NCBI GenBank assembly: GCA_947444305.1
Contig: CANEZP010000010.1
Coordinates: 1-64,000, forward strand
Reading direction: 5' to 3'
Length of the DNA stretch: 64,000 nt
Source: Pseudobdellovibrionaceae bacterium
GTDB taxonomy: Bacteria; Bdellovibrionota; Bdellovibrionia; Bdellovibrionales; UBA1609
The notes under the pieces were generated by a model. It was given only the letters and a program-made list of their open reading frames with translations. It was not told the DNA's origin and searched no databases. The position numbers and the translations under genes are program-made. Shown one piece after another: positions 1 to 64,000 of this stretch. How positions within the stretch are numbered: position 1 is the stretch's first letter; every line of letters begins with the position of its first letter.

Positions 1-365
1 ATGGCGCCGGTGGTACGAATTGTACTTCTGATATCCGCTTAAAAAATAACGTTGCACCGATTCAAAATGCGCTCGCTAAAGTGTTGTCACTACGGGGTGT
101 GGAGTTCGATTGGAACCAAAACTCCTTAAGCCGTGGCCGGCACGATATCGGCGTGATCGCGCAAGAAGTAGAAAAGCACTTCCCAACTGCGGTGATCACG
201 GACGCATCATCTGGATTTAAAAAAGTAGATTACGCAGTTATGGTTGCGCCCTTGATCGAATCGATCAAGGAGTTGAATGAAAAGCTTAACAAAGCCGAGC
301 AAAACAACGCTTTGCTCAAAGCTTACCTTTGCAAACAGGATCGCACTGCCGAATTCTGCCTTTAA
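1..365 (+). CDS. S74-type intramolecular chaperone domain protein, 5' truncated
   Basis: The reading frame is open from base 3 at the window edge, so the gene starts outside; the ATG at 81 in the ORF track is internal. The translation contains CTSDIRLKNNV followed by a GVEFDWN segment and an IGVIAQEVEKHFP segment, the hallmarks of the Peptidase_S74 intramolecular chaperone domain of tail-fibre and endosialidase-type proteins. That domain helps trimerise the upstream fibre and then often cleaves itself off. The C-terminus has a coiled-coil-like stretch (IESIKELNEKLNKAEQNN). The stop overlaps the stop of convergent pfkA. In Bdellovibrio-like bacteria such domains also occur on non-phage surface fibres, so a prophage origin cannot be decided here. 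Confidence 0.85.
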   Translation, partial: GAGGTNCTSDIRLKNNVAPIQNALAKVLSLRGVEFDWNQNSLSRGRHDIGVIAQEVEKHFPTAVITDASSGFKKVDYAVMVAPLIESIKELNEKLNKAEQNNALLKAYLCKQDRTAEFCL

Positions 366-1351
366 TGCGCGAGTAGCTGGGCGAGTTCGATGAGTTCGTT
401 TGGGACGCGGCGTTTTTTGGTGGTGGATTCTTTAAGTGGGACCGAGACGACTTGGTTGGCTTGCACGCCGACCATTACGTTGGTCATTCCCTGTTGCAAA
501 ACGCGAACGGCCGCGTTGCCTAAACGCGAAGCGAGAATACGGTCGCGGGCGGTCGGTGGGCCGCCGCGCTGAATGTGACCGAGCACGCAAACCTTCGCTT
601 CAAAACCTACGCGCCGGCGAATTTGCTCGGCAAGATCGTACGCGCGCCCGACTTTTTGGCCTTCGGCCGCAACTAATATAGAAGATGATTTGCCGCGGGC
701 CATGCCGCGCTTGATGGACTGGATTGCTTGGTCGACGTTCGCCATCGTCTCGGGAATAAAAACTTCTTCGGCGCCGCCGGCGACGCCGACGTCGATCGCG
801 ATGAAACCGGAATCGCGGCCCATCACTTCAACGATGAACAAACGGTCGTGCGAAGCGGCGGTGTCGCGGATGCGGTCAATCGCTTCGAGCGCGGTGTTCA
901 GCGCAGTATCGAAACCGATCGTTTCCTCGGTGCCCCAGATGTCATTGTCGATCGTGCCGGGAACACCCACCACTTGGAAGCCATGTTCGTTAGCGAGCAA
1001 ATGACCGCCGTTGAACGTACCGTCACCGCCGATAACGACGAGCGCTTGCACACCGGCCTCGCGCAAATGTTTCGCGCCGATCGCGCGATTTTCAGACTTG
1101 TGAAATTCGGGGCAGCGGCCGGATTTTAAAATGGTGCCGCCGCGCTGGATGATGTTGGCGACGGAGCCGGCCTGCATCGTAATGATTTTGTTTTGCAACA
1201 AACCCATGTAGCCGCTTTGAATGCCGACCACATCGATGTTGTTAAACAGGGCCGACCGCACCACCGAGCGAATGGCGGCGTTCATGCCGGGAGCGTCACC
1301 ACCACTGGTCAATACGGCTATCTTCTTAAGCGGAGCGTTTTCTTGTGCCAT
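362..1351 (-). CDS. pfkA: ATP-dependent 6-phosphofructokinase
   Basis: Phosphorylates fructose 6-phosphate to fructose 1,6-bisphosphate in glycolysis. The start is taken at the internal ATG giving MAQENAPLKKIAVLTSGGD, because the longer ORF only adds a non-conserved stretch; the product is then 329 aa, close to the usual 320. The N-terminal nucleotide loop (TSGGDAPGMNAAIR), GGDGT (glycine in the position that marks ATP rather than pyrophosphate use), PGTIDNDI and VEVMGRDSG motifs are all present, and a GHIQRGG segment lies near the C-terminus. It is convergent with the S74 gene and sits downstream of a hairpin array that separates it from the HU gene. Confidence 0.95.
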   Translation of the reverse strand: MAQENAPLKKIAVLTSGGDAPGMNAAIRSVVRSALFNNIDVVGIQSGYMGLLQNKIITMQAGSVANIIQRGGTILKSGRCPEFHKSENRAIGAKHLREAGVQALVVIGGDGTFNGGHLLANEHGFQVVGVPGTIDNDIWGTEETIGFDTALNTALEAIDRIRDTAASHDRLFIVEVMGRDSGFIAIDVGVAGGAEEVFIPETMANVDQAIQSIKRGMARGKSSSILVAAEGQKVGRAYDLAEQIRRRVGFEAKVCVLGHIQRGGPPTARDRILASRLGNAAVRVLQQGMTNVMVGVQANQVVSVPLKESTTKKRRVPNELIELAQLLAH

Positions 1352-1403
1352 GAGTTTTTCTAAGCGAAAAAGTAATTTCCTGCAAGGCCAGGCGTGGAAA
1401 TGA

Positions 1404-1429
1404 AAAAGGCTGCGGTAACGCAGCCTTTT
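1404..1429 (-). terminator. Rho-independent terminator downstream of the HU gene
   Basis: AAAAGGCTGCG-GTAA-CGCAGCCTTTT forms an 11-bp stem with a GTAA tetraloop. On the minus strand it is followed by five T residues. It lies 3' of HU and 5' of pfkA. Confidence 0.8.
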
Positions 1430-1519
1430 CACAGTCGGTGGCTGCAGTAACGCAGCCTTCTCACATTTGGTGGCTGCGGTAATGCAGCCTTGGCAGAAAG
1501 GACCGCAAGCCTGCGGTCC
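1404..1519. repeat. Array of three 32-bp hairpin repeats plus a fourth hairpin
   Basis: The core GGCTGCG-GTAA-CGCAGCC recurs at 1408, 1440 and 1472, exactly 32 bp apart, with small changes in stem and spacer. A fourth unrelated perfect hairpin, GGACCGCA-AGCC-TGCGGTCC, follows at 1500-1519. The first copy is flanked by A and T runs (AAAA...TTTT) and should terminate transcription on either strand, mainly for the minus-strand HU gene. The other copies lack clean T tracts. Confidence 0.85.
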
Positions 1520-1534
1520 GTAACTTCAGAAGTT

Positions 1535-1807
1535 CTAGCGAACCAAGTTCTTGAATTCAGCGCCCGGGCGGAACTTCGGGAAAGAAGTCGCGGGGATTTT
1601 GATCGCTTTGCCCGTTTGGGGATTGCGGCCGGTGCGTGCTTTGCGCTTGGCTTTTACGAAAGTGCCGAAACCAACCAATTTAACTTCGTCGCCTTTTTTA
1701 ACGGATTTTTTGATGGTGTCGAGAGTGCAATCGAGCCATTTTTCAGTTTGTGCTTTAGTCATTCCGATTTCGCCGGCTACTTTTTCAATGAGTTCTGCTT
1801 TATTCAT
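1535..1807 (-). CDS. hup: HU family DNA-binding protein
   Basis: A 90-aa nucleoid protein that binds and bends DNA as a dimer. The full-length match to the HU fold includes the N-terminal MNKAELIEKVA helix, the VGFGTF core strand and the DNA-contacting arm with RTGRNPQTGK and IPA, followed by the PKFRPG segment. The ATG is preceded by GGGGGAAATAC, a good ribosome binding site. The gene is monocistronic, between yacG and the hairpin array. Confidence 0.97.
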   Translation of the reverse strand: MNKAELIEKVAGEIGMTKAQTEKWLDCTLDTIKKSVKKGDEVKLVGFGTFVKAKRKARTGRNPQTGKAIKIPATSFPKFRPGAEFKNLVR

Positions 1808-1892
1808 GTATTTCCCCCATATGGAAAATCAGTTGTTGTGTCTTGGATAGGGAACATTCAAGCGTCCCGGGGATTGGGGCGTCAATGAAAAA

Positions 1893-2135
1893 TTAATTAA
1901 GCTCATCATTCGAAGGCGATTCTGGCGGGGTGGCATCAATACCCGAGCGCTCATCTTCGTTTTCGTTGACACGGTCGTTTTCGCTATCGCTTTGGGATTC
2001 AACGGGGACGCGATATTTTTCTTCGGCCCATGCGCCAAGATCGAGAATTGAACAGCGTTCCGAGCAGAACGGCCGGTATTTATTTTGCGGAGTGAACTCA
2101 ACTTCTTTTTTGCAAGTGGGACATTTCACTTTCAT
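1893..2135 (-). CDS. yacG: YacG-like zinc-ribbon protein
   Basis: A short protein of about 80 aa with the YacG pattern: [10 protein letters not shown], then [21 protein letters not shown], which supplies four zinc-ligand cysteines followed by the conserved DLG.W helix. Family members in E. coli inhibit DNA gyrase. The ATG at 2135 is chosen because the longer ORF start adds twelve residues read through the upstream terminator. The C-terminal half is acidic and low in complexity. Function in this organism is by family only. Confidence 0.85.
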
Positions 2136-2155
2136 AGATTTGTCTTTATACAAAA

Positions 2156-2183
2156 AAACCCCGCGCAGCAAGCGACGGGGTTT
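2156..2183 (-). terminator. Terminator of the 2207-2878 lipoprotein gene
   Basis: AAACCCCG...CGGGGTTT forms an 8-bp stem, followed on the minus strand by a run of T. It lies between the lipoprotein gene and yacG. Confidence 0.85.
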
Positions 2184-2206
2184 GTTAATTCGCCGGAATA
2201 AAATTC

Positions 2207-2878
2207 TTAGCGGACGTAAGGCACAACGCCGGGGCCGGGCTGGCCGTAGGCGGCGGACTGTGCGTAATCGCTACGTTGACCTTGTAACTGACCCGAAGCG
2301 ATCGGCACGCCACGGTAGAACAACGTCGTCGTCATCGTGTTGCCGTACGGCGTGATGAACGTGTTCGACAATTGAATCGTGTTGTTCGGAGCGACGATGG
2401 GTTGCGGATAAACTTGCGCTTGGATGTACTGGCGATTGTCGATCACGACCATGTTGAAACCACTTACGTTGTTTACCGTCGATACCGAAGCACGGCGCGC
2501 TAAGCGATTGCGTGACCAGCCGTAGTTTTCGAAGGGGGTGATCGTTACGCGGCCTTGGGGACCGTCGGCACGAATCGAAACGCCTAAGTACTGCGAAGGC
2601 TGATTACATTGCCAACCTTGACATAAACCATTTTCGGCGAGGAATTGGCGGTACAAGATTATTTGTGCGGGCGAAATAATCAAATTACCTCTCCAGCGTC
2701 CACCACCGTTGAAGGGCACTTGACCGACGCAACCACCGGTTGCGGGATCGATCGCGCATACACCGGCGCCGTACACGGGCGCGGGCGCGGCGGCGTTGTT
2801 GCCTTTTTTACCGGGGCACGCGGTTAACGTGACGGCGGCGGCGATCATCATTCCAACTTTTACGTACCAGTTCTTCAT
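2207..2878 (-). CDS. Predicted lipoprotein, family not recognised
   Basis: The start at 2878 gives [21 protein letters not shown], a signal peptide ending in an LTAC lipobox, and is preceded by GGAGAAATTT. The mature part (about 200 aa) begins with an Ala/Pro linker and contains four more cysteines ([11 protein letters not shown] and LCQGWQC), which could form disulphides in the envelope. The protein ends [10 protein letters not shown], a Gly/Pro tail resembling the end of the 616-aa protein at 58280. No enzymatic motif is visible. Confidence 0.75.
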
Positions 2879-3024
2879 AAATTTCTCCGTGAGAAAAACC
2901 CTGGAGCTCATTGCTCCGAGGTTCCTATCATCACGATGTGTGCCACCGCGCCCGGCAATTAAATCAACGCTCGCGGTGAACCATGTAAGAATCCACGCTG
3001 TACATTGTTACCGGGTGTGACGAA

Positions 3025-3630
3025 TTACGGCTTCTTCTGCTCAGCACTTGGACAAGTTTCTTTTACCTCGAGCGGAACAGGATCGACTTCTTCCGAATAC
3101 TCAACTTTCAAGATAACCGTGCCGCGCTCGGCGACTTCCGAACGAAGACAATTGTTCGCGGGCCCTAGCTGCAAGCAGCGGCTGAATTCGTAGTCTATAT
3201 AATTGTCGGTATTTTTAAGCATCAGCGTGCGGCGCGTGCCTTTGCTGGTCGTAAACTGAACTTCCATCCGCGTGTCCGTGAGATTGCGGTTCTTGATCAC
3301 ACCCTGAGCGCAAGTCGTACGATTGATCGCCGAGACCGTATAAGGACCGCTGTTCGGTGCGAGCGTGAGGGCTTGCAAGGTATAGGATTCTTTTGGATCT
3401 TTCGACGTCTCGCGTGTCGTGGTGGTTTGGCCGGCGCAATTCGTGCGAGCTACATTCTTGAAAACGCGTGTTAGCTTGAACACGTCGGTGCGAACGGCGG
3501 CGTTTTGGTTCAATGATTTATCGCTGCCGCAGGGGGGGCCGGGCGGGGCAGACTTCTTCTCTTTTTGGCAACCGGCGGCCAATATTGAGCAAGCAAGAAT
3601 AAGCGAAATTGAATAGGTTGAATTAAGCAT
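3025..3630 (-). CDS. Predicted lipoprotein, family not recognised
   Basis: The start at 3630 gives MLNSTYSISLILACSILAAGC, a signal peptide with an LAAGC lipobox. The mature domain of about 180 aa has cysteines at PPCGSD, RTNCAGQ, TTCAQG, SRCLQ and NNCLRS, suggesting a disulphide-bonded periplasmic domain. The upstream in-frame ATG at 3663 would bury the signal peptide. It sits between two other exported-protein genes on the same strand. Function unknown. Confidence 0.75.
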   Translation of the reverse strand: MLNSTYSISLILACSILAAGCQKEKKSAPPGPPCGSDKSLNQNAAVRTDVFKLTRVFKNVARTNCAGQTTTTRETSKDPKESYTLQALTLAPNSGPYTVSAINRTTCAQGVIKNRNLTDTRMEVQFTTSKGTRRTLMLKNTDNYIDYEFSRCLQLGPANNCLRSEVAERGTVILKVEYSEEVDPVPLEVKETCPSAEQKKP

Positions 3631-3677
3631 GGCGGGGCCCTCGTTTCGCGAGAAAGAGAGCAATAGCTAAGCCATCG

Positions 3678-5237
3678 TTAAAAGCGGTTTGAGCAGGCCT
3701 TTCGCCGCTCCGGTTCATGACCGAGCAGAAATCTTTTCTGTAGGTCAAAGAAAAGAGTGCGTGAAAGCGCGTGGTTTCCGGGGCCGAGTTTCCGGCACAG
3801 AACGCTACTCACCGGGAGGTAAAATTCTTGGGAAGCTTGAGAAATTAAATTCTGAATAGCCACATTAACCATGACGGAATTCAATAGCAGATCCACGGCC
3901 CGCGCACCGTAAAGGGGACGCTGAGCCATATCGATTCCGGAAAAACAATCGTTGTTGACGGACTCCGTAGCGCCAAGTCGGCCGCGGCCGTTGAACATTT
4001 GGATATCGTTCGCCAAAGACAAGATCGGTCCGGGCTCAAGCTTGATTTTTTTGCTTATAAATTTCAACGCGAGGCTATTTCGTAATTCTTTTGAAGCATT
4101 GTCGTCACTGACGAGACCTTTTACCTTTACGCAACAGAGATGATCTTCCGGCTTCTCGACCACGGAGAACCATGCGGGAACTCCCGCCTGGATGGGCCCG
4201 GTGGTCGAACAAAGGTATTTCGTTGGTGAATCTGCATTTGCCCAAGGGGTGCTCATTTCTTTGATCGTCTTAGAAGCCATGATGGTCGCCACGGTCGAAC
4301 GATCTAGCTTTGATCTAAGCTCGGCCTCTTTTAATGCCTTTGGTTCAGAGAGATTGGCGAAAAAAGCCTTTTCATCAAGCGATGCTCTGCTTACCATCGC
4401 GTCGGTCAGTAATCCCTCACGGATCTCTGTATTTTCACAAACCGAGTCAGAAAGTTCCCGTTCAAGATTCTGAAGTGGGCAACCTCGCGCAAGCGCCGAT
4501 TGGATCTCGGCTAAGAGAGTGGTTTGATTCCTAAAATAATCACTTCGATTGCGAAGACTCTCGTAGAATTTGTCTAGTGCAGGACGGGTTTTTTTCAGTT
4601 CGGCTTTCAACCGGGCTTTTTGCATAAAAATTCGTTGGGCTTGCGCGATCTCTTCAGGCGAGGAGTGGCGCCACTCAGGCATTTTTCGGTAGAGGCAGCC
4701 TAACGAATCAAAAAGCGGAAGAGCGTCGATCGGTAAATCACCGTAACCATATTCATAACCTTGCGTCGGCGAAGTATCGAGCAAAGGCGGAGATTCCAAC
4801 AAAGCAATAACTATCGCCAAATTAGGATCAACGCCGGCCGCCAGCGAAATCGCGATGAGCCTTTTCATCTTTTCTACGCTGTAATTTGGCGCTCGCAAAG
4901 CGAGGTTCGGACCCTTCCACGGATAGCTTACCGCGAGCTTCCCGGACTCGGGCGGGCGGTTGCGCTGTCGATTGCACGATTCGCTCAACGCTTGGTAATG
5001 CAAAAACTCCGCGACTGGATTTTGCTTTTGCGAATCGTGATTGTGTGGAGTGTTTCCGTTATTCGAGCAAGCAAGATAATCGGCTCGAGATTTTTGCAGC
5101 CAAGAGGCGTTCGCCGAAGGTTCGCCTTTTACGGTACGGATAGAGCCTTCCGCATCGCAGTCGATCCGTATCTGGGCGTGCGCGGCGAAACCCAGGCACC
5201 CGCTAAATAACAATAGAATAATTTTGCCGGACATCAT
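3678..5237 (-). CDS. Secreted protein with a possible lytic-transglycosylase-like helix
   Basis: 519 aa with a signal peptide (MMSGKIILLLFSGCLGFAAHAQ). Around residues 130-155 the stretch IAISLAAGVDPNLAIVIALLES looks like the catalytic helix of SLT-type lytic transglycosylases, in which a glutamate lies in an ES pair after a GVDP.L...IA pattern. The expected downstream GLMQ-type motif is not seen, so the assignment is tentative. Many cysteines suggest a folded periplasmic protein. The start lies 2 bp after the stop of the upstream barrel gene, so the two are almost certainly cotranscribed and translationally coupled. Otherwise unrecognised. Confidence 0.7.
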   Translation of the reverse strand: MMSGKIILLLFSGCLGFAAHAQIRIDCDAEGSIRTVKGEPSANASWLQKSRADYLACSNNGNTPHNHDSQKQNPVAEFLHYQALSESCNRQRNRPPESGKLAVSYPWKGPNLALRAPNYSVEKMKRLIAISLAAGVDPNLAIVIALLESPPLLDTSPTQGYEYGYGDLPIDALPLFDSLGCLYRKMPEWRHSSPEEIAQAQRIFMQKARLKAELKKTRPALDKFYESLRNRSDYFRNQTTLLAEIQSALARGCPLQNLERELSDSVCENTEIREGLLTDAMVSRASLDEKAFFANLSEPKALKEAELRSKLDRSTVATIMASKTIKEMSTPWANADSPTKYLCSTTGPIQAGVPAWFSVVEKPEDHLCCVKVKGLVSDDNASKELRNSLALKFISKKIKLEPGPILSLANDIQMFNGRGRLGATESVNNDCFSGIDMAQRPLYGARAVDLLLNSVMVNVAIQNLISQASQEFYLPVSSVLCRKLGPGNHALSRTLFFDLQKRFLLGHEPERRKACSNRF

Positions 5238-5239
5238 GA

Positions 5240-5851
5240 CTAGATGTTGAAACTCATCCCGGCCATGACCAGCACGCCTTGGTTGTAGTTTTGGCCACCG
5301 CCACGAAGGCCGTCCATCAAGCCGCGGTTGTAGGTCGCTTCGATGATGAAGTCGCTTTTCTTGGTGAACATCAATCTACCGCCGGCACCGATGGCGCCGA
5401 TCACGTCGATTTTATTCGTGTCCGCACGTGAGCTCGAAAGTTCGAAGGCGGGCATGAAGCCGAATTTACCGTACCAGCTTTGCGCACGCATCGAGATCAC
5501 GCGCAACTTCGCCATCATCGGCAGCGTCAAAAGAGTCGAACCTTGTGCTTGCAACGCGAGGAAGCCGGTTTCAAGTTTGCGTTCGGCCCCGCCAAATTCG
5601 AAAGTTAAACCGCCACTCAATTTTTGTTTAGCCGTGCCGGTATCTTTACCTGAGTATTCGAAATTGGAAACGCCGAGCTGGGGGTTGATCTTCATCCCGA
5701 GGTCGCTGAGACGTGGTTCGCGAACTTCATCCATATTCATGGAGCTTGAGCCGGCCGCGCTGGATTCGGTTTCTGACGACTGCGCCAAAACCGGCTCGAC
5801 AAGTGTCAAAAGCATCGCCACTCCGACCAACCAAATTACCGCTTTTTTCAT
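5240..5851 (-). CDS. Small outer-membrane beta-barrel protein
   Basis: 203 aa with a signal peptide (MKKAVIWLVGVAMLLTLVEPVLAQ) and a Ser-rich linker. The remainder alternates polar and hydrophobic residues, with glycine-rich turns and an aromatic-terminated last strand (VLVMAGMSFNI), typical of 8-stranded OmpA/OmpW-type barrels. It is the first gene of a two-gene unit with the 519-aa secreted protein. Confidence 0.7.
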   Translation of the reverse strand: MKKAVIWLVGVAMLLTLVEPVLAQSSETESSAAGSSSMNMDEVREPRLSDLGMKINPQLGVSNFEYSGKDTGTAKQKLSGGLTFEFGGAERKLETGFLALQAQGSTLLTLPMMAKLRVISMRAQSWYGKFGFMPAFELSSSRADTNKIDVIGAIGAGGRLMFTKKSDFIIEATYNRGLMDGLRGGGQNYNQGVLVMAGMSFNI

Positions 5852-5913
5852 ATACTTAGCTCCTTCGTAAAAGACCGTCTAATATTACATAGTTCACGGG
5901 GCGTGCCGGACAC

Positions 5914-5951
5914 CGTAGGGTACGGAGCGCCTCGTAGGGTACGGAGCGCCT
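5914..5951. repeat. 19-bp tandem repeat, two exact copies (also at 25050)
   Basis: CGTAGGGTACGGAGCGCCT occurs twice head-to-tail at 5914-5932 and 5933-5951; the second copy runs into the stop codon of lgt. Its exact reverse complement starts a three-unit array at 25050. The repeat lies 3' of lgt on the minus strand. Confidence 0.9.
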
Positions 5952-6690
5952 AAACTAGGCGGCGGTGGCCCGGGCGCATGATGAGGCTGAGGAAGCCGGC
6001 GAGGCCGAGGGCTAAACTCATCCACGTGCCGATGCTGATGCCGTAAAGCATGGGACCGCGGGGATCGTCGCGGAAATATTCCATCATCACGCGGCCCAAT
6101 GCATGTAAGACCAGCCAGACGGAGAAAAGGGTTCCCGCCATGCGCACTTTCGGTTCGATCTTTAATAACAAAAGACAAACGCCGAGTTCCCAGATGGTGG
6201 CGTAGAGCTGGGTGGGGTGGCGCATTCCGCCGTGCATGGTGACCGCCCAGGGGAGTTCGCAAAAACGTCCGTAGCAACAACCGTTAAGAAAACAAGCGAC
6301 GCGCCCGATGGCGTAGCCGAGCGAAATACAAGGGATCGCGACGTCGGCCCAAAACCAAAACGCTTCGCTGTTGAGTACGCAAAATACGGTGCACGCGAGC
6401 CACGAACCCACCACGCCGCCGAGAAAGACGAAGCCGCCGTTCCAGATCTGTAATATCGCGAGTGGATGTTGCCGGTAAAATTCGGGCTCTTCCCAAAAGA
6501 CGTGGAGCAAACGTGCGCCGACGAAGCCGCCGATCAAACACACGAGCGTCATGTCGATGGCGGTGACGCGAATCAAATTGCGCTTTTCACAGCGTTTAAG
6601 AAACCACAGCGTGCACACGATGCACGCGAGGCTGATCACCAAAAAATACGTAGAAATTTGCAGCGAGAATAAATGAATAACCGGGAACAT
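5950..6690 (-). CDS. lgt: Prolipoprotein diacylglyceryl transferase
   Basis: Transfers diacylglycerol from phosphatidylglycerol to the lipobox cysteine of prolipoproteins in the inner membrane. The 246-aa product is strongly hydrophobic with about seven membrane segments and shows GGFVFLGGVVGSW and GRVACFLNGCCYGR, the Lgt signature, plus HPTQLYA near the active site. It lies last in the operon ileS-lspA-lgt and starts at the base where lspA ends. This fits a genome rich in lipoproteins, several of them in this window. Confidence 0.95.
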   Translation of the reverse strand: MFPVIHLFSLQISTYFLVISLACIVCTLWFLKRCEKRNLIRVTAIDMTLVCLIGGFVGARLLHVFWEEPEFYRQHPLAILQIWNGGFVFLGGVVGSWLACTVFCVLNSEAFWFWADVAIPCISLGYAIGRVACFLNGCCYGRFCELPWAVTMHGGMRHPTQLYATIWELGVCLLLLKIEPKVRMAGTLFSVWLVLHALGRVMMEYFRDDPRGPMLYGISIGTWMSLALGLAGFLSLIMRPGHRRLV

Positions 6691-7208
6691 TAGGCGCCGG
6701 CTTGGAGGCGCGCTTTTTTCTCGGCGCGGTCACGAACCGTCATGAGGACCAGCAATAAAATCACGCCACCGACGATGGCCGAGTCGGCCACGTTAAACGC
6801 GGGGTAAGACCAAGAATCTTTGTAGTGCACGTCCAAGAAGTCGATGACGTAACCGAAGCGTAAGCGGTCGATGTAATTGCCGACCGCGCCGCCGAAGATG
6901 GCCGATAGCGCGAACACCTGCCAACGATCGGTGTTGGGCACGCCCTTCAGCATATAGACGATAATTCCCATCGCGATGGGCGGCATCGATTTAAAAAAAG
7001 CATCGCGGAAACCTTCGGGCATCTCGCGGAAAATTCCGAACGCGGCGCCGATGTTGCGCACGTATGTAATGTGGAAAATGTCTTGAATGACGGGAAACGT
7101 TTCGCCGAGACCAAAATTCGCGTGAACGTAAATTTTGGTGATTTGATCCAACGCCACGAGAAAGCCGGCGAAGGTGGCGAGGACAAGGTATTTACTTTCT
7201 AATTTCAC
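6690..7208 (-). CDS. lspA: Lipoprotein signal peptidase (signal peptidase II)
   Basis: An inner-membrane aspartic protease that removes signal peptides from lipoproteins after Lgt acts. The GTG at 7208 is chosen because it overlaps the ileS stop as GTGA and is preceded by GAGG at good spacing; the ATG at 7235 lies inside ileS without such a site. The product is about 172 aa with four membrane segments. The catalytic aspartates sit in GNYIDRLRFG and FNVADSAI, and YVRNIGAAFG is conserved. The gene sits between ileS and lgt, a common bacterial order. Confidence 0.95.
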   Translation of the reverse strand: MKLESKYLVLATFAGFLVALDQITKIYVHANFGLGETFPVIQDIFHITYVRNIGAAFGIFREMPEGFRDAFFKSMPPIAMGIIVYMLKGVPNTDRWQVFALSAIFGGAVGNYIDRLRFGYVIDFLDVHYKDSWSYPAFNVADSAIVGGVILLLVLMTVRDRAEKKARLQAGA

Positions 7209-9940
7209 GTCAGGGCCTCTACGCATTTCGGGCAAAAGGTTGGGAACCGCGAATCTTTACCGGTGAGCACATCGTAGTACCAGCAGCGCTCGCACTTAAC
7301 GCCCGCCGCTTTCGCCGCGGTGACTTTAAGCTCTTGAGCTTCCTGGACCGTGTACTGAGACACCATAAGGAATTCTCGCAAATGTGCATCGTATTTCTCA
7401 AGGACATTCTTTAGCGCGGGCGGCGCCGCGATGACGATCGCCGCATCTAACGACGATCCGATGATTTTTTCGCGGCGAAGATCTTCGAGTACTTTGCTGG
7501 AAGCCGCGCGGACCTCGAGCAGTTTCGCGAAATCTTGCGCGATCCGCTCGTTCAACCATTCCGGCTGCGCTTTCGGGTAGTCGGTCAGGAACACGCTTTC
7601 TTTTTTCTCGCCGGGCAAGTAGCCGTAAGTTTCTTCGGCGAGGAAGGACGCGATCGGCGCCATGACTCCGCATAAGGATTTAACCGTGTGGTACAGAACC
7701 GTCTGCGCCGCGCGGCGCTTCGGGCCGTCGACCTTACCGGTGTAGAGGCGGTCTTTCAAAATATCGAGGTACGTGGCCGACAAATCGATCGCGAAAAAAT
7801 TATTGAGGCCGTGATAAACCTTATAGAATTCAAAGACGTCGTAAGCGGCCGTCGATTTTTCGATCAACGTGCCCAATTGATTGAGCTCCCATTGATCCAG
7901 CGGCGTCATGTCTTTGTAAGCGACCTGATCCTTTGCGGGATCGAAGTCATTCAAATTACCGAGCAAGAAACGGATCGTGTTGCGAAACCGGCGGTAGGTG
8001 TCGGCGATCCGGGACATCATCTCTTTCGAGATGGTGAGATCTTGCCCGTAATCTTCGTGGCTGACCCAGATGCGTAAGATTTCGGCGCCGCTCTCTTTGA
8101 TGATTTCTTCGGGGTCGACCGTGTTGCCGACGCTCTTCGACATTTTGTAGCCTTGAGCATCGTTGACGAAGCCGTGCGTGATCAATGCTTTGAACGGCGG
8201 TTTGTCTTCGGCCGCGATGGCGGAAACCAATGAGGTTTGGAACCAGCCACGGTGTTGATCGCTGCCTTCCAGATAAATGTCGGCGGGAAAGGTGAGTTCC
8301 GGGCGACGTTTTTGTACGGCCGTGTGACACACGCCCGAATCAAACCAAACGTCCAAAATGTCTTTGCCGATCACGAACGAGGCGTTGCCGCATTCGCAAG
8401 TGTGTCCCTTAGTGAATTCGGCCGTGGGACGGGAGTAATAGGCTTCGAGCCCTTCTTTCGAACTTTCCATGACGTCGGCGAGGCGGTTCATCACTTCGCT
8501 ATTTACCAAAGGCTTATTGCATTTGTCGCAGTAGAAAACCGGAACCGGAACGCCCCAAACGCGCTGACGCGACAAGCACCAGTCGGGTGAGTTCGAGATC
8601 ATCGCGTGCAAGCGCTGCGCGCCCCATTTAGGAAAATACTGAATCTGGCTTTCGGCGGCGCTAAGGCACTTCTGCCGCAACGGATAGTTGGAGTGATCCA
8701 TGCGGATAAACCACTGCGGCGTCGCGCGGAAGATGACCGGCACCTTCGAGCGCGGACTGTGCGGATACGAATGCGTGATCTCTTTTACGGCAACCAAATG
8801 CCCGGTCGACTTCAAATGCTCGACGATCTTGGGATTTGATTCGTTGAGCTTCAAGCCCGCGAAGAGTTTCACTTCGGGCTTCATGCGGCCCGCTTCGTCG
8901 ACGCCGCTGTAGACGGGAAGATTGTATTTCAAACCGACCGCGTAATCTTCAAGACCGTGCCCCGGGGCCGTGTGCACCGCGCCCGAACCGGCTTCGAGAG
9001 TTACGTGATCACCGAGGATGATTTGCGAATCGCGCTCCATGAACGGATGTTCGGCCTTAAGGCCTTCGAAATCGGCGCCCATTTTCGAAGTGAGCAAAGT
9101 GAGCGTGAGTCCGGTTTCTTTCTCGACGGATTCTTTCAAATCTTCGGCGAGGATCAAGATCTCTTTACCCGTATCGTAAAAGCCGTACGAAAAATTAGCG
9201 TTTAGAGCGATCGCGAAGTTGGCCGGCAAGGTCCACGGCGTGGTCGTCCAGATCAACATGTAAACGGGATGCGCGACCGATAGCTTCACGCCGAGCGGGA
9301 TGTCGTTCATCGCGAAACGCACGAAGATCGAAAGCGATTTGTGATCTTTGTATTCAACCTCGGCCGCGGCTAAAGCGGTTTGTAAAGCGGGATCCCAGTA
9401 AACCGGTTTCTCACCGCGATAAAAGATGCCGTTGTCGTTAATCTTGGCCAGAACGCGAATTTCGTCGGCTTCGTACTCCGATTGCAAAGTCAGGTAAGGA
9501 TTTTCCCAGTCGGCGAGGATGCCCAGTCGTTCGAACTGAACTTTTTGTTTCTCGACCCAGCTCATCGCTTCTTCGCGGCACATCTTGCGGACTTCGGCGT
9601 CGGAATGCTCTTTACGTTTCGCGCCCAAACGTTTGGTCACGTTCAGCTCGATCGGCAAACCGTGGCAATCCCAGCCGGGGATGAAGGCGGCCTTGTAGCC
9701 TTGCAGATTTTTGTATTTGAGGACGATGTCCTTCAACACTTTGTTCAAGACGTGGCCGACGTGAATCTTACCGTTCGCGTAGGGTGGACCGTCGGGCATG
9801 GTGAACAAACCTTTCGGTGCCGGTTTGTTCATGACCTTTTGGTAAACGTCGTTTTTCTTCCACGCGGCGATGCGCTCGGGCTCAGTTTGGGCCAAATTTC
9901 CCTTCATGGGGAAATCTGTTTTTGGTAGCTGGACATTCAT
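7205..9940 (-). CDS. ileS: Isoleucyl-tRNA synthetase
   Basis: A class I aminoacyl-tRNA synthetase charging tRNA-Ile, 911 aa as expected for the bacterial type. The HIGH-type signature appears as IHVGHVLNK near residue 60, the editing domain occupies the middle, KMSKS is intact in GYKMSKSVGN, and the C-terminal zinc finger CERCWYY...CPKC is present. The protein is therefore the zinc-containing, mupirocin-sensitive-type bacterial enzyme by architecture. The gene follows a secreted-protein gene by 9 bp and overlaps lspA. Confidence 0.97.
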   Translation of the reverse strand: MNVQLPKTDFPMKGNLAQTEPERIAAWKKNDVYQKVMNKPAPKGLFTMPDGPPYANGKIHVGHVLNKVLKDIVLKYKNLQGYKAAFIPGWDCHGLPIELNVTKRLGAKRKEHSDAEVRKMCREEAMSWVEKQKVQFERLGILADWENPYLTLQSEYEADEIRVLAKINDNGIFYRGEKPVYWDPALQTALAAAEVEYKDHKSLSIFVRFAMNDIPLGVKLSVAHPVYMLIWTTTPWTLPANFAIALNANFSYGFYDTGKEILILAEDLKESVEKETGLTLTLLTSKMGADFEGLKAEHPFMERDSQIILGDHVTLEAGSGAVHTAPGHGLEDYAVGLKYNLPVYSGVDEAGRMKPEVKLFAGLKLNESNPKIVEHLKSTGHLVAVKEITHSYPHSPRSKVPVIFRATPQWFIRMDHSNYPLRQKCLSAAESQIQYFPKWGAQRLHAMISNSPDWCLSRQRVWGVPVPVFYCDKCNKPLVNSEVMNRLADVMESSKEGLEAYYSRPTAEFTKGHTCECGNASFVIGKDILDVWFDSGVCHTAVQKRRPELTFPADIYLEGSDQHRGWFQTSLVSAIAAEDKPPFKALITHGFVNDAQGYKMSKSVGNTVDPEEIIKESGAEILRIWVSHEDYGQDLTISKEMMSRIADTYRRFRNTIRFLLGNLNDFDPAKDQVAYKDMTPLDQWELNQLGTLIEKSTAAYDVFEFYKVYHGLNNFFAIDLSATYLDILKDRLYTGKVDGPKRRAAQTVLYHTVKSLCGVMAPIASFLAEETYGYLPGEKKESVFLTDYPKAQPEWLNERIAQDFAKLLEVRAASSKVLEDLRREKIIGSSLDAAIVIAAPPALKNVLEKYDAHLREFLMVSQYTVQEAQELKVTAAKAAGVKCERCWYYDVLTGKDSRFPTFCPKCVEALT

Positions 9941-9949
9941 GAGGCCACA

Positions 9950-10423
9950 TTACTTAGAGGCGATTGTTGCCGTCAAGGTGCAGTAGGAGCCGGTGGCCTC
10001 GTTGATCTCCTCGTTCACCGCCATGCCCAAATTTGCGATGGGCGTCGGTTCGGCTTGTTCAAGAAACGCGGTTCCGTAAGAGATGTCCTGGCCCGTCCCG
10101 GTTTTACGCCACGGGGTCAGGCGGATATGAAAGTTTTTTTCGTTTTTCTCGCGTTTAATCTCGATCGCGACGTAGACCTCGTAACCGGCCGAATTAAGCG
10201 GGTGATAAAGCTGCGGTTCACGGGCGGTCGTTTTACCCGCGTCGTTTAATTCTAAGCGGTAGGTGATGGTTTCGCGCTTGTCGATCACTTGGACTTCGTT
10301 CGCGTCGTTCTTACAGAACGCTTTGAAGTAGAGATTAAAATTAAGATCCATCGACTGGCCGGCAAAGGCGGATGGGCCGAGGAGCGACGAGAGCACAAGG
10401 GAAGCGGTCAAAAGCCGGAGCAT
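9950..10423 (-). CDS. Secreted hypothetical protein upstream of ileS
   Basis: 157 aa with a signal peptide (MLRLLTASLVLSSLLGPSAFAG) and a mature part rich in beta-strand-like segments. Two cysteines (AFCKND and SYCTLT) could form a disulphide. It lies 27 bp after the His-rich gene and 9 bp before ileS, so it is probably the second gene of the operon. I do not recognise the family. Confidence 0.7.
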   Translation of the reverse strand: MLRLLTASLVLSSLLGPSAFAGQSMDLNFNLYFKAFCKNDANEVQVIDKRETITYRLELNDAGKTTAREPQLYHPLNSAGYEVYVAIEIKREKNEKNFHIRLTPWRKTGTGQDISYGTAFLEQAEPTPIANLGMAVNEEINEATGSYCTLTATIASK

Positions 10424-10450
10424 GCGATCCCCTTAGCGGGTGGTTTTTAT

Positions 10451-11071
10451 TTAAGGAAACAATTCTCGTGCGCGCTGAATGCCCAGCGTGATGAGCATGC
10501 GTAGCGCTTCGCCCTCGCTGCTGAGGTTAAACCGTTCTTGAATTTCACGTGCGAACGCAAGGGATTTGGCGTCGCACGACCAAGCAACCGTGGACGCGGC
10601 CGGCTCGTTTTGCACCTGCGGCAAATTCACCGGCGCGGGTGCGTGTTGCACATGCAGGTGAACGTGTTGCTGAGAATGCGAATGCGAATGCGCTTGCGCC
10701 ACCGGGGCGGGCGCGGTGTGCAGATGATTGTGTTGGTGATTCGGCCCTTGCACGGAAGAAAGAGAGCGGTTCGGCGAATAGAGGCTCGGCCCGTCGGGCC
10801 GGGCGGGTGTTGGGGGGGCGGATGGTTCCTCGAACTGTTTCAAGTCCTCGGCGAGGTGCTTGAGATCTTGTTTGAAGTTTTCTCCACTCACCGGGGCTTC
10901 GAGCTGGGCCGCGGTCATCCGACGGCGCGCCTGCAGGTAGAAGCTGACGATGAGGTCTGCCGAACTCGCTCTTTCTCTCACGGCGGGCGGTTGATGAGAA
11001 ATCCACTCGATCGCTTTGACCAGGATGTCGCGGGTGTAGGCTTGGGGTGGAATATTCGTCGTAATCGCCAT
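10451..11071 (-). CDS. Hypothetical protein with a His/Pro/Ala-rich central linker
   Basis: 206 aa, no signal peptide. Residues 1-85 look helical and folded. The middle is low complexity with alternating histidines (HQHNHLH, AHSHSHSQQHVHLHVQH), a possible metal-binding or sticky segment. The last 45 residues (SLAFAREIQERFNLSSEGEALRMLI...) look like a second helical domain. It heads the minus-strand operon leading to ileS-lspA-lgt. Function unknown. Confidence 0.65.
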   Translation of the reverse strand: MAITTNIPPQAYTRDILVKAIEWISHQPPAVRERASSADLIVSFYLQARRRMTAAQLEAPVSGENFKQDLKHLAEDLKQFEEPSAPPTPARPDGPSLYSPNRSLSSVQGPNHQHNHLHTAPAPVAQAHSHSHSQQHVHLHVQHAPAPVNLPQVQNEPAASTVAWSCDAKSLAFAREIQERFNLSSEGEALRMLITLGIQRARELFP

Positions 11072-11192
11072 GAATCGAAAAGCCTATGGACGCTTCGCGA
11101 TTCGCACAACCTAAATTCCTGAAAATTCATTTTTACCAGGGGTTTGCACGAATTTCTTTGACTGAAAAATAGGAGCGGTTTGGTTCCACAGT

Positions 11193-11213
11193 TTATCAAC
11201 AGACTTATCCACA
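11193..11213. promoter_or_regulatory. Two DnaA-box-like sites
   Basis: TTATCAACA (11193) and a perfect TTATCCACA (11205) lie in the same orientation 12 bp apart in an AT-rich divergent intergenic region. TTATCCACA is the high-affinity DnaA box consensus. A third partial match (TTCCACA) precedes them. This could be a DnaA-regulated promoter or a DnaA titration site. No dnaA gene or other origin hallmark is nearby. Confidence 0.5.
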
Positions 11214-11306
11214 CTATAAAAAATTTTGCGGTGACATAAACGCCTATCGCGCCTAAAAATCCACGTTCTTGATTTCGATCCGTATTAAACCAGGAGGAGT
11301 CCTCAG

Positions 11307-11990
11307 ATGTCCGTTACCGCTCTTAAAGCTCTCGCTTTGTCCGCAACGCTCTTACTTTCCACCCTCACTTCCGCGATGGAACCACTCACCGTCATTAGCC
11401 CCCTCGACGAAGACTACAATTACTATTCCGGCGTCGTGAACATGGACCAAAAATTAGTGAACGAAGGTCTCATCGGCGTGTCGACCGAGTACGATATGTT
11501 CAACGTCACCGGCCGCGTCGTTGCGATCGCCGACGGCACTCGCGTTAATCCTTACAATCGTTTGAATCCTTATAATTTGGTTCTGACCGTGAACGGTAAT
11601 TTGTATTACGTCGATTCGATTTTGAACCGCGTGGATTCATTCAAAATCCGCCGCCGTTGGGCCAACAATCCCGAGCCCGGCGTTTTCTTGCGCATCGAAG
11701 GCCGACGCCTTAACCCCGACGATGGACGCTCAGAAGTTGCCACCGTTTGGATCAAGATTGCGACTCCCGAAGGCCGCGCACTTCCCGTACTTAAAGTTTT
11801 GGAAGGCGATTATGATTTGGCCGACAACTCGGCTCCCTCACTTTACCAGCCCGCCTCGATGATGCTCGATCAACTCGAAAAACCGTGGCCCGGTCCATAC
11901 GGTCCGTACTCTGGCGAAGGCAATCCCGGTCCGTTGCTCCCGCCGCCCCCGATGCGCGGCGAAAACCCCGGCGACAAAATCGGTTTGTAA
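11307..11990 (+). CDS. Secreted hypothetical protein with a Pro/Gly-rich tail
   Basis: 227 aa. The start is supported by a strong AGGAGGAG site. A signal peptide (MSVTALKALALSATLLLSTLTSAM) is followed by a predicted beta-rich domain (VTGRVVAIADG, LVLTVNGNLYYVDS, FKIRRRW) of about 150 aa. The C-terminus is a flexible PWPGPYGPYSG and LLPPPPM segment. No cysteines are seen in the mature part. A clean terminator follows at 12021. Family not recognised. Confidence 0.75.
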   Translation: MSVTALKALALSATLLLSTLTSAMEPLTVISPLDEDYNYYSGVVNMDQKLVNEGLIGVSTEYDMFNVTGRVVAIADGTRVNPYNRLNPYNLVLTVNGNLYYVDSILNRVDSFKIRRRWANNPEPGVFLRIEGRRLNPDDGRSEVATVWIKIATPEGRALPVLKVLEGDYDLADNSAPSLYQPASMMLDQLEKPWPGPYGPYSGEGNPGPLLPPPPMRGENPGDKIGL

Positions 11991-12020
11991 TCACCAAAGC
12001 GATCCGCATTTTCTGGAAGA

Positions 12021-12044
12021 CCCCGCCGCGAGCGGGGTTTTTTT
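12021..12044 (+). terminator. Rho-independent terminator
   Basis: CCCCGC-CGCGA-GCGGGG followed by seven T residues, 30 bp after the stop of the secreted protein gene at 11307. Confidence 0.93.
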
Positions 12045-12120
12045 GTTTGGCCACGTCTCGGACTGGCACGAACATCTTCAAGTTTTCTAGATATTGGCGT
12101 ACGCAACGGCGCAACTTTCG

Positions 12121-12219
12121 AAGGCGTCGAAATGAACAAATTGGGCCCGTAAGGTTCTTAGGTTGGAGATCAAAAGCGCTCGGTTGCAGTTAACGGCCGA
12201 TTTGCTCATTTCGACGCCT
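12121..12219. repeat. 99-bp inverted-repeat element, copy 1
   Basis: The left arm AAGGCGTCGAAATGAACAAA and the right arm TTTGCTCATTTCGACGCCT are inverted repeats (one mismatch) around a 58-bp core. A second element of the same length with the same ends lies at 50151. The cores are not visibly related. A GC-rich stretch with CTTAGCCGGAGGGCG about 30 bp further right resembles CTAAGCCGGACGGGCG right of copy 2, so similarity may extend beyond the arms. Confidence 0.85.
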
Positions 12220-12434
12220 CAGCGGGTTGGCTGATGTCCCAGCTGGTGGCCGACGCCTTAGCCGGAGGGCGCCCCGTGGATTTGGTGAGCTCAACGCCGA
12301 ACCGGTCGCGGATCGGTAGGCCCAGGCCGCTCGCCCCGGTTGGGCTGCGCCCAGGCCGCCGCTGGCCGCCGGCGGGCACGTCGGCCGGACTTTGGGCGGA
12401 TCAAGCTAAAGCCGCAAAATCCGAAAAGATATTC

Positions 12435-14327
12435 ATGCTTTCGCTCTCCGCGTTCAAAGAAAAAACCGCCGCGTCCGGCGCCGTGAGGTGGCCCGAAGCG
12501 CCGCCGCTCGAAACGCTTTGGCGCTTTCCCGTGACCGCGTCGCGCGAGGATATTTGGAAGTACCTCTCCGACACTTCGCGCTTCAACCGCGAGATCGGTC
12601 TATCGAAAAGAACGGAACGGGAAATCGACGGCGAAGTGCACGTCACGACCACGATGATGGGCATTCCGCAGCGCTGGATTGAGGAGCCGTGGAACTGGAT
12701 CGCGGGACAAACGATCGCGTCGAAGCGAACCTACCAACAAGGACTAGCTAAGAAAGTCCACGCTGTTTTCGACATCGATGAGGAAAGTGCCGGAGCGCGC
12801 TTTGTTTACATTTATTTCGGTTGGACCCCGAAGAACGCTTTCTGGTCGTTGTTTCTGAAACTGACCGCGTCCATGCTACAAAAAAAGTTTAGTGAGGCGT
12901 TCCTCAAAATCGACCGGCACTTCTCCGTCGGTAGTGAACGGAGAATGTTCAACGCGCTCCAAAAGAAAGCGCCCGAGATGACCGAGCGGGGAGCGAAGCT
13001 TCTTCAAGAGCAGCGCGCCCAATTAGCGGTAAAGGTGTCCGCGCCGGTTGTGGTGAACTCACTGTGCGACTGGATTTTGAACGCCGACGATTTAGATATC
13101 GAAAACATAAAAGTCCGTGCGCTCGCGCAACAATGGAAAGTCGATCACCGCGAATTGCTAAAGGTGTGTTTGCACGCGGCGCACTCGGGGCTTCTGCAAA
13201 TTAGTTGGAAGGTCGTTTGCCCGCACTGCCGGGGTCCGCGTTTCTCGGCCGAATCGTTAGGAGATATCCCCGAGGAAGCGAATTGCGAAACCTGCGAACT
13301 CGACTTCAAGACGGGCGCGCAAGAGGCGGTCGAGGTGATGTTCCACGTTCATCCCTCCATTCGCGTCGTAACGCCCGCTCTGTACTGCGCGGCCGAGCCC
13401 GCGAAGAAGCCGCACATAAAAGTTCAGCAACGGATCGCGCCGGGCGAAACGTTGCGCGTACGCCAGAGTTTCGCGAGCGGCAATCATCGCGTGCGCGCGA
13501 TCGGGCAAACTTGGGAAGTGCTCATCCACGCGGACAAGGCGCGGCCCGCGGCTACGATCGACTGCGGTCGCGGGGCGGAAAGCAAAAACGGGTCGGCCAT
13601 ATTTGAAGCGGGCCTCGAGAACGAACTGCGGTTTCGTAACGACACGAAAGAAGATGTGCTTTTCATCAGCGAAAATCTTTGGTGGGAATCCGAAATTCTG
13701 AAACCGGTCGACGTGTTCTCAAGTCCGGAGTTCCGTCACTTGTTTTCGCAAGAACACCTCGACGTGAACGTACAGCTTCACTTAGGCGAACAAGCGCTGC
13801 TCTTTACCGATATCGTCGGCTCGACCATGTTTTATAACGATGTCGGTGATGCGAAAGCGTTCGTCGAAATCCGCGGGCACTTTCAAGAAATCTTTAAGGT
13901 GGTCGGCATCCATCACGGCGTCGTGGTGAAGACGATCGGTGACGCGGTAATGGCATCGTTCCCTTCGATAGAAGACGCGCTCACGGCGGCGGTCGCGATC
14001 CAAGATTGCTTTCCGGCGAAGAGGACGAGCTCGCCGATCCGCGTGCGCGTGTCGGTACACAAAGGGCAAGTCATGGCCGTACATTTGAATAGCGGAGTGG
14101 ATTACTTCGGCAGCGCGGTCAATTTCACCGCCAAAATTCAATCGGCCGCGAACGCGCACGAGATTGCGATGTCGCAAGAGGTGTACGCCCGGTTTGCGGA
14201 AGAGTTTGCGGCGAAAAGCCAAAACTTCAGCGTGCGCCGGCACGAAGAGCGGCGCCGCTATCTCAACGCCGCCGAGATCTTCGTGGTGAAGGTCGGCGGG
14301 GCCGCTGCCGGTAAAGCCGCGTCTTAG
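12435..14327 (+). CDS. Class III adenylate cyclase with N-terminal SRPBCC-like and zinc-ribbon regions
   Basis: About 630 aa, soluble, makes cAMP from ATP by its C-terminal cyclase domain. The ATG at 12435 is preferred over the ORF start. Residues 1-180 resemble an SRPBCC/START-like ligand-binding fold (LWRFPVTASREDIWKYLSD). A central region carries a zinc-ribbon pattern CPHC...CETC. The catalytic domain starts near 445 with LFTDIVGST (first metal aspartate, about D459) and KTIGDAVMAS (second metal aspartate). Lys in VVKTIGD and Asp in VDYFGSAVN fit adenine selectivity. The usual Asn-x3-Arg transition-state motif reads NFTAK, so Lys replaces Arg. This may lower activity or be tolerated. It stands alone downstream of the 99-bp element. 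Confidence 0.85.
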   Translation: MLSLSAFKEKTAASGAVRWPEAPPLETLWRFPVTASREDIWKYLSDTSRFNREIGLSKRTEREIDGEVHVTTTMMGIPQRWIEEPWNWIAGQTIASKRTYQQGLAKKVHAVFDIDEESAGARFVYIYFGWTPKNAFWSLFLKLTASMLQKKFSEAFLKIDRHFSVGSERRMFNALQKKAPEMTERGAKLLQEQRAQLAVKVSAPVVVNSLCDWILNADDLDIENIKVRALAQQWKVDHRELLKVCLHAAHSGLLQISWKVVCPHCRGPRFSAESLGDIPEEANCETCELDFKTGAQEAVEVMFHVHPSIRVVTPALYCAAEPAKKPHIKVQQRIAPGETLRVRQSFASGNHRVRAIGQTWEVLIHADKARPAATIDCGRGAESKNGSAIFEAGLENELRFRNDTKEDVLFISENLWWESEILKPVDVFSSPEFRHLFSQEHLDVNVQLHLGEQALLFTDIVGSTMFYNDVGDAKAFVEIRGHFQEIFKVVGIHHGVVVKTIGDAVMASFPSIEDALTAAVAIQDCFPAKRTSSPIRVRVSVHKGQVMAVHLNSGVDYFGSAVNFTAKIQSAANAHEIAMSQEVYARFAEEFAAKSQNFSVRRHEERRRYLNAAEIFVVKVGGAAAGKAAS

Positions 14328-14343
14328 CCGGTCGTCTTAGGTT

Positions 14344-15837
14344 CTACTCCGAATAATCGCGTGCGTTGATCGCGTACTTCTCAATCTTCCGTAACAAGGT
14401 TTTCTTGGGAATGTTCGCGTGCAGCGCCGTTTGATTGATACGGCCCTTGAACAATTTCAGCGCTTTGATGATGAACTCTTTCTCAAAGGCTTCTTTGTGC
14501 TTATTGAAATCGAGTTGCTCGCCCGAAAGCTTGAACATTTCTTCCGGCGCGGCCGCATCGTCCGCGGCGTCCTCGGTGGGCGTGCTCTTCGCGTCCAATT
14601 CGTCCGTCCCACCTTGCGCGAGCATCTCTTCGCGTGCTTTTAGCTGGGCGGCCGAAAGTTCGGTGCCGGTGGCGTTCAAAATGGATTCGGGCAAAGAGTT
14701 CACCTGGATCATGTTGGTCTCTTCTAGGATGAACGCGTGCTCCATGATGTTCTCGAGCTCGCGGATGTTCCCGGGCCATTCGTATTTCTTCAGCACGGAT
14801 AAAGCTTCGCTCGAAACACCGATCACGCGTTTGTTTTGCGCGCGGTTGAATTTTTGGATGAACAAGTGCACGAGATGATCGATGTCGGCGCGGCGTTCGG
14901 CCAGCGACGGTAACGTGATCGGCATAACGTTCAGGCGATAGTATAAGTCCTCACGGAAATCGCCTTTCTTGTTCATCTCTTCGAGCGGGCGATTGGTCGC
15001 GGCGATGATGCGCACGTTGGATTCAATCTCGCGATTAGCCCCGACGGGCGTGAACATCTTTTCTTGCAATACGCGCAATAACTTCACCTGCATGAGCAGC
15101 GGCAGGTCGCCGATCTCGTCCAGAAACAAGGTGCCGCCCTCGGCGTATTGAAATTTTCCGATCTTACGTTGATCCGCGCCGGTGAACGAGCCTTTCTCAT
15201 GGCCGAACAACTCGCTCTCGAATAAATTTTCGGGAATGGCCGAGCAATTGATCGCGACGAACTTGCCGTCTTTGAACGACGAGTTGGAATGGATCGCGCG
15301 CGCGACCAGTTCTTTACCGGTGCCCGAGGCACCGCGAATCAGAACGGGCGTGTCGACTTTCGACAAGCGCATGATGACGTTAAAGACCTTTTTCATCTGC
15401 GAAGTCTGGCCGATGATTTCGCGGCCGACCTCGGTCTGCATCGAGAACGAGGCCGACGCTTGCGAGATAAGAGAGTAAGCGTTGATCGCGCGGTCAACCA
15501 TCGCGACGAGGTCTTCCGACTTGATCGGTTTCGAAACGTAATTGAACGCACCCTCTTTAACGGCGCGAACGGCGTCGTCGATGTTTGCGTAGGCGGTCAA
15601 AATCAGAACGATGATCGAAGGGTCGTGTTCCTTGATTACGCGCAACGCTTCGAGCCCCGACATGCGCGGCATATCGACGTCGAGCAACACCATGTTGTAG
15701 GTCTTGGCTTTCACCTTTTCGACCGCGTTGACGCCGTCAAAAGCTTCGTCGACTTCGAAGCGGCCGGTGGCGCTTAACGCCGCCTGCACGCTCAGACGAA
15801 GGCCTGCATCGTCATCGCAAACCAGTACCTTAAACAT
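14344..15837 (-). CDS. Sigma-54-dependent response regulator (NtrC family)
   Basis: 497 aa with a receiver domain (residues 1-115, phospho-acceptor D53 in VLLDVDMPRMSG), an AAA+ domain with Walker A (RGASGTGKE) and the sigma-54 contact loop GSFTGAD, and a Fis-type helix-turn-helix at the end (FKGRINQTALHANIPKKTLLRKI). An acidic Ala/Asp/Glu linker of about 40 aa separates AAA+ from the DNA-binding part. It overlaps the 3' end of the CHASE2 kinase gene by 8 bp, so the two form a cognate pair. Targets unknown; one sigma-54 promoter is seen in this window before fliL. Confidence 0.93.
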   Translation of the reverse strand: MFKVLVCDDDAGLRLSVQAALSATGRFEVDEAFDGVNAVEKVKAKTYNMVLLDVDMPRMSGLEALRVIKEHDPSIIVLILTAYANIDDAVRAVKEGAFNYVSKPIKSEDLVAMVDRAINAYSLISQASASFSMQTEVGREIIGQTSQMKKVFNVIMRLSKVDTPVLIRGASGTGKELVARAIHSNSSFKDGKFVAINCSAIPENLFESELFGHEKGSFTGADQRKIGKFQYAEGGTLFLDEIGDLPLLMQVKLLRVLQEKMFTPVGANREIESNVRIIAATNRPLEEMNKKGDFREDLYYRLNVMPITLPSLAERRADIDHLVHLFIQKFNRAQNKRVIGVSSEALSVLKKYEWPGNIRELENIMEHAFILEETNMIQVNSLPESILNATGTELSAAQLKAREEMLAQGGTDELDAKSTPTEDAADDAAAPEEMFKLSGEQLDFNKHKEAFEKEFIIKALKLFKGRINQTALHANIPKKTLLRKIEKYAINARDYSE

Positions 15838-17719
15838 TCAAACCTCCTAAGGGGCTTTCATTAAATTCAGTTTCTAAATTCAAATCCATGGGTAAGCGCA
15901 CGGTAAAGGTCGAGCCTTTATCGACGACGCTTTCGACCTCGATGCGGCCGTTGTGTAACTCGACGAAGTATTTCGCGAGGTACAAACCTAAACCGTTACC
16001 GGCCGTCGAGATTCGCGTGTTGCGCGCACGGTAGAAGCGGTCGAACACGTGTGCGATATCTTCTTGGGGAATGCCGCGCCCCTGATCGGCGACTTGGATC
16101 ACGACTTCGTTATTAAGCTCTTCGGTGGTAACCAAAATCTTCGTGTTCTCGGGACTGTATTTGATCGCGTTCTCAATCGTGTTCGTTAAAACGGTACGTA
16201 ATAGATCTTCATCAACCTTGATCGAAAACAAAGGTTCAAGTTCGGTCACGATCTCAATGCCGTGACGTTTGGCCATGTATTCAACCTTACGAACAACGTT
16301 ACGGATAATTTGGTTGATGTCGCGTGACCGCAATTGCAACTTCATCTCTTTGCTTTCGATACGCGATAAGGAAAGGATCGACCCGATGAACTCGGTCAGT
16401 TCTTCCGAAGACTCCGCGATGGTGTCCAAAGCTTTGCGCTGCGTTTCGCTCAATTCGGTTTGGTCTTTGCCGATCACTTCGGTCATGCCTTGGATCCGCG
16501 CCAACGGCGTTTTTAAATCGTGGGACATCATGCGCATGAAATTCGATTTCAATTCTTCAACCTGGGTTAGCAGGCGATTCTTTTGGTAGTACTCCCACGA
16601 ACGGCGGTTCTCGATGATCAAGCGGTAAGGAATGACGAAGTAGTAACAGATAAAAACCGCGACGAGCGGGTGCGCCACCGGGATCACTAAACTCAAAGCC
16701 GCGAAGATCACGACCGAAGCCAGTAAGAAGACCGTGACCGAAAGTCCGAGCACGAGCAGACCCTTGCCCGGGCGGACCGACAGCACGATGAAAATCGTGA
16801 GTAGCGAGATCGCGAACGTGAGCAAGAATTTGAGCCATTCGGGTGCGAAACGCGGCGCTTGGTTTAGGATGAGGGTGTCTAATATGTTCGCGTACATTTC
16901 GAGATTGCTCAGCGCGAGCAATCCTTTATCAAGCGGCGTCGTGAGGTAATCCGACGCGGCCTCCATTGTGTCTTTGCCGATCAAAATAACTTTGCCGCGC
17001 AAAAATTCGGGATCGACCTTGCCTTCGAGAACGTCGATGAATTTCAACGTCGGGTAGGCACCCTTCGCGCGGTAACGGATCAACAATTGATTCGTGTCGA
17101 GAACTTTGAACTGCCCTTTGTATTGGAGCGGATCGCTGATTTGATTGTAGCGCTCGGCCAAGCGGGGCAACATGCCGGCCTGGTTTTCGAACGTCAGAAT
17201 CAAACGCCGGGTGACGCCGTCTTTCGCGAACAATCTTTGATCGACCGTCTTCGGCGCCCACAAAACGGGGACTCGCTCGAAAGGCGCGGCGAGCGAATCC
17301 ATTTTCGAGAAACCGGTTTTAGGAATATCGTTCTCACCGAACACGAACGGAATTTGCGCCGTGACGTCGGCCAGAAAGGAAAGGTCATCGTACGATCCCT
17401 GAATCTGGAAGGGATTGATGAAGGTCACGATCTGCGCCGGATTACCCTGACCGACCTTTTGTAAAACCACGGCCCAATCGAGCGCTTCGGGCTCGCGCTT
17501 CAGTTTTTTTAGCGTGTCGTGTTCGATTGAAAGCAAAACGATATTGCCCGAAGGCCGCGGCCGGGGGCTCGCCTGCATGCGCAAGTCGTAGGCGTTGTAT
17601 TCAAGAACATCGAGTTTGAAGGGGGAGAGCAAAACGGTAATCAACAACGCGAAGAGAATCTTCAGGCTGAGATGAACCCATTTATTTTTAAGCCAGCTTT
17701 CCAGCCAGTGGACAGCCAT
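15830..17719 (-). CDS. CHASE2-domain sensor histidine kinase
   Basis: 629 aa. One membrane segment near residue 20 is followed by an extracytoplasmic CHASE2-type sensor (about 40-290, with GNIVLLSIEHDTL and FLRGKVILIGKD, typical of the family). A cluster of three membrane segments lies at about 300-375. The HisKA domain has H400 in MMSHDLKTPLARI. The HATPase domain has NTIENAIKYS, DQGRGIP and GNGLGLYLAKY. The kinase should phosphorylate the overlapping sigma-54 activator. The signal is not predictable. Confidence 0.93.
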   Translation of the reverse strand: MAVHWLESWLKNKWVHLSLKILFALLITVLLSPFKLDVLEYNAYDLRMQASPRPRPSGNIVLLSIEHDTLKKLKREPEALDWAVVLQKVGQGNPAQIVTFINPFQIQGSYDDLSFLADVTAQIPFVFGENDIPKTGFSKMDSLAAPFERVPVLWAPKTVDQRLFAKDGVTRRLILTFENQAGMLPRLAERYNQISDPLQYKGQFKVLDTNQLLIRYRAKGAYPTLKFIDVLEGKVDPEFLRGKVILIGKDTMEAASDYLTTPLDKGLLALSNLEMYANILDTLILNQAPRFAPEWLKFLLTFAISLLTIFIVLSVRPGKGLLVLGLSVTVFLLASVVIFAALSLVIPVAHPLVAVFICYYFVIPYRLIIENRRSWEYYQKNRLLTQVEELKSNFMRMMSHDLKTPLARIQGMTEVIGKDQTELSETQRKALDTIAESSEELTEFIGSILSLSRIESKEMKLQLRSRDINQIIRNVVRKVEYMAKRHGIEIVTELEPLFSIKVDEDLLRTVLTNTIENAIKYSPENTKILVTTEELNNEVVIQVADQGRGIPQEDIAHVFDRFYRARNTRISTAGNGLGLYLAKYFVELHNGRIEVESVVDKGSTFTVRLPMDLNLETEFNESPLGGLNV

Positions 17720-17822
17720 CGTCCTTGCTCCTGATCACCGTTCGCTTCCGTGCGCCGGTTCGTCTGGATGTCCCTATAGCAAAAGGATAGCCAGCGCGGC
17801 CGAAGCTCATCTCGACGGTACA

Positions 17823-17837
17823 GTGTCAGAATGACAC
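17823..17837. promoter_or_regulatory. Perfect inverted repeat upstream of the CHASE2 kinase gene
   Basis: GTGTCA-GAA-TGACAC lies about 105 bp upstream of the kinase start. Its size and symmetry suit a dimeric regulator. The binding protein is unknown. Confidence 0.4.
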
Positions 17838-17913
17838 CACGAAGCCAAGAGCCCTCGCGAGCTCTAACGATTTTTCAGGGATGTCAGGAAAGTAGACGGA
17901 GCATTCAGGGGTC

Positions 17914-17938
17914 AACCGCGCGCCGGTCGCGCGCGGTT
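17914..17938 (-). terminator. Hairpin 3' of the 345-aa lipoprotein gene
   Basis: AACCGCGCGC-CGGTC-GCGCGCGGTT is a perfect 10-bp stem just downstream of the stop on the minus strand. There is no T tract, so termination is possible but not classical. Confidence 0.5.
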
Positions 17939-17945
17939 CACGCGG

Positions 17946-18983
17946 CTATTTGCCGTCGTCGTCGGGCGGATTCGCCGTGGGGGCGCCGGTTGCCGGGGCC
18001 GCGGACACTTCGGCCGAAGCCGTTTGCTGACCTGCCGAAGCTTCGGGAGCGGGCGCGCCTTCCGAACGTGACGGTGCAGCCGTGGAGGAAGCGCTTACAC
18101 CGGTGGCTTTGGCGAAGTCGTAATCAAGGATGATGTAGCGGAAGAAAACGTCGGCCTCGGCGATCTCGATAGTCACGCGAATTTTCGTATCGCTAATCTT
18201 GCGCAGGCGAAGGTCGATCTTTTTGGGGCTGTTCTTCGCGCTGTAGGTATGACCAATTTTTGGGTCGGCCACGCCGTCCTGACGGAGTAAATCGATAACC
18301 GAAGCCTTGGTCGTCGAACGCGCTAAGTTTTTAGCGTCAATCCCGCTTAAGACATTTTCGAATTCAACCTTGAAGTCGCCGCCCTTATTCATTTTCGTGA
18401 CGGCTTTCGTCGTGATCAAAATAAGCTGATTTTCTTGTGATCGCTCGAAGTAGTAGGGACGCGCGTTGATTTCAAATTGCATCGGAACTTCGATCTGCCG
18501 TCCGCTCGCATCCGGGCTATTTGCAGAGCCTCCGAGGCCTTCGCTGGTCACATCGGAGAACATCGGAAAATTAGCTTTGTCTAAAACCGGAGTGCCCGTA
18601 AAGTTGCCGCGCATTTGACTAGCACCCAAATATTTAACGGACGTGGTGAAACGAGTAAGTTTATATTTACCTTCTTCAAGCGCGCCTTTGTTGATGCTTT
18701 CGCCTTCAGCGAACATCTGCGTGGTCATGCCATCAAAACGGTTTTCCTTTTCGCCCAGAACGCGGGCGGCTTCGGCATTTTTGCGATCGGTTTCGGGATT
18801 GCCCGTGATCACAGGTTTCCCCGTTTTCGGATCGATATTACCTTTTTGCGCATTGGCCTTCGCGTTTTTGTTTACGGGTTGGCGCTTTTTGGTTTTGCCG
18901 TCACCGCAGCCGATCGTCATGGTCATAGTGACCGCAACCAAAGCGCTCGCACGAATCACACGTTTATAGATGCTCAATCCCAT
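17946..18983 (-). CDS. Predicted lipoprotein, family not recognised
   Basis: 345 aa, preceded by GGGAGGAACCC. The signal peptide ends TMTIGC, a lipobox-like site. Residues 30-60 are Lys/Asn/Gly-rich, then a domain of about 230 aa predicted to be beta-rich (FEINARPYYFERSQENQLILITTK). The last 50 residues are an Ala/Ser/Pro-rich tail ending PPDDDGK. No cysteine is seen beyond the lipobox. Likely an outer-membrane-anchored surface or periplasmic protein; function unknown. Confidence 0.75.
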   Translation of the reverse strand: MGLSIYKRVIRASALVAVTMTMTIGCGDGKTKKRQPVNKNAKANAQKGNIDPKTGKPVITGNPETDRKNAEAARVLGEKENRFDGMTTQMFAEGESINKGALEEGKYKLTRFTTSVKYLGASQMRGNFTGTPVLDKANFPMFSDVTSEGLGGSANSPDASGRQIEVPMQFEINARPYYFERSQENQLILITTKAVTKMNKGGDFKVEFENVLSGIDAKNLARSTTKASVIDLLRQDGVADPKIGHTYSAKNSPKKIDLRLRKISDTKIRVTIEIAEADVFFRYIILDYDFAKATGVSASSTAAPSRSEGAPAPEASAGQQTASAEVSAAPATGAPTANPPDDDGK

Positions 18984-19137
18984 GGGTTCCTCCCGTTTGA
19001 CACACGAATACAGAAGGTAAAATTTTCACGATCCGTGCCCGGGTGGTTAGGGCCTATATTCGAGCTGGCGGGTTCCCGGGGCCGAAAATCGGCCTCGGCG
19101 CCGAGGAAGGGCGCCGATTTAGGGGGGGTGGATCTCC

Positions 19138-20058
19138 TTATATGAGACCAACGGAGCGCAGGTGTTTGCTCAGCGTCTCGTTCTCCTTTTCGACGTCGAA
19201 GCGATCGTGATCCAAGAGTTCGGCCATCGCTTCAACGGTCGCTTTCAGGAGCTTATCTAATATTAATTTACGGGCCTCAAGGGTCGACGCTTGCAGCGCG
19301 GGCGCTCGCTTAGACACCAAGTTTTTTGTCGGCTGGAGCTGATAATAGCGGATTACGTTGTGGCGATCCCCGTCGTACCATTGACCGTAGAGTTCTCGCG
19401 TGTGATCCGGGATTTCGTAGTCGCAACGGCGCACTTGCATTTCGGCCGCGATGTTCGCGAGTCTGGGCTCGGCGGCCTCGCCGATCGCGTTCCAATCACG
19501 ATGAAAAATCCCGGCGAAAAGATCGGCGAAAAATTCCTGGAACTGCGGGTTGAGCTGGGCCAGTCTCTGCGCGCGGGCCGAAGCGTTTCCGTTTTGCGAA
19601 GAAAACTCCGCCAATAACTCCGGAAACCGGGCCTGTATGGCTTGCGTGAGAACGAGGTGACCTACCTCGTGGGCGGCGCGCACGAACGGATGAACCCAGC
19701 TTTGGCGCGCGCTTAATTTGACCGGCAGGGAAGTGAAGACGATGAAGTTTTCGAAATCGACCTCGTCGCGCAAATCATCGGCGAGCGGGTTTCTTACCGT
19801 GAACTTCACGCCACGAAGCTTTTCCGGCCCTACCAACTCGCGCATCTGGCGCGCGAACCGCTCGTAATGCCGCTGGGTTAAACGTGCGGCCGCGGGTTTC
19901 AAGATGCTTGCGTCTAAATGATCGGCGTGTCCGGGGCCCGAAGAGCTGAGCAAGCGCGTGCACGATTCGTTCGCCTGACCTTCGGCGCTTTCGCGCGCCA
20001 AGGCCGGCAGGGAAAATAGCAAGCAAAGTGACAAGAGAAGAGAGTTAGCGGCAGACAC
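19138..20058 (-). CDS. Secreted HExxH protein, putative zinc metallopeptidase
   Basis: The ORF-track start is a TTG with no ribosome site. The GTG at 20058 follows GGAG and begins a signal peptide (SAANSLLLSLCLLFSLPALA), giving 306 aa. The central AAHEVGHLVL carries HExxH, and about 60 residues later FQEFFADLFAG offers a glutamate in the place of the third ligand of gluzincin peptidases. The layout matches the HExxH lipoprotein at 35226. Substrate unknown; in a predator, periplasmic proteases may act on self or prey. Zinc binding is inferred from motifs only. Confidence 0.7.
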   Translation of the reverse strand: MSAANSLLLSLCLLFSLPALARESAEGQANESCTRLLSSSGPGHADHLDASILKPAAARLTQRHYERFARQMRELVGPEKLRGVKFTVRNPLADDLRDEVDFENFIVFTSLPVKLSARQSWVHPFVRAAHEVGHLVLTQAIQARFPELLAEFSSQNGNASARAQRLAQLNPQFQEFFADLFAGIFHRDWNAIGEAAEPRLANIAAEMQVRRCDYEIPDHTRELYGQWYDGDRHNVIRYYQLQPTKNLVSKRAPALQASTLEARKLILDKLLKATVEAMAELLDHDRFDVEKENETLSKHLRSVGLI

Positions 20059-20171
20059 GTTCAATTCACTCCGGGGTTGTGGACCGGAGTTTTGCAAATA
20101 ACGGGCGCAGGCGAATTAGCGTAGGATGATTTGCGGAGAGCACGGGCGACGTAAAACGTCAGGCGCTTCCG

Positions 20172-22391
20172 TTACTCCGCAAAAATAAGCTCGACCGTTT
20201 CGGGTAAGAGATCTTTGAGCGCGGGAAATTTTTCGACCAGTTCATCACGCGGAAAAGTGCGCACCTCGGTGCCTTTGGGCCACAAGAACGGATTAGTTTG
20301 GAAATCCTGTTGCTCGGACTTAACGATCTCGGTCCAAACGGGGAGGGCCGCGCTCGCACCCGTTAAACCCATCGGTGTGTTGTCGTCGTAGCCGACCCAC
20401 ACGACCGTTAGCAAACGCGAACTGAAGCCCGCCATCCAAGCATCTTTCGTGTCGTTCGTCGTCCCCGTTTTGCCGGCGTAGTCTCCGGTCAAGCCCCAGG
20501 CCCGTGATGCGCGCGCGGTGCCGGTGTCAATGGATTGCCTCATCATGCCGACGAGAACGGCGGTGGGTACGGGTGGCATTTCGGCACGGTTCGAGGGCAC
20601 GCGTTCGAAAAGAACTTCCCCCGTGTGGCCTTCAACACGCGTGACCGTGTGGATGAGATCGCCCACGCCCATGCGGCCGAGCGTGGTGTAACCTTGCGCG
20701 ACTTCCCAAAGCGAAAGTTCGAACGCGCCGAGGGTTAGGCTCGGCAACATCGGAACGGTGGTGTTGATGCCGGAGTTTTTAATCGCGTCGCCGACGGCGC
20801 TGAGCCCCGCTTCTTGTCCCACTTTGGCGGCGGGAATGTTCATCGACTGCGCGAGCGCGTAGAAGTACGGAACGGGCCCGTGCGTTTTACCGTCGTAGTT
20901 TTTTGGCTTCCAATTTTGTTTATGAACTTTCCATTCGAAGGGTTCGTCGACGATCGTGGTTAGCGGATCGTGACCTTTGTCTTGCAGCGCGGGCCAGTAA
21001 ACAAAAGGCTTTACGATCGAGCCGACTTGCCGGCGGCTGGCGAAGGCGCGGTTGTACTGCGTGGCGCGGAAATCCCTGCCGCCCGTGAGCGCCAGCACCT
21101 GCGCGCTCGCGAGATCAACCGTCATCGCCGCGACCTGTAGCGGCTGCTTCGAAGGTTTCTTCACTTTCTTTTCGACGGCGTCGATGACCTTTGTGATCGC
21201 GGTCACCATGTGCGTTTGCACTTCGGGGTCGAGGGTCGTGTAAATGCGCGCGCCGTTGGGCACGTCGAACTCCCACGCTTGGAATTCGCGAAGCGCACTG
21301 AACACGAAATACGGAGCATTGGCTTTGCGGTCGGCACGCGGCGGTTTAGGCAACGGGGATGCGGCGGCGGTTTTCATCTCGGCTTCGTTGATCATGTTGT
21401 CGGCAACCATGCGGTTCAGCACGAGCTGCCGGCGTTCTTTCGCGGGGCGCGGGTCTTTAGTGAACGGCGAATACTTTCCGGGGTTGTTGATGATCGCGCC
21501 GATCATCGCGCACTCTTGCAGGTTTAGTTGCGCAATGGGTTTATCAAAATAGTAATCGGCCGCGCTGCCGAAGCCGCGCACTTGGTACGGACCGTTTTGT
21601 CCCATGTAAATCACGTTTAGGTACATCTCGAAGATTTGGTCTTTGCCGAGTTGCGATTCGAGCATGACGGCCAAGATTTGCTCTTGCAACTTGCGGCGAA
21701 TGGTTTTTTTCGGATTTAGGAAAAAGTTTTTGACCAGTTGCTGCGTGATCGTGCTGCCGCCCTCGGCAAAACGCCTGGCGCGCAGATTACGAATCACCGC
21801 GCGCATCGTGCCCGTGGCACTTACGCCCCGGTGCTCAAGAAAATCACGATCCTCGATCGCGGTCACGGCTTGCAGACAGTAAAGGGGGATCTCGCTCAGC
21901 GGGGTATTGAATTGCAGAATAGGCTGGGCGTCGTAAAATTGCGTGATGAGATGCGGGTATAAAGACTGAAACGCGACTTCAACCCAAGGGTCGCCGCGCC
22001 ACACTTCCTGAATCCAACCGCCTTCGCCCCAGCCGACGATCAACTTATCCCGTTTGAGGTAGAGACAATTCGTCGAAGTGTCTTTGAAGGCCACGCCGGT
22101 TTGGCGCTGGCAATTCTCGGCGTCACTGAATTCGTAATCGCGGCCGCTTTGCAAGCCACGCTTTTCGAATTCTTCGAGTAACGCCTGCTGCGGCATTTTT
22201 CGCCCCGCCGAAAGGGGGAAGCCTTGTGAATAAAGTTCGAGCGGGGGAAGAACCCAGCCTTTTTCCAAGCGTTGGTCGATCAAGCCCTGCAGAGAAAACG
22301 CGGTGGTGATCAGAACGGCAACGAGGATCAGCAACAGCGCCGTTAGGCCGAGCAAAATTTTTTTGGTGCGGGTCATGTTCGCAATGGTCAT
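20172..22391 (-). CDS. Class A penicillin-binding protein (PBP1-type)
   Basis: A bifunctional peptidoglycan glycosyltransferase/transpeptidase anchored by one N-terminal membrane helix (KILLGLTALLLILVAVLITTA). The glycosyltransferase domain has AIEDRDFLEHRGV, GGSTITQQLVKN and EMYLNVIYMG. The transpeptidase has SxxK in GSIVKPF (about S458), SxN in AQSMNIP and KTGT in AGKTGTTND. Overall it resembles PBP1b more than PBP1a. The start is uncertain among ATGs at 22412, 22391 and 22376; 22391 is used here. It is divergent from the DUF507 genes with only about 50 bp between starts. Confidence 0.93.
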   Translation of the reverse strand: MTIANMTRTKKILLGLTALLLILVAVLITTAFSLQGLIDQRLEKGWVLPPLELYSQGFPLSAGRKMPQQALLEEFEKRGLQSGRDYEFSDAENCQRQTGVAFKDTSTNCLYLKRDKLIVGWGEGGWIQEVWRGDPWVEVAFQSLYPHLITQFYDAQPILQFNTPLSEIPLYCLQAVTAIEDRDFLEHRGVSATGTMRAVIRNLRARRFAEGGSTITQQLVKNFFLNPKKTIRRKLQEQILAVMLESQLGKDQIFEMYLNVIYMGQNGPYQVRGFGSAADYYFDKPIAQLNLQECAMIGAIINNPGKYSPFTKDPRPAKERRQLVLNRMVADNMINEAEMKTAAASPLPKPPRADRKANAPYFVFSALREFQAWEFDVPNGARIYTTLDPEVQTHMVTAITKVIDAVEKKVKKPSKQPLQVAAMTVDLASAQVLALTGGRDFRATQYNRAFASRRQVGSIVKPFVYWPALQDKGHDPLTTIVDEPFEWKVHKQNWKPKNYDGKTHGPVPYFYALAQSMNIPAAKVGQEAGLSAVGDAIKNSGINTTVPMLPSLTLGAFELSLWEVAQGYTTLGRMGVGDLIHTVTRVEGHTGEVLFERVPSNRAEMPPVPTAVLVGMMRQSIDTGTARASRAWGLTGDYAGKTGTTNDTKDAWMAGFSSRLLTVVWVGYDDNTPMGLTGASAALPVWTEIVKSEQQDFQTNPFLWPKGTEVRTFPRDELVEKFPALKDLLPETVELIFAE

Positions 22392-22441
22392 GAGGCTCTC
22401 ATCCCTTGACATTAGGGGCGCCGCTGACTTTAGTCAAAGGC

Positions 22442-22723
22442 ATGAAAATCTCTGAAAAACAAATGAAGCGTATGGCCTCCGCCATCATGAACGGGCTCAA
22501 GTCACAGCACTCGATCGAAGTCTTCAAAGAAAAAGAGGAAGTCGTTCTCGCGCGCGCCGAGGCGCTGATCCGCGCCGACTTCGCCCGCGAATCCGCCCTC
22601 GATCAAGAAGTGCATAAAATGATGGATGATCTTGAACGGCAAAGCGCCGGCGCTTTTGAACGTTACAAAATGTTCCCGATGCTGAAGAAGCGTTTGGCGA
22701 AAGAAAAGGGGATTGTTCTATGA
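22442..22723 (+). CDS. DUF507 family protein, first copy
   Basis: 93 aa, charged and helical, with no membrane segment or signal peptide. MKISEKQMKRMASAIMNGLKSQ matches the beginning of DUF507 proteins, as does the second copy downstream. The ATG at 22442 is used because the longer ORF start overlaps the divergent PBP gene. The stop overlaps the next start as ATGA. Function of the family is unknown; pairing and coupling suggest a heterodimer. Confidence 0.75.
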   Translation: MKISEKQMKRMASAIMNGLKSQHSIEVFKEKEEVVLARAEALIRADFARESALDQEVHKMMDDLERQSAGAFERYKMFPMLKKRLAKEKGIVL

Positions 22724-22995
22724 TTCTCAGCGAAGACCGGGTCTCGCACCTCGCCCGCTTGGTGGTCGACGGTATCTGGAACGATGATCTCGTTGACTAC
22801 ACCGACGACGACGCCGCATTGCGCGCCGCTAAAAAGGGTTTGAATGAGTTCGTGAAGATCGTCGAAGAGGTTGATAAGAGTGTCTCCGAAAAGGTCGCCT
22901 CATTAAAGCGCGGCGTTCCCGAAGGTAGTCCCGAATGGGACATCATGTACGGCAAATACTTTGAAGAGGAGATGAAGAGACGTGGCACAGACTAA
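22720..22995 (+). CDS. DUF507 family protein, second copy
   Basis: 91 aa. MILSEDRVSHLARLVVDGIW is the characteristic DUF507 start, and the C-terminus (SPEWDIMYGKYFEEEMKRRG) is also typical. It overlaps the first copy by 4 bp and the GroES gene by 14 bp, so all three products should be made in a fixed ratio. Known members are found in Deltaproteobacteria-type and Aquificae-type genomes; no biochemical function is established to my knowledge. Confidence 0.8.
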   Translation: MILSEDRVSHLARLVVDGIWNDDLVDYTDDDAALRAAKKGLNEFVKIVEEVDKSVSEKVASLKRGVPEGSPEWDIMYGKYFEEEMKRRGTD

Positions 22996-23515
22996 AAAGA
23001 AAAAAACGGTAGCGAAGAACAAACCCAGCGCGAAGGCAAAGACGCCCGCGAAAGCTCCGGCAAAAAAAGCGGCACCGAAAGTCGCCGCGAAAGCGGTAAA
23101 GAAGCCCGTAAAAAAAGCGATGAATAAGGCCGTCGCGCTCGTTAAAAAAATGGCGAAGAAAGCCACCGCCGCCGTGACGTCTTCGGCCTCGCCGGTGAAG
23201 AAAGCTTCCTCCGCGCCGCTGATCCCGAGTTCTTTTCAGCCGCTCGATGATCGCTTGATCATTTCCGTCGAGCCCGCGGCCGAAAAAACCGCCGGTGGAC
23301 TTTTCATCCCCGACACCGCGAGTGAACGTCCGTCACGCGGCACCGTGCTCGCGAAGGGACCCGGCAAGCGCAATAAAAAAGGCATGATCCGGCCGCTCGA
23401 CGTCGCCGTGGGCGACACCGTTCTGTTTCCGCAGTTTGCGGGGCAAAAAATTGAGATCGGCGCTAACGAATTTTTAATCCTCCGCGAAGACGAAATCCTC
23501 GGGATCACTACTTGA
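22982..23515 (+). CDS. groES: GroES co-chaperonin with a histone-H1-like N-terminal tail
   Basis: 177 aa from a GTG start. Residues 1-80 are Lys/Ala/Pro repeats (KTPAKAPAKKAAPK, KKPVKKAMNK), like the tails of histone H1 and bacterial H1-like proteins. Residues 83-177 form a complete GroES: FQPLDDRLIISVEP, mobile loop EKTAGGLFIPDTAS, then ERPSRGTVLAKGPG and the roof and C-terminal strands FLILREDEILGI. Ordinary GroES is about 95 aa, so the tail is additional. No groEL is adjacent. The tail could bind nucleic acid or polyanions. The GroES part is clear; a working role with GroEL is an inference. Confidence 0.9.
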   Translation: MAQTKKKKTVAKNKPSAKAKTPAKAPAKKAAPKVAAKAVKKPVKKAMNKAVALVKKMAKKATAAVTSSASPVKKASSAPLIPSSFQPLDDRLIISVEPAAEKTAGGLFIPDTASERPSRGTVLAKGPGKRNKKGMIRPLDVAVGDTVLFPQFAGQKIEIGANEFLILREDEILGITT

Positions 23516-23567
23516 CTGTAAGAGGCCCGGTGCTAGGCTAGACGCCAATCTTACGGGAACGGGTGTG

Positions 23568-25040
23568 ATGCGAAAAAACTTAAACGTTTTAAGCACTCTT
23601 AGTTATCTTCTTGGGTCTTTACTTTTAATTTCTACATTGTCGATTCCGGGTGCGAACGCAGACATTGAGTGGAGCGGTATTTACCGCATCGAAGGCAACG
23701 CGATTCACAATTCGGAACTCAACGACAAAGGCCGTGATCTTGGTTACGGCCTGCACACGCTGTTGCTTCGTCCGAAGATCGTCGCGGGTGACGGGTTGAC
23801 CATTCAAGGTCAGTTCAACATTTTTAATTCGGCCGGTTACCCGAACTCGCAACTTGGACAAGTTTGGGGATCGGGCGTGAACAACGGTTCGCCGCAAAAC
23901 AGCGACAACACGGGTCCCAATTCCAACGCGGTTTCCGATACGCAAAAAGCCGAGACGATCGAAGTGTCGCAACTGTATCTCACGCTCAATCACGAATACG
24001 GCCAGCTATTGGTCGGTCGTGCGCCCATTCATTTTGGCTTAGGCATGACCCACAACGCGGGCCGCGGATTGTTCGATCACTGGTACGACACGCGCGATCT
24101 GGTCGGTTACAAATTTATCGTCGGCAATCTCTACTTCTTGCCGATGATCGGTAAGGTGAACGAAGGCGGGTTGAACCGCACCGACGACATGACCGACTAC
24201 ATGATTCAAGTTCAATACGAAAATCCCGAGAGCGATATCGAGATGGGCGTATTCTACCAAATGCGCAAAGCCGGCGATCAAGCGAGTGATGCACCGACTC
24301 CCGCCGCGGCCAATCCCGGTGCGCTCGGTGGTGTCGGCGCGCTTAACGATGCCGAACTCGATACCAAGACGGTCAACGTCTACGTATTGAAAGATACCGA
24401 ACGTTTCCGCGCGGGTCTTGAGGCCTCGTTCCTCAGCGGCGAAACCGGCGTGCGCACCGCCGGCGGCGAGAAAGTGACTTACGATGCTTTCGCGGTGGCG
24501 GCCGAATTTGAATTTCGTCCCGAAGCCAGCAAATGGAAATACGGATTAAAAGCGGGTACCGCCAGCGGTGACGATCCCACGACCGACGCAAAATTCGAAG
24601 GTTTCATCTTCGATCGCAATTACGACGTCGGCTTCTTAATGTTCAATCATCCACTCGGGCAGGCCGACTTCTTGCGCACCGGTGTGGTCACGGGCGACGT
24701 TCGCGACGCGACGACCAACGCGGTCAACTCACCCGACACCGAAGCGATCAGCAATGTTTTGTACGTTGCACCCACGATCAAGTACGCATTCAGCGATCGT
24801 TGGTCGCTCGACAATACGGTCATGACCGGATTTTTGGGTACGAATCCCATCGCCGGCCGCAGCGTAGCCAAAGACTTTGGCTACGAGTGGGACATCTCGG
24901 TCAATTTCAATCCGCGCAAGGGAGTGACTTGGGTCAACCAAGCGGGCCTGCTTTTTCCCGGTGACACCTGGAAGGGCGGCGGCCTCTACGATTCCTCCTT
25001 CGCCTACGGCTTCTCCACCAAAGCCGCGATCAGCTTCTAA
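23568..25040 (+). CDS. Porin-like outer-membrane beta-barrel protein
   Basis: 490 aa with a signal peptide ending near ANA|DIEW. The mature protein has repeated amphipathic strands (GLTIQGQFNIFNS, SQLYLTLNHEYGQLLVGRAP, YDAFAVAAEFEFRP) and ends in an aromatic residue (TKAAISF), as outer-membrane barrels do. The size fits a 16-18 strand porin. The ATG at 23568 is used rather than the GTG just before it. Substrate unknown. The gene is followed by a 19-bp repeat array. Confidence 0.75.
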   Translation: MRKNLNVLSTLSYLLGSLLLISTLSIPGANADIEWSGIYRIEGNAIHNSELNDKGRDLGYGLHTLLLRPKIVAGDGLTIQGQFNIFNSAGYPNSQLGQVWGSGVNNGSPQNSDNTGPNSNAVSDTQKAETIEVSQLYLTLNHEYGQLLVGRAPIHFGLGMTHNAGRGLFDHWYDTRDLVGYKFIVGNLYFLPMIGKVNEGGLNRTDDMTDYMIQVQYENPESDIEMGVFYQMRKAGDQASDAPTPAAANPGALGGVGALNDAELDTKTVNVYVLKDTERFRAGLEASFLSGETGVRTAGGEKVTYDAFAVAAEFEFRPEASKWKYGLKAGTASGDDPTTDAKFEGFIFDRNYDVGFLMFNHPLGQADFLRTGVVTGDVRDATTNAVNSPDTEAISNVLYVAPTIKYAFSDRWSLDNTVMTGFLGTNPIAGRSVAKDFGYEWDISVNFNPRKGVTWVNQAGLLFPGDTWKGGGLYDSSFAYGFSTKAAISF

Positions 25041-25363
25041 TATATAGTTAGGCGCTCCGTACCCTACGGGGCGCGCCGTACCCTACAGGGCGCGCCGTAC
25101 CCTTCCGAATCCCGGCCGCCCATCGGCCTTTCGGGGTGTCAGCCGGGTCGACACTCGTAAGTATCTAAGAAAACTCACCAAATTAGCTCCGTCCGGATTC
25201 GCGATCCAAAAGTTGATCATTTCTGGTCCGGCACGCGGACGTCCGTAATCTTCGGAATCTTCACCTAAATCATACCTTTACGTCCGAAAGTCGGTTCTGG
25301 ACCGCTTATTGGAATATCCAGGGGTAAGGGACGGCCTGCGCCGTTGAAATAGGGAGAATGAAG
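25041..25363. other. Intergenic region 3' of the porin gene
   Basis: About 320 bp holding the 19-bp repeat array and a short hairpin (GGCCG-CCCAT-CGGCC followed by TTTC, near 25112-25130) that may terminate the porin transcript. The rest shows no gene, riboswitch core or clear promoter that I can support. Confidence 0.5.
25050..25106. repeat. 19-bp tandem repeat, three units (related to 5914)
   Basis: Units AGGCGCTCCGTACCCTACG, GGGCGCGCCGTACCCTACA and GGGCGCGCCGTACCCTTCC follow one another at 25050, 25069 and 25088. The first is the exact reverse complement of the unit at 5914. Both arrays lie just 3' of an envelope-related gene. Confidence 0.9.
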
Positions 25364-26761
25364 ATGGCTAAGATGGTTCAAAACAAAAAGCATGCGATGT
25401 TCGCGGTCCTCATGGGCGCCGTGCTCTTTAACTTGTCGAACGTACCTGGCGCGAGCCAAACGTTCGGTTCAGCCGAGCTTCTTTCGCAAGGCAGTTTCCT
25501 TAGCAATTGCTCCTTCGATACGGATATCCGCGACGAGGGCATTTCACAATGCAATATCACGCGAAACAAAATCGCGAGCTCCGTCACGATCGAAAAAATG
25601 AAACGTGAAGAGGCTGGTCCTAAACGCAGCGACGGCACGCCCGGTCCCGTTCGTAACATTGAAGAATATAAAGTCACTTCGACCATCGACGAAGCCGGCT
25701 TCTGCGCCGACGGAAGCTGCAGCGTAACCAGAACCGCGAAGACCATCGAAGAAGCTAAAGCCTTGGGTCTGAAATTAACCGAAGAACTCACCAAAGAAGC
25801 CAGAGCCAAAGCGAAAGCCGAAAAAGAACGTTTGGCCCGCATCGAAAAATGCGAAGTCGACGAAGACGGCGAAGAGATCAAAGGCGAATCCAAAATCTTG
25901 AAGTGCTTGGCCGACAAGATGAAAGAGCTCGATCCCGATAAACAAGCCGACTATTACGCCGACAATATGAAAGAACGCATCCAAGCTTTGCTCACCTCGA
26001 ACAGCCCGCGTGACCGCGCGCTCGGTATGGGAGCCCTAGGCGAAATCGGTAAGAACATGAACATCAATTGCGCGACCCGTCCCGGCCTGCAACAGCAAGC
26101 CGCGGGCAGCAATCCGCTTCTGAACCAAGCGAATTTGAATCCCGGCTTAAATCCGATGCGCCCGGTAAATACCGCCGGCAGCCGCGCCGGAGCCGCTCGT
26201 GATTTGATCGCCGAGTCGACTTGCGACATGTGGGCTTTCGGTTCGTACAACAATAACGTTGAATACCTGCGACTCGCCGCCGCTCAACCGAACGCAAATC
26301 GCCAAGCCTTGAACCACGCGATGAAAACTTTAAAGGGTGGCTGGGGACAATATTTCCAGCAACGCGGTTTAGCTTTGCAAGCCGATCCGTTGGGATTGAG
26401 CGGGATGAGCAGCTCACTTTACGACGACGTTCTTGAAAATAACGAGAAGCTAAACGCGAACATGCAATCCGTGATCGATCGTCATAAAGATCTGATGCAA
26501 CCGATCGCTCCCGCGCAAACCGCCGACCAACAAGCGGCCGCCGGCCGCATGGCCCGCGGCGGGATCCAGCCGCAAAGTTCCAATGGTGGCACCCCGGCCG
26601 TGACGCCCTGGTCGGCCGCTCCCAACGCACCCGCAGCACCCTCGGTAAATAACCGTCCCGCGCAGCAAGTAGCTCCGAACGCGGGCCGCTTCATGGGCGC
26701 TCCCCGCATGGGCACGATGGGCACCCAATCGGTCGGCACTGCCCCGGGCCTGCGCCGTTGA
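25364..26761 (+). CDS. Secreted hypothetical protein with charged helix and Pro/Ala-rich C-terminus
   Basis: 465 aa. The ATG at 25364 is chosen because GGGAG lies 8 nt upstream; the ORF-track ATG at 25358 is too close to that site. An N-terminal hydrophobic segment (AMFAVLMGAVLFNLSNVPGASQ) is a signal peptide. Residues 125-200 form a highly charged helical region (EELTKEARAKAKAEKERLAR). Cysteine pairs occur (SNCSFD, QCNIT, FCADGSC). The last 130 aa are Pro/Ala/Gln-rich and probably disordered. Family not recognised. Confidence 0.7.
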   Translation: MAKMVQNKKHAMFAVLMGAVLFNLSNVPGASQTFGSAELLSQGSFLSNCSFDTDIRDEGISQCNITRNKIASSVTIEKMKREEAGPKRSDGTPGPVRNIEEYKVTSTIDEAGFCADGSCSVTRTAKTIEEAKALGLKLTEELTKEARAKAKAEKERLARIEKCEVDEDGEEIKGESKILKCLADKMKELDPDKQADYYADNMKERIQALLTSNSPRDRALGMGALGEIGKNMNINCATRPGLQQQAAGSNPLLNQANLNPGLNPMRPVNTAGSRAGAARDLIAESTCDMWAFGSYNNNVEYLRLAAAQPNANRQALNHAMKTLKGGWGQYFQQRGLALQADPLGLSGMSSSLYDDVLENNEKLNANMQSVIDRHKDLMQPIAPAQTADQQAAAGRMARGGIQPQSSNGGTPAVTPWSAAPNAPAAPSVNNRPAQQVAPNAGRFMGAPRMGTMGTQSVGTAPGLRR

Positions 26762-26783
26762 TCTGAAAAGCAAAGTCAGCTAA

Positions 26784-26838
26784 GGATTTCCTTATAACGG
26801 AAATCCCCGAGCGAAGGGTTTCCTGATAAAGGAAGCCC
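26784..26838 (+). promoter_or_regulatory. Two tandem hairpins, the second covering the kamA ribosome site
   Basis: GGATTTCC-TTATAAC-GGAAATCC and GGGTTTCC-TGATAAA-GGAAGCCC are perfect 8-bp stems with 7-nt loops, 32 bp apart. The AAGGA that would serve as ribosome binding site for the GTG at 26843 lies at the loop and 3' arm of the second stem, so folding should hinder translation. They may also end the preceding transcript, but no T tract follows. Confidence 0.6.
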
Positions 26839-26842
26839 TTTC

Positions 26843-28036
26843 GTGCGTTTTACCTTCAGGCAAATTGAATCGTTTCCCGGCGTGACCCAAGCCGATTGGC
26901 AGTCGTGGGCCTGGCAATTTCGCAACGGCTTATCGACCCACGAACAATTCGGGCGCTACTTCCGTCTCACGGAGAGTGAGAGCGAAGCGTTCAAGCGTAA
27001 CCCCGGCTTCCAAATCCGCTCGACCCCATACTACGCGATGCTCGCTTCTCGCGACGACGTTAAAGACCCCGTACGCCGCATGATCGTGCCCACCGCGCTT
27101 GAACTCAGGCGCGACGGCCAGCAGGTTTCCGATCCGCTGGGCGAGCGCAAGCATTCGCCCACCGAGCGCATCGTTCATCGCTATCCCGACCGCGTACTGT
27201 TTTTGGTGACCGATCAGTGCTCGCTTTACTGCCGTTACTGCTTGCGCAAACACTTCACCGGGCAAGATCAGGCGTTCGTCGGTTCGAAGGATTACGAAAA
27301 GGCTTTGGCGTACATCAGGGCGGCGCCGGGCGTACGCGAAGTGATTTTGTCGGGCGGTGACCCGCTCACGCTAGGCGACGGCCGCATCGAGCGCGTGCTG
27401 AGCGACCTGCGCGCGATCGAGCACGTCGAAATCATCCGCGTCGGTTCGCGCATGCCGGTGGTGTGCCCGATGCGCATCACGGATGACCTCGTCGCTATTT
27501 TTAAAAAGCATAAACCTGTTTATTTTATGACTCACTTCAATCACCCGGCCGAGCTCAGCGCCGACGCGGCCCTAGCGCTCGAGAAATTAGTCGATAAGGG
27601 CGTGCCCGTTTACAACCAAATGGTTTTGCTCAACGGGATCAACAATCACGCGGCGATCGTGCAAGCCCTTTCACGGCGCTTGTTGTACTTGCGCGTGAAG
27701 CCTTACTACATGTTCCAGTGCGATCCGTCGGAAGGCAGTGAGCATTTCCGCACGCCGGTGGAAGAGTCGCTGCAAATTCAACGCGAACTTTGGGGCCGCC
27801 TGTCGGGACTCGCGATGCCGAATTTGTCGTTGGATATTCCCGGGGGCGGCGGCAAGGTCGGCATGGTTCCGGATTTCGAAACTTCGAACACGGTGGAGGC
27901 CCGAAGCTACGAAGGTTGGGACGGAGTAAAAGGAGTTTACTCGGCGCCCGAAGGTGCGTCCGCGTTGCCGGCGGATTTAGACACGTACCTTGAAGAGTGG
28001 AACCAAATCGTTCAGCAACCGTACGGGCGCGGGTAA
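26843..28036 (+). CDS. kamA: KamA-family radical SAM aminomutase (lysine 2,3-aminomutase-like)
   Basis: 397 aa from a GTG start. The radical SAM cluster motif CxxxCxxC is in CSLYCRYC, the SAM-binding GGDP is in LSGGDPLTL, and the PLP-lysine motif PGGGGK is in LDIPGGGGKVG, all in family order. Such enzymes move an amino group between alpha and beta carbons using PLP and a 5'-deoxyadenosyl radical. Lysine is the best-known substrate; a glutamate mutase or EpmB-type activity on EF-P cannot be excluded, and no efp gene is next to it. Translation may be controlled by the hairpin at its ribosome site. Confidence 0.85.
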   Translation: MRFTFRQIESFPGVTQADWQSWAWQFRNGLSTHEQFGRYFRLTESESEAFKRNPGFQIRSTPYYAMLASRDDVKDPVRRMIVPTALELRRDGQQVSDPLGERKHSPTERIVHRYPDRVLFLVTDQCSLYCRYCLRKHFTGQDQAFVGSKDYEKALAYIRAAPGVREVILSGGDPLTLGDGRIERVLSDLRAIEHVEIIRVGSRMPVVCPMRITDDLVAIFKKHKPVYFMTHFNHPAELSADAALALEKLVDKGVPVYNQMVLLNGINNHAAIVQALSRRLLYLRVKPYYMFQCDPSEGSEHFRTPVEESLQIQRELWGRLSGLAMPNLSLDIPGGGGKVGMVPDFETSNTVEARSYEGWDGVKGVYSAPEGASALPADLDTYLEEWNQIVQQPYGRG

Positions 28037-28039
28037 AAA

Positions 28040-29299
28040 CTAAGTTTTGAACAAACCCGGAAGCACAAGTGACTCGTGCGCGGCCTGCGTGCCTAATTTC
28101 TCGTCGAGGCTGTAGGCGACGCTCTTCCATAAATCACCGGGGCGGATCAATTCTAATCCGTCGGTGATCTGTTGGCCGGGGCGAAGCTTCACGCTTTCGC
28201 CGCTGCGGAAATCGAGGAAATCGCCCGCCCAGTACGCGTACGGAAAACCATCCGCGCGTTTGAAAAGCGAACGATCACCGATGACGGTCCCGCCGTTCAC
28301 CCCACGCCCGAACAGCGCCGCGGCGTTGTCGCTGTAGTTGTGATCTTTGCCGCCGTTAACGTTCAAGCCCGGCGTGCGATTGAATTCGGTAATCACGACG
28401 ACTAAGGTGTTTTCGTAAAGATCATACTTCTTCAATTGCGAAAGAAACTTGGCGATACGTTCCCACCGGCGTTTCTGCGCGGGCGCGTGTTGCGCTTTAT
28501 GATTCGTGTGGGTGTCGAGGCTTTCACCCGTTTCGCGGTCGAGATCCCATTGCGCCACGCGCGCCAGCCCCGAATAGAGGCCGGCCATGATGATATCTTC
28601 GTCGGGAACTTCTTGGTTCGCTTTCTTAGATTCATCGAGCACTTCGGCGAATTTTTTTAATTTTTCACTCTGAGTTTTAAATTCGAGAAACCGATTCAGG
28701 CCTAAGTTTTTATTTTTGTAAAGACCCAGCGAACTGCCACGCGTATCCGTCGTGCCAAGCTGGTTGCGCAGTACCGACGTAAGCAAAGTCGGGAACGGTT
28801 GCACGGTGCCGCGCTGAAGGGCGGTGTTGGTGACGACGTAAGTGCCGGGCTCGCCGTAGTTCTGGCCGATGTACGAAGTCCAGTAGGGCGCCGATTCTTG
28901 GGTGCGGCCGCTGGTCATGTGTTGAACCGCGTAGGGGTGACCCAAATCGTTGGGGCCGATGTGGATCCCCCGCACGATGGCCATGCCGTCGGCGAAGTCC
29001 GCGATCGGTTCGGCCGAAGGCCCGAGGGTAATCTCGGTACCTTTCAATTTGAAGATCGAAGACGTTTGGTAACCGAGATACAAATCTTGTTCATCGGCGC
29101 CCTTGGTGTTTTGCCAAACGGGGTGCAAGCCCAGCGTGGAATCCATCGCGCCGTCCACGCGAATCATCACGAAGCGCGCCTTGGGATCGGTCGCGTTCGA
29201 AGCGAACGCACGTTGCGCAGAGAGCAGCATCGGCGAAAATTGCGCCACGCCCGCGGCGGCGGCAAAATGTTTCATCAATGAGCGTCGGGTGATGTGCAT
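28040..29299 (-). CDS. DUF1501 family exported protein
   Basis: 419 aa. The N-terminus ITRRSLMKHFAAAAG is a twin-arginine-like signal. The body follows the DUF1501 (alkaline-phosphatase-superfamily-like) pattern, with VMIRVDGAMDSTLGLHP near the start, VVVITEFNRTPGLN and GGKDHNYSDNAAALFG, which contain conserved Asp/His residues possibly binding metal. Family members are usually encoded next to DUF1549/DUF1800-type or cytochrome c proteins in planctomycetes and others; here the neighbour is a CxxCH protein. It is the last gene of a four-gene operon. Substrate unknown. Confidence 0.85.
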   Translation of the reverse strand: MHITRRSLMKHFAAAAGVAQFSPMLLSAQRAFASNATDPKARFVMIRVDGAMDSTLGLHPVWQNTKGADEQDLYLGYQTSSIFKLKGTEITLGPSAEPIADFADGMAIVRGIHIGPNDLGHPYAVQHMTSGRTQESAPYWTSYIGQNYGEPGTYVVTNTALQRGTVQPFPTLLTSVLRNQLGTTDTRGSSLGLYKNKNLGLNRFLEFKTQSEKLKKFAEVLDESKKANQEVPDEDIIMAGLYSGLARVAQWDLDRETGESLDTHTNHKAQHAPAQKRRWERIAKFLSQLKKYDLYENTLVVVITEFNRTPGLNVNGGKDHNYSDNAAALFGRGVNGGTVIGDRSLFKRADGFPYAYWAGDFLDFRSGESVKLRPGQQITDGLELIRPGDLWKSVAYSLDEKLGTQAAHESLVLPGLFKT

Positions 29300-29310
29300 T
29301 ACATAATCCT

Positions 29311-30102
29311 TTAATGTTTGAGCGCCGGGCCGAGGCGCAGTAGGATCGCGGTTTCGGCGTAAACATCGCGCAAGCTCAGCGCGGCTTCGCCGTTCTTCAT
29401 CTTGAGCATTTCACTCACCAAAAATTTTGCGAGATCTTGCGCGGTCAGAAGCCGTACGCCGAAAGTTTCATCGCCGCCGATGAGTTTAAGGCGGCGTAGA
29501 ACCGCGTCCGGGCCGCCGAGGTAACGTACGAAGGCGTACATCAGTTTTTCTTGCAGTTGCGGCGTCAATTCTTTGAAGGTCGCTTTGTACCACATGGAAA
29601 AGCTAAATGATTCCGGAGGGAACGTACAAACTTCGGGCTTATTAAACCAACCCGAGCACATGTACGCGCGTGCCTGGTCAACCTCGGCCGCAAGCTCTTC
29701 GCCGAGAATGCTGAGCTGGTTCGCCTTGGTTCCCCATTCACTCGAAAATCCATTGTCCACTAATTGGCGCACGCATTTCTCGTAATAGGGATAAAAGAGC
29801 GCTCCCGGATTTTCTTCGAGCGCAGATTGTTGCAAAGGATCGATGACGCCGGTGACGGGGGCAGACGTTTCGCCGATGTTCAGGCACTCATTGTAGTTCC
29901 ACTGCTCAAGTCCGTTCGGAACGATGTGACGAAACTGCTGAATCACGCCGTAAGGAGAAGGGAACCGCTCGAGAGTTTCTTCGAACGAAGCTTTTTTAAT
30001 AATTTCAGAGCCCCGGGTCGGAACGGCGTTTCCCGGTAAAGCACTTGCGTGCAAGCCGACCACCGAAAATACGAACGCGCAGGCAAGACTTAAGCTTTTC
30101 AT
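29311..30102 (-). CDS. Secreted hypothetical protein of the DUF1501 operon
   Basis: 263 aa with a signal peptide (MKSLSLACAFVFSVVGLHASA). Cysteines occur at ECLN, EKCVRQ, YMCSG and EVCTF, so disulphides are possible. It overlaps the upstream CxxCH gene by ATGA and precedes the DUF1501 gene by 11 bp. I do not recognise the fold; co-expression suggests it belongs to the same exported complex. Confidence 0.75.
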   Translation of the reverse strand: MKSLSLACAFVFSVVGLHASALPGNAVPTRGSEIIKKASFEETLERFPSPYGVIQQFRHIVPNGLEQWNYNECLNIGETSAPVTGVIDPLQQSALEENPGALFYPYYEKCVRQLVDNGFSSEWGTKANQLSILGEELAAEVDQARAYMCSGWFNKPEVCTFPPESFSFSMWYKATFKELTPQLQEKLMYAFVRYLGGPDAVLRRLKLIGGDETFGVRLLTAQDLAKFLVSEMLKMKNGEAALSLRDVYAETAILLRLGPALKH

Positions 30103-31583
30103 CGCGCAACTCCGGGATCAAGCATCTTCATGACCTCATCGCCGTTTAACAACGGCATTCCTTCGATCAGCGGCGCGCCCTCTTGAATCCAAGTTTTGAC
30201 CGACAGCACTTGTTCTTTCGAAGGAGCCCAGAAGTGGTAGTTCGGCGGCATCAACCGGTCTTGCCCGTCGTGCGCCAAATCTAGTTTGTAGGCGATTTTC
30301 GATAACGTTAATTTCAATTCGGCTCCGTGCGATTTCAAAAAAGGTGAGTGGCATTCGTAGCAGTTGTTTAAAACATCGCGCGCCGCTTTGTAGGAAACCG
30401 GTTCTCTGAACGAAACCGTCTCTCCACGAAATTCCGGCGATAACAAAAGCTTGGCGATCGTCTCTTTCATGCGCCGGCCGTCTTTTTCAAACTGGCCGAG
30501 GAGATCCGCGAAGCGCTGGGGATGAACGTTGACGTCCTTCCCGACGATCCAACGGAACAGCCAATTCATTTGGCAGTCATTGTACTTTTGTTGTTGGGTG
30601 ATCTTCACGATGAGGTCGTGAAAATTTGCGGCCGGGTGATCGACGGGTTGGTTGGTCGCATCGTAAAAGCGCAAGCGCCCACGCGAAGCGAACTTCGAAA
30701 CGCCGAGCTCGAGGGGCCGCATCGTGCGCGCTAAGGGATCGAGCCGGTTGTGGCATTGGGCGCAATCTTTCTGGTTGCCGTGCCGGTCCCTATGAATTTC
30801 TTCGATCGTCCGGGTGGTCATCGTGCTTTCGGTCGCGCCTTGCGCTAAAGCATTCTCGCGCGCCTTCGCGGTCACGCGCTCGAGGGCCGGAACCATCGGG
30901 TCGCAGAGCATAACTTTAAATACGGCGGCGGCCCGCTTGCGGCCGTTGTTGATCGGCGTATTCCAGTACCGGGTCAAAAATTTATTCGTCGTGAAGAAGC
31001 CGCTGACGTTCGGATGGCCGGCGTAATCAAAGCTCAAAGCCGCGTCCTGCGGGATCACGCCCGGGTCGGCGGAGAGAACTTCCGCCTTCGGTACGGTCTC
31101 CGACTCAATTTCGATGAGATTTCTGGCGGCGGCGGAGTCGCTTAAAACTTTCGGACCGGTACGGGTGACGACTTGCGAGATGAACAATTCATCAACGGGC
31201 AAGTTTTGTTTTATCGTGCGGTAAACGAGCAACGCTTGCGAGGACGACTCATCGGTGCCCGAATCGTTTGCGACGAGAGGAAACGGAATGGTGTACGGCG
31301 TTTGCAATGCAAATCGCTCATGCACCTTTAGCGTAGCTTCGGAATAAAATTCCGGCGTGCTCATCTTTTTATCGATGTAGGCCTTGAAATAATCTTCCAT
31401 GCATTTGATTTCGGAACACGAGCGCCGGCTCATCTGTGCGGTGAGGTCGTTGTATTCCTTCGGCGTCGGCCATTTTCCGGTCAAACGCTGCGAGATCTTC
31501 AGCAAATAATTTTCGGGGTCTAAATTCGTGGCGAACGAACCGGGCATCATGAACGCAAGCACGAAACAAATAAGTTTTTTCAC
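30099..31583 (-). CDS. Exported c-type cytochrome-like protein with two CxxCH motifs (DUF1549/DUF1588-like)
   Basis: 494 aa from a GTG start that overlaps the upstream stop (GTGA). A signal peptide is followed by LLKISQRLTGKWPTPKEYNDL, resembling the DUF1549 start. CAQCHNRLDPLA resembles the haem-site segment of DUF1588-type proteins, and a second haem motif CYECH lies near residue 415 with a possible distal methionine in RLMPPNYHFW. The product should be a periplasmic or outer-membrane dihaem protein. Cognate electron partners are not in the window. Confidence 0.75.
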   Translation of the reverse strand: MKKLICFVLAFMMPGSFATNLDPENYLLKISQRLTGKWPTPKEYNDLTAQMSRRSCSEIKCMEDYFKAYIDKKMSTPEFYSEATLKVHERFALQTPYTIPFPLVANDSGTDESSSQALLVYRTIKQNLPVDELFISQVVTRTGPKVLSDSAAARNLIEIESETVPKAEVLSADPGVIPQDAALSFDYAGHPNVSGFFTTNKFLTRYWNTPINNGRKRAAAVFKVMLCDPMVPALERVTAKARENALAQGATESTMTTRTIEEIHRDRHGNQKDCAQCHNRLDPLARTMRPLELGVSKFASRGRLRFYDATNQPVDHPAANFHDLIVKITQQQKYNDCQMNWLFRWIVGKDVNVHPQRFADLLGQFEKDGRRMKETIAKLLLSPEFRGETVSFREPVSYKAARDVLNNCYECHSPFLKSHGAELKLTLSKIAYKLDLAHDGQDRLMPPNYHFWAPSKEQVLSVKTWIQEGAPLIEGMPLLNGDEVMKMLDPGVAR

Positions 31584-32659
31584 CTCTGCATCCCGGAGCT
31601 TTCGAAGCTTTGCGTCGAGAACATGCTGTTGAGGGCTTCGTTACTAACGTCGCTTTCGGTGAAGTTGTAATCCGGGTAAGCCTTTGCATCGACTTTCTTA
31701 GGATCCCGTACGCTTTCCGAAGCTTGGATGAACGTCGTAAAAAGTCGGGTAAAATCGAGATCCCACTTCATCTGGCAGAGATCATCATCGGTGATGACGA
31801 GATTCTTTTCTCTAAAGGTCCATTGCATTTGGTAGGTGATACCCGGGGGTAAGAATCGCGAGATCGGACCGAATGTGCGTGCGGGTTGTCCAAAAATGAT
31901 CGCTCGCCCATCGGCTTTGAGCGGTACAAGCTGCAGGCGCGAGGTCATTTGATTGAACGAAGGGTGTTTGGAGTTGCGCGCCATTCGCGTTTGGTTATTC
32001 TGGATTTCAAAGTTTTCGTCCCAGAACAAAGCCTGCTTTGTCGCGGGTAGGAGGCCGTCGCAAGTGCCTTCGCAGTTCATCCATCCGAAAGTTTCCCCGT
32101 TAGCTTTGGACTGCGCAAACGTCGCTTCGTCTTTGATGGCGCCTACCGGAACTTCGTCCATGAGTTGATCGTAGAGCGGGTTTAACATGCGGCTGATCAC
32201 GGCGGTTTCCGAAAATACGACTTCGGTAATGTCATCGTAATGCTTTTTTATGACCGGCTCGTCTTTTTTAGTCGGGTGTTTTGCCCAATAGGCAATCAGG
32301 CTGCGATGGACGGTGGGAATAACGATTTCACCGCGATTACCGATGGCGTGCGTGCAGGAATTATCCGAGAGAATCATTGAACTGCGTAAGGGCACGAAGG
32401 CCATCTTCAGCTTGAAGCCGATCTGGTAGCCGTTTTCGAAAACCATGCGGTATGGCCGGCCTTCGGTCTTGATGACTTTTTTTATTTTGAAGCCGGCGGC
32501 TTCGAAAGCTTCTTGCGCTTGGGCGGCGGATTGCCCACTCGCGATAGCTACTTCACGCGCGCGAATTTGCGCTTCCGATACGGGCTCGGACTCCGCGCGG
32601 GCGGCGTAGCCCATCAAGGTAGCGGTAAAAAAAAATGCGAATAGCGAAGCCTTGAGCAT
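31580..32659 (-). CDS. Secreted hypothetical protein heading the DUF1501 operon
   Basis: The ATG at 32659 is chosen because AAGGACCGTC precedes it and it begins directly with a signal peptide (MLKASLFAFFFTATLMGYAARA); the ORF-track start is 15 codons upstream without a ribosome site. The 359-aa product has cysteine pairs (NSCTHA, NCEGTCDG, DLCQMKW). It is first in the operon with the CxxCH protein, the 263-aa protein and DUF1501. No family recognised. Confidence 0.75.
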   Translation of the reverse strand: MLKASLFAFFFTATLMGYAARAESEPVSEAQIRAREVAIASGQSAAQAQEAFEAAGFKIKKVIKTEGRPYRMVFENGYQIGFKLKMAFVPLRSSMILSDNSCTHAIGNRGEIVIPTVHRSLIAYWAKHPTKKDEPVIKKHYDDITEVVFSETAVISRMLNPLYDQLMDEVPVGAIKDEATFAQSKANGETFGWMNCEGTCDGLLPATKQALFWDENFEIQNNQTRMARNSKHPSFNQMTSRLQLVPLKADGRAIIFGQPARTFGPISRFLPPGITYQMQWTFREKNLVITDDDLCQMKWDLDFTRLFTTFIQASESVRDPKKVDAKAYPDYNFTESDVSNEALNSMFSTQSFESSGMQR

Positions 32660-32755
32660 GACGGTCCTTGAAAACAATTTTTTATTCAGGAAGTGCATGT
32701 GCAAGGCCGGGACCTGGCTCGTCTAATATATAACGGATTTGAGAAGTAGAAAGGT

Positions 32756-32787
32756 GCCGACTTGGGGCCCGCGGGCCCAAAGTCGGC
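32756..32787 (-). terminator. 32-nt hairpin 3' of pcrA
   Basis: GCCGACTT.GGGCCCG pairs with its mirror through AAGTCGGC with one mismatch, forming a very stable stem between pcrA and the DUF1501 operon. No long T tract follows. It could be a terminator or an RNA-stability element. Confidence 0.5.
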
Positions 32788-32800
32788 CGGGCGCCCGCGC

Positions 32801-35116
32801 CTAAATGATTTCTAAGCGCGCGTATTTAACGACGAATTTCTTGAACGTTTGATCGTGGAAGACCACGCTGACCTTCTGCATGTCACCGGTGCCTTCGACC
32901 TGGTAGATCGAGCCGGTGCCGAAGGTGGGGTGGCGCACGCGCATGCCTTTTTCGTAACCGCGTAAACCATCTTGCGAGGCGTTTTCGTAATCGGGCATCG
33001 AATCGAAGTCGCCCCCGCCTTGCGAGGGTTTACGCCGTGCGGGCCGGTCGTTGGAGTAGGGGCGCAAAGCCGCGCGCGCATCGTCTTCGCCACCCGCCGT
33101 GCCGCCGTATTTTTCGCGGAAGCGGTCGATGAAGGCCGGACGGTTCACGCGCGATTGTTTGTGCACGTGCTGATCGGGAATTTCCTTAAGGAAGCGCGAG
33201 GGCGGATGCATCTGTTCTTGGCCCCAAACGCGGCGTTGGCGGGCGTGGGTCAAAAATAATCTTCGGCGCGCGCGGGTCATGCCGACGTAAGCGAGACGGC
33301 GCTCTTCCTCAACACTCTCGGGATCGCTGTTGTCGATCGAGCGTGAGGAAGGAAACAAGCCTTCCTCCATGCCGACGATGAAGACGACCGGGTACTCGAG
33401 ACCTTTCGAGATGTGCAAAGTCATGAGCGTGACGGCTTCGGCGTTGGCGTCCATCTTGTCGGCGTCGCTGACGAGGGCCATCTCTTCCAGGAAGTTGGTG
33501 AGGGTTGCTTCTTCGCCGCGCTCTTGTTCAAACTGGCGGATGGCGTTGGCGAATTCTTCCAAGTTGTCGATGCGCGCTTGGGATTCGGTCGTGTTTTCTT
33601 CTTTTAAGCGAATGACGTATTCGGTGGCGTCCAAAATCTCGACGAACAATTCGGACAGGCGCATGCCTTTTGAGCGTTCGGTTAAGCCGTCCATCATGTT
33701 GCGGAAGTCACGCAGCTTGCGGGCGGCGCCGGCGTGAACCATGCGTTGCTCGGCCACGTGATTGATCGAATCGTAAAACGACAAACGGTTTTTTACGCCG
33801 TACTCTTCGATCTTCTCGACGGTCGTTTTACCGATTCCGCGCGCGGGCATGTTGATGATGCGCGCGACGGCGACGTCATCGGCCGGGTTCACGAAAGTTT
33901 TTAAGTACGCGAGCACGTCTTTGACTTCCATCCGCTCGTAAAACTTTACGCCACCGACCAAGCGGTAGGGGATGTTGTGCGAACGCATGAGATCTTCAAG
34001 CACGCGCGATTGCGCATTGGTGCGGTAAAACACGGCGAAGTCGGAGTGGGTGATGGGCACGCCGTCTTCGGCTTTCATCAGCGCTTCGATATTTTGCACG
34101 ACGAAGCGGGCCTCTTCGTATTCGTTGAGGTCTTCGTGCACGACGATTTTTTCGCCGTCTTCGTTTTGCGTAAACAGCGTTTTGTCTTTGCGCTGGGTAT
34201 TGTTGCGGATCACGTCGCTAGCGGCGGTCACGATTGTTTTGGTCGAGCGGTAGTTTTGCTCGAGCTTAACGACCTTTGCTTCGGGGAAATCTTTTTCGAA
34301 AGTAAGGATGTTCGTGATGTCGGCGCCCCGCCACGAATAGATCGATTGGTCCTCGTCACCAACGACGCAAAGATTGCGGTGGGCGTCCGCCAATTGCTTC
34401 ACGATCAAATACTGGATGTGGTTGGTATCCTGGTACTCATCCACCGAGATGTGCTGGAAGCGATCCTGATATTTTTTGAGAATGTCGGGGTAACTGCGAA
34501 ACAGGTCGTACGTTTTAAAAAGTAGATCACCGAAATCAAGTGAGTTCGCGCGCTTCATCTCTTGTTCGTATAAACGATAGACGTCGATGCTGCGTTCGTC
34601 CCACCACATCGAACCTTTTTTGGCCAAGTCATCCGGCGTTTGCGCGACTTGTTTGGCTTCGTTGATCTTCGCCTGGAAACTGCGGGGCGGGTACATCTTG
34701 TCGTTGATGTTGAGCGAGTTCAAAACTTTTTTGATCACGGACATTTGATCGCTGTCGTCGTAGATGGCGAAGAACGGCTGGTAATCGAGCAGGTGAATGT
34801 CTTCGCGCAAAATGCGCGCGCAGATCGAGTGGAAGGTTGAAATCCACATGCGGTCGTAGATCGGGATGCCGAGTTCCTGCAACAATTTGACGGCCCGGTT
34901 TTCCATTTCGCGCGCGGCTTTGTTGGTGAACGTTACGGCTAAAATTTGATCGGCGCTGGCTTCACCCTGGGCGATGATGTTGGCGATGCGAAAGGTAAGC
35001 ACGCGGGTCTTGCCTGAACCGGCGCCGGCCAAGATCAAAAGCGGGCCCGTCATCGCGGCGACCGCTTCGGCCTGCCGCTCGTTCAAAACGTCTGCAAATT
35101 TTTTCAGAATGGACAT
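32801..35116 (-). CDS. pcrA: UvrD/PcrA-type superfamily 1 DNA helicase
   Basis: 771 aa, a 3'-5' helicase for repair and replication-fork maintenance. Helicase motifs in order: LNERQAEAV (Q motif), LAGAGSGKTRVL (Walker A), VDEYQDTNHIQY (motif II), GDEDQSIYSWRGAD (motif III), EQNYRSTKTI (motif IV), TLMTLHISKGLEYPVVF (motif V) and YVGMTRARRRLFLTH (motif VI). The C-terminus has the PcrA/UvrD Tudor-like domain (GMRVRHPTFGTG..). A Gly/Asp/Arg-rich linker separates it. Divergent from the HExxH lipoprotein gene. Confidence 0.95.
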   Translation of the reverse strand: MSILKKFADVLNERQAEAVAAMTGPLLILAGAGSGKTRVLTFRIANIIAQGEASADQILAVTFTNKAAREMENRAVKLLQELGIPIYDRMWISTFHSICARILREDIHLLDYQPFFAIYDDSDQMSVIKKVLNSLNINDKMYPPRSFQAKINEAKQVAQTPDDLAKKGSMWWDERSIDVYRLYEQEMKRANSLDFGDLLFKTYDLFRSYPDILKKYQDRFQHISVDEYQDTNHIQYLIVKQLADAHRNLCVVGDEDQSIYSWRGADITNILTFEKDFPEAKVVKLEQNYRSTKTIVTAASDVIRNNTQRKDKTLFTQNEDGEKIVVHEDLNEYEEARFVVQNIEALMKAEDGVPITHSDFAVFYRTNAQSRVLEDLMRSHNIPYRLVGGVKFYERMEVKDVLAYLKTFVNPADDVAVARIINMPARGIGKTTVEKIEEYGVKNRLSFYDSINHVAEQRMVHAGAARKLRDFRNMMDGLTERSKGMRLSELFVEILDATEYVIRLKEENTTESQARIDNLEEFANAIRQFEQERGEEATLTNFLEEMALVSDADKMDANAEAVTLMTLHISKGLEYPVVFIVGMEEGLFPSSRSIDNSDPESVEEERRLAYVGMTRARRRLFLTHARQRRVWGQEQMHPPSRFLKEIPDQHVHKQSRVNRPAFIDRFREKYGGTAGGEDDARAALRPYSNDRPARRKPSQGGGDFDSMPDYENASQDGLRGYEKGMRVRHPTFGTGSIYQVEGTGDMQKVSVVFHDQTFKKFVVKYARLEII

Positions 35117-35193
35117 AAGTTCGCCGCCTCGGGTGGCCGAATTAATAATCTTTCCGAAGGTTTAGCAAGAAAAAGGGTGCAAAATAATGAAGC

Positions 35194-35207
35194 GCGTTAT
35201 ATAACGC
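35194..35207. promoter_or_regulatory. 14-bp palindrome in the divergent pcrA/lipoprotein intergenic region
   Basis: GCGTTATATAACGC is a perfect palindrome, AT-rich in the centre, 19 bp before the lipoprotein start. It could be a -10 region combined with an operator. The binding factor is unknown. Confidence 0.35.
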
Positions 35208-35225
35208 CGGTTCGTAAGGAAATAC

Positions 35226-36440
35226 ATGAAAATACAGATGAAGACATGGACGGTCTCGTTGTTCTTTGCCCTTTTACCGGTGTTTCTGCTCGGTTGCGCG
35301 GATTCCGGACAAAAATGCGGCGGTAAGCTTCTGGCGCTCATGCCGTCGGAATCGGGCGAATACACCTTCCAAGAAGTGAAGCTCTCGACCCTTAACGATC
35401 CCTACAGTTTGTCGGGCGGCGCCGCCAAAATTTATTTTGAAAGTTTAATCGGCGGTAGCGGCTACGTTGGTAAAGTCGCGCAACCTCGCTACACCCGATC
35501 GGGAAACACCTGCGTACCGATGGACGCCGCTTCGAGCATGGCGATTTCACTTTACGCCCAGTTCGAAAAAATCATGATGTTCGAAGCGCGCCTGGGAACG
35601 CTCGATATGCTGCAGTGGCCGCGCAAAGTCGGTTTGGACATTCACGTCCGCTCGACCGACGGTATGACCCACAACAACGCGCACTATTTCGGCGGGGGTG
35701 ATTCGATCGCCGTGCTGCCTTATAATTTGGCCGGAGTACCGCTCGCCATGAACCCGGGCGTGATGGCGCACGAACATTTTCACGGGCACTTCCAAGCGCA
35801 GGTGAACGCACGCATCAACGCCGCCTTACCGCCGCTTCAAGATACCGAATCGGTTTTCTATTCGGCCTTCAACATGAACGTATCCGCAAAACCCTCGGTT
35901 GAGGATGTTGAATCGGGAAACATGTTGAAACCGCGCGGGCTCAACGCCTTTGTCTTGCGCGCTTGGAACGAAGGGCTGGCCGATCTATACGGGGCCATCT
36001 ATAGCAAGAACCCACGCTTCTTCGACGAATCGCTGCCCATGCTTGCCGAAACACGATCGTTAAAGGCAGATGCCGTGCGGTTCATGCCCGCAAGAAGGCT
36101 GACGGCAATGGTCAACAAGATCCAAGATCCTAAAATGTTGGTGGGCGTAAGTTACGTGCAGGGTTCTTACCTCGCCCGGTTGATGTATTCGATCGCGTTG
36201 AGCGGAGTTGAAACCCCCGAAGTTTTCTTGGTGCGCGTGATGAGACGTTTAAGTGAAGTACCGCCAGCGATCTTGGCGGACTTCGACGTAAAAACGATCG
36301 AGTTCGAACGTATCTTACCTATTCTCCTTAAAGATTTTCCGTTGAACGCGGAAGCCTGTTCGCAAATTCGTAAAACCGTCAGCAAAGACATGATGTCGGG
36401 GAGCTTCGCTAAATGTACCGATCCATCGCGTTCGTTTTAA
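35226..36440 (+). CDS. HExxH lipoprotein, putative zinc metallopeptidase
   Basis: 404 aa. The signal peptide ends FLLGC, a lipobox, so the protein should be membrane-anchored outside the cytoplasm. VMAHEHFHGHF carries HExxH (about residue 180), and about 75 residues later AWNEGLADLYGA supplies the probable third ligand glutamate, a gluzincin-like arrangement. The secreted protein at 19138 has the same pair (HEVGH, FQEFFADLFAG). The 3' end overlaps the next barrel gene by 28 bp. Peptidase activity is inferred from motifs. Confidence 0.75.
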   Translation: MKIQMKTWTVSLFFALLPVFLLGCADSGQKCGGKLLALMPSESGEYTFQEVKLSTLNDPYSLSGGAAKIYFESLIGGSGYVGKVAQPRYTRSGNTCVPMDAASSMAISLYAQFEKIMMFEARLGTLDMLQWPRKVGLDIHVRSTDGMTHNNAHYFGGGDSIAVLPYNLAGVPLAMNPGVMAHEHFHGHFQAQVNARINAALPPLQDTESVFYSAFNMNVSAKPSVEDVESGNMLKPRGLNAFVLRAWNEGLADLYGAIYSKNPRFFDESLPMLAETRSLKADAVRFMPARRLTAMVNKIQDPKMLVGVSYVQGSYLARLMYSIALSGVETPEVFLVRVMRRLSEVPPAILADFDVKTIEFERILPILLKDFPLNAEACSQIRKTVSKDMMSGSFAKCTDPSRSF

Positions 36441-36958
36441 TTCTATCTTGCTCGCAAGTTTGGGCGGAGCCCCAAAATTCAGCAGAGCCGCAATTCGGCG
36501 GGGGCCTAGGTTACGAAGTTCGCATTCAGCGCGAAGTGAATCCTGATTTTGCGGAGACGAAGAGCGTGCCGCAGTTGTTCGCGCAAATGTTGTTCACGCA
36601 TTGGGGTGCGCACGTCGAAGCCGGTACCGAGACTCAATCGTCAAATTCGGGCGGGCTTAGCGTTGACGCTCGCTCGGTCAACGTGGGCGCTTGGGGCCGC
36701 TACAAATTTTTGGAAGAGAAACGTTGGCGTCCTTTCGCCTCCGCGGGCGTGGGCTCTTACTTCGACCGCGTGACCTCACAATTCGGAACGGCCTCAAATG
36801 TTAGCCGGGGAAAACGGCCATACGTCGGTTTCGGTGGGGGAATCTCGGCGGTCTTTTGGGAACGCATGCTCTTCGAAACAGAATTGCGCGGTTCGCTGGT
36901 CCGAGAACGAAAAGAGCCGACATTGTCGGCTCTTTTGCGCATCGGATTTTTATTTTAG
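36413..36958 (+). CDS. Small outer-membrane beta-barrel protein
   Basis: 181 aa with a signal peptide (MYRSIAFVLILSCSQVWAE). Alternating amphipathic strands (VNVGAWGRYKFLE, RPYVGFGGGISAVFW) and a C-terminal aromatic strand (ALLRIGFLF) fit an 8-stranded barrel. It overlaps the HExxH lipoprotein gene, so the two may work together. The last codons contain a perfect transcription terminator hairpin. Confidence 0.7.
   Translation: MYRSIAFVLILSCSQVWAEPQNSAEPQFGGGLGYEVRIQREVNPDFAETKSVPQLFAQMLFTHWGAHVEAGTETQSSNSGGLSVDARSVNVGAWGRYKFLEEKRWRPFASAGVGSYFDRVTSQFGTASNVSRGKRPYVGFGGGISAVFWERMLFETELRGSLVRERKEPTLSALLRIGFLF
36910..36936. terminator. Bidirectional terminator embedded in the barrel-gene coding end
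   Basis: AAAAGAGCCGAC-ATT-GTCGGCTCTTTT is a 12-bp perfect stem with A and T runs, inside the final codons of the barrel gene. It would stop the plus-strand transcript and the convergent SPOR gene transcript, whose stop lies 27 bp away. Confidence 0.85.
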
Positions 36959-36962
36959 AGCG

Positions 36963-37901
36963 CTACTGAACAACCTTCTGCACAAGCGCGGCTTTCGTGC
37001 CGGTGTCTTTCATGAATTGGACGCGTGCTTCGGTAGCATCTTTGTTCGTGTCGTAAAGGCCGACGCTGACGCGATACCAAGTGCGGCCCTGTACGGTCGC
37101 GAGGGCGTAAAAGGCGGTTGCCCAGCCTTTGCTTTTCAAGGAAGCGGCGTGATTCTTCGCTTCGTTTTCTTCCGAGTACGAAGCCACTTGGACCGTGTAC
37201 TTGCCGATCGCGCTCGAAGCTACGGAGGGAAGTGCGCTTGAAGGTTTACGGGGTTCTTTCGCGCCGTCGGTAGGCGCTTCACCTTTTGCAACTTTGTCGG
37301 CCGCATCGTGAACGCCGTCCTTATGCGCGCCGGGCTTCGCGGCGGAAGTCTTTGCGGTCTTAGCGTCCGTGGCGTGATCGTCACCGTGCTTCGCAGGCGC
37401 GGCGTGCGCGTCGGCTTCGTTGTGAGCGGCGGCTGCGCCGTGAGCGGGGGCCGCGGCGGGAGCGGGGGCTACCGCGTGGCTATCTACGGCGTGCGCATCG
37501 GTGGCCGCGTGGCCGTCGGCTTTTTTCGCGCGGGGAACGGCTTTGTAACCTTCGTTGTCGTGAGCGGCGGGCTTCGCTTCGGCATGACCGTGGTCATTAA
37601 CTTCGTTCTCGGAAGTGTCGACGGGCTCGTGCGCGCCGGCGCGCTCTTTATTCACGAACTCTTCCGTCAGGCTTTCGACTTCTTTCTCGCTGATTTTTTC
37701 GCCGTCTTCGGCGTTGGTCGACGCGATTCCACGTTCGGCTTTATATTCGCCTTCGAGAGCCATGCGGCGTTGCTCGCTCTTGCTGAATTGGTGGCCGACG
37801 AAAGTGCCTACCGAGAATGACAATAAAGAGATGAAGAAGACCAACACAACCTTGATCAAGGTGTCGGCTTTCGAACTGCCTTTTTCCGAGTTTACAGACA
37901 T
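36963..37901 (-). CDS. SPOR-domain membrane protein
   Basis: 312 aa. One membrane helix (VVLVFFISLLSFSVGTFVG) near residue 25 is followed by a long Ala/His/Asp/Pro-rich disordered linker (DAHAVDSHAVAPAPAAAP). A C-terminal SPOR domain (GKYTVQVASYSEENEAKNHAASLKSKG, then RVSVGLYD) should bind denuded peptidoglycan at the division septum. The topology fits an FtsN/DedD-like protein, but the linker is unusually His-rich. Convergent with the barrel gene. Confidence 0.85.
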   Translation of the reverse strand: MSVNSEKGSSKADTLIKVVLVFFISLLSFSVGTFVGHQFSKSEQRRMALEGEYKAERGIASTNAEDGEKISEKEVESLTEEFVNKERAGAHEPVDTSENEVNDHGHAEAKPAAHDNEGYKAVPRAKKADGHAATDAHAVDSHAVAPAPAAAPAHGAAAAHNEADAHAAPAKHGDDHATDAKTAKTSAAKPGAHKDGVHDAADKVAKGEAPTDGAKEPRKPSSALPSVASSAIGKYTVQVASYSEENEAKNHAASLKSKGWATAFYALATVQGRTWYRVSVGLYDTNKDATEARVQFMKDTGTKAALVQKVVQ

Positions 37902-37970
37902 ATATTTTCCTCCAAGAGCGGTAACTAAATGTTAATGGATTTAGGCCCCGCGGGTCAACATGCCTACGTC

Positions 37971-37999
37971 TTGACATCGGTAAAGAAGACCTATTGATA
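37971..37999 (+). promoter_or_regulatory. Sigma-70-type promoter of suhB
   Basis: TTGACA (37971), 17-bp spacer, TTGATA (37994). The -10 lies within CCTAT-TG-ATAGG. A start site about 7 nt after the -10 falls at or next to the ATG at 38007, so the mRNA may be leaderless. Confidence 0.55.
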
Positions 38000-38006
38000 G
38001 GTATAA

Positions 38007-38816
38007 ATGAAAAATCTCGACCTTTCCAAAGCACTGACGGCCTCCCGCGAGGCGGCACAAGAGGGACGTAAAGTCCTGTTGCACTACTTCCGCCAACTTA
38101 AAAAGGTCCAGGAAAAGGCGCACGCCGGGCTGGTCAGCGAAGCCGACGTCGAAAGCGAAAAGATAATCACAAAGGTTTTGCAAAAGCATTTCCCCGAGGT
38201 GCCGGTACTCGGTGAAGAGGGCGCCTTCCTCACCAAAGACGAACACATCTCGCGCACCACCTGGGTCGTCGATCCGCTCGACGGTACGACTAATTACGTG
38301 CACGGCTTTCACGTATTCTGCATTAGCATCGGCCTGCAAGTTGAGGGTGAGTTGGTCGCCGGACTGATCGATGTTCCCATTCTCGACAAGACCTACGAAG
38401 CGAAGAAGGGCGGCGGCGCTTACGTCAACGGCGAGAAGCTGTCGGTTTCCAAAACGGCCGCGCTACGCGACTCGCTTCTCGCCACCGGATTTTTTCCCGA
38501 TAATACGGACGCGCTAAAAGATCAGCTCAGAATATTTGCCGACCTCGTTTACGAAGCTCGCGGAATCCGGCGCGCGGGCGCGGCCGCCTACGATATGTGC
38601 ATGGTGGCCGAAGGTGTCTTCGATAGTTTTTGGGAACCTAACCTTAAGCCCTGGGATACCGCGGCCGGCGCGGTGCTTATCCGTGAAGCGGGCGGCTCGG
38701 TTTGGAATTACTCCGGTGAAGATTATAAACTCGGCGATACAACTTTGCTCGCGGGCAATACGACCGTTTGCAATTTGTTAAAAGAGCGCATCAAGAAACT
38801 ATATCCATCAAAGTAA
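38007..38816 (+). CDS. suhB: Inositol-1-monophosphatase family protein (SuhB-like)
   Basis: 269 aa, a Mg-dependent phosphatase. The metal-site motifs are GEEGAF (first ligand), WVVDPLDGTTNYVHG (DPLDGT signature) and WDTAAGAVLIREAGG near the C-terminus, all in order and at usual spacing. Substrates in bacteria include inositol and related sugar phosphates. The gene has its own promoter and lies upstream of, but probably separate from, the flagellar operon. Confidence 0.93.
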   Translation: MKNLDLSKALTASREAAQEGRKVLLHYFRQLKKVQEKAHAGLVSEADVESEKIITKVLQKHFPEVPVLGEEGAFLTKDEHISRTTWVVDPLDGTTNYVHGFHVFCISIGLQVEGELVAGLIDVPILDKTYEAKKGGGAYVNGEKLSVSKTAALRDSLLATGFFPDNTDALKDQLRIFADLVYEARGIRRAGAAAYDMCMVAEGVFDSFWEPNLKPWDTAAGAVLIREAGGSVWNYSGEDYKLGDTTLLAGNTTVCNLLKERIKKLYPSK

Positions 38817-38979
38817 TTAACCGGTTTCGTTAACCGGCGTAGTCCTGTCAAAAAAATCCTACGGTCAAAATGCTTTTGTCGGTCCAGCACTAGGCAAAAA
38901 GATCCAAAAGGCCCAGTGAAAGGCCTGAAACCTAAATCAACGTCTCGTCAAAAAGCGCGGTTCCCGCGCTAAAGTCCTG

Positions 38980-38996
38980 TTGGCACCTGCCTTGCT
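38980..38996 (+). promoter_or_regulatory. Sigma-54 (RpoN) promoter of the flagellar operon
   Basis: TTGGCAC-CTGCC-TTGCT matches the -24/-12 consensus, with GG and GC separated by exactly 10 bp. The start site should be near 39007, about 44 bp before fliL. Just upstream AGCGCGG-TTC-CCGCGCT (38954-38970) is a dyad that could bind an activator. Confidence 0.8.
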
Positions 38997-39050
38997 CATT
39001 CAAGGGTTCGTAGCACTACTTTTGAAATTGATTAAGACAGGGGATCTCTC

Positions 39051-39584
39051 GTGGCCGAAACAAACGCTAGCCCAGCTTCACCATCACCCGAGGGCGGTGG
39101 TTCGTCTGGTGGTAAACCGACTTTGTTCATCTTGCTCGCCATCATTAATATGGCGGTCCTCATCGGCGTTTGCGCGATGATGTACTTAGGTCAGAAGAAA
39201 AAAGAATCACAACCCGGCATCGACGACGTCATCAACGGCGAACACGAGAAGTCGAAAGAAGAAGAACACTCGAAAGAATTCATCGGCAAACTCGTGCCGT
39301 TAGAGACTTTCCTAGTCAACGTTTCGGGCTCGCGCGGCCGTAAGCTCGTGAAGATTAATATGGAGCTCGAGGTAACGAACGCCGAGGTCCAGGAAGAGGT
39401 CGAGAAGATCAAGCCGAAGATCCGGGACTACATCATCATTATCGCATCCAGCAAAACGTTCGCCGAGATCTCGACCAAAGAAGGCAAAGACGCCCTTCGC
39501 GAAGAGATCAAAAACCAGATCAATTTGTTTCTGACCAAAGGCCAGATCACTAAAGTTTACTTCACCGAATTCATTCTCAATTAA
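39051..39584 (+). CDS. fliL: Flagellar basal body-associated protein FliL
   Basis: 177 aa from a GTG preceded by AGGGGA. A short Ser/Pro/Gly-rich cytoplasmic part is followed by one membrane helix (LFILLAIINMAVLIGVCAMMY) and a periplasmic domain with the FliL pattern: LVPLETFLVNV, then a C-terminal VYFTEFILN. FliL interacts with stator units and affects motor torque. First gene of the flagellar operon behind the sigma-54 promoter. Confidence 0.92.
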   Translation: MAETNASPASPSPEGGGSSGGKPTLFILLAIINMAVLIGVCAMMYLGQKKKESQPGIDDVINGEHEKSKEEEHSKEFIGKLVPLETFLVNVSGSRGRKLVKINMELEVTNAEVQEEVEKIKPKIRDYIIIIASSKTFAEISTKEGKDALREEIKNQINLFLTKGQITKVYFTEFILN

Positions 39585-39597
39585 TTAAGGATTACTG

Positions 39598-40587
39598 ATG
39601 AGCCAGGTTTTATCACAAAGTGAAGTTGATGCCCTCCTCGCCGCGGTTTCCGAAGGCGAGATAGGCGCGGGCGAAGGCCAGACCACCGGTATCCCCGGTG
39701 ACGAACGCGTCGTCGTTGTTTACGATCTGACCTCGCAGGATCGTATCATCCGCGGCCGTTTACCGCAGCTCGACGTTATCTACGAAAAATTCATGCGTTC
39801 ATTCCGGGTCTCGTTGTCGTCGGCGCTACGTAAGATCGCGACGTTAACCCACGCCTCGACCGATTTCTTAAAGTTCGGGGAGTTCATCAATACTTTACCG
39901 ATGCCCACGTGCATGAGCGTTTTGCGCTTCAATGCCCTTCGTGGCTCCGCGCTTTTTGTGATCGAAAGTAAGCTAGCCTATGCTTTGGTCGATAACTTTT
40001 TTGGCGGCGCCGACCGTCCTTATACAAAGATCGAAGGAAAAGATTTTACGCCCATCGAACTTTCGATCGTCCGCAAGGTAGTAGACCTAGCCATCGAAGA
40101 TTTAGAAAATGCCTGGGCTTCGGTTGAGAAGATTGATGCAAGCTTCGTTCGTACGGAGATTAATCCGCAATTCGTTGGTATCGTACCTCCGACGGATATC
40201 GTGATCGCATCGACTTTCGACGTTGAATTGGAAAACGCGAACGGCACGATCACGTTAGTGATTCCGTACGCAACGATTGAGCCGATTAAACAAAAATTGG
40301 CGACCGGTTTCCAGGTAGAATCTGACCAGACAGATAAGAAAATGTGGACGGCGATCATCCGCAGCCAGTTGATCGAGACCGACGTGAACGTCAACGTGAA
40401 CTTGGGTGAAAGCCAAATCACTTTGAACGACCTGATGGGTTTGAAAGTCGGCGACGTGATCCCCTTGGATCAAGACACGACCGGCGAGTTTGATGTGTTA
40501 GTCGAAGGTGTTCCTAAGTTTAAAGGTTATTACGGCATTCACCATGGGTCGGTGGCTGTGCAGGTTACCCGGCCCATAGAAAAATAA
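39598..40587 (+). CDS. fliM: Flagellar motor switch protein FliM
   Basis: 329 aa. The N-terminal LSQSEVDALL is the CheY-P binding motif, followed by the CheC-like middle domain (GGADRPYTKIEGKDFTPIE) and the C-terminal SpoA domain (INLNDLMGLKVGDVIPLD-like segment). FliM forms the C ring and receives the chemotaxis signal. It lies between fliL and fliN. Confidence 0.97.
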   Translation: MSQVLSQSEVDALLAAVSEGEIGAGEGQTTGIPGDERVVVVYDLTSQDRIIRGRLPQLDVIYEKFMRSFRVSLSSALRKIATLTHASTDFLKFGEFINTLPMPTCMSVLRFNALRGSALFVIESKLAYALVDNFFGGADRPYTKIEGKDFTPIELSIVRKVVDLAIEDLENAWASVEKIDASFVRTEINPQFVGIVPPTDIVIASTFDVELENANGTITLVIPYATIEPIKQKLATGFQVESDQTDKKMWTAIIRSQLIETDVNVNVNLGESQITLNDLMGLKVGDVIPLDQDTTGEFDVLVEGVPKFKGYYGIHHGSVAVQVTRPIEK

Positions 40588-40598
40588 GGATATAGAAA

Positions 40599-40967
40599 AT
40601 GGCTGACGATAAAGGCGGACTCGCCGCGGTTCAAAATACGGATACGGGCCCGATCGGTAACGACAAAGCGGACAAAATGGCGGGGATTCCCGACACGAGT
40701 CATCGCAATCTAAACCTCATCCTCGACATTCCGTTGCGGGTCGCGGTTGAGCTTGGCCGCACCAAAATGGTGGTCAATGACTTGCTGAACCTCGGTCAAG
40801 GCAGCGTGATCGAGCTGAGCAAGCTTGCCGGCGAGCCGATGGAAGTTTTGGTTAACGATAAATTGGTCGCGCGCGGCGAAGCGGTCGTGGTGAACGAGAA
40901 GTTCGGTGTTCGTTTGACGGACATCATCTCGCCCTCGGAACGCGTTGAACAACTGAACAATAAATAA
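40599..40967 (+). CDS. fliN: Flagellar motor switch protein FliN
   Basis: 122 aa with a Gly/Asp-rich N-terminal part and a SpoA domain ([34 protein letters not shown]). FliN completes the C ring with FliM and FliG and helps dock export substrates. It follows fliM by 11 bp. Confidence 0.96.
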
Positions 40968-40980
40968 CGAGATAAAATAA

Positions 40981-41607
40981 ATGAAGTTCACGTTAATCAT
41001 TTTAAGTACTTTGTTCTGCCTGAACGCCCACGCCGCTCCTAAGTCCGACGAAAAATCGGACGAAGCCTTGGTCGCCGCGGCCGAACAATTAATTGCCGAG
41101 GGTAAATCCGAAGCAATGGCCGAAGACGGTCTGGCTACCGAAGTGAAGTCCACTTCATCGGGGTCGGACGCCGTCGAGGCTTCCGCGAAAGGCGTTGAAC
41201 TTAAAGAGTCGGAAATCCCGGTCATCCTCAGCGGTAAGAAAACCGCCGACGAAAAAGGGAATTCGATTTGGCGCATGGTCGCTTCGCTCGCCGTAATCGC
41301 GGTGACCGCGGCCATCGGCATTTTCGTAAGCAAGCGTTACGCCCACAAGAAAGACAAGGGCGGTAAAGTGGCGCGCATCGAGTTGATGCACCAGCTTCAC
41401 TTAGGCCCTAAGAAAAGCATCGGCCTGATTCGCGTCGCCGGCGAGACCATGTTGGTCGGCATCACGGACCAGAACATCAATATGCTTAAAGCCGTCACCC
41501 TGATCGACGACGAACTCGAGCACGTCGTTAACAAAGACTTCAATGGTTTCCTCGAAGACGAATTCTCGATCGAAGACGTACGTTCCGCACTCTCCCCCAG
41601 GTCTTAG
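40981..41607 (+). CDS. fliO: FliO-like flagellar export protein
   Basis: 208 aa. A cleavable signal peptide (MKFTLIILSTLFCLNAHAA), an acidic Ala/Glu/Lys-rich periplasmic part, a single membrane helix (MVASLAVIAVTAAIGIFVS) and a small cytoplasmic domain (IELMHQLHLGPKKSIGLIRVAGETMLVGIT) match FliO in order. FliO assists assembly of the FliP ring. Its position between fliN and fliP supports the call; the long N-terminal part exceeds the usual FliO length. Confidence 0.88.
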   Translation: MKFTLIILSTLFCLNAHAAPKSDEKSDEALVAAAEQLIAEGKSEAMAEDGLATEVKSTSSGSDAVEASAKGVELKESEIPVILSGKKTADEKGNSIWRMVASLAVIAVTAAIGIFVSKRYAHKKDKGGKVARIELMHQLHLGPKKSIGLIRVAGETMLVGITDQNINMLKAVTLIDDELEHVVNKDFNGFLEDEFSIEDVRSALSPRS

Positions 41608-41616
41608 AGGTAAACG

Positions 41617-42375
41617 ATGACCCGCAACCGTTGGATGCTTTTTGGTTTTTGTTCCTTAGGTGCACTGATGATGGGCGCGGCAAGCGCCCACGCGCAAGTC
41701 ACCTTGCCCAACGTTTCGTTGGGATTCAAAAGCACGAACAATCCGCAAGAAGTCGTAGGCACGATCAAGATCATCATGCTGTTGACGGTGTTGACGTTGG
41801 CGCCGGCCATCTTGATCATGATGACCGCGTTCACCCGCATCATTATCGTTTTAAGCTTCATGCGCCAAGCCTTGGGCACGCAACAGATGCCGCCCAACCA
41901 ATTGCTCGTCGGTCTCGCGCTCTTCCTAACGTTCTTCATCATGTCGCCGGTTTTTAATAAGATTAATTCGGAAGCCCTACAGCCGTACCTTAATAGTCAG
42001 ATCGCGCAAGAAGTCGCGGTCGAAAAAGCTTTGGCTCCTATTCGTGTCTTCATGTTTCACCAGACGCGCGCGACCGATCTCGAGCTCTTCATTAAGTTGA
42101 GCAAGATGGAAGCGCCTCGTACCCGCGCCGATGTTCCCACGACGGTGTTGATTCCCTCGTTCGTGCTTTCCGAGTTGAAGACGGCGTTCATGATCGGCTT
42201 TATCGTTTACTTGCCCTTCTTGGTCATCGACATGGTTGCCGCCTCGGTCCTTATGGCGATGGGGATGATGATGCTTCCGCCGGTGGTGATCTCGCTGCCT
42301 TTTAAAATCATGCTTTTCGTGTTGGTCGACGGTTGGTCTTTGCTGATTGGCTCGTTAGTAAAAACGTTCGGCTAA
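41617..42375 (+). CDS. fliP: Flagellar biosynthesis protein FliP
   Basis: 252 aa with a signal peptide, membrane segments and the FliP signatures [20 protein letters not shown] and [13 protein letters not shown], plus [25 protein letters not shown]-like end. FliP forms the core of the export gate. Part of the contiguous fliOPQR set. Confidence 0.96.
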
Positions 42376-42402
42376 AAACATTCGGTTAGGGTGGGGTAGT
42401 AA

Positions 42403-42678
42403 ATGTCGGAAGAATTGATCTTAAAACTCGGCCAGGACACTTTGCGCACCACCGCCATGCTCGCGGCGCCGATGCTTGTTTCGGCCTTGGTCGTCGGTCT
42501 GATCGTGTCGGTCTTCCAAGCCGTCACCCAGATTAACGAAGCGACGCTGACCTTCATCCCTAAGATGATCGTGGTCGGCGCGGTTCTCGTGATCGCGGCT
42601 CCCTGGATGATGGATTTGATGAGCCACTTCACCGTCGACCTTTTCGACAATCTCGGAGAGATGGTGCGCATCCGATGA
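42403..42678 (+). CDS. fliQ: Flagellar biosynthesis protein FliQ
   Basis: 91 aa with two membrane helices (MLAAPMLVSALVVGLIVSVFQA and MIVVGAVLVIAAPWMM) and the conserved TQINEATLTFIPK segment. FliQ is part of the FliPQR gate. Its stop overlaps the fliR start by 4 bp. Confidence 0.95.
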   Translation: MSEELILKLGQDTLRTTAMLAAPMLVSALVVGLIVSVFQAVTQINEATLTFIPKMIVVGAVLVIAAPWMMDLMSHFTVDLFDNLGEMVRIR

Positions 42679-43457
42679 TCGCTTCGCCGTATCAGTTTAA
42701 CGATACCGAATTGCTCCTGTTCTTCATGGTGCTCGTGCGCATGACTTCGTTCGTCGTCTCGTGGCCGATCTTCGGCATCGAGAATATCAGCGCTCCCGTA
42801 AAAATTCTTTTCGCGACCGTGTTGTCGTTCGTCATTTTCCCTACTCTTCATTTCAAGGCTTCGCAGATTCAAGCCCTCGATAACGACCTGATGCTGCTCG
42901 CGATCCGCGAAGCGTTCATCGGTCTTTCGGTCGGCTACCTCGGCCGCTTTTTCTTCTTCGCTTTCCGGATCGCGGGCGAGATGATTACGCAAGCCGTGGG
43001 CCTCGGCGCCGCGCAGATGTTTAATCCCGCGTTGGGCGGGCAGACGAGCTCGCTCGAACAATTGTACGTCGGCCTCGCTTCGCTTTTCTACCTCGCGGTG
43101 AACGGTCACCATTTTTTGATCACCGGTTTGGTCGGCACGTTCGAAACCGTTCCGGTCGCTCAAATGTCTTTGAACACTTCGCAATTCTTCGGCGTGACGA
43201 ACATGGCGCAAGAAGTGATCGAGCTCGGGCTTAAGCTCAGCGCGCCCATCGTTATTTCCATCTTGGTCATCAATTTGATTTTGGGCGTCGTCGGTAAAAC
43301 GGTTCCGCAGCTGAACGTATTGGTCACCAGCTTTCCCGTGAATATCTTGTGCGGCTTCGCTCTGATGATGATTTCGATGCCGATGTTGATCGATCAGATG
43401 CCCGCGTTTCTTGAGCTCAGCACCACGCGCGTCTTCCAATTCGTGGGGGCCTTTTAG
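42675..43457 (+). CDS. fliR: Flagellar biosynthesis protein FliR
   Basis: 260 aa, about six membrane segments, with LLFFMVLVRMTSFVVSWPIFG at the start, GEMITQAVGLGAAQMFNPALG in the middle and VNILCGFALMMISMP towards the end, all typical of FliR. It completes the export gate and shares its last base with the GTG of flhB. Confidence 0.95.
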   Translation: MIASPYQFNDTELLLFFMVLVRMTSFVVSWPIFGIENISAPVKILFATVLSFVIFPTLHFKASQIQALDNDLMLLAIREAFIGLSVGYLGRFFFFAFRIAGEMITQAVGLGAAQMFNPALGGQTSSLEQLYVGLASLFYLAVNGHHFLITGLVGTFETVPVAQMSLNTSQFFGVTNMAQEVIELGLKLSAPIVISILVINLILGVVGKTVPQLNVLVTSFPVNILCGFALMMISMPMLIDQMPAFLELSTTRVFQFVGAF

Positions 43458-44524
43458 TGTCGGACGAGGGCGGCGAACGGACAGAAGAGGCGACACAGCA
43501 GCGGCGCGAAGACTTTCGTAACCGCGGCCAAGTCGCCCAGACCCGCGAGCTTTCGTCGGTCTTTTTGCTTTTCGCGACCGTGTTGATCATCGGTTTAATG
43601 AGCCGCTTTTTCTTCGGTCAGATCGTTGAGCTGTTTAACGCCGCCTACGGTGATGACTTGGTGAACACCATCCGCGCGGGCGAAGGTTTCGGCCACATCA
43701 TGATGTTCTCGCTGGTGAAAATGTCGTACTTGATGCTGCCGGTGATGGGAATTTTCTTCGTCATCGGTCTGGCGTCGAACGTCGTGCAGGTCGGTTTCCT
43801 TTATAACGAAGAAGCCTTGAAACTCAGCTGGGAACGCCTGGACCCCGTATCGGGCCTCAAAAAAATGTTCTCGTTCCGCGCGATTACCGAAGGTGCGAAG
43901 GCCTGCCTAAAAGTGACGTTGATCCTTTTCATTTCGTATCTGCTGATCAAAGGCCATTTGCGCCAATTGCCTTTCCTCATGAATTACTCGATCCCGCAAA
44001 TTTTTAACTTCCTCGGTTCGTTGATGATCCGCCTTTTGTCGGGCGTCGGTTTCTTCATGTTGGTCCTCGCGGCGGCGGATTATTTCTACCAGCGCTGGGA
44101 TCTCGAAAAGCAAATGAAGATGACCAAGCAAGAGATCAAGGAAGAACACAAATCGCGCGAAGGTGACCCGATGATCCGCGCGCGCATTAAGCGTATCCAG
44201 CGCGAGATGGCCGGCAAACGCATGATGGAAGAAGTGCCCAAGGCCGACGTCATCATCACGAACCCGACGCACATCGCGATCGCGCTTAAGTACGACGAAA
44301 ACATGGTCGCGCCGACCGTAATCGCCAAGGGTGCCGACGTCGTTGCGCAAAGAATCCGCGAGATGGCGAAAGAATTTAACATTCCCATCATCGAGAATAA
44401 GCCGCTCGCGCGCTCGATGTTTAAAACTATGAAAATCGGCCAGGCAATTCCTAAAGAACTTTATACCGCGGTCGCCGAAGTTCTGTCTTACGTTTACAAA
44501 CTTCGTCGCAAAAAGAATAGATAA
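43457..44524 (+). CDS. flhB: Flagellar export switch protein FlhB
   Basis: 355 aa from a GTG. Four membrane segments are followed by a cytoplasmic domain with the autocleavage motif NPTH in ITNPTHIAIALKY. The N-terminal EGGERTEEATQQRREDFRNRGQ is a typical FlhB start. Cleavage after Asn switches export from rod/hook to filament substrates. It lies between fliR and flhA. Confidence 0.96.
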   Translation: MSDEGGERTEEATQQRREDFRNRGQVAQTRELSSVFLLFATVLIIGLMSRFFFGQIVELFNAAYGDDLVNTIRAGEGFGHIMMFSLVKMSYLMLPVMGIFFVIGLASNVVQVGFLYNEEALKLSWERLDPVSGLKKMFSFRAITEGAKACLKVTLILFISYLLIKGHLRQLPFLMNYSIPQIFNFLGSLMIRLLSGVGFFMLVLAAADYFYQRWDLEKQMKMTKQEIKEEHKSREGDPMIRARIKRIQREMAGKRMMEEVPKADVIITNPTHIAIALKYDENMVAPTVIAKGADVVAQRIREMAKEFNIPIIENKPLARSMFKTMKIGQAIPKELYTAVAEVLSYVYKLRRKKNR

Positions 44525-44535
44525 GGTGAGTTGAG

Positions 44536-46629
44536 ATGGATGCAATTTTTCAGTTCCTAAAGCGATTCGAAAAATACAGCAAGAATACCGACTTGTTGGT
44601 GGCGTTCGGCCTGATCGGCATCCTGGCCGTCATGATCATCCCGCTACCGGCCTTCATGCTGGATCTTTCGCTGACCGTCTCTTTGACGCTGTCGCTTTTG
44701 ATCTTGCTCGTCGCGATTTACACCGACCGCGCGCTCGATTTCAGCATTTTCCCGTCGCTGTTGTTGGTCACGACCTTGTTCCGTCTTTCGCTCAACGTCG
44801 CGACTACGCGTTTGATTCTGACCCACGGTCACGAAAAGGGTGCCGTCGGCGCCGTGATCGAGGCGTTCGGTCACTTCGTGGTAGGGGACTCGTACGTCGT
44901 CGGTTTCGTTATCTTCGTGATCTTGGTCGTCATCAACTTCATCGTTATCACCAAGGGTTCGGGACGCGTCGCGGAAGTCGCGGCACGTTTCACCTTGGAC
45001 GCGATGCCCGGTAAACAGATGTCGATCGACGCCGACTTGAACGCCGGCACGATCAACGAAACCGAAGCGCGCACCCGCCGTAAAGACATCGAAAAAGAAG
45101 CCGACTTTTACGGATCGATGGATGGTGCCAGCAAATTCGTTCGCGGAGATGCGATCGCCGGTATCATCATTACGTTAATTAACGTCGTCGGTGGTTTGGT
45201 CATCGGCGTGTTCCAGCACGGACTGGACCTTTCGACGGCCGCCAAGACCTACACGATGCTAACCATCGGTGACGGTCTCGTATCGCAAATTCCCGCGCTG
45301 ATCATCTCGACCGCGGCCGGTATCGTCGTTACCCGTAACTCGTCCTCGGGCAATATGGGTAACGAGATGGCGAGCCAGCTATTCTTGAAACCGCGCGCGG
45401 TCGCCGTCGTCGCCGGTATCATTTCTTTGTTCGGCTTGATTCCCGGTTTGCCGACGTTGCCGTTCTTTATGGTCGGCGCCGCGCTCGGTGCCGTTTCGTG
45501 GGCGACTTATAAATTCCAAGACGAGAAAAAAGAAAAAGAACAAGCCGCGAAAGACGAAGTGGCCCGCAAGCCCGCCAAAGAAAACATCGAGTCGATGTTG
45601 CCTTTGGATTTGGTTGAACTCGAAGTCGGTTACGGTTTGATCAATATCGTCGAGAGCGATCAATCGGGCGACTTGCTCGAGCGCATCGTTTCGATCCGCA
45701 AGCAGTTCGCGCTCGACATGGGACTGGTCGTGCCCAGCGTGCACATCCGCGACAACTTGCAACTCACTCCCGGTGAATACCGCGTGTTGATCAAAGGCAA
45801 TCGCGTCGGCGGCGGAACGCTACGTCCTGACAATATGTTGGCGATGGACCCCGGTTCGGTGCTCAGCCCGATCCCCGGTATCCCGACTAAAGAGCCTGCT
45901 TTCGGTCTCGATGCTCTTTGGGTGAGCAAAGGACAGAAGGAAGAAGCAGAAATTGCCGGGTACACGGTCGTGGATTTGCCCACGGTTATGGCGACGCACC
46001 TGACGGAAATCATACGTACGCACGCGCACGAACTCTTCGGCCGTCAAGAAGCCGACGCGCTTATCGAAAATTTTAAAAAGAATTATCCCAAAGTCGTTCA
46101 GGAGCTTATCCCGGATGTTTTGCCGCTCGGAAGTGTGGTTCGTGTTTTGCAAAACCTTTTACGTGAGCAGGTATCGATTCGCGATTTGTTGACGATCTTC
46201 GAAACCTTGGCCGACGAAGGTCATAAGAACAAGGACATCGAAGTGTTAACAGAAAACGTTCGCAAAGCTTTATCAAGATCGATCACGCAGAAATATATGA
46301 ATGAGCAGAGTGAGATTAACGTAATGACCTTGGCACCCAGAGTAGAAGAACTTGTTTCGAATTCCTTGTTGCAGACCGAAGCCGGTGTGCAACTCGTAAT
46401 GGATCCGCGCCAGGCCCAAAACTTGTTAACGCAAATTTCGAAGACGATCGAATTGCATCCCGAAATCGCGGGCCAACCGATCTTGCTGACGTCGGCCACC
46501 GCGCGCCGCCACTTGTTCAAACTTACGAACCGTTTCCTCCCGCAAGTTGTTGTCCTCTCGCATAATGAAATAGCGTCCGATGCCCGCATCCAAGCGGTAG
46601 GTTTAGTGGAGATGGGCCATGCAGGTTAA
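44536..46629 (+). CDS. flhA: Flagellar export protein FlhA
   Basis: 697 aa with eight predicted membrane segments in the first half and the cytoplasmic FHIPEP loop (NFIVITKGSGRVAEVAARFTLDAMPGKQM shortened form visible). The C-terminal cytoplasmic domain binds chaperone-substrate complexes. Its stop overlaps the start of flhF by 11 bp. Confidence 0.97.
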   Translation: MDAIFQFLKRFEKYSKNTDLLVAFGLIGILAVMIIPLPAFMLDLSLTVSLTLSLLILLVAIYTDRALDFSIFPSLLLVTTLFRLSLNVATTRLILTHGHEKGAVGAVIEAFGHFVVGDSYVVGFVIFVILVVINFIVITKGSGRVAEVAARFTLDAMPGKQMSIDADLNAGTINETEARTRRKDIEKEADFYGSMDGASKFVRGDAIAGIIITLINVVGGLVIGVFQHGLDLSTAAKTYTMLTIGDGLVSQIPALIISTAAGIVVTRNSSSGNMGNEMASQLFLKPRAVAVVAGIISLFGLIPGLPTLPFFMVGAALGAVSWATYKFQDEKKEKEQAAKDEVARKPAKENIESMLPLDLVELEVGYGLINIVESDQSGDLLERIVSIRKQFALDMGLVVPSVHIRDNLQLTPGEYRVLIKGNRVGGGTLRPDNMLAMDPGSVLSPIPGIPTKEPAFGLDALWVSKGQKEEAEIAGYTVVDLPTVMATHLTEIIRTHAHELFGRQEADALIENFKKNYPKVVQELIPDVLPLGSVVRVLQNLLREQVSIRDLLTIFETLADEGHKNKDIEVLTENVRKALSRSITQKYMNEQSEINVMTLAPRVEELVSNSLLQTEAGVQLVMDPRQAQNLLTQISKTIELHPEIAGQPILLTSATARRHLFKLTNRFLPQVVVLSHNEIASDARIQAVGLVEMGHAG

Positions 46630-48382
46630 GAAATTCGAAGCCAAAACGATGAAAGAGGCTTTGGAATTGGTAAAGGTCCACATGGGGCCGGAAGCCATCA
46701 TCCTCTCGGCTAAAGATAGCCACCGTGGTTTCGGTTTGATGGGCGAGCGTTCGGTCGAAGTGACCGCCGCCGTTTCGGAAGAGACTTTGCGAAAGAAGAA
46801 AATCGCCGAGAGCCGCTTGCGCGAAGACTTACGCGAGCGTTTTCAGCAGATTCCCGCGAGCAAGCAAAAAGAATTCATCAACAAAGCGTTCGACCGCGCG
46901 AGTGACCGTGAATCCGCACGCCGCGAAATGGCGATGGCCGGCCAAGCGCAAACGAAAGTTTCGGCCGAGAGTCGCGCGCAAACGAGCGGCATGCGCTACA
47001 TCGATATTCCCGACGAAGAATTTGTCCAAGAACACGGCAGCGAGCGCGTGCGCCGTGCGGCCGAAGCCGCCCGCAATGGCTTAGCCGTTTTCCAAGAGCC
47101 GAAAGCGCGCCCGCAAGCGCCGGCCTCGAAGCCGAAGCCGCACATCTACACGCAGGCGAAAGCGCAAGCCCAAGCTCAGGCCCAAGCCTTAGCGCAAGCG
47201 CAAAATCAAGCGCGTGCGATGGCCCAGCAAGCCCAACCGCGTCCTCAGCCGCGCCCTCAAGCCGCGGCCGCCGCCCAAGCGCAACCCTCACGCGCCATCA
47301 CGCAAGACTCCGTAAGCCGCGCGATGGAAGCGACCCAGCGCGAAGCGCAGCAGAACATGCAGGCGCAGCGCGCGCATGAAGCGGAGCGCTCACATTCAGC
47401 GGAGCGCTCACGTGAGGCGGCCACCGGCCAAGTCGCCGTTTACGAACAAGCTCCGCGTCACCCCGAAGTCATCGCGCTACAAAACCAAGTGCGCGAACTG
47501 CGTAGCCTCGTTGAAAAATTCCAACAAGTTCCGCAAATCAACATGACGATGCACCCGGGCGCCGAACAGGGTTTGCCCTTCGAGCTTAGCCCAATGTACC
47601 AGCGCATGACTTCGCAAGGCGTACTTGCGCCGCTCGTGACCGGCATGCTCAAACGCGCCGCTAAAGAATTAGATCACGACAATATTCGTAAGTCCGCGAT
47701 GGTCGACGCTTGGATGGTCCGCAATATTTTGAACTCGGTCGAAGTGACGCAAACGCCGTTCCAGGGTCGTTACCACGTCTTCATGGGTTGCACCGGGCAG
47801 GGCAAGACGACCACGCTCGTGAAATTCGCTTCGCACTTGCTGCTTAAAGAAAAGAAAACGATCGCGATCATTTCGCTCGACACCATCAAGGTCGGCGCGG
47901 CCGATCAATTGCGCATTTACGCGCAAATTCTTAACGTGCCCTTCGCGATCGTACGCAATCCCGAAGAATGGCAAGTTGCCCAAGAAAAGCTCGGTCACAT
48001 CAGCCACATTTTGGTTGATTGCCCCGGCTTTAACTTGCGCACGATGAATGAAGTTGAATGGCTTAAAGCCATCCTTCCGCCGGCCGAGATGGGCCGTCAG
48101 TTACATTACGTTCAATCGGTTTTAGCCCGCGACGAGGAGACGTTCGACATCGCGAGCCGCTACCAAATGATCGGCTTCCACGACGTGATTTTCACCCGCC
48201 TGGATGAATCATCACGCCAAGGTTTGATTTTGAATTTCCAAGAGAAGTTCAAGGTGCCGATTCACTCGTTCGGCCTGGGGAACAGAATTCCCGAGGACTA
48301 CGAATTCGCCACCAAAGAACGGGTGGTGGATTTCTTATTTAAACTCACGAAGGTTTCGAAGAGAGAGGAAACAAATGTTTAA
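46619..48382 (+). CDS. flhF: Flagellar placement GTPase FlhF
   Basis: 587 aa. Residues 1-110 are the basic, charged FlhF N-terminal part. Residues about 155-265 form an Ala/Gln-rich low-complexity linker (AQAQAQAQALAQAQ). The GTPase (about 390-580) has the P-loop GCTGQGKTTT and TRLDES (G4). The G3 element reads VDCPGF where SRP-type GTPases normally have DTAGR, a clear departure that may affect hydrolysis. FlhF sets polar flagellum position. It overlaps flhA and flhG. Confidence 0.92.
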   Translation: MQVKKFEAKTMKEALELVKVHMGPEAIILSAKDSHRGFGLMGERSVEVTAAVSEETLRKKKIAESRLREDLRERFQQIPASKQKEFINKAFDRASDRESARREMAMAGQAQTKVSAESRAQTSGMRYIDIPDEEFVQEHGSERVRRAAEAARNGLAVFQEPKARPQAPASKPKPHIYTQAKAQAQAQAQALAQAQNQARAMAQQAQPRPQPRPQAAAAAQAQPSRAITQDSVSRAMEATQREAQQNMQAQRAHEAERSHSAERSREAATGQVAVYEQAPRHPEVIALQNQVRELRSLVEKFQQVPQINMTMHPGAEQGLPFELSPMYQRMTSQGVLAPLVTGMLKRAAKELDHDNIRKSAMVDAWMVRNILNSVEVTQTPFQGRYHVFMGCTGQGKTTTLVKFASHLLLKEKKTIAIISLDTIKVGAADQLRIYAQILNVPFAIVRNPEEWQVAQEKLGHISHILVDCPGFNLRTMNEVEWLKAILPPAEMGRQLHYVQSVLARDEETFDIASRYQMIGFHDVIFTRLDESSRQGLILNFQEKFKVPIHSFGLGNRIPEDYEFATKERVVDFLFKLTKVSKREETNV

Positions 48383-49196
48383 GAACGGTTTTGATACTAC
48401 GCGCACCATCAGCGTGACGTCGGGCAAAGGCGGGGTCGGTAAGACGTCGCTCGTTTGCAATCTCGCGTTTGAGTTGGCCGCGGCCGGAAAGAAAGTGTTG
48501 ATCCTCGACGGCGATTTAGGAATGGCCAACGTCGACATTTTCTTCAACGCGCGTTCCCGTCTAAACATTAGTCATGTCTTAGAAAATCACTGCCAGCTCG
48601 AAGATATCATCATGGAAGTGGCCCCCAACGTGCATTTGATTCCCGGCGGATCGGGTGTTTACGGTTTGAGCCGCCTTGAGCCCATGCAAAAGCATTTGCT
48701 ATTGGATCAAGTCAGCCGCTTGAACAAGAACTTCGACTACATGCTGGTCGACACCGCGCCCGGCATCGACGACAACGTTTTGTATCTCAACGCCGCCGCG
48801 CAAGAGATTATGGTTGTCGTTACTCCCGATCCGAGCAGCCTCACGGATGCGTACGCTCTGATCAAGGTCCTGAATCAACGTTACCGCGAGAATCGTTTCT
48901 CGATCGTAGCGAACATGGTGAGAGACGAACAGGAGGCCCGCATGGTTTTCAAAAAACTGAGTGACGTCGCGGCCCGTTTCCTATGCGTTGGTCTGGATTA
49001 CCGCGGCTTCATACCCAGCGATCTCAATTTGAGACAATCTAATCGTAACCAAGAACTCGTTGTCCGTACGACCCGGAGTGCTCCCGCGAGCGTTGCCATT
49101 CGTGGTCTAGCCGAAAACCTCAAGGGTTCCGAACGTTTTACGGAGATGAAGGGCGGATTGCAGTTCTTCTGGAATCAGCTCTCCGGCGTCGCCTAG
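48375..49196 (+). CDS. flhG: Flagellar number regulator FlhG (MinD-like ATPase)
   Basis: 273 aa with the deviant Walker A SGKGGVGKTSLVCN, LDGDLGMANVDIFF (switch I) and DTAPGIDDN (Walker B/switch II), the standard FlhG/YlxH/FleN pattern. FlhG works with FlhF to limit flagella to one per pole. Its start lies inside the end of flhF. Confidence 0.94.
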   Translation: MFKNGFDTTRTISVTSGKGGVGKTSLVCNLAFELAAAGKKVLILDGDLGMANVDIFFNARSRLNISHVLENHCQLEDIIMEVAPNVHLIPGGSGVYGLSRLEPMQKHLLLDQVSRLNKNFDYMLVDTAPGIDDNVLYLNAAAQEIMVVVTPDPSSLTDAYALIKVLNQRYRENRFSIVANMVRDEQEARMVFKKLSDVAARFLCVGLDYRGFIPSDLNLRQSNRNQELVVRTTRSAPASVAIRGLAENLKGSERFTEMKGGLQFFWNQLSGVA

Positions 49197-49239
49197 CCTA
49201 TACGGCGATCCGACGAAAGCCGCGTTTACGTGCGGTGTT

Positions 49240-49267
49240 TTGATAAACAAGGCGAATTTGGTACTAT
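49240..49267 (+). promoter_or_regulatory. Possible sigma-70 promoter of fliA
   Basis: TTGATA, 16-bp spacer, TACTAT, about 20 bp before fliA, followed by GGGGAGAGAG as ribosome site. This suggests fliA can be expressed apart from the upstream operon. Confidence 0.5.
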
Positions 49268-49285
49268 TAGGGGAGAGAGTTTCAA

Positions 49286-50110
49286 ATGAGCGGATCTAAG
49301 GGCGGGACGATGGCTGCGAACAATAACAATAATATGAATACGTTATTGAAAAAGTACAAAGAAGAGCCCACGAAGATGACGGCTCAGCAAAAAGACAAGC
49401 TGATCCTTGAATACTCTCCCTTGATCAAGTTCATCGCGCAAAAAATCGCCGTGCGTTTGCCCTCGAATATCGAGCTCGATGATTTGATCTCGAGCGGCGT
49501 CATCGGTCTGATGGACGCGATCGAGAAGTACGATCCGACCCGCGACAATAAGTTTAAAACCTACGCCGAATTCCGCATCCGCGGCGCCATCCTCGATGAA
49601 TTGCGCGCGCAGGATTGGGTTCCGCGTTCGGTCCGCGATAAGGCCAAGATGCTTGACCGCGCGACGCTCGAACTCGAGTCGGCTTTGGGCCGCTCGGCCA
49701 ACGAAGAAGAAGTGGCCTCGAAGCTCGGCGTTTCGATGGACGAGTACTACGATCTTTTGAACCAGGTTCGTCCCATTTCCGTTTTGTCGATCGACGACGC
49801 CGCGACTTTTTCTAACGTCGACAAAAAATCGATCTTGAACATCTTGGAAGGCTGCAAACTCAACAACCCGTTGACTCAGCTGAACATGAAGTCGGTGAAG
49901 GACGTCGTCGCGAAAGCGATCGAAGACCTGCCCGAACGCCAGCGCTTAGTTTTGTCTTTGTACTACTACGAAGATTTGAACTTAAAAGAGATCGGCAAAA
50001 TCCTACGCGTCACCGAGTCACGCGTTTCGCAATTGCACGCCCAAGCCATCTCACGCCTGCGCGCCAAACTCTCGCAAATCTTCGAAGACCAAGAAGTCGA
50101 ATCGGCTTAA
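49286..50110 (+). CDS. fliA: Flagellar sigma factor FliA (sigma-28)
   Basis: 274 aa. Sigma regions are in order: YSPLIKFIAQKIAVRLPSNIELDDLISSGVIGLMDAI (region 2.1-2.2), FKTYAEFRIRGAILDELRAQDWVPRS (2.3-3.0, the sigma-28 signature) and LNLKEIGKILRVTESRVSQLHAQA (4.2). The Asn-rich N-terminal 20 residues are unusual. It would direct late flagellar and chemotaxis genes. The strong GGGGAGAG site supports the ATG at 49286. Confidence 0.95.
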   Translation: MSGSKGGTMAANNNNNMNTLLKKYKEEPTKMTAQQKDKLILEYSPLIKFIAQKIAVRLPSNIELDDLISSGVIGLMDAIEKYDPTRDNKFKTYAEFRIRGAILDELRAQDWVPRSVRDKAKMLDRATLELESALGRSANEEEVASKLGVSMDEYYDLLNQVRPISVLSIDDAATFSNVDKKSILNILEGCKLNNPLTQLNMKSVKDVVAKAIEDLPERQRLVLSLYYYEDLNLKEIGKILRVTESRVSQLHAQAISRLRAKLSQIFEDQEVESA

Positions 50111-50150
50111 CAGCGGCGGCGGCGAAGAGCGGTCCGCAGCGCATTTCACA

Positions 50151-50249
50151 AAGGCGTCGAAATGAACAAATCGACCGCCTTCGCGAGCTACCTACGATTT
50201 AAAAACCTTTATGTCGTCTGCCGGGGTTGATTTGTTCATTTCGACGCCT
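50151..50249. repeat. 99-bp inverted-repeat element, copy 2
   Basis: Arms AAGGCGTCGAAATGAACAAAT and ATTTGTTCATTTCGACGCCT are perfect inverted repeats of 20 bp, the same ends as copy 1 at 12121, with a different 58-bp core. It lies between convergent fliA and the rpoH-like gene, where a long hairpin could end both transcripts. Confidence 0.85.
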
Positions 50250-50305
50250 CTTGCAGATGCGTCGGCGGCTAAGCCGGACGGGCGCGGTTCATCGGCCAAG
50301 ACCAA

Positions 50306-51463
50306 TTACGCGTCGGTGGCGACGACGAGTTTGCGGATTTTTTCCATGAGGCGGGCTTCCATTTGGCGGACGGCTTCGCGGGTCGTGCCGTATTTGTCGC
50401 CGATTTCTTGTAGGGTCATCGGCTCGTCGTTCAAGACGCGCGCGTCGAGCAGGAACAATTCTTTTTCAGAAAGAGACGGGCGCAGTTCGCCGATCTTGTC
50501 ATTTAAGATCGCGAGCTCTTCGCGGCGACCTAAGTTGTCGTCCAATCGATCGGGATCAGCTTCGCTTTGGTAATCAAGCAAACTCGAAGAGCCTTCGTCG
50601 CCGACGGGCGCGTCCAAACTAATATCACGACCCGAGAGGCGCGACTGCATCTCGCTGATCTCTTCTTTGCTGATGCCTAAGCGGCCGCTCAGTTGCGCGA
50701 TGCCGGCTTGTAAACCTTCGCGTTCGAGCTTTTCGCGTTCGCGCTGAAGTTGGTAAAACAATTTCCGTTGATTGGCCGTCGTGCCGATGCGGACCATCGA
50801 ATACTGGCGCATCAAAAACTCTTGAATGTATCCGCGGATCCACCATACGGCGTAGGTGATTAGCCGGTTGCCTTTGTAGGGATTGAATTCCTTCACCGCG
50901 TGCATAAGTCCGACGTTGCCCTCTTGCACGAGATCGATCAACCGCGCACCGAACTTGGTGTACTCGGCCGCGACCTTAACGACGAAACGTAAATTGCTCG
51001 TGACCAGCGCTTCGGCGGCTTTGGTGTCGCCGGTCTCGCGGTATTGAATCGCGATTTCGCGTTCTTGTTCTTTTGTCAGAAGCGGGTAGCGGCCAATCTC
51101 GGCCATGTAGCGCGTGACCGGGTCGGCGGTGGCGAGACCTTTTTCGTCGGCGAGATAAGGGCCGGGCTGAGGTATATCAACCCCGGCGGTTTCCTCGTCG
51201 AGAACATCGGGAACATCTAAATCAAGATCGGCGTCATTATCGGTGTCATGGATTGACGCTTCGGCCGGCTCTTCGATCGAAGAGAGGCCCGCGTGTTTTA
51301 CGATTTCGCCGTCGACCGTTTTGAACTCGGTTAAATCGCCGACCTCTTTTTTGACGGGAGGCTTTTTGCGCTTGCCGGGAGCGGCCTTCGCGGCTTTTTT
51401 TGCCGGCTTTGCTTTAGCTGAAGGAGCCGGTTTCTTCGCGGGAGCTTTCGTAGATTTTTTCAT
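50306..51463 (-). CDS. rpoH: RpoH-like (sigma-32 type) sigma factor with Lys/Ala/Pro N-terminal tail
   Basis: 385 aa. Residues 1-40 are H1-like (KAPAKKPAPSAKAKPAKKAAK), then an acidic linker. Region 1.2 PVTRYMAEIGRYPLLTKEQE, region 2 NLRFVVKVAAEY...RLITYAVWWIRGYIQEF, then SMVRIGTTANQRKLFYQLQ, the segment typical of RpoH, SLDAPVGDEG, and region 4.2 MTLQEIGDKYGTTREAVRQMEARLMEKIR. It is thus a group-2/heat-shock-type factor rather than housekeeping RpoD. It is preceded by GGAGCTTTTCG. Confidence 0.85.
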   Translation of the reverse strand: MKKSTKAPAKKPAPSAKAKPAKKAAKAAPGKRKKPPVKKEVGDLTEFKTVDGEIVKHAGLSSIEEPAEASIHDTDNDADLDLDVPDVLDEETAGVDIPQPGPYLADEKGLATADPVTRYMAEIGRYPLLTKEQEREIAIQYRETGDTKAAEALVTSNLRFVVKVAAEYTKFGARLIDLVQEGNVGLMHAVKEFNPYKGNRLITYAVWWIRGYIQEFLMRQYSMVRIGTTANQRKLFYQLQREREKLEREGLQAGIAQLSGRLGISKEEISEMQSRLSGRDISLDAPVGDEGSSSLLDYQSEADPDRLDDNLGRREELAILNDKIGELRPSLSEKELFLLDARVLNDEPMTLQEIGDKYGTTREAVRQMEARLMEKIRKLVVATDA

Positions 51464-51496
51464 CGAAAAGCTCCTGCGGACCAGGCCGGGCCATCG

Positions 51497-51802
51497 CTAG
51501 GCCAGGGCTTCGTCCAATTTTTTCTGGAGAGTTTTTTCAACCATGCCTTTAACGAGCGCGAGGTGAAACGGAAGATCAACGGTGATGTTCACGGTAGAAC
51601 CGCCGGAACCTTCGCTGACGTTTAATTTAGCCTTGAACATAGAACCTTCGGCGGTGCCAGAACGGGTCTGCGCATTGAAGTCCGCCTTGTATTTGGCGTC
51701 CAACTTTCGCAAGTCTTTGTCGTCCGTCAGCATGTCGGAGATTCGTTTGAAACTGTCGTCGGGGCTAAGCTTACTTTGTTTTTCAATTTTGACTGATGGC
51801 AT
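51497..51802 (-). CDS. Polyhydroxyalkanoic-acid-system-like small protein
   Basis: 101 aa from the ATG at 51802 (105 if the upstream ATG is used). The C-terminal pattern (STVNITVDLPFHLALVKGMVEKTLQKKLDEAL) is that of proteins annotated as PHA granule region or polyhydroxyalkanoic acid system proteins, but no PHA synthase gene is near. It precedes the rpoH-like gene by 33 bp on the same strand and may be cotranscribed. Function unknown. Confidence 0.6.
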   Translation of the reverse strand: MPSVKIEKQSKLSPDDSFKRISDMLTDDKDLRKLDAKYKADFNAQTRSGTAEGSMFKAKLNVSEGSGGSTVNITVDLPFHLALVKGMVEKTLQKKLDEALA

Positions 51803-51911
51803 AGGCCCAAACATAATTCAATTGGGGGGCGCTGTCCAGGTCAGTTGTACCTTTGCCGCCCCTCATGTAAGACTGAATTTTTAGCCGTACACCCCTCTCA
51901 AGGAAACACAC

Positions 51912-53705
51912 ATGGCCTTCTTGAAAACCCTGAAAAGAACACACCGCTGCGGCAGTTTACGCAAAGAACACGTGGGGCAAAACGTCGTCCTCATGGGCTG
52001 GGTTAATTCACGGCGCGATCATGGTGGGTTGATCTTCATTGATCTACGTGACCGCGACGGCTTTGTGCAAATCGTATTGAATCCGGCGCTCGAAGCCACC
52101 AAGTCCGCGCCCGATTTCCGGGGTGAGTACGTCGTAGCGCTTCAAGGTGTGGTGCGCGCGCGTCCCGAAGGTATGACCAACAAGAAAATCGGTACCGGTG
52201 AGATCGAAGTCGAAGCCACCCGCTGCGAGATTTTAAGCCAGGCCGACACGCCGCCCTTTCAGACCGACGATCCTAAAGTCTCCGAAACTCTGCGTTTGAA
52301 ATATCGCTATCTCGACCTACGAAGCCCGCGTTTGCAAAGCCACTTAGTTATGCGCCACAAGGCCGTGCAAGTGGTGCGCAACTACTTAGCGAACGAAGGC
52401 TTTCTCGAAATTGAAACGCCGATCTTATACAAATCTACCCCCGAAGGCGCCCGCGATTATCTCGTGCCTTCACGCGTGAACCAAGGTTCGTTCTACGCGC
52501 TTCCGCAAAGCCCGCAAACGTTGAAGCAGCTGTGCATGATCGGCGGTCTCGATCGCTATTATCAAATCGCACGCTGTTTCCGCGATGAAGATTTGCGCGC
52601 CGACCGTCAGCCCGAATTTTCGCAAATCGATATGGAGCTTTCGTTCGTCGATCAAGACGACATCATGGCCATCAACGAAGGCTTGCTCAAAAAAATCTGG
52701 AAAGAAACGCTCGACATCACCGTCACCGAAATACCGCGCATGACGTTCTTCGACGTGATGAACAAGTACGGCTCCGACAAACCTGACTTGCGCAATCCGC
52801 TCGAGCTGCGTGACGTTTCGAAGTCGGCGAGCGGGCAGGGGTTTAAAGTTTTCGACGACGTCGCCGCACGCGGGGGCGCGATCAAAGCTTTGGCCGTCCC
52901 GAACGTGGCGTTGTTCTCACGTTCACGCATCGACAAGTTGACCGACACCGCGAAAAACATGGGCGCCAAAGGTTTGGTATGGCTCAAGGATGAAAACGGC
53001 ACGATTACCTCGAGCGTTTCGAAATTCTTTTCGCCCGAAGCCTTGGCTAAAATTTGGGCGGAAGGCGGCGGCATCAAGGGCGGCGCGATGTTTATCGTAG
53101 CCGACGACTTCGACCCGTGCTGCGCGGCTCTCTCCACTTTACGCAACGAACTCGGCCGCGAACTAAAACTGATCGACGAAAAAGCATTTAAGTTCCTGTG
53201 GGTCATCGACTTCCCGTTGCTCGAATACGACGGCGACAACAAACGCTGGGCCGCGCGCCACCATCCGTTCACGATGCCGCAAGATCACCAATTACAAATC
53301 ATGCTCGACCGCGATGAGAAGCAGTACCCGACCTTGCTCGCCAAAGCTTACGACTTAGTCTGCAACGGCTACGAGATCGGCGGCGGTTCGATGCGGATCT
53401 ATAAACGCGAAGTCCAGGCCGCGATGTTCGAAGCGCTCGGGATGTCCGAGGCCGAAGTGAAATTGAAGTTCGGCTTCTTCATCGAAGCTTTGTCTTACGG
53501 CACACCTCCGCACGGCGGGATCGCTTGGGGCGTCGACCGCCTGGCGATGCTCCTCTGCGGTACCGACGCGATCCGTGATGTCATGGCCTTCCCGAAAACC
53601 TCGAAGGCGACGGATCTCATGGCCGAAGCCCCCAGCGAAGTTTCGCGTGAACAGCTGATCGAGCTGGGCATTCGTCTAGCGGCGAGCCTCGAAAAGAAGC
53701 CGTAA
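51912..53705 (+). CDS. aspS: Aspartyl-tRNA synthetase
   Basis: 597 aa, the usual length for the bacterial type with its GAD insertion. The anticodon-binding OB-fold (VVLMGWVNSRRDHGGLIFIDLRD) leads, class II motif 2 is seen in FRDEDLRADRQPEF and motif 3 in GGIAWGVDRLAML. It charges tRNA-Asp; whether it also misacylates tRNA-Asn cannot be told from the sequence alone. Confidence 0.97.
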   Translation: MAFLKTLKRTHRCGSLRKEHVGQNVVLMGWVNSRRDHGGLIFIDLRDRDGFVQIVLNPALEATKSAPDFRGEYVVALQGVVRARPEGMTNKKIGTGEIEVEATRCEILSQADTPPFQTDDPKVSETLRLKYRYLDLRSPRLQSHLVMRHKAVQVVRNYLANEGFLEIETPILYKSTPEGARDYLVPSRVNQGSFYALPQSPQTLKQLCMIGGLDRYYQIARCFRDEDLRADRQPEFSQIDMELSFVDQDDIMAINEGLLKKIWKETLDITVTEIPRMTFFDVMNKYGSDKPDLRNPLELRDVSKSASGQGFKVFDDVAARGGAIKALAVPNVALFSRSRIDKLTDTAKNMGAKGLVWLKDENGTITSSVSKFFSPEALAKIWAEGGGIKGGAMFIVADDFDPCCAALSTLRNELGRELKLIDEKAFKFLWVIDFPLLEYDGDNKRWAARHHPFTMPQDHQLQIMLDRDEKQYPTLLAKAYDLVCNGYEIGGGSMRIYKREVQAAMFEALGMSEAEVKLKFGFFIEALSYGTPPHGGIAWGVDRLAMLLCGTDAIRDVMAFPKTSKATDLMAEAPSEVSREQLIELGIRLAASLEKKP

Positions 53706-53748
53706 TGCTCTTCCATACCGCCTTCGGCAATTGTACCGATAACTGATC

Positions 53749-53768
53749 TACCCGCGCCGGCGCGGGTA
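53749..53768. repeat. 20-bp perfect palindrome, copy 1
   Basis: TACCCGCGCCGGCGCGGGTA lies between aspS and the 140-aa gene. An identical copy is at 54372, so the two flank the small gene. Confidence 0.9.
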
Positions 53769-53888
53769 AGACCTTCGGCTTGTTTCATTATTAGACGTTC
53801 GCACCGTGGAATTTCGGCGGGTACCGACCGAAAGGCTAAGTGGAGGAGAAGGATTCTCTTCCATGCTCCAACACACGGAGGTGAAAAA

Positions 53889-54311
53889 ATGGAGAAAATT
53901 AGTGGGATCGTCCGCGGTAACTCGCGAGTAACGACGATCGATAACAAAAGTGCCGCCCCGGCACGAACGGGCATGCCGAGCTTTGGCCGACCCGCCGGTG
54001 AATCAACGCCGTCGATCGCAAAGTCCTCGTCAACCGCCTCGCGCGCGGTCGCCCTTCATAACGGAATGACCGAAGCCAAGAAAGCCATCAGCCAAGAGCG
54101 GGTTGTGTCGGCAATGGCCGATCAGTTCTTCTTGAGCCAAAGCCGCCAAGGCGAACTGCCGGTCGAAGATATGCTGCCGGTCCCGATGATCAGCAGACAA
54201 GCTCCGTCGACCGACGAACTGATCGTTAAGGCGGAAGCCGACGGCGATTCAATGCAAGCCCCCGTGAAGGAATACACTCCGCGCGGAAGCTTCGTTGACG
54301 TTCGCGCTTAA
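53889..54311 (+). CDS. Small hypothetical protein between two palindromes
   Basis: 140 aa, no signal peptide or membrane segment, preceded by the strong GGAGGTGAAAAA site. The N-terminal half is Ser/Thr/Ala/Pro-rich and probably disordered; the middle (TEAKKAISQERVVSAMADQFFLSQSRQG) looks helical, and the end is acidic then PRGSFVDVRA. A clear terminator follows. I do not recognise the family. It is a single-gene transcription unit. Confidence 0.7.
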   Translation: MEKISGIVRGNSRVTTIDNKSAAPARTGMPSFGRPAGESTPSIAKSSSTASRAVALHNGMTEAKKAISQERVVSAMADQFFLSQSRQGELPVEDMLPVPMISRQAPSTDELIVKAEADGDSMQAPVKEYTPRGSFVDVRA

Positions 54312-54342
54312 TCACGTCCATTCAAATTAGCTTTTACCAACG

Positions 54343-54372
54343 GTCGCCCTTAAAAAAGGCGGCTGTTTTTTT
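54343..54372 (+). terminator. Terminator of the 140-aa gene
   Basis: GTCGCC-CTTAAAAAA-GGCGGC stem with one G-T pair, followed by TG and seven T. It directly abuts the second 20-bp palindrome. Confidence 0.8.
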
Positions 54373-54391
54373 ACCCGCGCCGGCGCGGGTA
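54372..54391. repeat. 20-bp perfect palindrome, copy 2
   Basis: TACCCGCGCCGGCGCGGGTA, identical to the copy at 53749, located between the terminator and the end of the CpaF-type gene. Confidence 0.9.
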
Positions 54392-54412
54392 GATTCGATA
54401 ACGCCCGGGCGC

Positions 54413-55540
54413 TTACATCGGCTCGAGCAAAAATCCGAACGACTCGAGCGCCGCGACTTTATAGATCCCTTGTAAGCGTCGCTCGCCCTCCTCAATCCCG
54501 CAAACCACCAAGTGATCTACGCTCAACTGAATCAATTGCCGAATCGCCTGCACGTTCCACTGGGGTGCACCCAATTGAACCAACATCTCTAATCGCAAGA
54601 GCGCCTGCCGCGGTTCGGAAGCGTGCAGCGTGCCGAGCGATCCGCTGTGCCCCGTCGCCAGCGCGAGCAATAGATCTTTAGCCTCGGCGCCGCGAACCTC
54701 GCCCATCACGAGTCTTTGCGGCCGCATGCGCAAGCTTTGGCGTACAAGATCGGTGAGCGTCACTTCCGGTAAAGCGACGGATTGCGCGGGACGGGTCAAA
54801 AGTTTCGCGCTGGCGGAATTCGGGCGCATCAATTCGTCGGTGTCTTCGATGATCACCGCGCGCTCATTCTCTTCAAGCTCACGTAAGCACGCTCCGAGCA
54901 CCGTCGTCTTGCCGCAGCCGGTGGGGCCGATAAACAAAATATTTTTCTTTTGGCCGACGAGATCGCGCAACAATTTGACCCGCGCGGGCTGCGCCCAGCC
55001 GGCGGCTTCGAGCGACGGTAAGGTCCAAGGATTGGCGGGCAGCCGGCGCAAGTTCAAATGGTAATTACAATGGGTAAGCGGCGCGCAGCCCATGTGCAGA
55101 CGAAAATCACGCCAGCGTCCGTCGGTGAACGGTTGCGAGAGATCGATTCTGACCGAGGCCTCGGCGCATACTCGGTCGATAAAGTTTTTAAACGTGGTCT
55201 CGCTCAAGAAACGGTCGTCGTGCCGCCAAAATTTTCCGGCGCTTTCGATCCAAATGTCGTCGGGCCCGTTGATGATGATCTCTTGCAGTTGCGGCGTTTC
55301 TAGAACGGCGTTGAGCGGGCCTTCGCCGAAGAACTCGTCGGTTAATCGGCGGTGCATATCGGCCGGCGCTTGCGCGATCAGTTGGCGTAGAGTTTCGTCG
55401 GCGTTCGGGCGCGCAAAGTCGCGGCCGTCGAAGCTCCATACTTGTTGGAACTTCAGCAGAATACTTTCGGTTTGAGTGGTGAGATTATCGGCTTGCGTCG
55501 GCACGTTGCACCCATCCTTCCGGCATTTGTAAAGGCTCAT
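54413..55540 (-). CDS. cpaF: CpaF/TadA-type secretion ATPase
   Basis: About 375 aa. Walker A GPTGCGKTT, Walker B region VIIEDTDE, and the MGEVRGAEAKDLLLALATGHSGSLGTLHA signature of the GspE/CpaF family are present. It would power a Tad/Flp-type pilus or secretion system. The ORF start overlaps the secretin gene by 56 bp; a GTG at 55504 after AAGGA is an alternative start with less overlap. The MSLYKCRKDGC residues would be lost in that case. Confidence 0.88.
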   Translation of the reverse strand: MSLYKCRKDGCNVPTQADNLTTQTESILLKFQQVWSFDGRDFARPNADETLRQLIAQAPADMHRRLTDEFFGEGPLNAVLETPQLQEIIINGPDDIWIESAGKFWRHDDRFLSETTFKNFIDRVCAEASVRIDLSQPFTDGRWRDFRLHMGCAPLTHCNYHLNLRRLPANPWTLPSLEAAGWAQPARVKLLRDLVGQKKNILFIGPTGCGKTTVLGACLRELEENERAVIIEDTDELMRPNSASAKLLTRPAQSVALPEVTLTDLVRQSLRMRPQRLVMGEVRGAEAKDLLLALATGHSGSLGTLHASEPRQALLRLEMLVQLGAPQWNVQAIRQLIQLSVDHLVVCGIEEGERRLQGIYKVAALESFGFLLEPM

Positions 55541-56792
55541 CGCCCTCGGGTGAGTGAATTTCCGGCGTGACGAAGACCACGAGTTCGGTTTGATGATTTA
55601 AAAATTTTTGACTCGAGAAAAGCCGGCCCAGCACGGGGATGCCGGTCAGAAAAGGTAAACCCTCTTTGGACTCGCCTAACTCTTGGCGAAGTAAACCGGA
55701 AAGCGCGATCGTCCTGCGGCCGGGAAGATCGAAGTGACTGCGCACGCGGTTTTTCTTTACGGCGGGAACGCCGTCGACGGCGTGGGCCATATCGAGCAGC
55801 GAGATTTCGGTTTCGACCTCGAGGCTGATCGCGCCTTGAAAATCGGCGCGGGGTTTCACGTTGAGGATGACCCCGTGTTGTTTCCAAATCACGCCCTGCG
55901 CATTTCGCGTCGCCATGCGGATCGGGAACTCACCGCCCGCGTGAAATTGCGCCGTGCTGCCGCTACGGCAGAGCAGGGTCGGTGAGGCTAGGATTTGCGC
56001 GTGACCTTGCGCTTCGAGCGCTCGCAGTGAGAGCAGCAAACCTTCGCTATCTTTGAACCGCGGGATCATCTGCGCTTTGTACTCGCCGGGCCACTGTATG
56101 CCGATTTCTTGGGAAAAACTTTTTGAGACCTCAGCTAAGATTACGCGCGTGCGCACGAGCGGTGCGATCGCCAGATCCGCGCCGGAGACGTCGACCGAAA
56201 TACCGAAGGGTTTGTAAACCCGTTCGACGGCCGTGCGCAAACTCTGCGCGCCTTTGGGAATATGCACGCGAAATTCACCGTTCCCGGCCGAGAAGCGCAC
56301 GATCGGAAAACCGTTCTTCAAAGCGAGCGCACGCAGGTGCTCCATCGCTTCCTCGGCGACGTCGGGAAGCGGGTGCGCGCGGAATAAAAATTCTCCCCCG
56401 TTTCGCCTCGTGACCTCGGCTAAGAAAAGCCAGTCGGCAAAACGGAGGAGGGTACCGGAAACGACAAATTGTTTCTGGTCGGTGTAAAACTTCAAACCCA
56501 TCATGCGGCCGACGGCTTGGCGCATGGCCAACGCGAACTCTTTATCCAATGAGGAACTGACGCGAACGAGGTAGCTCGTGCCGTCGATCGCGAGCGACGT
56601 GGTGCCGGGTTTTAAACCGATCACTTTTACGCCGGCGCCGTTATCGATCGCGCGCAGAACGCCGCGCGCACCGACGCGAACCGTGGCCTCGCTGGAAGCC
56701 GGCAGCGTGCGGGTTTCGCCCACCTTGAGCCAAAGCTCGGAAGCCGGGGCGGGGAGCGGGATGAGTAAGAGGAAAGGAATGAACCATTTCAT
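55485..56792 (-). CDS. cpaC: CpaC/RcpA-type pilus secretin
   Basis: 435 aa with a signal peptide (MKWFIPFLLLIPLPAPASE) and the pilus secretin N-terminal domain (LWLKVGETRTLPASSEATVRVG and VIGLKPGTTSLAIDG). The secretin core has ILASPTLLCRSGSTAQFHAGGEFPI, GVILNVKPR and LPFLTGIPVLGRLFSS, ending with TELVVFVTPEI. It should form the outer-membrane channel for the CpaF-driven Tad system and is cotranscribed with cpaF. Confidence 0.9.
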   Translation of the reverse strand: MKWFIPFLLLIPLPAPASELWLKVGETRTLPASSEATVRVGARGVLRAIDNGAGVKVIGLKPGTTSLAIDGTSYLVRVSSSLDKEFALAMRQAVGRMMGLKFYTDQKQFVVSGTLLRFADWLFLAEVTRRNGGEFLFRAHPLPDVAEEAMEHLRALALKNGFPIVRFSAGNGEFRVHIPKGAQSLRTAVERVYKPFGISVDVSGADLAIAPLVRTRVILAEVSKSFSQEIGIQWPGEYKAQMIPRFKDSEGLLLSLRALEAQGHAQILASPTLLCRSGSTAQFHAGGEFPIRMATRNAQGVIWKQHGVILNVKPRADFQGAISLEVETEISLLDMAHAVDGVPAVKKNRVRSHFDLPGRRTIALSGLLRQELGESKEGLPFLTGIPVLGRLFSSQKFLNHQTELVVFVTPEIHSPEGDEPLQMPEGWVQRADASR

Positions 56793-56849
56793 GAGCGGAG
56801 ATCATTGCAAGAACGCGCACGGGTCGGCGTGAAGATAGAACGGAAGAGA

Positions 56850-56878
56850 CGTCCGGCCTTACCGATTTCCGCCGGACG
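56850..56878. other. Hairpin in the gap 5' of the secretin gene
   Basis: CGTCCGGC and GCCGGACG form an 8-bp stem with a 13-nt loop. It lies in the 243-bp gap between the receiver-kinase and secretin genes and may end the kinase transcript or affect the secretin leader. Nothing else is seen in that gap. Confidence 0.45.
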
Positions 56879-57035
56879 GCCTTAGACAACGGACAAGCGC
56901 CGGGAAGCCGTGGGAGAATCCGAAAAACTAACGCCTCGCTTAAATCCTGGAATTTAAAAGCTGCGTTATTTGCCTTAGGCGGTCTCGCGCAGAGCTTTCT
57001 CTCAACTTCAAATGAAATAAACAGAATCTAGTTAC

Positions 57036-58139
57036 TTAATCCGCGGGGAGCGAGAACGTCACTTCGAATTTGCCCTTGGGCGTTTGCACCTCGAGCTGCG
57101 AACCTAGGCGGCGCAAGACCGCTTGTACGACGCTCAAGCCCAGGCCCGTGCCCTTGGTGTGATTCATGATGTTCTCATCTAAAGAGAACGGCTTCAGAAT
57201 TTTGGAGATGAGATCGCTCTTCACCGATTTGCCCTCGTTCACCAAAGACACTTCGACCTTGTCGCCTTCACCCTCGCGGCTGGCAAACTCGATCGTTGAG
57301 TTTTCGTGACCGAACTTAATGGCGTTGTCGAGTAAGCGTGAAAGCACGGACTTCAACGCTTTGGAATCCGTACGCACATCGCTCGCGGCGACGTTCACCT
57401 CGAGGGTCATGCCTTTTTTATCGAGCGCTTCGGCGTAATCTTTAGAAAGATCGGCCACGAGCTTTTTCAGATTGATACCCGAGTTCTTGACCGGCATCTG
57501 GCCCGTCTCGGCGGAGACCAATTCGAGCGAATCGTTGATCAAAGCGTGCAGGCGGTCGGTGCTTTGTGAGATGCGGGACACGAACTTCGTTTGCTCTTCG
57601 TCGAGTTTTGATTCTTGCAGCAAACCTAAAAAACTCACCATCGTCGTTAGCGGCGTTTTCAATTCGTGATTAATAAGGATCATAAAGTTTGACTTGGCTT
57701 CGTCTAAAGTTTTGAGCTCGCGCAAAGCCAATTCTAGTTTCGCGTTTTTCTCTTTTAGCTCGGCCGACATCTCGTAGCGCTCGATCGCTTTGTCGACGGT
57801 GTTTGCCAAGTCGACCGGATCCCAAGGCTTGGTGACGTAACGGTAAACCTGGCCGGAGTTGATGGCCGAGATGACCGAATCAATGTCGGTAAAGCCGGTG
57901 AGCAGGATGCGGACGGTGTCGGGGTGCGTGTCCATGCTCTCGCTCAAGAACTCAACGCCGGTCATGCCGGGCATGCGTTGGTCGGTCACGATCAACGAGA
58001 CCGCGGGGTTCGCGTCTAAAAGTTTGAGCGCTTGTTTACCCGATGTGGCTTTGAGCACCGAATACTTTTTGCGGAACAGGCGCTCGAGGGCATCGACGTT
58101 GTCGGTTTCATCATCTACGACGAGGATCGTGTGTTTCAT
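57036..58139 (-). CDS. Soluble receiver-histidine kinase hybrid
   Basis: 367 aa. A receiver domain (D53 in LIVTDQRMPGMTG, ending YRYVTKPWDP) is joined by a coiled-coil-like helix to HisKA (H158 in LINHELKTPLTTM) and HATPase_c (LLDNAIKFGHEN, GTGLGLSVVQ). There is no membrane segment, so the signal must enter through the receiver. It could relay between another kinase and an unknown regulator. It is transcribed alone; neighbours are Tad secretion and envelope genes. Confidence 0.9.
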   Translation of the reverse strand: MKHTILVVDDETDNVDALERLFRKKYSVLKATSGKQALKLLDANPAVSLIVTDQRMPGMTGVEFLSESMDTHPDTVRILLTGFTDIDSVISAINSGQVYRYVTKPWDPVDLANTVDKAIERYEMSAELKEKNAKLELALRELKTLDEAKSNFMILINHELKTPLTTMVSFLGLLQESKLDEEQTKFVSRISQSTDRLHALINDSLELVSAETGQMPVKNSGINLKKLVADLSKDYAEALDKKGMTLEVNVAASDVRTDSKALKSVLSRLLDNAIKFGHENSTIEFASREGEGDKVEVSLVNEGKSVKSDLISKILKPFSLDENIMNHTKGTGLGLSVVQAVLRRLGSQLEVQTPKGKFEVTFSLPAD

Positions 58140-58279
58140 AGGTTATATTAGTGTAGAGGCAGAGCGGGCGCCCGGCAACCTACCCGAACGTCTTGATTCC
58201 TAGCCTAGACGTCAAGTTTGCGTACGATTGTCTCGAAAAGTAAGATGACGGAGTCCGTTGACTTCGAGGAGCCCTAATT

Positions 58280-60130
58280 ATGCGAATGCTATTGTCGCTC
58301 ATTTTCATGTTTGCGTTGAACGCGCAGGCCTTTCAATTCGGCACCGGGATGTCACCCGGAATGCAGTGCCCGTATCCGTACGGACCGTCGAATTCGGCAT
58401 ATCAAGGTGACGACCAGATTCGCAACCTCGTGGGCGGCCTCGCCAATGCGGAACGCAAATTAGATCGCCAAGAACAAAAGCTTCGCGCGCTGACCGCCGA
58501 GATCAACGCCGCTAAATCAAAAATCAAACGCGTGATCAAATCGGCGAATGCCATGGCCGAAATCGAACGGCACTACAAATACAAAGCTAATCCCGACGAT
58601 TACTCGCCCGCATGCGGGCGCCGCGAACGTAGCGAGCGCACGGCTTCGGCCGGCGGGCAGGGTGCGAACGTCGTGCATCGTCCTTCGCGTGGTGCTCCCA
58701 CGGGCGGCGAGGAAGATCCCGGTCGGTACGCGGTACCGAGCGATTTTTGCCAAGGCGGCGTGAACGATTGGCAGCACGTCGTGGCCGAAGACGGAATGGT
58801 CTTGGATTCTATTTGTGATTACGAAGTTCCATTATCGCGCAACCGTCCCGACGAAGGCCGCAGCGCCGATTGCCGCGACGGTTTGGCCGACTTCTACGGG
58901 AAACAGGCGAAGCGCGAAGCGCTCGAAGCCGAAGTGCGTTCGCTCAAAGATAAAGTCAGCCATTACAACGAAGACAAAGAACGTATCTCGGATCAAATTG
59001 CCGAGGGTACGTACTGTCCGTATTGCAACAGCCAACGTCGCGGCCAAAACACGATGGGCACCGGAAATTTCGCGATGATGGGCGTGGCGATTCTCGGCGC
59101 GCTCTTCAACCGTCAGCCCCAGCGTCCGCAACCGCAGTTGATCGCGGTACCGCGCCGTGGACCGCCGAACGCGATCCCGTACGGCGGATTTCGTGGTGGT
59201 CCGCCGCAAGCCCTTCCGTTTCCCGGACCTTCCGCTTATCCCGGTCGCCCGTACGCGGCGCCGATTCCCGGATACATGGGTGTTCAACCGGGCGCCGGTC
59301 CCGGACAAGGTTTTTACGGCGGCGCGCCCGGCGGGATCGGACAAGGTTCGTTCGGTTGCCAGGGTACGAGTCCTTACAGTTTCGGCAATCCGCTCGCTCC
59401 GCAATTTCAGCCGTTTCCGAATTCGCAAGGAAACGCCTTCGCGAACCCTTACGCCAGCGATCCGTTCGCGGCGTACGGAAATCAAAACGGACAACATCCG
59501 CTTTTGAATGCGGGATACGGACCGGGCATCGCGCCTTTCTTAGGCAACGGCGTTCCGGGTTACGGACAAAATCCTAATGATCCGTTCAATCAGTACGGAC
59601 AAAATTACGGCGCGCCCGGAGCTTTGCCGTTTCCCGGACAGGGTTTCGGACAAAATCCCCTCGCGCCTTACGGCAATGCCTACGGCGGTCCCCCCGGAGC
59701 TCTGCCCTATCCGCAAAACTGGTATCCGAATAACGGCTACGGCAACAACGGTTACGGCTTGAACGGCGCGCCTTACAGTCTTCCGTACACGGGCGGCTAC
59801 GGCGGAGGCAATTTCGGACTCGGCGGTCCGGGCGTTCTGCCTTACATCGGTCCGAACAGTGCGCCTTACGCGAGCAACATGCCCGTCTTAGGCGGAGGAT
59901 ATAATCCTTCTTACGGCGCACCCTACATGCTGAACCCGGTGCAGAACTACGGCTACCAAATGAATCAGCTGCGCCAAGGTGTCTCGCAAATCGGTGGCGG
60001 TCTTTACGGCGGCGCCGCGGCTCCCGCGGTCATGCCGTACATCGGCAGCCCGACGCCTCCGCCACCGCCTAACATTCCGACGCGCACTCCGACCAACGGA
60101 ACGGCGCCCGGCATCGTACCCGCACGTTAG
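58280..60130 (+). CDS. Secreted Gly/Pro/Tyr/Asn-rich protein with an N-terminal coiled coil
   Basis: 616 aa. A signal peptide (MRMLLSLIFMFALNAQA) is followed by a helical segment (residues 50-95), cysteines at DFCQGG, DSICDYE, ADCRDG and CPYCNSQRRG. From about residue 270 to the end the sequence is low-complexity, with repeats of the form G-x-P-x-x-LP-(F/Y)-x-G (ALPFPG, ALPYPQ, VLPYIG, SLPYTG) and many YG/NG turns. The composition resembles adhesive or phase-separating surface proteins. Family not recognised. Confidence 0.7.
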   Translation: MRMLLSLIFMFALNAQAFQFGTGMSPGMQCPYPYGPSNSAYQGDDQIRNLVGGLANAERKLDRQEQKLRALTAEINAAKSKIKRVIKSANAMAEIERHYKYKANPDDYSPACGRRERSERTASAGGQGANVVHRPSRGAPTGGEEDPGRYAVPSDFCQGGVNDWQHVVAEDGMVLDSICDYEVPLSRNRPDEGRSADCRDGLADFYGKQAKREALEAEVRSLKDKVSHYNEDKERISDQIAEGTYCPYCNSQRRGQNTMGTGNFAMMGVAILGALFNRQPQRPQPQLIAVPRRGPPNAIPYGGFRGGPPQALPFPGPSAYPGRPYAAPIPGYMGVQPGAGPGQGFYGGAPGGIGQGSFGCQGTSPYSFGNPLAPQFQPFPNSQGNAFANPYASDPFAAYGNQNGQHPLLNAGYGPGIAPFLGNGVPGYGQNPNDPFNQYGQNYGAPGALPFPGQGFGQNPLAPYGNAYGGPPGALPYPQNWYPNNGYGNNGYGLNGAPYSLPYTGGYGGGNFGLGGPGVLPYIGPNSAPYASNMPVLGGGYNPSYGAPYMLNPVQNYGYQMNQLRQGVSQIGGGLYGGAAAPAVMPYIGSPTPPPPPNIPTRTPTNGTAPGIVPAR

Positions 60131-60139
60131 TTCCAATAA

Positions 60140-60165
60140 CCGGAGAAGCTTGGTAGCTTCTTCGG
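60140..60165 (+). promoter_or_regulatory. Hairpin abutting the amidohydrolase start codon
   Basis: CCGGAGAAGCT-TGGT-AGCTTCTTCGG is an 11-bp stem with one G-T pair. Its 5' arm carries GGAG, the only ribosome site, and the ATG follows directly. Folding should block initiation unless upstream translation or a factor opens it. Confidence 0.65.
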
Positions 60166-61470
60166 ATGCGAATCGACTCCTGCTTTGACAGTCATGTGCA
60201 TTGGGCCGCGACCGGTGAATTCGTTCAGCGCTTGCAGCTCAATTCTCTTTCCTCCCCCGAAAAAATTCTGGAGCTCAAACCTTCTTCGCAACATTACCGC
60301 GGCGAGTGGTTGATCGGCTTCGGCTGGGACGACACCTTATGGGAAAATAAACCTACGCGCGCAGTTTTAGATCGGTGGTTTCCGGATACACCCGTGGCGC
60401 TGTCCCGCTGCGACGGGCACGTGCTTTGGTGCAACAGTGAAGCTTTGAAACGCGCGGGTCTCCTGGGCGGCGTTTCGCTCAAAGAACCGAACGGTGGGCG
60501 GGTCGAACGCGATGACCAAGGCGCGCCCACGGGATTGTTGGTCGACCAGGCGCGCGAACTCGTCGATAACCTGATTCCGCAACCCACCGCTTCGGAAACG
60601 CGCCGGCACTTACTCGAAGGCGTGAAGCGCTTTAACAAGGCCGGGTACACGCACATTCGCGACATGACTTGCGACGAGCACAAATGGAACGAGGCCGTGA
60701 AGATCGACGGCACGGGACTTCTCACGCTCGCGGTTGAAGAATACTTTTGGCTGAAGGAACCCGGCGCGCTCGACAGCGTACTCACTTTGCTTAACCGGGC
60801 AAAGAACGAAGCCCCCGAAAATTTGCGCGTGATGGGCGTCAAAATATTTTTGGACGGGGCCCTGGGCAGCGAGGGCGCGTGGCTTTCAAAATGCTACTGC
60901 GGCAAATCGCATTCGGGTCTACGTCTTTGGGAAGACTCAGCCCTTCGCGAAACATTAATCAAAACGTGGGAAAAAGGTTTTCAGGTGGCGTGCCACGCGA
61001 TCGGCGACGAAGCGGCCGACCGAATTGTCAGCCTCGCGGCCGGCCTCAACCAAGAGGGGATTAAAGGCACCTTACACATCGAGCACGGCGAACTCATTCG
61101 CGGTGAAACGATCAATAAGATGCGCGGACTTCCGTTCGAGGTTCACATGCAGCCTTCACACTGGCTAGGTGATCAGGTGTGGCTTAAAGAAAAAATCGGC
61201 GACCTCATCAACCACGCCTTTCCTTGGCGAAAATTGCAAGAAGCCGAAGTGCCGTTTGACTTCGGCAGTGACGCTCCGATCGAGCCCGCAAATATTGCGC
61301 GGATTTTCCAGGCGTTGAGACAATCGGCGGAGGCGGGAATCCCGCGTTTGCTCGGTTCGCCGGCGACGTACATGGGTCACCGTGATCTGTCGTGGACCCC
61401 GAACACTTTCACGCTGCTCGAGGACGAATCACCCGCGCAGGTCGTGTTCAAAGGCGAACATCTACTTTAG
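60166..61470 (+). CDS. Amidohydrolase family protein (YtcJ-like)
   Basis: 434 aa, cytoplasmic. FDSHVHWAA supplies the HxH metal pair, VKIFLDGALGSEGAW is the conserved segment near the carboxylated-lysine position, HAIGDEAADR and HIEHGELI give further His ligands, and FGSDAPIEP the catalytic Asp. The pattern matches the amidohydrolase-3 (YtcJ) group, which hydrolyses amide or related bonds of unknown substrates. The gene begins 35 bp after the Gly-rich gene, with the ribosome site in a hairpin. Convergent with the 355-aa gene. Confidence 0.85.
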   Translation: MRIDSCFDSHVHWAATGEFVQRLQLNSLSSPEKILELKPSSQHYRGEWLIGFGWDDTLWENKPTRAVLDRWFPDTPVALSRCDGHVLWCNSEALKRAGLLGGVSLKEPNGGRVERDDQGAPTGLLVDQARELVDNLIPQPTASETRRHLLEGVKRFNKAGYTHIRDMTCDEHKWNEAVKIDGTGLLTLAVEEYFWLKEPGALDSVLTLLNRAKNEAPENLRVMGVKIFLDGALGSEGAWLSKCYCGKSHSGLRLWEDSALRETLIKTWEKGFQVACHAIGDEAADRIVSLAAGLNQEGIKGTLHIEHGELIRGETINKMRGLPFEVHMQPSHWLGDQVWLKEKIGDLINHAFPWRKLQEAEVPFDFGSDAPIEPANIARIFQALRQSAEAGIPRLLGSPATYMGHRDLSWTPNTFTLLEDESPAQVVFKGEHLL

Positions 61471-62538
61471 TCACTCGTGGCCGTACGTGGTGGTCGGCTC
61501 GCGCTGATCTTTCGGTTTCTTTTGGCCGTTCACGATGATCGCGACAATAACGCCCGCGGCGACGCCTCCCCAAAGCCATTTCGATTTGTAGAACGCGGGC
61601 GCGCTCTCTTTAATTTCCATGCGTGGAAGTTCATCGCTTCGGCCGGGTGGATTTTGCGTGGCCGAATTGATTTGGCTGACCGGATTTAAGTTCACGATTT
61701 TAGCCGGCAAGGCCTCGCAAGTTAAACCCCAGAAGACCCGCGACTCTTTCAGCGCGGCCCCGGCGGGGGAGTACTGCGACTTCGTGCAGTCGCCCGTAAC
61801 CCAAGCCGATTTTTTCGGGCGGATGGATTTGAGTTCCGAAGGCGCGGCGGTCGCGACCACGGTTTGCCAAACCTCCGAAAGATAAGTGATCCGCAGCGAG
61901 GGCACGTGAAGCGGGAAGCCCGGGCAAGATTGGCGCGTGCATGGTACGCCGTTGACCAGCACCGTCGACCAGCCGTCGGCGAAGATAAAATCGGGAACTT
62001 GCACGCGGGGAACATCGCGGCGCAAACGTGAGAGCGCCTTCAATAGCGGCGGCGGAAACAACCCGCTTTCGGCCGAGACGTCGGCGCCGGTGGCGACGGC
62101 TTGTAATAAAAATTGATCTTGTTTATCGGCTTCGAGTTGCATCTGCGCCAGCCGTAAGAACGAATGCAGAAAAATTTGGCGGTCGGCCCGGGCCCAATCC
62201 TCGGCCGTAAACATGACGACAACTTCTTGGAAGCGGAGCTGCGCTTGCTCCTTAGAGTTTTCTAGAAATGATTTTTGTGCCGCCGCGAAGGCGGAGAGCA
62301 AGGCTTCGCGCTGTGCCGCCGCCGGCCTTTGCCGCAGCAAAAACTGGGAAGGCGCGAGCAGATCGGGATCGGCTTTGAGCGCCGCCCGGTATTCAAGCGC
62401 GGGCGTGTCGGGACCCTGGATGAGTACGGTGGCCAAGGCCATTTGGGGGTTGATCGAAAAAGAGGCCGGGCCTAAAGCCAACATACCCAACATTTTGCGT
62501 ACCGATAAACCGACGGGCCAACAAGGTAAACGCCGCAT
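61471..62538 (-). CDS. Exported hypothetical protein of the Tad-like block
   Basis: 355 aa with an N-terminal signal-like segment (MLGMLALGPASFSINPQMALA) and a C-terminal membrane helix (SKWLWGGVAAGVIVAIIVNG) before a basic tail. The middle is helical with TPR-like spacing (FLHSFLRLAQMQLEADKQDQFLLQA) and contains NGVPCTRQSCPG. It lies 2 bp downstream of the CpaB-like gene. By position it could correspond to the Bdellovibrio hit-locus neighbour of tad genes, but I cannot confirm this from sequence. Confidence 0.7.
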   Translation of the reverse strand: MRRLPCWPVGLSVRKMLGMLALGPASFSINPQMALATVLIQGPDTPALEYRAALKADPDLLAPSQFLLRQRPAAAQREALLSAFAAAQKSFLENSKEQAQLRFQEVVVMFTAEDWARADRQIFLHSFLRLAQMQLEADKQDQFLLQAVATGADVSAESGLFPPPLLKALSRLRRDVPRVQVPDFIFADGWSTVLVNGVPCTRQSCPGFPLHVPSLRITYLSEVWQTVVATAAPSELKSIRPKKSAWVTGDCTKSQYSPAGAALKESRVFWGLTCEALPAKIVNLNPVSQINSATQNPPGRSDELPRMEIKESAPAFYKSKWLWGGVAAGVIVAIIVNGQKKPKDQREPTTTYGHE

Positions 62539-62540
62539 TT

Positions 62541-63038
62541 CTAACTTCCTCCGTAAACGATTTTTTTGCGCTTCAGATTCGGGTTCTTTACAAACTCCGT
62601 TCCAACTTGATCGGGGCGCTTGACGATCACGGTAAATAAACCTCCGGACTTGAGTACGCGGGGCACTTCGTCCTCGGCGATCAAGATGGCGAAATGAGTG
62701 GGATTTTGCGGCGCCCGCAGGATCCGTACGTTTCGCGCGACCAAGCGCTGGCCCGGGCCGTTGTCCGCTCCCGCTTGAAAAAGATCAACCAAGCCGAAGC
62801 GTCCGAGAATGGAGTCCAGCGCTTCGTAATTCTGCACCTCGATCGGGACCAGAACGAAACCTTTCGGGATCAAGGTATCGACGTCCCGCGGCTGGTGCCG
62901 CGTCGCCGGCGGGGGCGGCGGGGTGGAGTTAACGGCGTAGGCGAGCAGCGGGAACAACGCCAGCACGCCCGCGTAGAGCATCACTTTTTTCTCCCAATCA
63001 AGGGTGGCGAGCCAGGCCTTCGCTCGAGCGAGAATCAT
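62541..63038 (-). CDS. CpaB/RcpC-like pilus assembly protein
   Basis: 165 aa from the ATG at 63038, which follows GAGGAGGCACG; the ORF-track start is inside upstream genes. One membrane helix (MLYAGVLALFPLLAYAV) is followed by a Pro linker and a periplasmic domain (PKGFVLVPIEVQNYEALDS, LVARNVRILRAPQNP, GGLFTVIVKRPDQ) that resembles the C-terminal part of CpaB. The SAF domain itself is not obvious. It overlaps the TadE-like mini gene as ATGA. Confidence 0.6.
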   Translation of the reverse strand: MILARAKAWLATLDWEKKVMLYAGVLALFPLLAYAVNSTPPPPPATRHQPRDVDTLIPKGFVLVPIEVQNYEALDSILGRFGLVDLFQAGADNGPGQRLVARNVRILRAPQNPTHFAILIAEDEVPRVLKSGGLFTVIVKRPDQVGTEFVKNPNLKRKKIVYGGS

Positions 63039-63184
63039 CGTGCCTCCTCGGACAGAACGGCGTTGCGGAAGAACCCTTTCGTTTGCGCCGCGAACTGCTG
63101 GACCAGAAGTACGAACGAGGTGAGCACGATCAAAACCATGACCACCTCGACGGTGCATTGGCCGCGACGATTTGAACTTTCCAT
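63035..63184 (-). CDS. 49-aa TadE/Flp-like mini-pilin
   Basis: Not in the ORF track. ATG at 63184 gives MESSNRRGQCTVEVVMVLIVLTSF...LSEEAR. A basic start, a possible prepilin cleavage after Gly, glutamate at +5 (GQCTVE) and a 20-residue hydrophobic stretch are typical of TadE or Flp-type pilins processed by TadV-type peptidases. It overlaps the upstream gene by 55 bp and the CpaB-like gene by 4 bp (ATGA). Confidence 0.65.
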   Translation of the reverse strand: MESSNRRGQCTVEVVMVLIVLTSFVLLVQQFAAQTKGFFRNAVLSEEAR

Positions 63185-63900
63185 TGTTTCTGTTTACCTT
63201 TGAGGGTGACCGAACATTCGGTGGTTTGTTTTAAAGCGATATCCTTATTTAGGGTGTTGACGCCGGCGAACGGTGGCCGGAGGTCGGATTGAAAGCGAAA
63301 TCGATGCTGCTGCAGCAATTGGAAGAACGGCAGCGTTTCGTAATCGGGAGTCAGTGAAGCCGGAGGCCGGGCCTCGACCGCGAGCGCCCGCCAGTAGTAA
63401 CGGCGCGAATCCAGCGAGGCGACACGTAGTGTTCGCAATCGCTCACGTAAACGCCGGTGACCGAAATGCCTTTGGCGGTCGGCTTGCGCCAGCAACGCCT
63501 GTTGCTGCGTACGAAGTGCGATTTGCTGAAGCACGACCGCCGCCCAATAAGCCTTCGCCGCGGCTAACGCGTAAGGGTTGCCGGAAGCGAGCGCCACTTT
63601 GACCGCCCGGTCCGCGGCCGCGCGCTGAGTACGCAAGATTTTGGCGCGGGGATTCAAACGCAAAAGCTGATCAAGCGTGCCGGCCAGTTCCTGCTGGAGT
63701 TGCGAGGCTTGCTGCACGCAATGGGATTGCGCCAGCGACTTGCGCTTCAGAATATAAAACGAACAGCAGAGCGCGATGAACAACGCCGCCGCAAACGGCG
63801 CGAGGCAGAGTAAACTCACCAATGCAAAGCCCTGCTCCGAACCAAGTGGCGTGCATCCAGACGCTTGCGAACCTGTAGTTGATATTTGTTTATCTTCCAT
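63130..63900 (-). CDS. TadE/TadG-like membrane protein
   Basis: 256 aa from the ATG at 63900, preceded by GGGAGG. A basic-polar N-terminus, EQGFALVSLLCLAPFAAALFIALCCSF as a single membrane helix with a pilin-like GFALV start, then a long helical Arg/Gln/Ala-rich region and a C-terminal beta-rich part (ECSVTLKGKQKQWKVQIV). This fits a TadE/TadG-type minor pilin or anchor. It is embedded in the Tad-like block. Confidence 0.6.
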   Translation of the reverse strand: MEDKQISTTGSQASGCTPLGSEQGFALVSLLCLAPFAAALFIALCCSFYILKRKSLAQSHCVQQASQLQQELAGTLDQLLRLNPRAKILRTQRAAADRAVKVALASGNPYALAAAKAYWAAVVLQQIALRTQQQALLAQADRQRHFGHRRLRERLRTLRVASLDSRRYYWRALAVEARPPASLTPDYETLPFFQLLQQHRFRFQSDLRPPFAGVNTLNKDIALKQTTECSVTLKGKQKQWKVQIVAANAPSRWSWF

Positions 63901-64000
63901 CTTACGTCGGCCTCCCAAAATTCATGTTTGCCGCGCACGCCGGATCTTAGGCGAGCTTCGTCCAAACGGCCCCAAGCGAGCGCGGCGCTTAGTTTTTGAT
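63816..64000 (-). CDS. 3' end of an upstream gene, partial
   Basis: Reading from base 63998 on the minus strand, an open frame gives QKLSAALAWGRLDEARLR...SRALHW and stops at 63816, overlapping the TadE/G-like gene by 85 bp. The composition and codon use look coding, but a second short open frame ends at 63922, so the frame is not certain. The rest of the gene lies outside the window. Confidence 0.45.
   Translation of the reverse strand, partial: QKLSAALAWGRLDEARLRSGVRGKHEFWEADVRWKINKYQLQVRKRLDARHLVRSRALHW

Follow-up and report, generated by a model that had tools for sequence, protein, structure and literature searches.

The window analysed here is a 64-kb stretch of DNA (positions 1-64,000 of contig CANEZP010000010.1, assembly GCA_947444305.1) from a Pseudobdellovibrionaceae bacterium of the order Bdellovibrionales. 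On its forward strand, an open reading frame at 22982-23515 with a GTG start encodes a 177-residue protein, which we call GroES2, in which a basic tail is followed by a complete Cpn10/GroES domain. The gene is the fourth in a row consisting of a divergent PBP1-type transglycosylase/transpeptidase gene (20172..22412, reverse strand; PF00912, PF00905 and TIGR02074), DUF507a, DUF507b, groES2 and an outer-membrane-protein-like gene directly downstream (23565..25040, forward strand; TIGR04551 below cut-off at 3.7e-17 and a weak Alginate_exp match). DUF507a (22442..22723, forward strand; the longest reading frame opens at 22406) covers positions 1-93 of the PF04368 profile and, like the PBP1 gene, is syntenic in relatives, while DUF507b (22720..22995, forward strand) covers positions 93-181 and overlaps the start of groES2 by 14 nt. 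An AGGAG at 22967..22971 on the same strand, within the 3′ end of DUF507b, is the likely ribosome-binding site of groES2 as read from the sequence, and Shine-Dalgarno (SD)-like sites are found in orthologues. DUF507 is a single 182-residue domain in Pfam and in a crystal structure from Aquifex (PMC10439177). The window (22442-22995) and most of the order carry it split into two genes with a 4-nt overlap, and in one relative (G021) it is fused in a single frame of 213 residues.

The tail occupies residues 1-84 at the N-terminus of GroES2 (22982..23233, forward strand), as delimited by composition, orthologous tails and the AF2 model, and consists of 29% Lys, 26% Ala, 10% Pro, 10% Val, 10% Ser and 6% Thr, with no Asp or Glu and a net charge of +24. 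This is not a chance composition. The best 80-residue stretch of GroES2 carries a net charge of +24, compared with a mean of -0.2 (sd 4.1) over 15,560 80-residue windows from the predicted genes of the 64 kb and a maximum of +14 in the next best gene. The remainder, residues 85-177 plus the stop codon (23234..23515, forward strand), is the GroES domain, assigned by PF00166 and by its match to solved GroES chains; residues 85-175 score 92.3 bits against Pfam Cpn10 (cut-off 21.1), spanning profile positions 2-92 of 93. In the AF2 model the domain blocks have pLDDT values of mostly 90-96, and the tail, at 51-60, is without secondary structure. The model matches solved GroES chains with TMt 0.85 (8wuc) and 0.87 (5opx), and Foldseek E-values against GroES chains reach down to 3e-10. 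Domain score, fold and mobile-loop motif all place the protein in the GroES/Cpn10 family, and its tail, which is long, disordered, rich in Lys, Ala and Pro and poor in acidic residues, is of the bacterial H1-like kind. A sequence-only reading of this DNA had described a histone-H1-like tail on a GroES, and both parts are real; its description of the tail as almost only Lys, Ala, Pro and Val was too strong, as these four make up 75% of it and 89% is reached only when Ser and Thr are added. That reading left unstated at which end the tail lies, and missed the order-wide paralogy, the fixed locus, the correspondence to the published second groES of Bdellovibrio, the removal of its tail by re-annotation and the basic roof turn described below.

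The genome also contains a separate, tail-less groES. In the same assembly (97% complete), a plain groES of 100 residues lies on another contig, directly before the sole groEL. Among 59 genomes searched, 54 have one GroEL match over the family cut-off and none has two; the other five have no match over the cut-off, and some of those assemblies are fragmentary. With a single GroEL per genome, the plain GroES (GroES1) and GroES2 appear to share it.

The tailed form is present in about 35 of the 59 relatives if two copies truncated at contig ends are included. Among 241 genomes drawn from across the phylum, the window's order is represented by 74, of which 56 hold two GroES (a hand count of the table). 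Of 20 further genomes checked, 18 have two copies, each with one frame of about 100-124 residues and one of 171-249 residues; one of the long frames contains a stop. Outside the order, none of the 12 genomes in the phylum sample with a second GroES match has a tailed one. Second, tail-less GroES occur in some genomes of other families of the phylum (L099-L106; families f12, f13, f16 and f17), and open frames of 157-195 residues at L086-L088 are merely stop-to-stop read-back ahead of a normal GroES start. The window's order includes Bdellovibrio, and a scan of named genomes, with the Bdellovibrio-group alignment as query, found the tailed gene in a B. bacteriovorus strain. A tree of 101 GroES domains, E. 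coli GroES included, has few columns and an unsure inner order, and places all full-length plain GroES, including that of E. coli, on one side of a branch with support of 100/99. Two rows labelled as plain on the GroES2 side are GroES2 copies cut by contig ends. The tailed protein is a distinct paralogue, GroES2, found in most genomes of Bdellovibrio's order, and the window protein belongs with the GroES2 of Bdellovibrio (bd3349) both by its branch apart from GroES1 and by its shared locus. On one contig labelled as a Streptomyces griseus MAG (L124), a tailed GroES2 sits within the complete Bdellovibrionales gene order, so the assignment to Streptomyces probably stems from a mistake in binning or labelling. 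In another genome, an in-frame TAA in the second GroES (G134:C6:115769-116068) may mark a decaying groES2 or an assembly error. A genome-wide search for other H1-like tails, with this tail as query, missed even GroES2 tails already known from two other genomes, probably owing to composition filtering.

The tail has been discarded once in the literature. The B. bacteriovorus GroES2, bd3349, was annotated as 224 residues; Lambert et al. (2012, PMC3464611), citing "lots of repetitive sequence", moved its start to Met108 and kept 117 residues. On this view the protein begins at an internal Met and the lysine-rich stretch is an untranslated repeat. Besides the repetitive upstream sequence, its support is that only the last 117 residues match other GroES (PMC3464611), and a Bdellovibrio-type gene that we retrieved (L063) fits the published figures exactly, with 224 residues, Met108 and 117 residues remaining; from the identity of these numbers, it is bd3349 or a near copy. 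The discarded stretch nevertheless evolves as coding sequence. In three close Bdellovibrio-group pairs it shows 17-21 synonymous against 4-7 non-synonymous changes (dN/dS 0.05-0.09), with an excess at third codon positions (binomial p 7e-8 to 4e-10), and dN/dS over the tail codons is 0.14-0.20 in three other pairs. The tail, whose absence from orthologues had been considered, was instead seen in 67 distinct orthologues, in 44 of which it contains no internal ATG. Just 1 of the 67 combines an internal start with an SD-like site, compared with 55 of 67 that have an SD-like site ahead of the tail, so a start downstream of the tail is not borne out.

The upstream start is itself conserved: in nearly all loci that have DUF507, it lies 8-17 nt inside the 3′ end of DUF507b. 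Where DUF507 has been lost, as in most Bdellovibrio-type loci, groES2 is kept and a GAAAGGA precedes the same GTG. Tail composition is also constant in DNA of 34-63% GC, in which the letters vary and the charge stays. On dN/dS, third-position bias and the survey of orthologue starts we reject a mis-annotated start, which is now hardly credible. By its pattern of substitution and its starts, the tail is genuine, translated and under selection, which contradicts the published re-start and corrects the decision that hid it in the model predator B. bacteriovorus.

The GroES domain was compared between 57 GroES2 and 43 GroES1 sequences, with residues numbered after E. coli GroES by alignment. The mobile loop (E. 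coli 16-33; 23273..23326, forward strand) is conserved in GroES2, with G23 in 54 of 57, G24 in 56 of 57 and hydrophobic residues at 25-27, giving a GroEL-binding tripeptide in the form GG-[LI]-[YIF]-I, which reads GG-LFI in the window. The roof hairpin (E. coli 45-57; 23360..23398, forward strand), which forms the top of the GroES dome, has a basic turn, N-K-K-G in the window. Across GroES2 the turn has K50 in 46 of 57 and K51 in 53 of 57, followed by G-H/R/K, with R45 in 41 of 57. GroES1 follows the pattern E/D50-D51-G-K (E/D50 in 38 of 43, D51 in 30 of 43), and the turn in E. coli is E50-N51-G-E53. Mean net charge over roof residues 46-56 is +3.6 in GroES2 vs. +0.7 in GroES1, the whole domain being at -0.8 in both.

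That GroES2 uses GroEL is, we infer from the sequences, well supported. The PDB chains that match GroES2 best by sequence are Cpn23 and Cpn20, which cap Chlamydomonas ClpP (7ekq), and groES2 is unlinked to groEL, either of which could suggest a protein that caps a ring other than GroEL, in the manner of Cpn20-type proteins on chloroplast ClpP, or a free DNA-binding protein outside chaperonin work. Retention of the mobile loop and its hydrophobic tripeptide argues against both, and the 7ekq match is probably a sign that the sequence is typical of Cpn10 in general, making this explanation very improbable.

The tails themselves vary widely. In 60 tails, with lengths by our own start calls (the caller favours Ala at position 2), length ranges from about 45 to 215 residues; the lower figure is about 45 instead of 56 because the start of one gene (L008) was probably called 11 codons early. 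All are strongly basic, with a net charge of +0.27 to +0.55 per residue. The roughly fourfold range in length, a sequence that can hardly be aligned, and the rise of Lys content and length as genome GC falls (Spearman -0.66 and -0.42) would also fit a solubility or charge brush, that is, a loosely constrained tail without a specific partner. Such a brush accounts poorly for the near exclusion of acidic residues (96 of 7205), for the retention of the tail in every intact GroES2 read across the order, and for the matching basic change in the roof turn, and GroES1, present in the same cells, does without such a tail. We consider it rather improbable. Order-wide conservation together with the separate basic change in the roof makes a functional role likely enough to be worth testing.

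Every groES2 locus that is long enough to judge has the gene order of the window or its version without DUF507. The same outer-membrane-protein family lies 3′ of groES2 wherever the sequence reaches that far, and just a few nucleotides away in Bdellovibrio. Dependence of GroES2 on DUF507 was considered and dropped, as Bdellovibrio without DUF507 keeps a tailed GroES2 and some genomes with DUF507 have no GroES2. The genomes without groES2 mostly keep PBP1, DUF507a, DUF507b and the outer-membrane protein joined, and at the DUF507 loci of such genomes (L130-L142) the outer-membrane gene usually comes straight after DUF507b and sometimes overlaps it. The joined neighbours imply that groES2 either had an ancestral slot between DUF507b and the outer-membrane gene and was lost from it more than once, or entered this slot before the radiation of the order. 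Its loss in several genomes with the neighbours intact makes groES2 dispensable.

This constancy, with PBP1 before groES2 and the outer-membrane protein closely after it, suggests that GroES2 could serve the envelope, folding or handing over clients such as the co-located outer-membrane protein while its tail binds acidic precursors, acidic phospholipid, LPS or the acidic outside of GroEL in place of nucleic acid. The persistence of PBP1, DUF507 and the outer-membrane protein together after the loss of groES2, however, indicates that the envelope genes do not need it, and the GroES2 sequence shows neither an apparent signal peptide nor a membrane segment. Such an adaptor is unlikely, though a more serious contender than a charge brush.

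We propose that GroES2 is an alternative GroEL lid, whose tail and basic roof would tether the capped chaperonin to a polyanion, and we give this proposal an even chance. Most likely, GroES2 assembles into a ring and competes with GroES1 for capping the one GroEL of the cell. Up to seven tails, of +24 each in the window protein, would then combine with the Lys-Lys roof turn into an electrostatic anchor outside the cage, and the anchor would hold the GroES2-capped chaperonin on a polyanion. Charge-based binding to a polyanion is to be expected of seven basic tails and a basic roof on a ring that caps GroEL. The GroEL cage holds roughly 60 kDa, and seven tails of 215 residues would come to well over 100 kDa, so at least the long tails should lie outside it. 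The leading candidates for the polyanion would be nucleoid DNA, nascent or ribosomal RNA, and polyphosphate; the present evidence would suit DNA, RNA, polyphosphate, GroEL's own acidic surface and membranes alike as putative partners. A counter-point to the polyanion anchor is that groES2 sits with envelope genes (PBP1 and an outer-membrane protein) instead of chromatin genes. GroES is not mentioned in the main text of a proteomics paper on the Bdellovibrio nucleoid, which used attack-phase cells, in which groES2 is barely expressed.

In B. bacteriovorus, bd3349 is expressed late in predation (2-4 h) and derepressed without Bd0743 (Lambert et al. 2012, PMC3464611), which fits a role around septation and progeny maturation. 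If these data apply more widely, anchoring would take place in one growth phase, that of septation and progeny maturation. The heptamer, the capping of GroEL, the position of the tails outside the cage, the polyanion target and the timing are the parts of this model that we infer. In its broadest form, the tethered-lid proposal would give one order of bacteria two interchangeable lids on a single GroEL, the tailed one, with its basic roof, recruiting the chamber at a defined point in the cell cycle to the nucleoid, to RNA or ribosomes, or to polyphosphate; we hold this tentatively, as somewhat less probable than the tether itself. If the tail does recruit GroEL to a polyanion, the choice of lid would direct one GroEL to different places, and the two-lid system would amount to a spatially addressed chaperonin. 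With the tail restored, the second groES of B. bacteriovorus, hitherto puzzling and expressed late, becomes a case in which chaperonin targeting can be tested.

Several known systems share parts of this arrangement. T4 gp31 is an alternative lid for the host GroEL, and its structure (1g31) is a distant fold match to the GroES2 model; gp31, however, enlarges the cage and has no basic tail, whereas the GroES2 roof is of normal length and carries basic residues. AlgP and PhaF of Pseudomonas, the known parallel for such an anchor, also have a disordered Lys/Ala/Pro tail on a folded domain and are believed to link granules with DNA. Polyphosphate granules are not properly spaced without the KPAA tail of AlgP, and AlgP tail peptides bind DNA (PMC9239181). 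Their tails are C-terminal tandem KPAA repeats on a helical domain with no chaperonin part, in contrast to the GroES2 tail, which is N-terminal and lacks tandem KPAA.

H. pylori HspA is likewise a GroES with an acquired low-complexity extension and a binding role apart from folding; in the literature searched, no further GroES extension was met to which a role is ascribed. Its extension is C-terminal, short, binds metal (nickel) and sits on the cell's sole GroES, whereas the GroES2 tail is N-terminal, long and basic, and sits on a second GroES. No lysine-rich tail on a GroES is described in the open-access literature searched. Closest is bd3349 itself, from the same clade, with the same locus between PBP1 and the outer-membrane protein, a single GroEL and a second groES; it differs in that the published protein was cut to 117 residues and the tail rejected, and in that the DUF507 pair, kept in the window genome, is absent from Bdellovibrio. 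That Bdellovibrio has a second groES was already known, and what is new relative to the literature searched is its tail, the conservation of that tail across the order, the fixed locus and the change in the roof.
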